This document shows, one piece after another, positions 1 to 34,860 of a stretch of DNA of 34,860 nucleotides. Where the stretch lies: positions 1-34,860 of the forward strand of contig NZ_PIUM01000046.1 in the NCBI RefSeq assembly GCF_002845745.1, given 5' to 3'. The notes below the pieces were generated by a model. That model worked only from the letters and a program-made list of their open reading frames with translations. It did not search any database and was not told the origin of the DNA. Each line of letters starts with the position of its first letter. Positions within the stretch are counted from its first letter, which is position 1. The position numbers and the translations under genes are program-made. Source of the stretch: Telmatospirillum siberiense. GTDB lineage: Bacteria; Pseudomonadota; Alphaproteobacteria; Rhodospirillales; Magnetospirillaceae.

Positions 1-281
1 GTCCTATCCCCGTCCATGCCCCCGGCCCCACCTATTCCCTATCTGGTAAGACGTTTTCCGCAGGCCGAAACCGCAGCAAGGCATCCGTTATAGGAAAAAA
101 GGCATATATCTCCCCGCCCCGCAGAGTGGAACCCAGGCAAGTCCCCACCATGCGCGCCGCAGGGCTCCGAACTCAGGTTTTGATTTTATTAACATCGGAG
201 TCATGGCCGTGCTCGACACACGGCTGTCCGGCATACTTTGTGCGTCACCCCCGTATTGGAGTGATGGCCACAACCAAAACC
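1..281. other. Intergenic stretch, no gene recognised
   Basis: No open frame here has a plausible start with a ribosome binding site, a recognisable family or convincing codon use. Short AT-rich patches occur near 90-110 and 178-195 in otherwise GC-rich DNA and could belong to promoters, but I cannot assign -35/-10 boxes with confidence. The upstream neighbour lies outside the window. Confidence 0.5.
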
Positions 282-380
282 GTCATTGCCGGACTTGATA
301 CGGCAATCCATGATTGCATAGATCGGCCGACGTCATTTGAAGCGGGCACGTGGATGCCCGTGTCAAGCACGGGCATGACG
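282..380. repeat. Dispersed palindromic intergenic repeat, two inverted halves
   Basis: Two related halves face each other. The left half (about 282-314) reads GTCATTGCCGGACTTGATAC then CGGCAATCCATGA. The right half (about 349-380) is its imperfect reverse complement, with GGATGCCCG and CGGGCATGACG around TCAAGCA. Each half is itself a hairpin. A second copy of the same family lies at 4321-4381 in this window. The form (CGTCATGCC..ACTTGA..GGGCATCCATGA) is a common short dispersed palindrome of alphaproteobacterial intergenic DNA. It probably has no gene-specific role. Confidence 0.75.
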
Positions 381-394
381 ATTCCTGGTGGTGA

Positions 395-416
395 GCCGAC
401 GAACGAAATTGTCGGC
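395..416. other. Small intergenic hairpin
   Basis: GCCGAC (395-400) and GTCGGC (411-416) form a 6-bp inverted repeat with a 10-nt loop. It has no T-run and its function is unknown. It may simply be part of the neighbouring palindromic repeat. Confidence 0.3.
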
Positions 417-496
417 GGCAATCGTTTGTTAACCTGGACCCGTTGCCCACCATGCTGCCGAGGCCCTGCTCACCGACAACGAATAAGACCTTCAGG

Positions 497-538
497 ACCG
501 GCCGCCGCCTCCCTCCCGCGATGCCCGGTCTTTTTTTA
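497..538 (+). terminator. Possible terminator or attenuator upstream of the purine permease
   Basis: A GACCGG arm at about 497-502 can pair with CCGGTC just before a run of seven T residues at about 532-538, with a second T-run shortly after. The stem is only 6 bp and the loop is long, so it is a weak intrinsic terminator. No coding gene is seen upstream in the window. It could end a transcript from outside the window or attenuate transcription into the permease gene. Confidence 0.35.
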
Positions 539-561
539 TGGTTTTTTCGGGGCCGGCCCGT

Positions 562-646
562 GGAACAGTGCAGGTTCCCTCTATCCTCGGAATATCGGCG
601 TGATCTAGGATGCGCGCCAGCTTTCGGCCGAGGGGCGAAAGCGCTG
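562..646 (+). promoter_or_regulatory. Candidate structured 5' leader of the purine permease gene
   Basis: Three complementary segments sit in the 110 bp before the start codon. Hairpin 1 pairs GGAAC (562-566) with GTTCC (574-578). Hairpin 2 pairs GCTTTCG (620-626) with CGAAAGC (636-642), and can be rearranged to a longer bulged stem CAGC/GCTG (618-621/643-646). The loop of hairpin 2 carries CCGAGG (628-633), complementary to CCTCGG (585-590), so an H-type pseudoknot is possible. Purine transporter genes are common riboswitch targets, but I could not match this to a known class. Pairing is seen in the sequence; function is inference. Confidence 0.35.
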
Positions 647-668
647 TCTTGTCGAACGGGAAACATCC

Positions 669-2045
669 ATGGCCAAAACTGGCGATATTTCGGACGTCGA
701 TCGGGTCCTCCCCCTGTCGCGATTGATCATTCTCGGGCTTCAGCATGTCCTGGTGATGTATGCCGGGGCGGTTGCCGTGCCGCTGATCCTGGGCGGCGTG
801 CTGAAACTGCCGAAGGAACAGGTGGCCCTGCTGATCAGCGCCGATCTGTTCGCCTGCGGCCTGGTCACCCTGATCCAGACCATCGGCGTGGGGGGCTTTG
901 GCATCCGACTGCCGATCATGATGGGCGTGACCTTCGCCGCCGTCGGCCCGATGATCGCCATGGCCGGCAATCCGGACTTCGGCCTGCTCGACATCTATGG
1001 CGCGGTCATCGGGGCCGGCGTCTTCGGCGTCCTCGTCGCCCCCCTGGTCAGCCGCATGCTGCCCCTGTTCCCCCGCGTCGTCACCGGATCGGTGATCACC
1101 ATCATCGGCATCACCCTGATGCGGATCGGCATCAATTGGGCGGCCGGGGCCGCCGTGCCCACCGCCCCTGGCTACGGCGATCCGTTCCATCTGGAAGTCG
1201 CCTTGATCGTGCTGTTGTCGATCCTGGCCATCATCAAATACGTCAAGGGCTTCCTCGCCAATATCGCCGTTCTGCTGGGCATCGTCATCGGCTTCGTCAT
1301 TGCCCTGGCCGCCGGCGAGGTAAATTTCGCGGGCCTGGGCGCCGCCCATTGGACCGATCTGGTCTATCCCTTCCAGTTCGGCGCGCCGAAGTTCAGCCTG
1401 GTTCCCATCCTCACCATGTGTCTGGTGATGGTGGTGGTGATGATCGAGTCCACCGGCATGTTTCTGGCCGTCGGCGAAATCACCGGCAAGCCGGTCAGCC
1501 GGCAGGATCTGGCCCGCGGCTTGCGCACCGATGGCCTGGGCACGCTGATCGGCGGCATCTTCAATACCTTCCCCTATACCTCCTATTCGCAGAACGTCGG
1601 CCTGATCGGCGTCACCAACGTGCGCAGCCGCTGGGTCTGCGCCGCCGGCGGCGTGTTCCTGGTGCTGCTGGGCCTGTTCCCCAAGATGGCCTTCCTGGTC
1701 GCCTCGGTTCCGCAGTTCGTCCTGGGCGGCGCCGGCATCGTCATGTTCGGCATGGTCGCCGCCACCGGCATCCGCATCCTGGGCGAGGTCGACTATCAGC
1801 GGCAGAAGTCGAACGCCTATATCGTCGCCATCAGCATCGGCTTCGGCATGATCCCGCTGGTCGCCGACAAATTCTTCCAGGCCCTGCCGAAGGCGCTGTC
1901 GCCCCTGTTGCAAAGCGGCATCCTGCTCACCTCCATCGTCGCGGTGGTGCTGAACGTCTATTTCAACGGCACCGGGACGGTCGCCGCGGCCGAGGCCGAG
2001 GTCGAGGAGGCGGCGGAAGCGGCGACGGAAACCGAGATCGGGTGA
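669..2045 (+). CDS. NCS2-family xanthine/uracil (purine) permease
   Basis: A 458-residue inner-membrane nucleobase:cation symporter of the NCS2 (xanthine/uracil permease) family, probably importing xanthine or urate with protons or sodium. The N-terminal segment contains the typical QHVLVMYAGAVAVPL sequence after about 20 residues, followed by many hydrophobic helices. The later segment NTFPYTSYSQNVGLIGVT is characteristic of the xanthine/urate branch rather than of uracil carriers. An acidic Ala/Glu tail of about 20 residues ends the protein. Length is normal for the family. The ATG at 669 gives an intact N terminus, but the ribosome binding site (ACGGGA) is weak. The gene stands alone upstream of the nitrate cluster on the same strand; both deal with nitrogen sources. 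The exact substrate cannot be read from sequence. Confidence 0.9.
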   Translation: MAKTGDISDVDRVLPLSRLIILGLQHVLVMYAGAVAVPLILGGVLKLPKEQVALLISADLFACGLVTLIQTIGVGGFGIRLPIMMGVTFAAVGPMIAMAGNPDFGLLDIYGAVIGAGVFGVLVAPLVSRMLPLFPRVVTGSVITIIGITLMRIGINWAAGAAVPTAPGYGDPFHLEVALIVLLSILAIIKYVKGFLANIAVLLGIVIGFVIALAAGEVNFAGLGAAHWTDLVYPFQFGAPKFSLVPILTMCLVMVVVMIESTGMFLAVGEITGKPVSRQDLARGLRTDGLGTLIGGIFNTFPYTSYSQNVGLIGVTNVRSRWVCAAGGVFLVLLGLFPKMAFLVASVPQFVLGGAGIVMFGMVAATGIRILGEVDYQRQKSNAYIVAISIGFGMIPLVADKFFQALPKALSPLLQSGILLTSIVAVVLNVYFNGTGTVAAAEAEVEEAAEAATETEIG

Positions 2046-2070
2046 GGTCAATATTAAAATAAGACCAATC

Positions 2071-2087
2071 TGCATCATAAATATGCA
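2071..2087. promoter_or_regulatory. Candidate NtrC-binding site upstream of nasT
   Basis: TGCATCATAAATATGCA is a 17-bp near-palindrome with the TGCA...TGCA ends and length of the NtrC consensus (TGCACC-N5-GGTGCA), differing in the inner positions. It lies about 110 bp upstream of a sigma-54-like promoter, a usual distance for an enhancer-type activator site. The match is partial, so this is inference supported by context. Confidence 0.4.
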
Positions 2088-2180
2088 GCCGCTCATTTGA
2101 CCGCCCTTCTTTTGAGCACCGCCAGACGGGCATCGGCCGAGATCGAATGGCAACCCCTTGTCATGAGGTGATTCCGCCGG

Positions 2181-2196
2181 TTGGCATGGATTCTGC
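2181..2196 (+). promoter_or_regulatory. Candidate sigma-54 (-24/-12) promoter of nasT
   Basis: TTGGCATGGATTCTGC carries the invariant GG (2183-2184) and GC (2195-2196) exactly 10 nt apart, and matches the TGGCA of the -24 element. It ends 34 bp before the nasT start codon. Sigma-54 control by NtrC is usual for nitrogen assimilation genes, and a possible NtrC site lies upstream at 2071-2087. Confidence 0.55.
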
Positions 2197-2230
2197 GTAA
2201 GGAAGCCGTAGGCAGAAGCGCGAGGTGCGA

Positions 2231-2809
2231 ATGACCCTGCGCGTCATCCTGGTCGACGACGAGCCCGAAAGGGCGAAACTGGTGAAGGAGGCTTTGGAGG
2301 CGGGCGGATTCGAGGTGGTGGCGGCTTTCGGCACCGGGGCCGGGGTGTCCCGCCGGGTCCGGGATCTCGCTCCCGATGTGATCATCGTCGATATCGACAG
2401 CCCCGATCGGGATACGCTGGAAGATATGCGGAGGGTCACCTTCGAACAACGCCGGCCGGTGGTGATGTTCGCCCAGGACGGCGGCGCCGATATCATTCGG
2501 GCGGCGGTGGCCGCCGGGGTCAGCGCCTATGTGGTGGACGGGCTGAAGCCCGAACGGGTCAAGCCGGTTGTGGACGTGGCCATCGCCCGCTTCGCGCAGT
2601 TTCAGGAAATGCGCGTCGAGCTGGACAAGGCCAAGACCACGCTGGCGGAACGTAAACTGGTGGAAAAGGCCAAGGGCATCCTGATGAAGCGCCGCAACTG
2701 CGGCGAGGACGAGGCCTACCGGTCGATGCGCAGGATGGCGATGGACCAGAAGCTGCGGCTGGTGGATATCGCCAACAAGGTGATCGAAGCGGCCGAGTTG
2801 CTCGGCTGA
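2231..2809 (+). CDS. nasT: NasT, ANTAR-domain antitermination regulator of nitrate assimilation
   Basis: A cytoplasmic RNA-binding response regulator of 192 residues. The N-terminal receiver-like domain (about 1-120) starts RVILVDDEPE and has VIIVDIDSPD around the usual phospho-acceptor Asp. A coiled linker follows, then the C-terminal ANTAR domain (about 135-190), containing LVEKAKGILMKR and a DIANKVIEAAELL end helix. In this family NasS holds NasT inactive until nitrate binds NasS; free NasT then binds paired hexaloop hairpins in nas leaders and blocks termination. Such a leader lies directly downstream at 2870-2971. The ATG at 2231 follows a GAGG; an in-frame GTG two codons earlier is also possible. 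Unusually, no nasS is adjacent; the likely partner is encoded at 5281-6498. Confidence 0.9.
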   Translation: MTLRVILVDDEPERAKLVKEALEAGGFEVVAAFGTGAGVSRRVRDLAPDVIIVDIDSPDRDTLEDMRRVTFEQRRPVVMFAQDGGADIIRAAVAAGVSAYVVDGLKPERVKPVVDVAIARFAQFQEMRVELDKAKTTLAERKLVEKAKGILMKRRNCGEDEAYRSMRRMAMDQKLRLVDIANKVIEAAELLG

Positions 2810-2817
2810 TTTCACTG

Positions 2818-2848
2818 CCCGCCGCTCAATGGCGAGACGACGGGCGGG
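2818..2848 (+). other. GC hairpin after nasT
   Basis: CCCGCC (2818-2823) pairs with GGCGGG (2843-2848). There is no T-run, so it is not a clear terminator. It may stabilise the 3' end of nasT mRNA or belong to the leader that follows. Read-through from the nasT promoter into the nrt leader remains possible. Confidence 0.3.
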
Positions 2849-2869
2849 ACGGATAGACAAATATGGCCG

Positions 2870-2916
2870 CCGGGCAATGACGTCCGGAGAGGTCTTCTCA
2901 GGAACAAAGGCGTTCC
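2870..2916 (+). promoter_or_regulatory. ANTAR-type two-hairpin antitermination leader (NasT target)
   Basis: Hairpin P1 has stem CCGGGC (2870-2875) and GTCCGG (2882-2887, one G-T pair) closing the six-base loop AATGAC. Hairpin P2 has stem GGAAC (2901-2905) and GTTCC (2912-2916) closing AAAGGC. Both loops are exactly six bases with A at position 1 and G at position 4, the recognised signature of ANTAR targets, and the stems are 13 nt apart. P2 shares bases 2906-2916 with the terminator that follows, so the two folds exclude each other. NasT binding would favour P2 and let transcription reach nrtA. All pairings are visible; binding by NasT is inferred from the family and the adjacent nasT gene. 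Confidence 0.9.
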
Positions 2917-2980
2917 AGGAACGAAATCGGGTGCGACCGCGCCCGCCTTCGTCTCCCGGAACGCCTTTTTTGTCTTTTTT
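2906..2980 (+). terminator. Intrinsic terminator of the nas leader (attenuator)
   Basis: AAAGGCGTTCC (2906-2916) is perfectly complementary over 11 bp to GGAACGCCTTT (2958-2968), which runs into six T residues (2966-2971) and, after GTC, six more (2975-2980). The 5' arm overlaps antiterminator hairpin P2. Without NasT bound, transcription should stop about 30 nt before the nrtA start. Confidence 0.9.
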
Positions 2981-3010
2981 ACAATCGCAACCTTTCGACG
3001 GGAGCACGAG

Positions 3011-4306
3011 ATGAGCAAGCGGAATCCCCTGACAAGACGCCAGTTCCTGGGCCGCAGCGCCACCGGCGCGGCACTGTTCGCCAGCCTGCGGACCGCCTTT
3101 CCCTCGGGCGCCTGGGCGGCGACGGGCGATACTCCGGAAGTCACCGGCGCCACCTTGGGCTTCATCGCGCTCACCGATGCCTCGCCATTGATCGTCGCCA
3201 AGGAGAAGGGCCTGTTCGCCAAATATGGTCTGCCCGACGTGCAGGTGAGCAAGCAGGCCTCCTGGGGCACCACGCGCGACAATCTGGAACTGGGCTCGAC
3301 CGGCGGCGGCATCGACGGCGCCCATATCCTGTCCCCCATGCCCTATCTGATGGCCAACGGGCGGATCACCAAGAACAACGTCAAACTGCCGATGTATGTG
3401 CTGGCCCGCCTCAATCTCAACGGCCAGGGCATCTCGGTGGCCAACGCCTACAAGGACCTGAAGGTCGGTCTCGACGCCAGGAGCTTCGGCGAGGCGGTGC
3501 GGAAAGCCAGATCGGCCGGCAAGGACACCAAATGCGCGGTGACCTTCCCCGGCGGCACCCATGACCTGTGGATGCGCTACTGGCTGGCCGCCGCCGGCAT
3601 CGATCCCGACAAGGATGTCTCGACCATCGTCGTGCCGCCGCCCCAGATGGTGGCCAATATGAAGGTCGACACCATGGATGCCTTCTGCGTCGGCGAACCC
3701 TGGAACGGCCAGCTGGTCGATCAGAAGATGGGATTCACGGCGCTGACCACCGGCGAAATGTGGGCCAACCACCCGGAAAAATGTCTGGGGCTGCGCGCCG
3801 ACTGGGTCGACCGTCATCCCAAGGCGGCCAAGGCGCTGCTCGCCGCCGTGCTGGAAGCCCAGCAATGGTGCGACAGCCCTGGGAACAAGGACGAGATGTG
3901 CCGCATCGTCTCGGGGCGCGAATGGTTCAAGGTGCCGGTCGAGGACATCGCCGGGCGGGCCAAGGGCACCTTCGATTACGGCACCGGCCGGGTGGTCCAG
4001 GACAGCCCGCATCTGATGAAGTTCTGGCGAGACCACGCCTCCTATCCCTTCAAGAGCCACGATCTGTGGTTCCTCACCGAGAACCAGCGCTGGGGGCAAC
4101 AACCGGCCGGCCTCGACCGCAAGGCCCTGATCGATGCGGTCAACCGCGAGGACCTGTGGCGCGAGGCGGCGAAAGCCGCAGGCGTGGCCGCCGCCGACAT
4201 CCCCGCCGGCACCTCGCGCGGGCCGGAGACCTTCTTCGACGGCAAGGTCTTCGACCCCAACGATCCCGACGCCTATCTGAAGGCGCAGACCATCCGGCAT
4301 GTGTGA
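3011..4306 (+). CDS. nrtA: NrtA-like nitrate ABC transporter substrate-binding protein, Tat-exported
   Basis: A 431-residue periplasmic binding protein of the NrtA/SsuA-like NMT1 superfamily, predicted to deliver nitrate to the permease encoded next. A twin-arginine signal (TRRQFLGRS, then a hydrophobic stretch to about residue 37) indicates export of a folded protein through Tat. The mature start ATLGFIALTDASPLIVAKEKGLFAKYG and later VVPPPQMVANMK and FCVGEPWNGQLVD are typical of nitrate-binding members. The ATG at 3011 has a good GGGAG ribosome site. The gene is first after the ANTAR attenuator and so should respond directly to NasT. A related protein without a signal sequence is encoded at 5281-6498. 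Confidence 0.9.
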   Translation: MSKRNPLTRRQFLGRSATGAALFASLRTAFPSGAWAATGDTPEVTGATLGFIALTDASPLIVAKEKGLFAKYGLPDVQVSKQASWGTTRDNLELGSTGGGIDGAHILSPMPYLMANGRITKNNVKLPMYVLARLNLNGQGISVANAYKDLKVGLDARSFGEAVRKARSAGKDTKCAVTFPGGTHDLWMRYWLAAAGIDPDKDVSTIVVPPPQMVANMKVDTMDAFCVGEPWNGQLVDQKMGFTALTTGEMWANHPEKCLGLRADWVDRHPKAAKALLAAVLEAQQWCDSPGNKDEMCRIVSGREWFKVPVEDIAGRAKGTFDYGTGRVVQDSPHLMKFWRDHASYPFKSHDLWFLTENQRWGQQPAGLDRKALIDAVNREDLWREAAKAAGVAAADIPAGTSRGPETFFDGKVFDPNDPDAYLKAQTIRHV

Positions 4307-4320
4307 GGGTGTCTCTATTG

Positions 4321-4381
4321 CGTCATGCCAGGACTTGATCCGGGCATCCATGACCCCCCGGGTCAAGCCCGGGGGTGACGG
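4321..4381. repeat. Dispersed palindromic intergenic repeat, second copy
   Basis: CGTCATGCCAGGACTTGATC followed by CGGGCATCCATGA forms the left hairpin; CCCCCGGGTCAAGCCCGGGGG forms the right one. It is the same family as 282-380. It lies between nrtA and nrtB and could fold in the mRNA. A stable mid-operon hairpin would allow more NrtA than permease to be made, which suits a binding-protein transporter, but that role is inference. Confidence 0.75.
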
Positions 4382-4399
4382 GAAAAAGAAGAGACCACA

Positions 4400-5278
4400 A
4401 TGGTAAAGGTGACACCGATGACCGCCAAACTCGACAGCCTGGACAAGGCAACATTGATGGGCTCGTCCGCCCCCGGCCTCGGCGGGGCGGCCGGCTGGGT
4501 TCGCCGCGTGATCGCCCGTGGCGGCCGCCGCTTCGGCCCCCCCCTGCTGGCGCTCGCCGTCGCGCTGGGCGTCTGGCAGTTCGTCTGCATGCAGGCCGGG
4601 GCGGCCCTGCCGCCGCCCTCCAAGGTCGTCACCGACACCTGGGAACTGATCGCCCATCCCCTGTTCGATCACGGCGGCACCGACAAGGGACTGTTCTGGC
4701 ATCTCGCCGCCAGCCTGCAAAGGGTGGCCATCGGCTTTTCGCTGGCCGCCGTGGCGGGAATCGGCCTCGGCGTGCTGATCGGCCAGAGCGATCTGGCGAT
4801 GCGGGCCCTCGACCCCCTGTTCCAGGTGCTGCGCACGGTGCCGCCGCTGGCCTGGCTGCCCATCTCGCTGGCCGCTTTCCGTCACGCCGATCCGTCCGCC
4901 ATCTTCGTCATCTTCATCACCGCCATCTGGCCGATCATCCTGAACACCGCCGTGGGCATCCAGAACATCCCCCCGGACTATCGCAATGTCGCCCGCGTGC
5001 TGCGCCTGTCGCCGGCCGAATATTTCCTGAAGATCATGCTGCCGGCCTCGGTGCCCTACATCTTCACCGGCCTCAAGATCGGCATCGGCCTCTCCTGGCT
5101 GGCCATCGTCGCCGCGGAAATGCTGATCGGCGGCGTCGGCATCGGTTTCTTCATCTGGGATGCCTGGAACAGCTCGCTGATGAGCGAAATCATCCTGGCG
5201 CTGATCTATGTCGGCATCGTCGGCACCCTGCTCGACCGGCTGATCACCCTGATCGGCCGCAAGGTTTCGGGAATCTGA
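4400..5278 (+). CDS. nrtB: NrtB-like nitrate ABC transporter permease
   Basis: A 292-residue inner-membrane permease of the NrtB/SsuC/TauC type (binding-protein-dependent transport, BPD_transp_1 fold). After a hydrophilic N terminus of about 45 residues come a first membrane segment and then the core helices. The EAA-like loop reads as RVLRLSPAEYFLKIMLPASVPYIFTGLKIGIG (about 200-230) and would contact the ATPase. The C terminus IYVGIVGTLLDRLITLIGRKV is typical for the family. Either ATG 4400 or ATG 4418 could be the start; 4418 has an AAAGGTG upstream. The stop is two bases from the next gene, so the two are likely co-translated. Confidence 0.88.
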   Translation: MVKVTPMTAKLDSLDKATLMGSSAPGLGGAAGWVRRVIARGGRRFGPPLLALAVALGVWQFVCMQAGAALPPPSKVVTDTWELIAHPLFDHGGTDKGLFWHLAASLQRVAIGFSLAAVAGIGLGVLIGQSDLAMRALDPLFQVLRTVPPLAWLPISLAAFRHADPSAIFVIFITAIWPIILNTAVGIQNIPPDYRNVARVLRLSPAEYFLKIMLPASVPYIFTGLKIGIGLSWLAIVAAEMLIGGVGIGFFIWDAWNSSLMSEIILALIYVGIVGTLLDRLITLIGRKVSGI

Positions 5279-5280
5279 TC

Positions 5281-6498
5281 ATGGCGCTCGAAAAAACCCG
5301 CCTGCGCCTGGGCATCGTGCCGCTTTGCGACTGCGCCCCCATCGTCGTGGCCAGGGAACGCGGCTTCTTCGCCGAACAGGGCCTCGATGTCGAGATCGCC
5401 CGCGAGCCGTCCTGGGCCAACATCCGCGACAAGGTCCTGGTCGGCGCCCTGGACGGCGCCCAGATGCTGGCCCCCATGCCCTTCGCCACGACACTGGGCC
5501 TGGGCAATGTCCATCAGCCGATCGTCACCGCTTTCGGCCTCAACATCGGCGGCAACGCCATCACCGTGTCCAACGCGCTGTTCGACCGCATGATGGAGGC
5601 CGATCCCGACGCCATGGCGGAAAGACCGCTCACGGCGCGCGCCCTGAAGGCGGTGATCGAGCGGGATCGGGCGGCCGGGGCCCAGCCGATGACTTTCGCC
5701 ATGGTCTATCCCTTCTCGTCCCATCATTACGAATTGCGCGGCTGGATGGCCGCCGCCGGCATCGATCCCGACCGTGACGTCCGCCTGGTGGTGGTGCCGC
5801 CGCCGCAGATGGTGGCCAATCTGTCGGCCGGCAATATCGAGGGTTATTGCGTCGGTGAACCCTGGAACGCCATGGCGAGCAGCCTCGGCCTCGGCCGGGT
5901 CCTGATCACCAGCCAGGAACTGTGGGGCGGCCGCGTCGAAAAGGTCCTGGGCGTCGCCGAGGGTTGGGCCGACGCCCATCCCGAAACCCACAAGGCCCTC
6001 ATCCGCGCCCTGCTGCTGGCGTCCCGCTGGACCGACCAGCCGGAAAACCGGGCGGAAGTCGCCCGCATCGTCGCCCAGCCGCCCTACGTCAACGCGCCGC
6101 AGGACGTCGTGCGGGCCACCCTGGAACAACCCGGCGCCCTGATCTTTTCCGCCCATGCCGCCAATTTTCCCTGGCGCTCGCAGGCGCTCTGGTTCCTCGT
6201 CCAGATGCGCCGCTGGGGGCAGTTGCCGGCCACCGTCGACATGCGCCGCGCCGTCGACCGGGTGTTCCGCTCCGACCTCTACCGTCTGGCCGCCCTGGAG
6301 TTGGACATCGCCGTCCCCCTCATCGACGCCAAGACCGAGGGGGATCACCGAACCCCCTGGACCCTGGCCGAAGCCACCCGGCCGATCGCCATGGGGCCGG
6401 ACGCCTTCTTCGACGGCGGACGCTTCGATCCGGCCGAGGCGGAGACCCTGGCCAACCATTATGCCCGATCCCCCCTGTCGGCCGCCCTGCGGGCCTGA
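5281..6498 (+). CDS. nasS: NasS-like cytoplasmic nitrate sensor (NrtA-type protein without signal peptide)
   Basis: A 405-residue NrtA-family protein beginning MALEKTRLRLGIVPLCDCAP, with no signal peptide, so it should stay in the cytoplasm. It keeps the ligand-binding framework: DGAQMLAPMPFATTLGLG, VVVPPPQMVANLS and YCVGEPWNAMASSLGLG. Soluble NrtA homologues without export signals are known as NasS, the nitrate/nitrite sensor that sequesters NasT. This is the best candidate partner for the nasT product. It lies between nrtB and nrtC instead of next to nasT. Alternatively it is an unfused version of the regulatory NrtA-like domain found at the C terminus of cyanobacterial NrtC, which would act on the ATPase. 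Sequence alone does not separate these roles. Confidence 0.75.
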   Translation: MALEKTRLRLGIVPLCDCAPIVVARERGFFAEQGLDVEIAREPSWANIRDKVLVGALDGAQMLAPMPFATTLGLGNVHQPIVTAFGLNIGGNAITVSNALFDRMMEADPDAMAERPLTARALKAVIERDRAAGAQPMTFAMVYPFSSHHYELRGWMAAAGIDPDRDVRLVVVPPPQMVANLSAGNIEGYCVGEPWNAMASSLGLGRVLITSQELWGGRVEKVLGVAEGWADAHPETHKALIRALLLASRWTDQPENRAEVARIVAQPPYVNAPQDVVRATLEQPGALIFSAHAANFPWRSQALWFLVQMRRWGQLPATVDMRRAVDRVFRSDLYRLAALELDIAVPLIDAKTEGDHRTPWTLAEATRPIAMGPDAFFDGGRFDPAEAETLANHYARSPLSAALRA

Positions 6499-6512
6499 AC
6501 GGAGTTCACGAG

Positions 6513-7304
6513 ATGAGCGCTTACCTGAGCATCGAGAACGTCGGCATCACCTTTCAGGGCGACAAAGGCCCCTTCTGCGCCCTGCGGGACGTCAGCCTCA
6601 AGGTCGACAAGGGCCAGTTCATTTCCATCATCGGCCATTCCGGCTGCGGCAAGTCGACGCTGCTCAACATCGTCGCCGGCCTCTCGGCGGCAACCACCGG
6701 CGGCGTCATCCTGGAAAATGCCGAGGTGACCGCGCCCGGTCCCGACCGCGCCGTGGTCTTCCAGAACCATTCCCTGCTGCCCTGGCTCAGCGTCTACGAC
6801 AATGTCCGCCTGGCCGTCGACAAGGTCCACAAGGCCAGGGACAAGGCGTGGCGGCATGACTGGACGCTGCACAATCTGTCGCTGGTCCGCATGGAGGAGG
6901 CCTGCGACAAACGCCCCGGTGAAATCTCCGGCGGCATGAAGCAGCGCGTCGGCATCGCCCGGGCATTGTCCATGGAGCCCAAGGTCCTGCTTCTCGACGA
7001 ACCCTTCGGCGCCCTGGACGCCCTGACGCGGGCCCATCTGCAGGATGGATTGATGGAGATCCACCAGCGTCTCGGCAACACCGTGCTGATGATCACCCAC
7101 GACGTCGACGAGGCTGTCCTGCTCTCCGACCGGATCGTCATGATGGGCAACGGCCCCGCCGCCACCATCGCCCGGATCCTGGCCGTCGACCTGCCCCGCC
7201 CGCGGCGGCGCGTCGATCTCGCCTGCGATGCCGCCTACACCCATCACCGCGCCGAGGTCCTGCGCTTCCTGCACGGCCACGATACCGCGCGGGATGCCGC
7301 GTGA
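6513..7304 (+). CDS. nrtC: NrtC/NrtD-like nitrate ABC transporter ATPase
   Basis: A 263-residue cytoplasmic ATPase energising nitrate import. Walker A is GHSGCGKST (about residues 43-51), the Q-loop region is VVFQNHSLLPW, the signature is ISGGMKQRVGIARAL, Walker B is KVLLLDEPFGALD and the H-loop is MITHDVDEAVLLSDR. All catalytic motifs are intact. It has only the ATPase domain; the C-terminal NrtA-like extension of cyanobacterial NrtC is absent, while a free NrtA-like protein is encoded just upstream. The ATG at 6513 follows GGAG at a good distance. The short intergenic space to nirB holds a palindromic repeat. Confidence 0.9.
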   Translation: MSAYLSIENVGITFQGDKGPFCALRDVSLKVDKGQFISIIGHSGCGKSTLLNIVAGLSAATTGGVILENAEVTAPGPDRAVVFQNHSLLPWLSVYDNVRLAVDKVHKARDKAWRHDWTLHNLSLVRMEEACDKRPGEISGGMKQRVGIARALSMEPKVLLLDEPFGALDALTRAHLQDGLMEIHQRLGNTVLMITHDVDEAVLLSDRIVMMGNGPAATIARILAVDLPRPRRRVDLACDAAYTHHRAEVLRFLHGHDTARDAA

Positions 7305-7320
7305 TGGGATTGCGTTTTCT

Positions 7321-7343
7321 CCCTCTCCCACGAGGGGAGAGGG
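7321..7343. repeat. CCCTCTCCC-type palindromic intergenic repeat
   Basis: CCCTCTCCC (7321-7329) and GGGAGAGGG (7335-7343) form a 9-bp hairpin between nrtC and nirB. The same arms recur at 10315-10337, with a variant at 10195-10219. This kind of repeat is widespread between proteobacterial genes. It may affect mRNA stability in the polycistron. Confidence 0.65.
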
Positions 7344-7372
7344 ATTTGCAAAATCTTGAGAGGAACCTCGCC

Positions 7373-9823
7373 ATGACCACCGCCAAACAAAAACTCGTCG
7401 TCGTCGGCAATGGCATGGCCGGCATGCGCACCGTCGAGGAACTGCTGAAGATCGCCCCCGACGTCTATGACATCACCGTGTTCGGCGCCGAACCGCAGGT
7501 AAATTACAACCGCATCCTCCTGTCCTCGGTCCTGGCCGGCGAGAAGGAGATGGACGACATCGTCATCTCGCCCAGGTCCTGGTACGACGAGAACGGCATC
7601 ACCCTGTTCACCGGTGATCCGATCACGGCCATCGACGCCGAGGCGCGCACCGTGACCTCCGAATCCGGACGGGTGAGCGGCTATGACGCGCTGCTGCTGG
7701 CCACCGGCTCCAACCCGCTGGTGCCGCCCATTCCCGGCATGAACAAGCAAGGCGTCTGTACCTTCCGCGATATCAGGGACGTCGAGACGATGATCGGCGC
7801 CGCCCGCGACCATCGCCGGGCCGTGGTCATCGGCGGCGGCCTGCTCGGCCTCGAGGCCGCATGGGGCTTGAAACGGCGCGGCATGTCGGTGGCGGTGGTT
7901 CATCTGATGCCGACCCTGATGGAACGCCAGTTGGACGTTGCCGCCGGCCAGTTGCTGCAACGCGACCTCGACCGCCGCGGCATCGCCTTTTTCACCGACG
8001 GACAGACCGAGGAGATCACCGGCGAGACCCGCGTCCGTTCGGTGCGGCTGGCCGATGGACGGGAAATCCCGGCCGACCTGGTGGTGATGGCCATCGGCAT
8101 CCGTCCCAACACCACCCTGGCCAAGGCCGCCGGACTGGACGTCAATCGCGGGATCGTCGTCGCCGACAATATGCGGACCACCGATCCGCGCATCTATGCC
8201 GTCGGCGAATGCGCCGAACACCGGGGGCAATGTTTCGGCCTGGTGGCCCCCTTGTGGGACATGGCGAAAGTCTGCGCCCATCATCTGGCCGGCGGCGAGG
8301 AGATGCTGTTCACCCCGCCGGCGCTGTCGACCCGGCTCAAGATCACCGGCATCGACGTTTTCTCGGCCGGCGCCCTGACCGCCGCCGGTGAGGAGGATGA
8401 CGAGATCACCCTGCAGGATGCCGCGCAAGGCACCTACAAGAAGCTGGTCCTGCGCGACGGGCGGCTGGTCGGCGCCGTGCTTTACGGCGATGTCGCCGAC
8501 GGCGCCTGGTATTTCGACCTGATGCGCCAGGGCACCGATGTCGCCGATATCCGCGCCGGCATGATCTTCGGCCAGGCCCATGCCGAAACGGGCGGCAAGG
8601 GCTCAAGCGGCGTTTCCGTCGCGCAAATGTCCGACGACACCCAGATCTGCGGTTGCAACGGAGTCTCCAAGGGAACCATCTGCCGGGCGATCGCCGAGAA
8701 GGGACTGACCACCCTCGACGAGGTGCGGGCCCACACCAAGGCCTCGGCCTCCTGCGGGCAGTGCTCCGGCCTGGTCCGGCAGATCCTGGCGGCGAGCCTG
8801 GGCACCGACGTGGTCGCCGAAGCCGAACCGGCCATGTGCAAATGCACCGACCGCACCCATGACGAGGTGCGCCGGACCATCCTCGCCCAGCAGATCAAAA
8901 GCATGCCCGAACTGATGCGGACGCTCGGCTGGAAAAGCGCCGACGGCTGCGCCAAATGCCGCCCCGCGCTCAACTACTATCTGCTGTGCGCCTGGCCCGG
9001 CGACTATGCCGACGACGCCCAGTCCCGCTTCGTCAACGAGCGGGTGCATGCCAACATCCAGAAGGACGGCACCTATTCCGTCGTGCCCCGCATGTGGGGC
9101 GGACTGACCAGCGCGCGCGAACTGCGCGCCATCGCCGACGTCGTCGAGAAATACGCCATTCCCACCGTGAAGGTGACCGGTGGCCAGCGCATCGATCTTC
9201 TGGGCGTCAAGAAAGAGGATCTTCCGGGTGTCTGGGCCGATTTGGGACAGGCCGGCATGGTCTCGGGCCACGCCTATGCCAAGGGCCTGCGCACGGTGAA
9301 GACCTGCGTCGGATCGGAATGGTGCCGCTTCGGCACCCGGGATTCCACCGGTCTCGGCGTCCGTTTGGAGCAGATGACCTGGGGCGCCTGGACACCGCAC
9401 AAATTCAAGATGGGCGTCTCGGGCTGCCCGCGCAATTGCGCCGAGGCGAGCATCAAGGACTTCGGGGTGGTCTGCGTCGATGCCGGATACGATCTGCTGG
9501 TCGGCGGCAACGGCGGCATCGAGTTGCGCGGAACCGATCTTCTGGCGCGGGTCGGCAGCGAGGACGAGGTCCTGGAATATTGCGGCGCCTTCATGCAGCT
9601 CTACCGGGAGGAGGCCCGTTATCTCGAACGGACCGCGCCTTGGATCAATCGGGTCGGCATCGACCATGTGAAGGCCCGCGTCGTCACCGACGAGGAAGGA
9701 CGCCGGACCCTGCATCGGCGCTTCCTGTATTCCCAGCGCTTCGCCCAAAACGATCCCTGGGCCGAACGGGCGGCGAAAGGCATGGCCGCCCATGAATTCC
9801 AACCCTTGCGCAAGGTGGGGTGA
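7373..9823 (+). CDS. nirB: Assimilatory nitrite reductase [NAD(P)H] large subunit
   Basis: An 816-residue cytoplasmic enzyme reducing nitrite to ammonium with NAD(P)H. Residues about 1-310 form the FAD/NAD(P) oxidoreductase part (VVVGNGMAGMRT, then VIGGGLLGLEAAWGL). Two consecutive BFD-like [2Fe-2S] domains follow: CGC near 426 with CGQC near 461, and CKC near 488 with CAKC near 527. The C-terminal siroheme/[4Fe-4S] domain has CVGSEWC near 645 and GCPRNC near 684, giving the C-x5-C and C-x3-C ligands. The ATG at 7373 follows GAGAGGAA. The stop lies three bases before nirD. Length fits NirB/NasB. Confidence 0.95.
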   Translation: MTTAKQKLVVVGNGMAGMRTVEELLKIAPDVYDITVFGAEPQVNYNRILLSSVLAGEKEMDDIVISPRSWYDENGITLFTGDPITAIDAEARTVTSESGRVSGYDALLLATGSNPLVPPIPGMNKQGVCTFRDIRDVETMIGAARDHRRAVVIGGGLLGLEAAWGLKRRGMSVAVVHLMPTLMERQLDVAAGQLLQRDLDRRGIAFFTDGQTEEITGETRVRSVRLADGREIPADLVVMAIGIRPNTTLAKAAGLDVNRGIVVADNMRTTDPRIYAVGECAEHRGQCFGLVAPLWDMAKVCAHHLAGGEEMLFTPPALSTRLKITGIDVFSAGALTAAGEEDDEITLQDAAQGTYKKLVLRDGRLVGAVLYGDVADGAWYFDLMRQGTDVADIRAGMIFGQAHAETGGKGSSGVSVAQMSDDTQICGCNGVSKGTICRAIAEKGLTTLDEVRAHTKASASCGQCSGLVRQILAASLGTDVVAEAEPAMCKCTDRTHDEVRRTILAQQIKSMPELMRTLGWKSADGCAKCRPALNYYLLCAWPGDYADDAQSRFVNERVHANIQKDGTYSVVPRMWGGLTSARELRAIADVVEKYAIPTVKVTGGQRIDLLGVKKEDLPGVWADLGQAGMVSGHAYAKGLRTVKTCVGSEWCRFGTRDSTGLGVRLEQMTWGAWTPHKFKMGVSGCPRNCAEASIKDFGVVCVDAGYDLLVGGNGGIELRGTDLLARVGSEDEVLEYCGAFMQLYREEARYLERTAPWINRVGIDHVKARVVTDEEGRRTLHRRFLYSQRFAQNDPWAERAAKGMAAHEFQPLRKVG

Positions 9824-9826
9824 GCC

Positions 9827-10162
9827 ATGGCGGACTGGATCGAAATCGGCCGGGTCGAAGACATCCCCAAGCCGGGATCGCGCCTGGTGGAAACCGGCAA
9901 AGGCCCCATCGCGGTGTTCCGCGGCACCGACGACGCCATCTTCGCCCTTCACAACCGCTGTCCGCACCGGGGAGGGCCGCTGTCGGAAGGTCTGGTGCAC
10001 GGCCACAAGGTGACGTGCCCCTTGCACAACTGGGTGATCGAGCTGGAAAACGGCGAGGCCGTCGCCCCCGATGTCGGCTGCGCGGCGCCAGTGCCTGTCC
10101 GGGTGGCCGATGGCCGTATCTGGATCGAAATCGGCATGCGCCTTGAGGTGGCGCATGGCTGA
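9827..10162 (+). CDS. nirD: Nitrite reductase small subunit, Rieske type
   Basis: A 111-residue partner of NirB. It retains a complete Rieske ligand set: C45-P-H47 and C64-P-L-H67, separated by GGPLSEGLVHGHKVT. It should therefore bind a [2Fe-2S] cluster, unlike some enterobacterial NirD proteins described as lacking the ligands. Only three bases separate it from nirB, so co-translation is expected. It is followed by a long palindromic spacer before nasA. Confidence 0.92.
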   Translation: MADWIEIGRVEDIPKPGSRLVETGKGPIAVFRGTDDAIFALHNRCPHRGGPLSEGLVHGHKVTCPLHNWVIELENGEAVAPDVGCAAPVPVRVADGRIWIEIGMRLEVAHG

Positions 10163-10189
10163 TCGCCGAATCAGTGGCACGCTCCGGGC

Positions 10190-10362
10190 AAAAGCCCTTC
10201 TCCCCTCGCGGGAGAAGGGTTGGGATGAGGGGGTGCCCGCCGACAGGCGGAAGAAAAATGCGCGGTTTCGTGCGTTTTCCCCCTCACCCTCCCACCGCTG
10301 CGCGGCGGGCCCCGCCCTCTCCCGCGAGGGGAGAGGGAACGAGTATCCGCGCGCCTGTCGGC
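10190..10362. repeat. Composite nested palindrome between nirD and nasA
   Basis: This 170-bp non-coding spacer is built of nested inverted repeats. CCCTTCTCCC (10195-10204) pairs with GGGAGAAGGG (10210-10219). CCCTCTCCC (10315-10323) pairs with GGGAGAGGG (10329-10337). An outer pair, GCCGACAGGCG (10239-10249) and CGCCTGTCGGC (10352-10362), is a perfect 11-bp inverted repeat. A G-rich segment (about 10221-10233) is partly complementary to a C-rich one (about 10279-10293). It looks like two intergenic repeat copies in opposite orientation. Its edge abuts the nasA ribosome binding site, so folding could affect nasA translation. Confidence 0.7.
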
Positions 10363-10371
10363 AGGGACGCC

Positions 10372-12999
10372 GTGAGCATCGTTATGGCTGACGCAATTCG
10401 GACCACTTGCCCTTATTGCGGTGTCGGTTGCGGGGTCCTGGCGACCCCCGCCGCCGATGGCCTGACCGTCGCCGGCGATCCGACCCATCCCGCCAACTTC
10501 GGCCGGCTGTGCGTCAAGGGTGCGGCGCTCGGCGAGACCGTCGGGCTGGAGGGCCGTCTGCTTCACCCGATCCTGCACGGACGCCGGGTCGACTGGAACA
10601 CCGCGCTCGACCGGCTGGCCGACGAATTTTCGCAGGCCATCGCCCGGCATGGAGCGGATTCGGTGGCCTTCTACGTCTCGGGACAACTGCTGACCGAGGA
10701 CTATTACGTCGCCAACAAGCTGATGAAGGGCTTCATCGGGTCGGCCAACATCGACACCAATTCGCGCCTGTGCATGTCCTCCTCGGTGGCCGGCCACCAG
10801 CGCGCCTTCGGCGCCGACACGGTGCCGGGCTGCTACGCGGATCTGGACGAGGCCGATCTCGTCGTTCTCGTCGGTTCGAACGCCGCCTGGTGCCATCCCG
10901 TTCTGTTCCAACGGCTGCAGGCGGCGCGGGCGCAACGCCCGGAGATGCGCCTGGTGGTGATCGACCCCCGCCGCACCGCCACCGCCGAAGCCGCCGACTT
11001 GCATCTCGCCCTGAAACCGGGCAGCGATGTCGCCCTGTTCAACGGCCTGCTGCGGCATCTCTCGGCGGCCGGATGCGCCGACCACGACTTCCTGTCCGCC
11101 CACTGCGCCGGAAGCGTCGAAGCACTGGCGGAAGCCGGGCTTGAACCCGGTCCCCCCGCCGAGGCCTGCGATCTGGATCCCGGCGACCTGGTCCGTTTCT
11201 ACGACTGGTTCGCCGCCACCGAAAAGACCGTCACGGTGTTTTCGCAAGGCGTCAATCAATCGAGCGCCGGCACCGACAAGGTCAACGCCATCATCAACTG
11301 CCATTTGCTGACCGGCCGCATCGGCCGGCCGGGCATGGGTCCCCTGTCCTTCACCGGCCAGCCCAACGCCATGGGGGGACGCGAAGTCGGCGGCCTGGCC
11401 AATCAACTGGCCGCCCACATGGGCTTCGACGAGACATCCCGGGACCGCGTCGGTCGCTTCTGGCGAGCCCCCGCCATGGCGCTCCGTCCCGGCCTGAAGG
11501 CGGTGGATCTGTTCCGGGCGGTCGAGCAGGGCCGCATCAAGGCCTTGTGGATCATGGCGACCAATCCGGCGGTCAGCCTGCCGGACGCCAATCTGGTCCG
11601 GCAGGCCTTGGACCATTGCGCGTTCGTCGCCGTCTCCGACTGCATGGCCGACACCGACACCACCAGACGGGCCCATCTGCTGCTGCCCGCCCTGACCTGG
11701 GCCGAGAAGGACGGCACGGTGACCAATTCCGAACGCCGGATCTCTCGCCAGCGTCCCGTGCTGCCGGTTCCCGGCGAAGCCCGCCCCGACTGGTGGATGA
11801 TCTGCCGCCTCGCCGAGAGACTGGGTTTCCGCGAGGCCTTCGCCTATGGCGGACCGTCGGATATCTTCGCGGAACATGCCCGCCTGTCGGCTTTCGAGAA
11901 CGACGGCGCCCGCGACTTCGACATCGGCGCCTTGGCAGGGATCGATTACGATCTTCTGGCTCCGGTTCAATGGCCCGTCCGCGCCGACGCCAGCGGCACG
12001 GGCCGTCTTTTCGGGCAGGGCGGCTTCTTCCACGGCGATGGCCGCGCGCGCCTGGTCGCCGTGCGGAACCGGCCGCCGGCCAGCGAACTTTCCCCCGCCC
12101 GGCCGCTGGCGCTGAACACCGGACGGACCCGCGATCAATGGCATACCATGACCCGGACGGGAAAGGCGCCGCGACTGGCCGCGCATGCGCCGGAGCCATG
12201 GTTGGCCATGCATCCGGCCGACGCCGCCCGGCTCGACATCGATGACGGCGCCACGGTCAGGGTGGAAAGCGACTATGGCCGGGCCTTGCTGCGTGTCACC
12301 CTCGATTCCACCCAGCGCGCCGGCGAGGTTTTCGCCCCGATGCATTGGAACGATCAATTCGCCGGCCAGGCCGTGATCGGCAAATTATTGGCCTCCAACA
12401 CCGATCCCTTGTCCGGCCAGCCCGAACTGAAATTCGGCGCGGTGCGCGTCGATCCGGTCCCCCTGGCCTGGGAGGCCGTTTTGTTGAGCCGACGGCCGGT
12501 CACCGACTGGCCGGCCGACATTATCTGGAGTCGGGCCGCCGGCGAAGGCCACCACATCCATCGGCTGGCCGGCGTAAAGCGCATCGAAAACTGGGCGGCA
12601 TGGTGCCTGCGGCATTTGGGCGAGGGCGTCTGGCTGGACTATCAGGACCGCCGGATCGGCCTGTACCGGGCCGCGAAGATCGATGACGAACGGCTCGATG
12701 CCCTGCTGTTCGTCGCGGCCCCCGGCCGGCGGCCAGACCCGGCTTCCTTAAGCGCGCTCTTCACCGGCCCCGCGCCGCGCCGACGCATCGAGCTGCTTGC
12801 CGGCGGCGGAATCGCCGGCGACGACCGGGGACCGATCATCTGCGCCTGCCATCAAATCGGACGAAAAACCATCCTCGATGCCATCACCGGCCAGGGCCTC
12901 GGATCCATCGCCGACATCGGCACGGCCTTGAGGGCGGGAACCAATTGCGGTTCCTGCGTGCCGGAACTGCAAAACCTGCTCGGTCTGGCCCGACCTTAA
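10372..12999 (+). CDS. nasA: Assimilatory nitrate reductase catalytic subunit
   Basis: An 875-residue cytoplasmic molybdopterin enzyme reducing nitrate to nitrite. The N-terminal [4Fe-4S] motif is TCPYCGVGCGV followed by LCVKG. The molybdopterin region has SSVAGHQRAFG, FSQGVNQSSAGTDK and TGRIGRPGMGPLSFTGQPNAMGGREVGG, and the C-terminal molydopterin-binding domain starts near LALNTGRTRDQWHTM. A BFD-like [2Fe-2S] domain ends the protein: CACH near residue 824 and NCGSC near 863, as in Klebsiella-type NasA. I chose GTG 10372 because AGGGA lies four bases upstream; ATG 10384 is in frame but lies too far from that site. The stop overlaps the stop of the convergent DUF2336 gene. Confidence 0.93.
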   Translation: MSIVMADAIRTTCPYCGVGCGVLATPAADGLTVAGDPTHPANFGRLCVKGAALGETVGLEGRLLHPILHGRRVDWNTALDRLADEFSQAIARHGADSVAFYVSGQLLTEDYYVANKLMKGFIGSANIDTNSRLCMSSSVAGHQRAFGADTVPGCYADLDEADLVVLVGSNAAWCHPVLFQRLQAARAQRPEMRLVVIDPRRTATAEAADLHLALKPGSDVALFNGLLRHLSAAGCADHDFLSAHCAGSVEALAEAGLEPGPPAEACDLDPGDLVRFYDWFAATEKTVTVFSQGVNQSSAGTDKVNAIINCHLLTGRIGRPGMGPLSFTGQPNAMGGREVGGLANQLAAHMGFDETSRDRVGRFWRAPAMALRPGLKAVDLFRAVEQGRIKALWIMATNPAVSLPDANLVRQALDHCAFVAVSDCMADTDTTRRAHLLLPALTWAEKDGTVTNSERRISRQRPVLPVPGEARPDWWMICRLAERLGFREAFAYGGPSDIFAEHARLSAFENDGARDFDIGALAGIDYDLLAPVQWPVRADASGTGRLFGQGGFFHGDGRARLVAVRNRPPASELSPARPLALNTGRTRDQWHTMTRTGKAPRLAAHAPEPWLAMHPADAARLDIDDGATVRVESDYGRALLRVTLDSTQRAGEVFAPMHWNDQFAGQAVIGKLLASNTDPLSGQPELKFGAVRVDPVPLAWEAVLLSRRPVTDWPADIIWSRAAGEGHHIHRLAGVKRIENWAAWCLRHLGEGVWLDYQDRRIGLYRAAKIDDERLDALLFVAAPGRRPDPASLSALFTGPAPRRRIELLAGGGIAGDDRGPIICACHQIGRKTILDAITGQGLGSIADIGTALRAGTNCGSCVPELQNLLGLARP

Positions 13000-14321
13000 G
13001 GGCCCGGCTTGCTCTGGCCCGCCCGGAACATATCCAGTTGCCAGGCCATCTCCTCGTTGCTCAGGCGGTAACGATCGCCCTCTCCGGGCTGGAACACCTC
13101 GTCCGGCGCGATGTTGCCGAACCGCATCTGCAATTCGAGGGCGAAAGACGGGGAAAGACCGGCCGCCCAGGCCAGAGAGCAGATCGCCCGCGCCGAATGG
13201 GCGGCCGCGATATCCAGAACGGTCTTCACCTCGATATCCGCGAGGACAGCCAATCCGGCCACGAGATCGTCGTAATGGTCGGTGAGCAGCGACACCGTGA
13301 CCGCCATCTCGTCCAACTGTCCGGCGGACCGCAAAGCCCGCATTCGTTCCAACGCCGGCTGATAGGAAATCTCGCCCGCGGCCCCGGATGGCGCCATCCC
13401 GTTCGCCGGCTTGGTCTCGATGGAGATCTCCCCCGGTCGATGGCGCAAGCTGTCCTCGATCGCCTTGGCGACGGCGGATGCCGTCTGCGGCGGAAGATCC
13501 CTGCGCGAAAGAATATGGTCCAGCACATGGGGAGCCGCCATCTCCACCACCCGATCCAGGGCGGCCTCGCTCAATTCGCGGCGGAAGACCAACGGCTCCT
13601 GCCAGCTCGGCTCGGCCGAAGCGCCGTCGATCAGGGCATCCAGGGTCTCCTCCTGAAGATTGATATTGGCGTTCTTCAGGAGATGGGTAATGGCGGGCGG
13701 ATCGCTGCTGGCGACGATCGCCGCCGAGACCCGGGCGTCGACATAGCGGCGCCGGGCGATGGCGGCCAACACGCCTTCCGCCGGCCCGGCCTCGATCAAC
13801 GCCAACAAATCGGCATCCGACAGCAGGGGGGAATATTGCAGGACCGGCGCGGCGACAGCGATCTGCCGATCCCGAGCCAGCTTGCCGATCACCGCCGGAT
13901 CGACGTCGGCGGCCTCCTTCAAGGCATTGGAGGCGAGGGCCCGGATGCGCACGACGGAATCGTCGGCCAGTCGGGCCATCACCTCGTCCATGATCTCCTT
14001 GGAACGCGCCTGATCCGGAGAAATGCCCACGTGATGTCCAAACTGGACGATTTTCGCGGCCACTTCCTGGCGTACCGAGTGCTCGGCGTCGCCCGCCAGG
14101 AGCAAATTGCCCTTCGCCGGCGTCCTGGGATTGGCCGCCACGGTCCGGCGAACCTCGGCCAGTTCGTCGCCCGCCAGGAAATACAGGACTTCCGGGGGCG
14201 CGTCGGCGCGTCCCGCCAGCTCCCGACGCCGTTCGACGTCGGAACTGGCCGCGATATCGCGCGCCTCCTCGTAGGAAAGGACCGGTTGTTCGGGCATGGG
14301 GGTTTCCGTTTCGGGGCTCAT
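12996..14321 (-). CDS. DUF2336 family protein
   Basis: A 441-residue, mostly helical, soluble-looking protein resembling the alphaproteobacterial DUF2336 family, whose function is unknown. Repeating helical units with patterns such as ADAPPEVLYFLAGDELAEVRRTVAANP suggest HEAT-like repeats over roughly residues 25-250. I see no signal peptide, membrane segment or catalytic motif. Its ATG (14321) overlaps the stop of the upstream diguanylate cyclase by one base (TGATG), so translation is probably coupled and the two may act together. The stop overlaps that of nasA tail to tail (shared TTAA at 12996-12999). The family assignment is from recognition of the sequence style and could be checked with a profile search. 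Confidence 0.75.
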   Translation of the reverse strand: MSPETETPMPEQPVLSYEEARDIAASSDVERRRELAGRADAPPEVLYFLAGDELAEVRRTVAANPRTPAKGNLLLAGDAEHSVRQEVAAKIVQFGHHVGISPDQARSKEIMDEVMARLADDSVVRIRALASNALKEAADVDPAVIGKLARDRQIAVAAPVLQYSPLLSDADLLALIEAGPAEGVLAAIARRRYVDARVSAAIVASSDPPAITHLLKNANINLQEETLDALIDGASAEPSWQEPLVFRRELSEAALDRVVEMAAPHVLDHILSRRDLPPQTASAVAKAIEDSLRHRPGEISIETKPANGMAPSGAAGEISYQPALERMRALRSAGQLDEMAVTVSLLTDHYDDLVAGLAVLADIEVKTVLDIAAAHSARAICSLAWAAGLSPSFALELQMRFGNIAPDEVFQPGEGDRYRLSNEEMAWQLDMFRAGQSKPGP

Positions 14322-16033
14322 CAGCGGGCTCCCGCCGGCGGAGCGACGGCATAGCTTCCCTTGCCGGCGCGCTTCACGGCATACATCGCCATATCGGCCC
14401 GGCTGACGAATTCGTTGATGCCCTCGGCCGTCTTCGGATCATGGATGGCGATCCCGATGGATAGCTTCAAGGGACGGTCCGGCGCTCCGGAATAGGAGAT
14501 CAAGGCGCCGGCGGCGGCCAGGAAAACCTGGGCGCGGTTGATCGCCACGGCCTCGTCCGCATTGTCCAGCCAGACGGCGAACTCGTCGCCGCCGAGACGG
14601 GCCACCAGATCGGTGCTTCGCGTGTTGTTGCGCAGGATATCGGCCAGGAAGCTCAGGGTCTCATCGCCTTTGGCATGCCCGTGCAGATCGTTGACCAGCT
14701 TGAAGTTATCGAGATCGAGATAGACCAGGGCGGCCGTCTTGACGTCGCGTTGCAGACGTTTGAAGCGGCGTTTCATTTCATCATAGAACCCCCGGCGATT
14801 GAGCAGGCCGGTCAGCGGATCGGTTCTCGACGCGTCGAGCAGAAGGCGGTAACTCGCCCGCTGTTCGATGGCGGCGGCGATCTGCCCGCTCAAGGACGAC
14901 AGCAATTGCAGGTCGCCGTCGGTCCAGGCGCCATGGCTGGGATTACGCCAAAGAAGGACGGCACCGACCATTCGCCCCCCGTAGACGGCCCCGGCGATCA
15001 TGACGGACTGTCCCCCAATGTCGGCCACCAGCGGCTGCTCGCGTTTCTCATCGAGCAGGTTATCGAGAAGCGCCTCGGTCTGGTCTGGTGTTCCGACATT
15101 GCCAAAACTCACCGTAAGAGTGAGCTGCGGGCGGCTGATCGGGACATCGAGCCGCAGCACCGTGGTGAAGATCTGGCATCCGCTGGCGCCGAACCCGTGG
15201 GTGCTGGTACTGGCCGCCACCTGCAGCATGTCATTCGGGTCGGCCTCGTGGCGGAAAACGTTGGTGATGCGTTGAAATATCCGCTCCCGGTTGCGCTGTT
15301 CGGCCAGGAACCGCTGATGGCGCCGGGCTTCCGTGACGTCACGGCAGACGCCGCGGGCGCCCCGCCAGTCGCCCCGCTCGTCATAAAGAGGCACCGCCGA
15401 GACTTCGAAGCACAACAATCCGCCGTCGACATGGCGCATCCATATTTCGACGTTTTCCACCGCGACCGGAGTCGAAAAAGGCGAAATCGCCGCCTGGGGC
15501 GCGGTGGGCTCCAGAAGCTCGTTGGGCCGGCTGCCGATCAGATCCCGGGGGCTGACCCCGGCCAGCCCCTTCGGCGTGACCATGCTGAAGGTGCCGTCCG
15601 CCGCCGTCTCCCAGGCGTAGTCGCTGGAAACCTCGACCAGGGTCTTGAAGCGGGCCCGCGAGGTGACCAGGGCGTTCTGCAGGCTGAGATCGACGCTACG
15701 ATCCGCCGCCAGCACCAATCGCCATCCGGGCAAGACCAGCGGCATGACGAAAAGATCGAAAATACGGGGCCCGGTATGCCCGGTCACTTCGACGCGTCTG
15801 GCCGGCTGCCCCGGAGATCGGGACTGGTCGAGACATGCGGCGACGGGACCGCTCAAATGCGTTCCCCCCGTCGCGAGCAGACCATTTTTTTCGGAAAACA
15901 GGCCATTGGCGATGACCACTCGCGCCTCTGGATCGATGATGCAGGCGGGCTCACCGCAAGAGCGCACGGCATCGGCGTCGAGACGTAAATCGACATCGGC
16001 AACATCGCCGTCGAACGTTCCGTCTCTCGCCAT
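14321..16033 (-). CDS. PAS-GAF-GGDEF diguanylate cyclase
   Basis: A 570-residue signalling enzyme predicted to make cyclic di-GMP. An N-terminal degenerate PAS-like part (about 1-100) is followed by a PAS domain with a PAC-like end (GDWRGARGVCRDVTEARRHQ, near 225), a GAF domain (about 245-390) and a C-terminal GGDEF domain. The active site RLGGDEFAVW is intact, and RSTD lies exactly five residues before GGDEF, matching the RxxD inhibitory I-site. DLDNFKLVNDLHGHAKGDE provides the metal and nucleotide contacts. No membrane segment is seen. I chose ATG 16033 over an in-frame TTG at 16051 because it has GGGTG and AGAAGA upstream. It is coupled to the DUF2336 gene by a one-base overlap. Confidence 0.9.
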   Translation of the reverse strand: MARDGTFDGDVADVDLRLDADAVRSCGEPACIIDPEARVVIANGLFSEKNGLLATGGTHLSGPVAACLDQSRSPGQPARRVEVTGHTGPRIFDLFVMPLVLPGWRLVLAADRSVDLSLQNALVTSRARFKTLVEVSSDYAWETAADGTFSMVTPKGLAGVSPRDLIGSRPNELLEPTAPQAAISPFSTPVAVENVEIWMRHVDGGLLCFEVSAVPLYDERGDWRGARGVCRDVTEARRHQRFLAEQRNRERIFQRITNVFRHEADPNDMLQVAASTSTHGFGASGCQIFTTVLRLDVPISRPQLTLTVSFGNVGTPDQTEALLDNLLDEKREQPLVADIGGQSVMIAGAVYGGRMVGAVLLWRNPSHGAWTDGDLQLLSSLSGQIAAAIEQRASYRLLLDASRTDPLTGLLNRRGFYDEMKRRFKRLQRDVKTAALVYLDLDNFKLVNDLHGHAKGDETLSFLADILRNNTRSTDLVARLGGDEFAVWLDNADEAVAINRAQVFLAAAGALISYSGAPDRPLKLSIGIAIHDPKTAEGINEFVSRADMAMYAVKRAGKGSYAVAPPAGAR

Positions 16034-16095
16034 TCTTCTGTCACCCGCCAATACTTCACGGCAACCCTTCCACCATCGGGCGCCGGCTCAATCCG

Positions 16096-16112
16096 TTCTA
16101 TATAATATAGAA
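16096..16112. promoter_or_regulatory. AT-rich perfect palindrome upstream of the diguanylate cyclase
   Basis: TTCTATATAATATAGAA has 8-bp arms around a single central base and stands out in GC-rich surroundings. It is 63 bp upstream of the diguanylate cyclase start and contains -10-like TATAAT on the plus strand. It may be a promoter core or operator. No regulator can be named. Confidence 0.4.
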
Positions 16113-16189
16113 TGACAAAATGCGCCCTTATCTTCCGGTATCACCATATTCCAGAAGATAGCCGGCGGGAATCGTCCGCCCTCCCCTGC

Positions 16190-16209
16190 CCCCGGCCTTC
16201 CGGCCGGGG
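16190..16209 (-). terminator. GC-rich hairpin after rnfH, probable end of the rnf operon
   Basis: CCCCGGCC (16190-16197) and GGCCGGGG (16202-16209) form a perfect 8-bp stem with loop TTCC, eight bases beyond the rnfH stop on the minus strand. There is no T-run after it, so it is a terminator-like hairpin and not a canonical intrinsic terminator. Confidence 0.45.
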
Positions 16210-16217
16210 CGGCCTCG

Positions 16218-16484
16218 TCATTCCGTCTTTTCGCGACGCCTGACGGTGGCGGGATCGGCGATGATCGGGCGGTAGATCTCGATGCGGGCGCCATCGACCG
16301 CCGGCGCGTCGAGCGCCACCACCTTGGTGTAGATGCCGACCTTCTGCTGCTCGAGATCGATCTCGGGAAACCGTTTCAGGATGCCCGATTTCTCGATGGC
16401 CTGCCGGATGGTGGCTCCATCCGGCAATTCGACGCTCAAGACCGCTTGCTTGGCCGACGTGACATAGGCGACGGAAACCTTCAT
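16218..16484 (-). CDS. rnfH: RnfH family protein (UPF0125, ubiquitin-like fold)
   Basis: An 88-residue protein starting MKVSVAYVTSAKQAVLSVEL, matching the RnfH family often found at the end of rnf operons. Typical features are the N-terminal strand with YVT, the central ILKRFPEIDLEQQKVGIY and the late RIEIYRPI segment. Its function is not established. I chose ATG 16484, which follows GAGGA on the minus strand, over longer in-frame extensions lacking family similarity. It follows rnfE after about 100 bp that contain a large hairpin, so its level may be set separately. Confidence 0.85.
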   Translation of the reverse strand: MKVSVAYVTSAKQAVLSVELPDGATIRQAIEKSGILKRFPEIDLEQQKVGIYTKVVALDAPAVDGARIEIYRPIIADPATVRRREKTE

Positions 16485-16555
16485 GACGATCTGGTCCTCA
16501 CGATATATTACGCCTGCGCTTCGCTTTGGCGGGCTCAAACGCCGCTCGGGCTTAA

Positions 16556-16586
16556 GACCTGGCCGCGATCATTTCGCGACCAGGTC
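16556..16586 (-). terminator. Long hairpin directly after rnfE
   Basis: GACCTGG (16556-16562) pairs with CCAGGTC (16580-16586), and inside it CGCGA (16564-16568) pairs with TCGCG (16574-16578) across the C63/A79 mismatch. The fold begins one base after the rnfE stop on the minus strand. Only a short TCTT follows, so it may cause partial termination or protect the 3' end of the rnfABCDGE message rather than stop transcription fully before rnfH. Confidence 0.5.
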
Positions 16587-16587
16587 A

Positions 16588-17259
16588 TTAAAAAGAATGG
16601 GCCCCGGCCAGAACGATCGGCTTGCCGGCCCGGATGTCGAGCTTGCGCTTGATCGCCAGCAACAGACCAAGCGCCAGGAAGCCGCCCGGCGGCAGAACCG
16701 CCACCAGCACGCCGCAATCGGCCGGAAAAACGCGGGTCTCCATGAACTGGAAAGCCGGCCCGAGCAGAAGATGCGCATCGGCGAACAGGGTTCCCGACCC
16801 GACGATTTCGCGCATGGCGCCGATGGTGGTCAGGGCGGCGGTGAACCCGATCCCCATGAACAGGCCATCGAGGAAAGAGGCGACCACCGGCTCCTTCGAG
16901 GCGAACACCTCGGCCCGTCCCAGCGGCAGGCAATTGGAGACGATCAACGGGATGAACAGGCCAAGGACTTTGTACAGCTCGTGCATCCAGGCGTTCAGGG
17001 ACAGATCGACGACGGTGACCATCGCCGCGATGATCAGAATATAGACCGGGATGCGCACCTCACGGGTGATATAGCCCCGGAAGGCGGCGATCAGCAGATT
17101 GGAGGTGGCCATGACGAAGGCGGTGGCCAATCCCATGCCGAGTCCGTTGGTGGCGCTGGTGGTCATCGCCATGGTCGGGCACATGCCCAGCATCTGAGCC
17201 AGCACCCCGTTGTTGTCCCACAAGCCGTCGCGGACGATCTGACGATATTGGGTAGCCAT
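16588..17259 (-). CDS. rnfE: Rnf complex membrane subunit E
   Basis: A 223-residue integral membrane subunit of the Rnf ferredoxin:NAD+ ion-translocating oxidoreductase, homologous to RnfA and NqrD. The start MATQYRQIVRDGLWDNNGVLAQMLGMCPTMA and ATNGLGMGLATAFVM are typical. Six hydrophobic segments are evident, including IPVYILIIAAMVTVVDL and the conserved GLFIPLIVSNCLPLGRAE, whose Cys together with Cys27 corresponds to iron-binding positions shared by the RnfA/E pair. The ATG at 17259 follows GAGGA and overlaps the rnfG stop (TAATG), so the genes are translationally coupled. Confidence 0.95.
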   Translation of the reverse strand: MATQYRQIVRDGLWDNNGVLAQMLGMCPTMAMTTSATNGLGMGLATAFVMATSNLLIAAFRGYITREVRIPVYILIIAAMVTVVDLSLNAWMHELYKVLGLFIPLIVSNCLPLGRAEVFASKEPVVASFLDGLFMGIGFTAALTTIGAMREIVGSGTLFADAHLLLGPAFQFMETRVFPADCGVLVAVLPPGGFLALGLLLAIKRKLDIRAGKPIVLAGAHSF

Positions 17260-17858
17260 TACTTGTCCTCCACCAACTGGGCCTTGTGGGCGGCAAAGAA
17301 TTCGAGTCCGACCTTGATGGCGCCGACGACGCCGCGCGGAGTGATGGTGGCGCCCGAGAACTGATCGAACACGCCGCCGTCCTTCTTCACCTTCCATTTG
17401 TCGACCGGCGGATCGGCGAGCGACAGGCTGGTGAAGCGGGTGATCCAGTCGCTTTTCGCCGGATCGATGCGATCGCCGAGGCCCGGCGTTTCCTTGAACT
17501 CCGTCGCCCGCACGCCGAGAATCCTGCCATCCGCGGCGACGCCCAGGATCAGCCGGATCTCGCCGCCATAGCCGGCGCCGCTGATCTCATAAGCCACACC
17601 GGTCACCTTGCCGTCCTTGGTCGCCCGATAGACGGTGACATCCTTGCCGGCGTCATTTTTCACCAAGACGGAATCCTTGGCCGGATTGTTGTCATGAATG
17701 CCGGGCGGAATGACCTGGGTGAGCGAGGTCTGCAAGTCCTCGACGGCACGCAGGCTGATCTCGTCCTTGGTAAACAGATTGGTCGTGGCCACCAGAATGC
17801 CGAAGCCGAGGCAAAACGCTCCCAGCACCAACGCATGGATCAACGTGCGCGGGTTCAT
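17259..17858 (-). CDS. rnfG: Rnf complex FMN-binding subunit G
   Basis: A 199-residue subunit with one N-terminal membrane anchor (ALVLGAFCLGFGILVATTNLF) and an extracytoplasmic FMN_bind domain. The covalent flavinylation motif is DQFSGAT, with acceptor Thr171, the target of ApbE, which is encoded at the head of this cluster. GAGYGGEIRLILGVAADGRILGVRATEFKETPGLGDRI is the typical family core. The ATG at 17858 overlaps the rnfD stop by four bases (ATGA). The protein passes electrons between the flavin of RnfD and the other redox centres. Confidence 0.95.
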   Translation of the reverse strand: MNPRTLIHALVLGAFCLGFGILVATTNLFTKDEISLRAVEDLQTSLTQVIPPGIHDNNPAKDSVLVKNDAGKDVTVYRATKDGKVTGVAYEISGAGYGGEIRLILGVAADGRILGVRATEFKETPGLGDRIDPAKSDWITRFTSLSLADPPVDKWKVKKDGGVFDQFSGATITPRGVVGAIKVGLEFFAAHKAQLVEDK

Positions 17859-18934
17859 TTCCCCCCCTTCACTTCCAGAGGCTCACCCTTGCGGGTCCGG
17901 CCGAAGACGCGCGGCCGGACATGATGGTCGATGATCGGCGTCAGGGCGTTCAGAAGCAGAACGGCGAAGGCCATGCCCTCGGGATAGCCGGCGAAGGTCC
18001 GGATGATCCAGGTCAGCAGACCGATGCCGATGCCGTAGACGATCTGTCCCTGCCTGGAAACCGGCGAGGTGACGTAATCGGTGGCGATGAAGAAGGCGCC
18101 CAGGAAGGTGGCTCCCGACATCACATGGAACAAGCCGTCGGCGAAGCGATCGGGATTGATCAGATTGAACAGGGACCCCAGGACGAACAGCGAGCCCATC
18201 ACCGCCACCGGCGTATGCCAACTGATCACCTTGCGCCACATCAGGAACAATCCGCCGGCCAGGATCAGCAATGCCGAGGTCTCGCCGAAACTGCCGGGAT
18301 GCATGCCGAGCGCCATGTCCATCAGATCCGGCACATGATGGATCGATTCGGAAACCGGAACGCCGCGCGACAATTCCGTCTTCACATAGCCGAGAGCCGA
18401 GGCGGCGCTCATGGTATCGGGCGGAGCGGCGCCGGCGAAGGTGATGGCAAGACTATCGAGGAGACCCGGCGAGCCGTTCGAGAACAAGGGGCGCGGCGCC
18501 ACCCAGGCGGTCATCTTGACGGGAAAGGAGACCAGCAGGGCGACGCGGGCCACCATCGCCGGATTGAACACGTTCTGCCCCAAGCCACCGAACAGATGCT
18601 TGGCCAGCCAGATGGCGAAAATCGCCCCGACCACCCCGATCCACCAGGGAGCCCAGGGCGGCAGGCTCATGGCCAGCAGCCAGCCGGTGAGCGCGGCCGA
18701 ACCATCCTTGAGGGCCGGCGCCACCGGTTTGCCCATCGAGGCCAGGCATCCCGCCTCGACCAGCAGGCAGGAGCCGATGGTGACGAGGAACAGGACGATC
18801 GATGGCCAGCCGAACAGCCAGGCGTCGAAGACGGTGGCCGGCACCAGCGCCCAAAGGACCAGGGTCATGGTTTTGGAGACGCTGCTGGGCCCGTGGGTGA
18901 ACGGCCCGCTCTTGTCGGTATAAGACCCGGTCAT
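17855..18934 (-). CDS. rnfD: Rnf complex membrane flavoprotein subunit D
   Basis: A 359-residue membrane subunit homologous to NqrB, with about ten hydrophobic helices (for example MTLVLWALVPATVFDAWLFG near 23-42). The position expected for the covalently FMN-bound residue reads DTMSAAS, residues 173-179. The acceptor would be Ser179 instead of the usual Thr, with Ala in place of Gly. A separate SGAT at 273-276 lies in the conserved segment before GAFFIATD, which is not the flavin site in known homologues. The C-terminal GYPEGMAFAVLLLNALTPIIDHHVRPRVFG is classic RnfD. It overlaps rnfC and rnfG by ATGA junctions. Confidence 0.95.
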   Translation of the reverse strand: MTGSYTDKSGPFTHGPSSVSKTMTLVLWALVPATVFDAWLFGWPSIVLFLVTIGSCLLVEAGCLASMGKPVAPALKDGSAALTGWLLAMSLPPWAPWWIGVVGAIFAIWLAKHLFGGLGQNVFNPAMVARVALLVSFPVKMTAWVAPRPLFSNGSPGLLDSLAITFAGAAPPDTMSAASALGYVKTELSRGVPVSESIHHVPDLMDMALGMHPGSFGETSALLILAGGLFLMWRKVISWHTPVAVMGSLFVLGSLFNLINPDRFADGLFHVMSGATFLGAFFIATDYVTSPVSRQGQIVYGIGIGLLTWIIRTFAGYPEGMAFAVLLLNALTPIIDHHVRPRVFGRTRKGEPLEVKGGK

Positions 18935-20403
18935 TGGCTCGCCTTGTTCTCTGATGGGACGGATGCCGCCTTGCGGGCCGCCGCCGCCGCCGCCGCGGCT
19001 TCACGCTTGGCCTGGGCTTGCCGTTCGAGACGCTCGACCCGCGTTTCGGACAGTGTCTTGACCCGGTCGAGCCGGCGCCGCTCGCGGTCCCGGGCGGCCA
19101 ACTCGCCTTTCGCGTAGTTGAAATATTGCACCAGCGGAATGTGCGACGGGCAGATATAGGAACAACTGCCGCAGGAGAAGCAGTCGGTCACCCCGATGCC
19201 CGCCGCGGCATCGAGATTGTCCTTGCGGATGAAGGCCGCCATCTCCACCGGCACCAGCCCGCAGGGGCAGATGGTGACGCAGCCGCCACAGCGGATGCAG
19301 GGCTGGGTGGGCCGCTCGTTGGCCTCGGCAACGGTGAGCGCCAGGATGCCCGAGGTTCCCTTGACCACCGGCACCTCAAGGGACGGCAGGGGCTGTCCCA
19401 TCATCGGTCCGCCATTGACGATCCGCCGGGGCTCCTCGCGTAAGCCGCCGCAAAAGGCGATCAATTCCGAAACCATGGCGCCCAGCGGCACCTCGATGTT
19501 CTTTCCCTGGGCGACGGCGCCGCCGCTGACCGTCACCACCCGGCGCGTCAATGGACGGCCGAAGCGCACGGACTGATGGACGGCGCGTGCCGTGCCGACG
19601 TTGTGGACGACCACGCCCAATTCGGCGGTCAACTTTTTGGCCGGCGTTTCCCGGCCGGTGATGGCCTGGGTCAGATGCCGTTCCGATCCCATCGGATATT
19701 GGACCGGAACGTCGATCACCTCGATGGCGTCGAAGCCGGCGGCGGCGGCACGCATGGCCTCCAGGGCCTGCGGCTTGTTGCGCTCGATGGCGATGACGAT
19801 CCCGGGCGCCCCCAGGGCATGGGCCATGATCCGGGCCCCGTCGACGATCTCGGCGGCATATTCGCGCATCAACCGGTCGTCGCAGGTCAGATAGGGTTCG
19901 CATTCCGCCCCGTTGATCAGCAGCGTCTCGATCTTCTGCTGACTGCCCAGGTTGAGCTTGACCGCCGCGGGGAAAGTGGCGCCCCCCAGGCCGACGATAC
20001 CGGAACTGGCGACCCGTTCGCGGATGGCGTCGCCGGATAGGGAGAAGGGATCCTCAATGGGGTCCGGCAGGTCGGTCCACTCATCCTTCCCATCGGGTTC
20101 GAGAATGATGGTGAGCTGTGGCAGCCCCGAGGGATGGGGCGCGGTCACCGTGGTGATCTCGACAACGACGCCCGAGGTCGAAGCATGGGTCGGTGCCGAT
20201 ACCGCTCCCTGGCCGCGCGCCAGCAGATCGCCCTTCCTGACTTTTTGCCCGACGCTGACCACCGGCTCGGCCGGCGCTCCGATATGCTGCTGCAAGGGCA
20301 GATAAAGCCGGGCCGGCATGGGCAGCGCAACGATCGGCTGCTCGGAGGTCAGCTCCTTGCGGTACTTCGGATGGATACCGCCGCGGATGGGAAACAGTCG
20401 CAT
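18931..20403 (-). CDS. rnfC: Rnf complex NADH- and Fe-S-binding subunit C
   Basis: A 490-residue peripheral subunit where NADH/NAD+ is thought to react. It contains the N-terminal barrel-sandwich part, a flavin/NADH-binding region with SSGIVGLGGATFPAAVKL and LLINGAECEPYLTCDDRL, and two [4Fe-4S] motifs, CIRCGGCVTICPCGLVP and CFSCGSCSYICPSHIP. A charged Arg/Glu tail rich in alanine, likely coiled coil, follows, as often in RnfC. I chose ATG 20403 because AGGAGG lies six bases upstream; a GTG at 20418 in the same frame would overlap rnfB. The gap from the rnfB stop is 11 bp. Confidence 0.95.
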   Translation of the reverse strand: MRLFPIRGGIHPKYRKELTSEQPIVALPMPARLYLPLQQHIGAPAEPVVSVGQKVRKGDLLARGQGAVSAPTHASTSGVVVEITTVTAPHPSGLPQLTIILEPDGKDEWTDLPDPIEDPFSLSGDAIRERVASSGIVGLGGATFPAAVKLNLGSQQKIETLLINGAECEPYLTCDDRLMREYAAEIVDGARIMAHALGAPGIVIAIERNKPQALEAMRAAAAGFDAIEVIDVPVQYPMGSERHLTQAITGRETPAKKLTAELGVVVHNVGTARAVHQSVRFGRPLTRRVVTVSGGAVAQGKNIEVPLGAMVSELIAFCGGLREEPRRIVNGGPMMGQPLPSLEVPVVKGTSGILALTVAEANERPTQPCIRCGGCVTICPCGLVPVEMAAFIRKDNLDAAAGIGVTDCFSCGSCSYICPSHIPLVQYFNYAKGELAARDRERRRLDRVKTLSETRVERLERQAQAKREAAAAAAAARKAASVPSENKASQ

Positions 20404-20414
20404 GGCCGCCCTCC

Positions 20415-20951
20415 TCACTGCAGCGCCGCGGCGCCGGGCTTGTTCCAGCGCCAGTCACCCAGAGTGACCGGAACCTGGCACATCTTGATCGCCTCGGTCG
20501 GGCAGATCTTGAAACATTTGGCGCAGCCGTGGCAGTTGTCGCGGATCACCGTATGGATCTGCTTGGGCGCGCCGACGATGGCGTCGGTGGTGCATTCGTT
20601 GGTGCAGCGCAGGCAGCCGATGCACAGCTCCTCCTGCACGAAGGCGTATTGCGGAACGCTTTCCTCGTGATCCGACAGATCCGCCTTGACGCCCAGGCGT
20701 TTGGACAGGGCTTCCGCCACCGACTTTCCGCCCGGCGTGCACAACGTCACCGGAGCCTCGCCCCGCGCCAGCGCCGCCGCCGCCTGACCACAGCCGACAT
20801 AACCGCACTGGCCGCACTGTGCCCCCGGCAACAGGGCGGCCAACTCGACCTCCAGCGGATCTTCCTCGACGGCCAGATAACGGGCGGCGACCCCCAAAAC
20901 GGTCCCCAGCGCCGCCCCCAGCGCCGCCAAACTGCCGATCGCGATCAACAT
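20415..20951 (-). CDS. rnfB: Rnf complex iron-sulfur subunit B
   Basis: A 178-residue ferredoxin-like subunit that receives or gives electrons to ferredoxin. One N-terminal membrane segment (LIAIGSLAALGAALGTVLGVAARYLAV) is followed by the closed [4Fe-4S] domain with CGQCGYVGC and a fourth Cys in TLCTPGG, then two further [4Fe-4S] motifs, CIGCLRCTNEC and CHGCAKCFKICPTEAIKMC. Length is about normal. The ATG at 20951 follows GGAGG. In typical rnf operons the gene directly follows rnfA; here 887 bp including an antisense gene separate them, so it may need its own promoter or read-through. Confidence 0.95.
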   Translation of the reverse strand: MLIAIGSLAALGAALGTVLGVAARYLAVEEDPLEVELAALLPGAQCGQCGYVGCGQAAAALARGEAPVTLCTPGGKSVAEALSKRLGVKADLSDHEESVPQYAFVQEELCIGCLRCTNECTTDAIVGAPKQIHTVIRDNCHGCAKCFKICPTEAIKMCQVPVTLGDWRWNKPGAAALQ

Positions 20952-21038
20952 GACCCCATCTCCTCCCGTTTCGCGGCAACCATCGACGGATACGATCGCG
21001 TTGCCAAATCGGAAACATCGCGATAGCCTGAGGTCGGA

Positions 21039-21070
21039 ATGAACCACCAAGGCACCAAGGCACCAAGGCG
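21039..21070 (+). repeat. 32-bp outer repeat, copy R1
   Basis: ATGAACC followed by repeated ACCAAGGC units, ending two bases after the third AAGG. It abuts the start codon of the GxxExxY gene at 21071, so its last AAGG (21065-21068) is the only ribosome-site-like sequence available to that gene. It is the inverted partner of 21783-21814. Confidence 0.85.
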
Positions 21071-21454
21071 ATGGAACCTTCCTCGGCCCACGACTTTGTT
21101 TCTCGCGAAATCGTCGATTCGGCTTTCGCCGTGCATAAGGCTCTCGGCCCCGGCCTGCTCGAATCCGTCTACGAGCAATGCCTTGCCTATGAACTCGGCA
21201 CCCGCGGTTTCGCCGTTGCACGGCAGGTGGTCTCGCCCGTCATTTACCGAGACATCCGTATCGACGGAAGTTTCCGCATCGACATGATCGTCAACGATTT
21301 GATCATTGTTGAAATCAAAGCGACCGAAAGGCTCGCCGCCATTCACCAGGCACAACTTCTTACCTATCTCAAGCTTTCGAAGCGCCGGCTTGGCCTGCTG
21401 ATCAATTTCAACGTCCCCCGACTCAAGGACGGCATCCGTCGCATGGCCTTGTGA
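21071..21454 (+). CDS. GxxExxY family protein, PD-(D/E)XK nuclease-like
   Basis: A 127-residue soluble protein of the GxxExxY (PDDEXK_3) family, function undetermined. The family motif is G28-LLE31-SVY34. A PD-(D/E)XK nuclease core is apparently complete: Glu31, Asp71 in FRID, E81-I-K83 in IIVEIKA, and a motif IV-like Q95...Y99 in HQAQLLTYLK. The start at 21071 directly follows repeat R1 with no normal spacing from a ribosome site. It lies antisense to the flanking rnf genes and is bounded by inverted repeats, so it is probably cargo or the active component of the repeat cassette. Nuclease activity is inference from the fold family; DNA or RNA as substrate is unknown. Confidence 0.85.
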   Translation: MEPSSAHDFVSREIVDSAFAVHKALGPGLLESVYEQCLAYELGTRGFAVARQVVSPVIYRDIRIDGSFRIDMIVNDLIIVEIKATERLAAIHQAQLLTYLKLSKRRLGLLINFNVPRLKDGIRRMAL

Positions 21455-21502
21455 GATCCACCTCATCGCCACACCGGCAACGCCACGACGGTCCGGCGAT
21501 GG

Positions 21503-21675
21503 AGAAACCACCAAGGCATCAAGGCGACAAAGCAACAAAGCGCGCCGCAGGCGTCTTCCCGTCCGGCCGACGATGTCGCCCCGGATAACCGAATGAAAGC
21601 CTGCGGCGCTCCCGCCTAATCCGCCGCCCGCTCTTGCGGGGAACGCCGTGGTGCCTTGGTGCCTTGGTGGTTCAC
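21503..21675. repeat. Foldback inverted repeat inside the cassette
   Basis: A degraded direct repeat copy (about 21502-21533) continues to GCGCCGCAGGC (21542-21552), which is perfectly complementary to GCCTGCGGCGC (21599-21609). Beyond that lies the inverted repeat copy R3 (21644-21675). Together they form a long imperfect hairpin of about 170 bp downstream of the GxxExxY gene. It contains no open frame that looks coding. Confidence 0.6.
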
Positions 21676-21814
21676 TTGCGTTATGAACCGCCATGTCCCA
21701 TCCGGAAGGCGTCGCCACACCGGATGACCGAACGAACGCCTGCGGCGCGTCCGCCTGATCCGTCGTCCGCTCTTTCGGGGAACGCCTTGGTGCCTTGGTG
21801 TCTTGGTGGTTCAT
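21574..21814. repeat. Imperfect tandem duplication of about 100 bp
   Basis: The block at 21574-21675 resembles 21710-21814. Both run from GTCGCC..CCGGAT through GCCTGCGGCGC (21599-21609 and 21738-21748), CCGCCT.ATCCG, CCGCTCTT.CGGGGAACGCC and into the TTGG-rich 32-bp repeat. Differences are scattered single bases and small indels, so the duplication is not recent. Between the copies is ATGAACCGCCA (21683-21693), a fragment related to the repeat end; another, CTTGGCGGTTCAT, follows at about 21820-21832. Confidence 0.7.
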
Positions 21815-21838
21815 CTTATCTTGGCGGTTCATCGTCAA

Positions 21839-22429
21839 TCAGTTCGCGCTGATGCCGGAAAAGCCCATGAAGGCGAGCGCCAGCAGGCTGGCGGTGACGA
21901 AGCCGATCGGCGGGCCGACGAACAGGCGCGGCACGTCGTTCAAGGCGATGCGTTCGCGAAGACCGGCGAAGATGACCAGGATCAGGCTGTAGCCGAAGGC
22001 CGAGGCGAAGCCGTAAAGCATGCTGTGCATGAAGTCGTGCCGGCTTTGCACGTTGAGCAGCGGAATGCCCAGCACCGCGCAATTGGTGGTGATCAGCGGC
22101 AGATAGATGCCCAGCGTCTTGAACAGCGAAGGCGAAACCTTGCGGATCACCATCTCGGTGAACTGCACCACGGCGGCGATCACCAGGATGAAGGTGATGG
22201 TCCGCAAATAGCCCAGATCGAACGGCACCAACAGAAAGACTTCGACGGCCCAGGCCAGGATCGAGGACACGGTCATCACGAAGGTGGTGGCCATCCCCAT
22301 GCCGACCGCCGTGTCGATCTTGGTGGTGACGCCCATGAAGGAACACAGGCCGAGAAAGCGGACCAGCACGACATTGTTGACCAATGCGGCGCCCACCATG
22401 AGCATAATGAATTCCTGCACGTGCCCCAT
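21839..22429 (-). CDS. rnfA: Rnf complex membrane subunit A
   Basis: A 196-residue integral membrane subunit, paralogue of RnfE and NqrE. It starts [20 protein letters not shown] and contains [21 protein letters not shown] and [18 protein letters not shown], the latter with the conserved TNCA cysteine, paired with Cys29 at the membrane iron site. Six hydrophobic helices are visible. The ATG at 22429 follows AGGG. It is 11 bp after the rseC-like gene. Transcription toward rnfB must cross the inserted GxxExxY cassette, whose outer repeat ends 24 bp from the rnfA stop. Confidence 0.95.
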
Positions 22430-22440
22430 TGTTCGACCCT

Positions 22441-22914
22441 TTAATCCGTTGGGCAGTTGTCGCCTTGCCCCTCGCCCCGGGCAAAACGGAGAAAATAAGG
22501 AGACAGCTCGCCCCGGGCATCCAGGCGGGAAGCCCGGTGTTTGGCGATCAGCAGACCGGCGATCAATCCAGCCACCGCGCCGATGGCGGCGATGACATCG
22601 TTGTCGGTGGCCAATTGCCCGACCAGCGCGATACCGACCATCAGCAACAGGGGAATGGCATAAGCCGTCGCCGAGGCCTTGAGCAAAGCGTGCTCGGACA
22701 GGCCGACCACGATGCGGTCGCCGACGGTGGCATGGAAGGTATCGGCGATGGTGAAGCGCCGTGAAGACAGCCGCCGACCAGGCTCGCCGCCTTGGGCCGA
22801 GCAACTGCCGGCCGACAGGCATCCACCGCAGGCATTGGCCTTTTCAGGCTCCAGCCATGCGACGACGCCATCGGTGGAAATCACGCGGGCGACACTTTCG
22901 ACCACCCCGTCCAT
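22441..22914 (-). CDS. rseC: RseC/MucC family protein (SoxR-reducing system type)
   Basis: A 157-residue inner-membrane protein of the RseC family. The N-terminal cytoplasmic part carries a cysteine cluster, [10 protein letters not shown], near residues 28-37. Two adjacent hydrophobic helices follow ([19 protein letters not shown] and [17 protein letters not shown]), then a short tail. In enterobacteria RseC works with the Rnf homologue Rsx to keep SoxR reduced. Here it lies between apbE and rnfA, supporting a role linked to the Rnf complex. The exact role in this organism is unknown. Confidence 0.85.
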
Positions 22915-22923
22915 TGGCTTTGC

Positions 22924-23922
22924 CTAGCTCTTCAACGTCTCGGTGACGCCATCGGGCGTGACGAAGATGGCGGTGATACCGCCGGCGGCGGCCACCATTT
23001 CGGCCCGGCGGCTCCGCGGCACCACGGACAGCGGCGTCGAATAGGCGTTCGCCCGGGTCGCCGAGGAGGCGATGACGGTCACGCCGGCGAGACGCGGCGC
23101 CGTCTTGCCGCTGAAGGGGTCGAACAGATGGGTGAAATTGCCGGCGGCATCGAAAATCGTGCCATAGCCGCCGGACGTGGCCACCGCCTGGTCGATGACA
23201 TCGATTTCGGTGATGGCCTGTTTCGGCTCGGCCGGATTGGCGATGGCGACACGCCAGGCCGAACCGTCGGGCTTGGCCGCCACGGCGCGCAACTCGCCCA
23301 TGTCGACCAGCATGTTCTGGAAGCCATGACGGCGCAGAATGGCGGTCACCCGATCGGTGATGTAACCCTGACCGACGGAATCCAGCGACAATCCCATCCC
23401 GGGTTTGGCCAACGCCACCCGGCCACGCGCCGGATCGATCTCGATGCCGCGCCAACCAACCTGGGCCAGGGCCTCGCGGATCGTGGCGGCGGAGGGCCCG
23501 GCGGGATCTTCCGAACCGCTGGTGAAATGCTGGAAATAAGCGTTCCACAGGGGTTGGATGGTCGGTTCGAACCAACCGCCCGTCCGCTCCGCGATATCCT
23601 TCGAATAGGACACCAGTTCGATGAATTCGGCGGGAGCGTCTTCGACGACACCCGTCTTGTTCAGTTGCGAAATCACGCTGTCGGGGCGGAACAGGCTGAA
23701 CATCCGTTCCATCCGCGCCAATTCCGCCAATCCCTCTTCGACGGCGGCGCGCGCCTTGTTTTCGTCCGTGTGATAGAGCTGGATGTAGGCGTCGGCGCCC
23801 AGGGAAAAGCCTTTCCACCGCAGAATGTGCGGATGGTCGCTGGCGGCCCTGGCAAGCAGTGGCAAGCCGGCGGCTGCGGCCAGAACGGTGATGGCGCGAC
23901 GGCGGGAAATGCGAACGGACAT
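22924..23922 (-). CDS. apbE: FAD:protein FMN transferase
   Basis: A 332-residue exported flavin transferase that attaches FMN covalently to Thr/Ser of RnfG and RnfD. The N terminus has a Tat-like SRRRAITVLAAAAGLPLLA signal. Family features are LDSVGQGYITDRV (about 195), LVDMGELRAV, TSGGYG, HLFDPFSGKTA (about 255) and TRANAYSTPLSV. The VDMGELRA segment departs from the common GGD form but still aligns. It is the first gene of the rnf cluster on this strand, nine bases upstream of rseC, so maturation and complex genes are likely transcribed together. Confidence 0.92.
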   Translation of the reverse strand: MSVRISRRRAITVLAAAAGLPLLARAASDHPHILRWKGFSLGADAYIQLYHTDENKARAAVEEGLAELARMERMFSLFRPDSVISQLNKTGVVEDAPAEFIELVSYSKDIAERTGGWFEPTIQPLWNAYFQHFTSGSEDPAGPSAATIREALAQVGWRGIEIDPARGRVALAKPGMGLSLDSVGQGYITDRVTAILRRHGFQNMLVDMGELRAVAAKPDGSAWRVAIANPAEPKQAITEIDVIDQAVATSGGYGTIFDAAGNFTHLFDPFSGKTAPRLAGVTVIASSATRANAYSTPLSVVPRSRRAEMVAAAGGITAIFVTPDGVTETLKS

Positions 23923-24178
23923 GGAAGTTTGGCCCTCCCCAAAAGGCGCAACTGGATGACCTCCGCACGGCCTCGATGGCTGAAAGCCGTACGTCGGGCG
24001 GGGGGATTATTCGTGGAGCGCACGAAAAAGTCTAGTCAACTCTCGATCGAGATTTTCCGTCTTTCTTGCCCAGAAGTTGACGCTCCGGCGCAGGTTTACG
24101 GCGGCATTGTCTTTTGGGGCAATGTGTTAATCCCCGACTAATCCGGCTCACCGGGGGGAGAAATTAATTTTGGGTTGT
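23923..24178 (-). promoter_or_regulatory. Intergenic region likely holding the apbE-rnf promoter
   Basis: This non-coding stretch separates the lacI-type gene from apbE. It contains a perfect 12-bp palindrome, TCTCGATCGAGA (24041-24052), about 120 bp upstream of the apbE start, which could be an operator. CATTG/CAATG at about 24103-24124 forms a weak hairpin. I do not see a clear FNR box or a convincing sigma-70 or sigma-54 promoter. Confidence 0.35.
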
Positions 24179-25249
24179 TCAGGCACTGGCCCGCGCGACA
24201 ATCGAAAAACCGATATCGACCATCTTTTTGTCCACCGGACGGCCGGAAAGGCGGGCCAGCAGAACCTCACCGGCGTGCCGGCCCATGGCCGCCCGATCGA
24301 CATGCACCGTCGAGAGACTGGGAAAGGTATAGGCGGCGAAGTCCAGATCGGCGAATCCCATGACGGCCATGTCGTCGGGGACCCTCAAGCCCCTGGACTG
24401 GGCCTCGGCCAGCACGCCATGCGCCAAGACGTCGGAACTGCAGAAGACCACTTCCGGCCGATGCCCTTCCGCGAGAAGCTGGGCTAGGCCCTCTCGTCCC
24501 ATGCGCACCGTCGTCGGCGTCGGGACGCAGACCGTGGACAGACAGGACTGTCCCTTGTCCCGCAATGCCGCCTCGAAACTACGTCGCCGGATCTGGGCCC
24601 GCTCGTCCTCGGCGCAAACCTGGGCGAATCGGCGGTAGCCCTTGCCAAAGAGATAATTGGCCACTTCGGCGCCGACCTTCTCATGGGAAAAACCGACCAG
24701 CATGTCGATCGGCGTCGCCGTCAGATCCCAGGTCTCCACCACCGGGATCTTCGCGGCCAGCAAACATTGGCGGGTTTCCGCCGAATGATTGACGCCGGTC
24801 AGCACGATGGCGTCCGGCCGGCGGCTCAGGATCGCCTTCAGCAGATCCTCCTCGCACAACTCGGGAAAGCCGGACAAGCCCAGCATCAATTGATAGCCCG
24901 CCGCCGACAGGCAGTCGTTCAACGGCTGGATGGTGTCGATGAACATGGCATTGCCTAGCGTCGGGATGATCGCCGCGATCAATTTGGTCCGGCTCGACGC
25001 CAGGCCGCCGGCCAGCAGATTAGGCACGTAACCCGTCTCGGCGATGGCCCGGCGCACCGCCTCGATGGTGTCGGCGGTGACCATTTCGGGACGGTTCAGT
25101 ACCCGCGAGACGGTGATTGGTGAAACCCCGGCCAATTTGGCCACGTCGCCCAACGTGACGCTGCCGGTCGAACGGGTCGAGGCGCGGCGGACATCACCTG
25201 TGTCACCGGAAGCGGGCTTGTCGGAGCCGGAAGAAGAGGAACGGGCCAT
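24179..25249 (-). CDS. LacI/GntR-type transcriptional regulator
   Basis: A 356-residue LacI-family repressor. After a low-complexity Ser-rich N terminus of about 30 residues comes the HTH: VTLGDVAKLAGVSPITVSRVLNRPEMVT, then ETGYVPNLLAGGLASSR containing the hinge helix. The ligand domain, with LIAAIIPTLGNAMF and FCSSDVLAHGVLAEAQSRGLRVPDDMAVMGFADLDFA, resembles the gluconate-type (GntR) subgroup. It is divergent from the galactarate transport and dehydratase genes, and a near-perfect LacI-type operator lies between them at 25395-25408, so it probably represses them and responds to an aldarate or related sugar acid. The start at 25249 is the ATG that yields the normal HTH position. Confidence 0.88.
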   Translation of the reverse strand: MARSSSSGSDKPASGDTGDVRRASTRSTGSVTLGDVAKLAGVSPITVSRVLNRPEMVTADTIEAVRRAIAETGYVPNLLAGGLASSRTKLIAAIIPTLGNAMFIDTIQPLNDCLSAAGYQLMLGLSGFPELCEEDLLKAILSRRPDAIVLTGVNHSAETRQCLLAAKIPVVETWDLTATPIDMLVGFSHEKVGAEVANYLFGKGYRRFAQVCAEDERAQIRRRSFEAALRDKGQSCLSTVCVPTPTTVRMGREGLAQLLAEGHRPEVVFCSSDVLAHGVLAEAQSRGLRVPDDMAVMGFADLDFAAYTFPSLSTVHVDRAAMGRHAGEVLLARLSGRPVDKKMVDIGFSIVARASA

Positions 25250-25394
25250 ATTTCGGAACGGCTTCCCATGAAGCGGGCGTCGCCGGCAGACCATGAACTC
25301 ATCCCGGCCTCCCGACGCGGCATCGGAAATGTCATTTTTGCATCACTCCGAGGTCGGATCAAACACTTGCTGGAAAAGACTGGCGACTTTCCGA

Positions 25395-25408
25395 TGATAG
25401 CGCTAACA
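25395..25408. promoter_or_regulatory. LacI/GntR-type operator in the divergent promoter region
   Basis: TGATAGCGCTAACA is a 14-bp palindrome with one mismatched pair and the central GCGC typical of LacI-family operators. It is 146 bp from the regulator start and 130 bp from the transporter start. Binding by the adjacent regulator is inferred from position and form. Confidence 0.65.
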
Positions 25409-25475
25409 TGCCATCCGCATGCAGCGCTCTTTGAACAAGAAACGGGGAACTCGGCATGCTAATTAAAAATAAAAT

Positions 25476-25494
25476 TAACTAAATCAATTAGTTA
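25476..25494. promoter_or_regulatory. AT-rich palindrome upstream of the transporter gene
   Basis: TAACTAA (25476-25482) and TTAGTTA (25488-25494) are perfect 7-bp arms around 5 bases, within a strikingly AT-rich block (about 25459-25497). It lies 43 bp before the transporter start, so it may overlap the promoter and act as a second operator or an AT-rich promoter element. Confidence 0.4.
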
Positions 25495-25537
25495 TTTCGC
25501 TCACATACCAGACTAACGCAGCAGGGAGGCTGTCATC

Positions 25538-26877
25538 ATGGACGCGGCAGGCGCCACAACAAGGGCCAAGGCTGGTCATCTTCGCTACTTTATTCTTCTT
25601 ATGTTATTCATATTGACGTCGGTCAATTATGCGGACCGCGCGACTCTTTCCATTGCCGGTCCTGCCGCTGCCAAGGACTTGGGCCTCGACGCGATCTCGA
25701 TGGGATACATTTTTTCAGCCTTCGGTTGGGCTTATGTGATCGGACAACTGCCGGGCGGCTGGCTGCTCGACCGTTTCGGATCGAAACGCGTCTATGTCAC
25801 CAGCCTGTTCATCTGGTCGTTTTTCACCTGTTTGCAGGGCGGCGTCTGGGTCTTGGGGGCGACGGCGGCCGTCATTGCTCTTTTCGCCTTGCGTTTCCTG
25901 GTCGGCCTGGCCGAGGCACCGTGTTTTCCAGCCAACAGCCGCGTCGTTTCCGCGTGGTTCCCCACCAAGGAGCGTGGTACCGCCTCGGCGATCTTCAATT
26001 CAGCGCAATATTTCGCAACGGTGCTGTTCGCCCCCCTGATGGGCTGGATCACCCATCAATTCGGCTGGCCATGGGTTTTCGTGGTGATGGGCGGACTGGG
26101 CATCGTTCTGGCCTTCGTCTGGTCCAGGACTCTGCACAATCCCAAAGACCATCCGCGCATGGGCCAGGCCGAGCTCGATCTGATCGAGGAGGGCGGCGCG
26201 CTGGTCAACATGGATCAGCCGAAGGCGAAAACCGCCGATGACGACAAGGGGCTTCAATGGTCCTACGTCAGACAATTGCTCGGCAACCGCATGCTGCTCG
26301 GTGTTTATCTCGGCCAGTACGGATTGAACGCCGTCACCTATTTCTTCCTGACCTGGTTTCCGGTCTATCTGGTCCAGGCCCGCGGCATGTCGATTCTCAA
26401 GGCCGGGTTCGTCGCCTCGATACCGGCGGTCTGCGGTTTCGCCGGCGGCGTGCTGGGCGGCGTCGTCTCGGATCGTCTGCTGAGGCGGGGCCACAGCCTG
26501 ACCTTTGCCCGCAAGGCGCCGCTTGTGGTCGGCATGCTGATGTCGACGACCATGGTCGCCGCCAACTACATCAGCACGGAATGGCTGATCGTCGCGGTGA
26601 TGGCGCTGGCTTATTTCGGCAAGGGTTTCGGCGCGCTGGGCTGGGCGGTGGTTTCCGACACCTCGCCCAAGGAGGCCGTCGGGCTGGCCGGAGGAATGTT
26701 TAATTTCATCGGCAGCATTTCCGCCATCACCACTCCGATCTTCATCGGCTATATCGTCCAGGGCACCGGCTCCTTCAACGGCGCCCTGGTCTTCGTCGGC
26801 GCCAACGCCCTGCTGACGGTCCTCAGCTATCTGGTGATCGTCGGTGACATCAAACGCATGGAACTGGTCAAAACGAA

Positions 26878-26881
<4 letters not shown>
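25538..26881 (+). CDS. gudP: MFS galactarate/glucarate (aldarate) transporter
   Basis: A 447-residue inner-membrane symporter of the anion:cation symporter branch of the major facilitator superfamily, closely resembling GudP/GarP. Typical features are [17 protein letters not shown] in helix 1, [24 protein letters not shown] in the helix 2-3 loop, [32 protein letters not shown], and a second half with [17 protein letters not shown]. The ATG at 25538 follows GGGAGG. It overlaps garD by four bases (ATGA), so import and first catabolic step are coupled. GudP and GarP cannot be separated by eye; the dehydratase next door favours galactarate. Confidence 0.88.
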
Positions 26882-28419
<1,538 letters not shown>

Positions 28420-28515
28420 GCGCCATGTTGACATAGAACCGTCGATCTGGCCGATATGGCGGCAGTCCGGCAATATGGAAGCGGACTGCCGCCGCAATCT
28501 CGCCATGCGAAGGTC

Positions 28516-31500
28516 ATGACCAAGTCTCGCCTCGACGTCGCCACGCTCAGCCCCGCCGAACAGACGATCCTGAAGCTGAAGGCTCTGCTCGGACCGGCCA
28601 TCGGCAAGACGCGTTTCCTCGACTGCCTCAACCGGCTGCGGACGACCGTCCCTGCCTGGCAAGGCAAGACGCTGGCGCCGGTGCTCGACTCCCTGCGCAT
28701 CCGGGGGTTCCTCGCCGACGATTTCGCCTGCGCGCCGGAGCTCCTCCAGCCGCTGGCCGCCGCCGCCATCGCCTCGCCCGAGGGCCCGGCGATGATCGAG
28801 GCCATCGGCGGCATTGTTCCGCAGGGCCATGCCGAGCGCTATTGGGACTACAGATCGGTGGAGGCCGACACCGCGCGCTGGCTGCGCATCGCCGTTCTTC
28901 TCAATGACGAAGCCCTGTTCGGACGGCAGATGGAGCTCAGGAACCGCTATTGCCGGAGCGCGCGCCCGCCGATGGATCTTTTCGCCGACACCGTCGTCGG
29001 AACGGAGTGGCTGGCGTCGAGATCTCCCTTTTTCCAAAGGGAGATCCTGCGCAGCAAGACCGACCATCTGATCCGCCATGGAACCGCCTCGCCGGACTAT
29101 GGCGCCCTGATGGACCATGGCCGGCAGACCTTGCTGCCCCAATGTTTTTCCATGCTGGCCGAGTTTTACGCGATAAGCGGGCGCCTCGCCGATCTGGCCG
29201 ATCTGATCGCCGCCGCTTCGACGGCCGAAGAGGCGACGACCTTCGCCGCCGTCCATGCCCTGCTGTCGGGAGATCCCGGCCGGGCGGCGATCCGCTTCGG
29301 CGAGGCGCTGCGCCTGCATCGCAAAGCCGCGCGAAAACGCAAGATCTGGCTGCCCGGCCGTGCCGGACTGCTGCATCTGTGCGCGCTGCTGGCCACCGAC
29401 GACGCCGCCCACCATGCCGATATCGAGGCGGCGCTCGGCGAGATGGGGGAGACACCCGGCCAGTTTGCCCTCCAGGCCCTGTTCGACCTCGCCCGCAACC
29501 GCGCGACGGCGGCCGAATGGGCGCGGCGCGCCATGATGGCCGGCGCGGCGATCGACAGGATTCCCCCCTTCGAGGCCGCCCTGCCGATGATCGCCGCCGC
29601 CCTGGTCGATCCGCCCCTGGCCAGGGAACAGATCGAGCGCGCCGTCGCGCTGTTCCGCCGGGTCGAGGACTCGTTGCCGCTGGTGGCGGGCATGGTGGCC
29701 GAAGTGCTGGAGCGCATCGTCAGCGGCGAGCCCTATCGGGCGTTCCTGGCCCGTCCTGGCCGGGAAATTTCCTTTCGCTTCCTGGAGATCATCGCCGCCA
29801 AGGCAGCCTGGGAACGCTCGCTGGAAAGCCTCGAGGCCATGCTCGTCCCGGCCGCGCCGGCGAGCGCGGAGCCGCCGACCCGGCGGCTGGTCTGGCGGAT
29901 CGATGCCGATGGACAGGCCGTCGAACCGGTCGAACAGATGCTGCAGGCCCGCGGTTGGAGCGCCGGACGGCCGGTCTCCTTGAAACGCCTGCATCAGGAC
30001 GCCGCCAAATTCGAGCATGCCGACGAATTCGACCGCCGCGCCATGCGCGCCATCCGGCGCGCGGCGGGCCGCTGGTACGGTCACGAGTTCTATGAACTGG
30101 CGCCGGAAACGGCCTTTCCCGCCTTGGTCGGCCACCCGCGGCTGTTCGATATGGACAATCCCGCGCAACCCGTCGAACTGGTTGAAGGCCGGGCCGAGGT
30201 GGTGCTGACATCGACGGGATCGGGATTCCGCCTGGCCCTGTCCCACGCCGCTTTCGCGCCCGGGATCTTTATCGAGCGGGAAACGCCGGGCCGCTGGCGG
30301 GTGGTGGTGATCGACGCCAAGGCCGTCGACGCGGCGGCCATCATCGGCGAGGGCATCGTCGTTCCCGCCGCCGCCCGCGACCGGCTGACCGCGCTGGCCC
30401 GTGCGCAGGCCCCCAGCCTGCCGCTGCGCGTCGAGACCCCCGAGATCGAGGATGCCGCCGCCCAGCCCGGAGATCCCACCCCCGTGGTCCGTCTGGCGCC
30501 GCTGGGGGAAGGACTGAAGGTGTCGCTGGTGGTGCGCCCCCTGGGGACCGAGGGGGCGCATTTCCTGCCCGGTCTCGGCGGACGGACGGTCCTGGTCGGA
30601 ACGACGCGGGTCCGCCGCGATCTGGCCGAGGAAACGCGCCTGGCCCGGGCCCTGGCCGAGGCCTGTCCATCCTTGAGCGGCGAAGGACCGGAATGGCATT
30701 TGGAAGAGCTGATGTCCGGCCTGGAGTTTCTTTCCGAACTGCGTCGCCTGCCCGTTCCGGCGGCCATGGAATGGCCCGAGGGGCAAAGCCTGTCGTTGCG
30801 CGGCGAAGCCACCGCGAAGAGTTTCAAGGCCAGCATCCGGGGAGGCGACGACTGGTTCAGCCTCGGCGGATCGGTGAGCATCGACGAAGACCTGGTCCTC
30901 GATCTGAAGGATCTGCTCTCCCGCCTCGACCAGGCCCGCGGGCGTTTTCTGCCGCTGGACGACGGCGGCTTTCTAGTGCTGGAGTCCCAGTTCCGCCGAC
31001 AACTGGAACGGCTGCGCCGGATGGGCGACGACCTGAAGATCGCCGCCGTGGCCGGCGTGGCGGTGCGCGACATCCTGGAGGACGCCGGATCACTCAAGGC
31101 CGATGCCCGGTGGCGGGACTTCACCCGCCGCCTTGACGACGCCGGGGACTGGCGGCCGGCCCTGCCCGCCGGGCTCGAGGCCGAGTTGCGCGACTATCAG
31201 GTCGAGGGCTTCCTCTGGATGAGCCGCCTGTCCCGCTGGGGTGCCGGCGCCCTGCTGGCCGACGACATGGGACTGGGCAAGACGGTGCAGGCCATCGCGG
31301 TGATGCTGGACAAGGCGGCGGAGGGCCCCTGCCTGGTGGTGGCCCCCACCTCGGTCTGCGGCAACTGGGTCGCGGAACTGTCCCGCTTCGCCCCCGGACT
31401 GAAGGCCCGCCGCCTGGCCGAGGCGGATGACCGGGCCGAGACGCTGGGCGCCCTCGGGACCGGCGATGTGCTGATCTGCTCCTATGGATTGCTGACGCGG

Positions 31501-32577
31501 GAAGAGGACAGGCTGTCGGAGGCCGCCTGGGCGATGACGGTGTTCGACGAGGCCCAGGCCATCAAGAACGCCGATACCCGGCGGGCCCGATCGAGCCAGC
31601 GTCTGCGGGCCGGTTTCCGCCTCGCCTTGACCGGCACGCCGGTGGAAAACGATCTCGAGGAATTGTGGAGCCTGTTCCGCTTCATCAATCCGACGCTGCT
31701 GGGCAGCCGGAAATCCTTTGCCCAGCGCTTCGGCACGCCGATCGGACGCGACAACGAGCCGATCGCCAAGGCCACCCTGAAAGCCCTGGTCCGTCCCTTC
31801 CTGCTGCGCCGGACCAAGGCCGCCGTTCTGGCGGAGCTGCCGGCCCGGACCGAGCAGACCCTGTGGATCGACCTGGACGCCGAGGAACGGGCCCTCTACG
31901 AGGCGCTGCGCCGCCGCGCCCTGGAAAATCTGGAGGCGGCGGGGCAGCGCACCCGCATCCACATCCTGGCCGAAATCACCAAACTGCGGCAGGCCTGCTG
32001 CCATCCCGCCCTCGCCTCGCCCGGGACCGAAATCGCCGGCGCCAAGCTGTCGGCCTTTCTCGACCTGGTGAAGGAATTGCGCCAGGGCCGCCACCGCGCC
32101 CTGGTATTCAGCCAGTTCGTCGGCCATCTGGGCAAGATCCGCGCGGCGCTCGATGCCGAGGGCATTTCCTACCAATATCTGGACGGCGCCACCGCCGCCC
32201 GGGAACGGGAACAGCGGGTGGCGGCCTTTCAGGCCGGCGCCGGCCAGCTGTTCCTGATCAGCCTGAAGGCGGGCGGCTTCGGCCTCAATCTGACCGCCGC
32301 CGACTATGTCATTCACCTCGATCCCTGGTGGAATCCCGCCGTCGAAGACCAGGCCTCCGACCGCGCCCACCGGATCGGCCAGCAGCGCCCGGTGACCATT
32401 TACCGCCTGATCGTCAAGGACAGCATCGAAGAAGGGATCCTGGGCCTGCATCGCAAGAAGCGCGACCTCGCCGACGCCCTGCTGGAAGGCAGCGACGTCT
32501 CGGCGCGGCTGTCGGAGGAGGATTTGCTGGGCCTGATCCGCGGCGGAGAGCCGGGCGGCGAGGATCCCCTTCGATGA
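28516..32577 (+). CDS. Large SNF2-family DEAD/DEAH-box helicase
   Basis: A protein of about 1353 residues with a C-terminal Swi2/Snf2 ATPase. Walker A is ADDMGLGKTVQ (near 915), the Walker B box is DEAQ (near 1010), motif III is LTGTPVEN, and the second RecA domain has SLKAGGFGLNLTAADYVIHLDPWWNPAVEDQASDRAHRIGQ, with the arginine finger in motif VI. The N-terminal 850 residues are mainly helical and not recognised in detail; they probably include the bacterial SNF2 accessory region. Such proteins remodel protein-DNA or polymerase complexes. The start is uncertain: ATG 28456 lacks a ribosome site; ATG 28516 has AAGG, but very close. The stop overlaps the next gene (ATGA). Confidence 0.9.
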   Translation: MTKSRLDVATLSPAEQTILKLKALLGPAIGKTRFLDCLNRLRTTVPAWQGKTLAPVLDSLRIRGFLADDFACAPELLQPLAAAAIASPEGPAMIEAIGGIVPQGHAERYWDYRSVEADTARWLRIAVLLNDEALFGRQMELRNRYCRSARPPMDLFADTVVGTEWLASRSPFFQREILRSKTDHLIRHGTASPDYGALMDHGRQTLLPQCFSMLAEFYAISGRLADLADLIAAASTAEEATTFAAVHALLSGDPGRAAIRFGEALRLHRKAARKRKIWLPGRAGLLHLCALLATDDAAHHADIEAALGEMGETPGQFALQALFDLARNRATAAEWARRAMMAGAAIDRIPPFEAALPMIAAALVDPPLAREQIERAVALFRRVEDSLPLVAGMVAEVLERIVSGEPYRAFLARPGREISFRFLEIIAAKAAWERSLESLEAMLVPAAPASAEPPTRRLVWRIDADGQAVEPVEQMLQARGWSAGRPVSLKRLHQDAAKFEHADEFDRRAMRAIRRAAGRWYGHEFYELAPETAFPALVGHPRLFDMDNPAQPVELVEGRAEVVLTSTGSGFRLALSHAAFAPGIFIERETPGRWRVVVIDAKAVDAAAIIGEGIVVPAAARDRLTALARAQAPSLPLRVETPEIEDAAAQPGDPTPVVRLAPLGEGLKVSLVVRPLGTEGAHFLPGLGGRTVLVGTTRVRRDLAEETRLARALAEACPSLSGEGPEWHLEELMSGLEFLSELRRLPVPAAMEWPEGQSLSLRGEATAKSFKASIRGGDDWFSLGGSVSIDEDLVLDLKDLLSRLDQARGRFLPLDDGGFLVLESQFRRQLERLRRMGDDLKIAAVAGVAVRDILEDAGSLKADARWRDFTRRLDDAGDWRPALPAGLEAELRDYQVEGFLWMSRLSRWGAGALLADDMGLGKTVQAIAVMLDKAAEGPCLVVAPTSVCGNWVAELSRFAPGLKARRLAEADDRAETLGALGTGDVLICSYGLLTREEDRLSEAAWAMTVFDEAQAIKNADTRRARSSQRLRAGFRLALTGTPVENDLEELWSLFRFINPTLLGSRKSFAQRFGTPIGRDNEPIAKATLKALVRPFLLRRTKAAVLAELPARTEQTLWIDLDAEERALYEALRRRALENLEAAGQRTRIHILAEITKLRQACCHPALASPGTEIAGAKLSAFLDLVKELRQGRHRALVFSQFVGHLGKIRAALDAEGISYQYLDGATAAREREQRVAAFQAGAGQLFLISLKAGGFGLNLTAADYVIHLDPWWNPAVEDQASDRAHRIGQQRPVTIYRLIVKDSIEEGILGLHRKKRDLADALLEGSDVSARLSEEDLLGLIRGGEPGGEDPLR

Positions 32578-33986
32578 CCGATAATGTCCAGCGTCTCCGC
32601 ATTCTTTCGGCGGCTCTCGCCGTCGTCGTCATTATCGGGGTCGTTGCCAGGGACGTCACATCCCTCGCCTGGGGCCGCGACGCCGCCCGTGCCGCGCTGC
32701 TGGCTTTCGTGGCGATCGAGGCCCGCGCGGTGGTGCGCGGTGGACGCATCATGCTGGCGGTCTGCCTGACGAGCGCCCTCGCCGCCTGGATCTGGCAGCC
32801 CGATCCCCTGTCCCTGCTGGGACGGGCCCTGGATGACGGGGCCTTCATCGTCGGCCTGTTCGCCGCGCTCAGCCTGCTGCGCGACGCCGCCGAGAGCTCC
32901 CATCTGGTTCAGACCTGCGGCGGCTGGATGGTCCGCCAGCCGCCCGGCCGGCGTTATCTGGTCTTGAGCGTCGGCAGTCATCTGATTTCCCTGGTCTTGA
33001 ACTTCGGCGTCCTGCCGCTTTTGGGCACCATGGTCCTCAAGGGTAATACCTTGGAGGCCGCCGGCGGCGACGTCCGCGTCACCGCCATCCGCCAGCAGCG
33101 GATGATGACCGCCGTGCTGCGTGGCTATTGCATGATGACCGTATGGTCCCCCTTGTCGATTTGTTTCGCCGTCACCCAGGTTTCGGTTCCCGGCATCGCC
33201 TGGTGGCGATTGCTGCCGCTGCAGCTCGGACTGGCCGTCCTGCTGATGGGACTGGGCTGGGTGATGGACCGAAGGGCCTTCCCCGGAACGCAAGCGCCCC
33301 GGGGCGCCGAACAGGCAGGCGGCCACCGCCCCATGTACGCCCTGGGCATTCTGATCGGCGCCGTCGTCACCTGTTCGGTGGCCTGGGCCGAGACCCTGGG
33401 CGTCCGCCCGGTGATCGGCGCCATGATGGTGGTGCCCGTCTCCGCCCTGATCTGGCTTACCGCCCAGCATTGGAGCGCCCAGCCGCAAGCGGCCGTCGCC
33501 ATGGCCTTTCGCCGTCTGGGCCAGCGCCTGACGGTCAGCATGCCCTCCTATCGCAACGAATTCGTCATCCTGGGCGGTGCGATGTTCTTCGGACGGCTGG
33601 CCTCGGCCTTCCTCTCGCCCGAAATCACCGCCAAGATCATCGGCCTGGTCCCGCTGCCGCCGGTCGCCGTTTCGGTGCTGCTGGCCTGGGCGATGATGCT
33701 GCTTGCCAATTTCGGCGTTCCGCAGATCGTCACCGTCACCCTTTTGGGCAGCGCGGTCACCAACCTGACCCGGCTCGGCATCGATCCGCTGGTGTTGGCC
33801 AGCGGCCTGATGGGGGCCTGGTCGCTGTCGGCCACCACCACGCCGGTCGGCGCCGCCGCCCTGACGGTGGCCCGGCTGTCCGGTGTTTCCTCCACGACCG
33901 TCGCCCATGAATGGAACGGCGCTTTCGTCCGAATGGGCGCCATCCTGATCGCCCTGTGGATGCTGGCGCTGTCCTTGTTCCTGTGA
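32574..33986 (+). CDS. Polytopic inner-membrane protein of unknown function
   Basis: A 470-residue protein with roughly ten to twelve hydrophobic segments, beginning at ILSAALAVVVIIGVVA and ending MGAILIALWMLALSLFL. Two half-like portions, each including a transporter-like stretch rich in Gly, Pro and small residues (LNFGVLPLLGTMVL and LLANFGVPQIVTVTLLGSAVTNLTRLG), suggest an inverted-repeat transporter fold such as the ion transporter superfamily, but I do not recognise the family. The start ATG overlaps the SNF2 helicase stop by four bases, so it is translationally coupled to a helicase gene, which is unexpected for a transporter. No substrate can be suggested. Confidence 0.75.
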   Translation: MTDNVQRLRILSAALAVVVIIGVVARDVTSLAWGRDAARAALLAFVAIEARAVVRGGRIMLAVCLTSALAAWIWQPDPLSLLGRALDDGAFIVGLFAALSLLRDAAESSHLVQTCGGWMVRQPPGRRYLVLSVGSHLISLVLNFGVLPLLGTMVLKGNTLEAAGGDVRVTAIRQQRMMTAVLRGYCMMTVWSPLSICFAVTQVSVPGIAWWRLLPLQLGLAVLLMGLGWVMDRRAFPGTQAPRGAEQAGGHRPMYALGILIGAVVTCSVAWAETLGVRPVIGAMMVVPVSALIWLTAQHWSAQPQAAVAMAFRRLGQRLTVSMPSYRNEFVILGGAMFFGRLASAFLSPEITAKIIGLVPLPPVAVSVLLAWAMMLLANFGVPQIVTVTLLGSAVTNLTRLGIDPLVLASGLMGAWSLSATTTPVGAAALTVARLSGVSSTTVAHEWNGAFVRMGAILIALWMLALSLFL

Positions 33987-33998
33987 ACTGAAGGGGCC

Positions 33999-34083
33999 CG
34001 CGCCATCGTTGGCGCGAAGCCAAGGGATACGGATGTATCCCGCCCGGCGATTGAGGCCTCTGTGATCGGTTCCGATCACAGAG
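33999..34083. repeat. Three consecutive perfect hairpins between the membrane protein and creA
   Basis: Three perfect inverted repeats follow each other. CGCGCCA/TGGCGCG (33999-34005/34010-34016) has a TCGT loop. GGGATAC/GTATCCC (34024-34030/34035-34041) has a GGAT loop. CTCTGTGATCGG/CCGATCACAGAG (34058-34069/34072-34083) has a TT centre. None is followed by a T-run. The array could be a dispersed repeat unit, a structured RNA or an operator array ahead of creA. It is not explained by any gene here. Confidence 0.65.
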
Positions 34084-34186
34084 ACTTGGTATAACGCGCT
34101 ATAAAGAATTTCGTCCGGGGTGACGGACCCGACCGAACGTGGCACCATCCCCCGCGATCGCCCGCTGGCTCAAAAGGATGCCCTTG

Positions 34187-34663
34187 ATGACCCGACCGCT
34201 TGTTCCGTCTTGTCTGTTCGCGCTGCTGGTGGCGACAACCGCCGCCCTGCCCGCCCACGCCGAAGAGGTCGGCTGCGTGTCGACCAACATCCGCATGCTG
34301 GGACTGGCCAATGACAAGGTCTGCATCGATTCCTTCCACGACCCCAAGGTCGACGGCGTCGTCTGCCATGTCAGCCGCGCCAAGACCGGCGGCGTCAAGG
34401 GGGCCGTGGGTCTGGCCGAAGACACCTCCGACGCCTCGATCGCCTGCCGCCAGGTGGGTCCGATCGCCATCAAGGGCGATCTCAAGGACGGCGAGGACGT
34501 CTTCAAGGAAAACCGGTCATGGCTGTTCAAGAGGCTGCAGGTCGTGCGCTTCTTCGACAAACCCAACAACACGCTGGTCTATCTCAGCTATTCCGACAAA
34601 CTGATCGACGGTTCGCCGAAGAACGCCATCTCGACGGTGCCGATCATGCCTTGGGGGAAGTGA
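34187..34663 (+). CDS. creA: CreA family periplasmic protein
   Basis: A 158-residue secreted protein of the CreA family, whose function is not known. A signal peptide of about 23 residues ends in LPAHAEE (predicted cleavage after AHA). The mature part has [44 protein letters not shown] and [10 protein letters not shown], with four cysteines that could form disulfides in the periplasm, and [46 protein letters not shown], the conserved C-terminal block. I chose ATG 34187 because AAAAGG precedes it at a suitable distance; ATG 34178 is an alternative. The creBCD signalling genes are not adjacent. Confidence 0.9.
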
Positions 34664-34684
34664 GGCAAAACTAATAAAGGCCTC
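34661..34684 (+). terminator. Weak hairpin at the creA stop
   Basis: TGAGGC, overlapping the creA stop codon, and GCCTCA form a 6-bp inverted repeat with an A-rich 12-nt loop, followed by TTTC. It may be a weak terminator. Confidence 0.35.
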
Positions 34685-34707
34685 ATTTCAGTACCAGGTC
34701 GTCATCC

Positions 34708-34860
34708 TAGTGCATTGACGCAAACAGAGGATTCACAAGCGGCCTGAACCATGCGATTCTCTCGGCATGGCTCAGACCGTCTGCATCCTGCTTTCCGTCG
34801 AAGACCGCGAGCGTTTGTCCGCCGTCATCGTCGACCGTAACCGCCCGCACAAGCACATCC
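34708..34860 (+). mobile_element. IS630-family insertion sequence, left end, truncated by the window
   Basis: An IS630-like transposase gene begins near the window end. A TA at 34708-34709, followed by GTGCATTGACGCAAAC, may mark the left end, since IS630 elements insert at TA and duplicate it. The right end is outside the window, so neither the inverted repeat nor the target duplication can be checked. Confidence 0.5.
34767..34860 (+). CDS. IS630-family transposase, N-terminal fragment
   Basis: The frame from ATG 34767 stays open to the window edge and reads MAQTVCILLSVEDRERLSAV, continuing with DRNRPHKHI. This resembles the N terminus of IS630-type transposases, where a DRNRPxKH segment precedes the helix-turn-helix region. 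Only 31 complete codons are visible, so completeness and activity cannot be judged. Confidence 0.7.
   Translation, partial: MAQTVCILLSVEDRERLSAVIVDRNRPHKHI

Follow-up and report, generated by a model that had tools for sequence, protein, structure and literature searches.

GxxExxY genes and their inverted arrays of short tandem units: a putative REP/RAYT-like system with a Cas4-like nuclease

In our opinion it is likely that GxxExxY genes and the inverted arrays of short tandem units around them make up one REP/RAYT-like system, in which the enzyme is an unrelated, Cas4-like nuclease that would act on its own arrays and spread gene-less elements. It is shown that the gene occurs with inverted arrays, that gene-less copies lie genome-wide and that gene and repeat are associated; it is equally shown that array type covaries with protein subfamily, that the active-site residues are conserved, that sites in relatives are empty and that paralogues are divergent. 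Against our explanation it has to be said that binding, cutting and movement were not observed and are inferred only. The genes without clear arrays (41 of them), the arrays in some gene-free genomes and the variable array order in one family, CACAGAT, also speak against it. The window, by which we mean the whole stretch of 34,860 nucleotides that was analysed, belongs to a Telmatospirillum siberiense genome of 6.2 Mb in 81 contigs, called G000 below.

The insert between rnfA and rnfB

The genes rnfA and rnfB are separated in the window by 887 bp (rnfB starts at 20951 on the minus strand, the stop codon of rnfA at 21839). The gap holds a gene of 127 codons on the plus strand, antisense to both neighbours, at 21071-21454. 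The initial annotation, made from sequence alone, had described a gap of this length with an antisense gene, and the coordinates bear it out. The features are the following.

20415 to 20951, minus strand: rnfB, downstream of the insert on that strand
21039 to 21070, plus strand: left array of about three CACCAAGG units, preceded by the outer end ATGAACC and abutting the start codon
21071 to 21454, plus strand: GxxExxY gene for a putative PD-(D/E)XK nuclease of 127 aa, with D71, E81-x-K83, Q95-xxx-Y99 and a GPGLLESVY motif
21504 to 21674, no strand: complete gene-less hairpin element (DNA fold z = -7.4), with a worn left array (21506-21533), a right array (21644-21674) and inner arms GCGCGCCGCAGGC / GCCTGCGGCGC
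21696 to 21814, no strand: right half of a second element, ending in a right array (21783-21814)
21820 to 21833, minus strand: worn extra unit CTTGGCGGTTCATC, read by eye, adjoining rnfA
21839 to 22429, minus strand: rnfA, upstream of the insert on that strand

The outer arms (21039-21070 and 21783-21814) are 32 nt each, complementary at 31 of 32 positions (97%), and each consists of about three copies of an 8-bp unit, as had been claimed. The pattern CRCNRAGNCRCNRAG is found five times in the window (0.12 expected; at most 1 in 100 shuffles), every time in the rnfA-rnfB gap, and a direct repeat of 118 nt links 21557-21674 with 21696-21813 at 83% identity. The insert is a composite: the left array and the gene are followed by one complete gene-less element and then by the right half of a second; therefore the 32-bp arms are the gene's left array and the outer end of a neighbouring element. 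The initial observation is confirmed, with the correction that the two arms belong to different elements.

The AAGG of the last unit of the left array (window 21053-21073) stands, as read by eye, at ribosome-binding distance from the ATG. It is possible, as an inference from the letters, that it serves as the ribosome-binding site and that the array doubles as the leader of the gene. More generally, a left array precedes an in-frame start, at a median distance of 18 nt, in 96 of 107 loci with clear arrays. Given this position directly before the start codon, the GxxExxY protein may control its own expression, which is not shown.

The window protein is a clear member of the GxxExxY family (TIGR04256 / PF13366; PDDEXK_3), far over both cut-offs: 144.6 bits against a cut-off of 35 for TIGR04256, and 141.4 bits against 22 for PF13366, its sole Pfam match. 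D71, E81, K83, Q95 and Y99 are invariant in an alignment of 45 sequences and again in a second one of 42, which indicates an active nuclease kept by selection, although this is an inference and no cutting was seen. The initial annotation is thus upheld both in the family assignment and in the complete PD-(D/E)XK core. A D...ExK...QxxxY core marks the Cas4 / RecB / lambda-exonuclease group. The AlphaFold2 model is confident (pLDDT 94.7, pTM 0.87), and the best Foldseek matches of it are SSO0001 (4ic1), which we take to be a Cas4, LHK-Exo, lambda exonuclease, AdnAB and an Argonaute-associated Cas4. None of the Foldseek matches reached E<=0.001; the best, 4ic1, has E=1.2e-3, probability 1.00, TMq 0.57 and rmsd 13.7, so that in superposition the fold match to Cas4 is a weak one. 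The Cas4b profile of PADLOC matched the window protein weakly (E=1.2e-5), and it gave no match to the protein of the other GxxExxY gene of this genome (L002). No solved relative was found by sequence search, in which the sole match had E=0.42. We nevertheless consider it likely that the GxxExxY protein is a minimal RecB/Cas4-type PD-(D/E)XK nuclease, as predicted from the model, its activity being inferred. None of the ten window ORFs that were scanned (a part of the window's ORFs) belongs to a cas family, the neighbours being rnfA and rnfB, and there are no regularly spaced CRISPR-like repeats in window 20000-22800.

That GxxExxY proteins lack an established role had also been stated, and indeed the open-access literature that we searched held neither a function for the family nor a link to repeats, though a description outside that literature is possible. 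Searches of the same literature on palindromic repeats with Cas4 and on the repeat oligomers likewise returned no paper on a GxxExxY link. Published lists place a GxxExxY gene in an algal virus, and Arctic microalgae are described as having an expanded PF13366 family (PMC12085832, PMC9756366); hence the family extends to eukaryotic genomes or their viruses. In a further paper a neighbour of a CRISPR-type reverse transcriptase is labelled as a GxxExxY gene.

Gene-less elements and their turnover

With up to two mismatches, CACCAAGGCACCAAGG has 139 + 150 matches in G000 (289), against 2 + 2 (4) for the reversed pattern. The reversed pattern is a conservative control, as some of the arrays themselves (CACAGAGA types) partly match it. 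It is ruled out by the 289 matches that the repeats are particular to the rnf locus. The 75 exact matches of the CACCAAGG family fall into 44 places. At 16 of the 19 places that were read, arrays are present in both orientations, in all cases plus and then minus, and the gene-less elements measure 125-188 bp between their outer ends. When 17 gene-less copies are aligned, the first 30 columns are 92% conserved, the last 30 are 85% conserved and the interior 66%, so that the conserved part is the ends and not the interior. Six of these 17 copies were folded as DNA and gave hairpins (z from -6.7 to -12.5). Such gene-less elements far outnumber the GxxExxY genes in G000. A known RNA family was considered for the repeats and rejected, because two tRNAs were all that 12 sources with elements yielded at gathering thresholds.

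We could not resolve exact insertion boundaries at the element places that were read, and no consistent target-site duplication was seen by eye at 19 of them, nor was there a clean empty/filled pair from near relatives. Of the 19 CACCAAGG places, about half have long outer flanks in common and are therefore not independent insertions, or lie inside a larger repeat. Such flanks around CCGGATATTTTGA and TCAAAAGCCGGAGC are common to eight places in G000 (L010, L014, L016, L020, L021, L024, L026 and L029), and they may point to a larger repeat or to a preferred target.

G000 has one other GxxExxY gene, L002, whose protein is 41% identical to that of the window and whose flanks carry a different inverted array, CACAGATGGG-like and of period 10. 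The family of this second array (CACAGAT) is genome-wide too (79 matches vs 0 for the control); thus the genome has two GxxExxY genes and two array families, both dispersed. The gene-less CACAGAT copies take several forms among the 17 loci read. Two are compact (L203 at C7:12963 and L212 at C80:5588), with arrays about 30 bp apart from start to start, plus then minus, and make a near-perfect small hairpin; one (L216) is a longer plus-minus form. Four (L202, L208, L213 and L227) are longer gene-less forms with minus then plus about 110 bp apart, an order opposite to that of the gene's own arrays and to that of the CACCAAGG family, and at the remaining loci the strict motif was satisfied in a single orientation or in neither. 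The minus-then-plus order does not fit a simple element with terminal inverted repeats and is unexplained.

The rnf junction was examined at L063-L083, of which L082 and L083 were set aside for want of rnfB; an RnfA match was absent in 20 of the 41 related genomes. In 17 of 17 junctions from more distant relatives (L065-L081) the rnfA-rnfB gap is only 13-22 bp, against 891 in G000 and 128 in G300 by the same measure. G300 is the nearest relative examined that has an rnf junction (RnfA 97% identical; locus DNA 85-86% identical), and at its junction there are a worn CACCAAGG end and, apart from it, a gene-less CACGGAG element. At a second orthologous place a CACCAAGG element in G000 (L025) faces a CACGGAG/CACAGAG element in G300 (L253). 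These were the only two orthologous places with both flanks aligned when 455 kb of G300 were compared with 60 element loci and the window, and both hold different elements. Since the distant junctions are empty and the shared places carry different elements, the insert is lineage-specific and the elements turn over. An element of this kind would have entered the rnfA-rnfB junction in the lineage to which G000 and G300 belong. Near relatives yielded no direct empty/filled pair. In G300 a CACCAAGG element (L256; G300:C37, about 2060-2218, opposite window 16190) lies next to where the aligned rnf region ends, and G000 lacks it; the far flank is unaligned, so this is not a clean empty site. G300 (5.7 Mb) gave ten GxxExxY matches, several of them fragments, which point to decay and turnover of the gene.

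It would be tempting to regard gene and arrays as an autonomous selfish insertion element that, like an insertion sequence, is copied as a whole by its own action. In favour of this reading are the array-gene-array units, their patchy distribution and the mixing of phyla on a tree of 80 proteins, where 15 phyla need 40 changes (minimum 14, shuffled mean 50.6). This tree rests on few columns, and transfer cannot be told apart from old paralogy as the source of the mixing. Against it, only 1 of 78 within-genome protein pairs (fetched genes of 17 genomes) is at least 80% identical, and proteins are as unlike within a genome as between genomes (median identity 42% vs 45%). Not all genes per genome were included in this test, and draft assemblies can merge identical copies. 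We therefore consider self-copying of the whole unit very unlikely. The initial annotation had left the choice between a REP/RAYT-like system and a small selfish element, and the RAYT-like form fits better because of that single pair in 78.

The window protein matched 8 of 72,556 plasmid records. It matched none of 50,697 phage records at E<=1e-5, which leads us to reject a phage-borne gene; the best PHROG match had E=0.015.

Arrays and GxxExxY genes across genomes

We looked for inverted matches between the two 300-bp flanks of GxxExxY genes, with a score of 30 or more counted as positive. From 220 loci, 8 duplicates, 6 fragments and 5 with short flanks were dropped, leaving 201, and 963 windows shifted along the same contigs served as controls. 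Inverted arrays are present in the flanks of 160/201 genes vs 14/963 control windows (median scores 41 vs 19). By source the positives are 2/2 in the own genome, 22/28 in the own-phylum draw, 20/26 in relatives, 61/76 in the genome_contigs set, 53/63 in the phylum of G338 and 2/6 in extra relatives. A clear inverted array is absent in 41 of the 201. For each search the best-scoring matches were taken as loci, so that the sample is not random (the genome_contigs set being the best 80 of 569), and earlier flank counts used slightly different cuts, one of them including duplicate loci. The genome_contigs loci span Bacteroidota, Planctomycetota, Acidobacteriota, Chloroflexota, Verrucomicrobiota, Pseudomonadota and Cyanobacteriota together with two archaea, one with arrays (L159, score 38) and one without (L169, 17). 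The units, whose form was read by eye, are CRCNRAG or CRCNGA[T/A/C] with a period of 8 to 11 and about 3-4 per array; near genes, 664 CRCNRAG units are oriented the expected way and 198 the other way. It had been suggested at the outset that repeats and nuclease form one unit, and this is supported and extended well beyond the rnf locus.

The gene is patchy, being found in 57 of 299 genomes of the own-phylum draw, 17 of 41 relatives and 104 of 194 genomes drawn evenly from the phylum to which G338 belongs (this Chthoniobacteraceae record is the genome with L122), with up to 12 matches per genome in the last draw; the 104 include one match below the family cut-off. Among the 41 relatives, at least five period-8 arrays occur in 14/17 genomes with the gene vs 3/24 without (p=1.2e-5). 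In the 194-genome draw, six or more array matches occur in 80/104 vs 6/90 (p=3.8e-25, kinship uncorrected), and the medians are 15 with the gene and 1 without, against 4 and 2 for the reversed pattern. The genomes in these draws are related to one another, and no species-tree correction was made. The link holds in each of three genome-size classes. The two observations that the initial annotation named as able to refute it, repeats lying genome-wide with no link to GxxExxY genes and the same insert in all relatives, were both not made: the repeats are genome-wide but strongly linked to these genes, and all 17 of the more distant junctions are without the insert.

For 50 of the 80 genome_contigs loci the carrier genomes were scanned as well. 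The median is 28.5 matches vs 3 for the reversed pattern, and ten or more are present in 39/50 vs 12/50. Very high numbers are seen in G374 (L171; 1085), G360 (L147; 733), G366 (L158; 552) and G379 (L178; 472), in genomes of 3.0-6.4 Mb. In the genome of L172 (G375, contig C64, 2946-3462) arrays recur every 167 bp in a single orientation, as would be expected had a complete element been amplified in head-to-tail fashion, which is a possibility and no more.

As the hairpin architecture and the copy number resemble those of REPINs, one may ask whether the elements are ordinary REPINs moved by a RAYT, that is, a Y1 HUH transposase. In the 194 genomes, arrays are common in 72/93 genomes with GxxExxY vs 4/44 without it where Y1_Tnp is present, and in 8/11 vs 2/46 where Y1_Tnp is absent. 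With GxxExxY accounted for, Y1_Tnp has no additional effect (p=0.71 and 0.43), and it is GxxExxY genes that the tandem-unit arrays directly flank. This alternative is all but excluded.

The association has exceptions. In the same draw 24 of the 104 gene-bearing genomes have fewer than six period-8 arrays, which is partly due to the fixed period of the pattern, and 6 of the 90 gene-free genomes hold ten or more array matches; G308 has 35 and no gene, and its genus-mate G318 has the gene. The persistence of arrays in some gene-free genomes favours a second alternative, namely a host-serving role in repair or recombination. On this reading a RecB-family nuclease would protect or process the ends of DNA, with the arrays as its Chi-like signals or barriers, and selection or ordinary gene conversion, not the nuclease, would have spread the repeats. 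The nearest folds (of Cas4, lambda-exonuclease and AdnAB type) and the weak Cas4b match point the same way. On the contrary, a patchy gene with up to a dozen matches per genome, divergent paralogues that mostly have different arrays and a position inside an array pair has the look of a genetic element, and we regard the host-serving reading as unlikely.

Array type follows the protein. When 139 of 140 loci gave a protein, CRCNRAG arrays were found with 113/119 GLLE proteins and CRCNGAT arrays with 1/119, whereas GFLE proteins had CRCNGAT arrays in 11/16 and CRCNRAG in 0/16. Among the 152 non-redundant loci with clear arrays there are 102 GLLE/AG and 27 GFLE/GAx combinations and a single exception in either direction (L193 and L293). 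Protein identity correlates with array similarity (rho 0.27; 0 of 500 permutations), and among the columns by which the array types can be told apart are window residues 27, 29, 98, 102 and 114 (numbering inferred from trimmed positions), two of which lie in or beside the QxxxY motif. The main split between subfamilies and arrays is deep, so it represents few independent events. The number of GAT arrays in genomes with GFLE (median 28, n=9) is not significantly different from that in GLLE-only genomes (8, n=8; p=0.12), and G315, G310 and G329 are rich in GAT arrays with no GFLE gene found. A GLLE protein goes with CRCNGAT arrays in Neolewinella maritima (L193), and GFLE proteins with CRCNRAG-type arrays at L293 and L311 (the latter by eye); these discordant cases could perhaps be switches of specificity. 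Further unit types were seen among L307, L308, L316 and L314, where GFLE proteins have ACAGGAT-like arrays next to them and a GYLE protein has CATGATT arrays.

This covariation bears on a further alternative, in which an unknown transposase moves array-ended elements and the GxxExxY gene is mere cargo or a hitchhiker. Several observations can be read in its favour: the excess of gene-less elements over genes in G000, the many arrays in some gene-free genomes, the different array families of G000 and G300 at two orthologous sites and the mixed array order in the CACAGAT family. The gene-less copies measured (125-188 bp), for their part, are too short for a transposase, and it is GxxExxY with which the arrays are associated, not the Y1 transposases, the only transposase family compared. 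Moreover, a passenger would have no need of an array type that covaries with its subfamily. In our opinion the passenger reading is improbable.

A possible mechanism and its relation to known systems

We return to the explanation preferred here, in which the nuclease acts on its own arrays. The GxxExxY protein would recognise about 3-4 head-to-tail units of 8-11 bp, usually presented as an inverted pair, in the form CRCNRAG for the GLLE subfamily and CRCNGA[T/A/C] for GFLE. A gene copy sits between one pair of arrays, and most array copies are without a gene. The protein would bind its own arrays, perhaps with one protomer per unit, a suggestion that we make because the array units are close to one helical turn. 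It may then nick or trim DNA at the edge of the array while the element is in single-stranded or extruded form, after which host repair would re-insert the hairpin element or copy it to new sites. That the protein acts on its own repeats was part of the initial annotation, and it is still an inference.

A bolder reading is that a Cas4-fold nuclease alone, with no HUH, DDE or recombinase partner, mobilises hairpin repeats with tandem-unit ends throughout prokaryotes. We would not commit ourselves for or against it. If it is true, this would be a class of replicators parallel to REP/RAYT, explaining dispersed CACNNAG, CGCNNAG and CACNGAT repeats in many phyla, and such elements could be a mobile relative, or the source, of Cas4-type nucleases. 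Irrespective of that, a large class of unexplained dispersed repeats is tied to a gene (80/104 vs 6/90 genomes), and GxxExxY proteins, which occur in many phyla, gain candidate substrates in their own arrays, a likely role and testable biochemistry. If it is the nuclease that spreads the repeats, then the logic of REP/RAYT arose twice from unrelated enzymes, and a second independent system becomes available for general questions on replicators within genomes.

With regard to nucleases of the Cas4 / RecB / lambda-exonuclease group, the GxxExxY protein shares the D...ExK...QxxxY core, and its best fold match is 4ic1. It differs from Cas4 in that it has only 127 aa, is linked to dispersed arrays and lies here outside a cas locus. 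With MITEs the elements share shortness, the absence of a gene, terminal inverted repeats and many copies, but their ends are formed by tandem-unit arrays, and the gene linked to them encodes a nuclease. The gene linked to MITEs is a DDE transposase. Because neither the enzyme nor the repeat is common to any known system found in the open-access literature that we searched, we regard the system as new in kind.

The closest comparison is with REP/RAYT. According to PMC8049555, RAYT genes are present in single copy, do not copy themselves and were not seen on plasmids, and REPINs are commoner where the gene is present; RAYTs are also said to be vertically inherited. Like REP/RAYT, the system described here has a small nuclease gene flanked by repeats and many gene-less inverted pairs that form hairpins, such pairs having been read in G000 and arrays counted in other genomes, and the gene rarely multiplies within genomes (1/78 pairs) and is rare on plasmids. 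Unlike REP/RAYT, the enzyme is of the PD-(D/E)XK type and not a Y1 HUH (PF01797), the repeats are tandem 8-11 bp units and not single palindromes, several divergent genes occur per genome, and phyla are mixed on the tree, be it by transfer or by old paralogy. Hence the system fails to qualify as REP/RAYT on the defining enzyme, yet, by analogy, it looks alike in its working.
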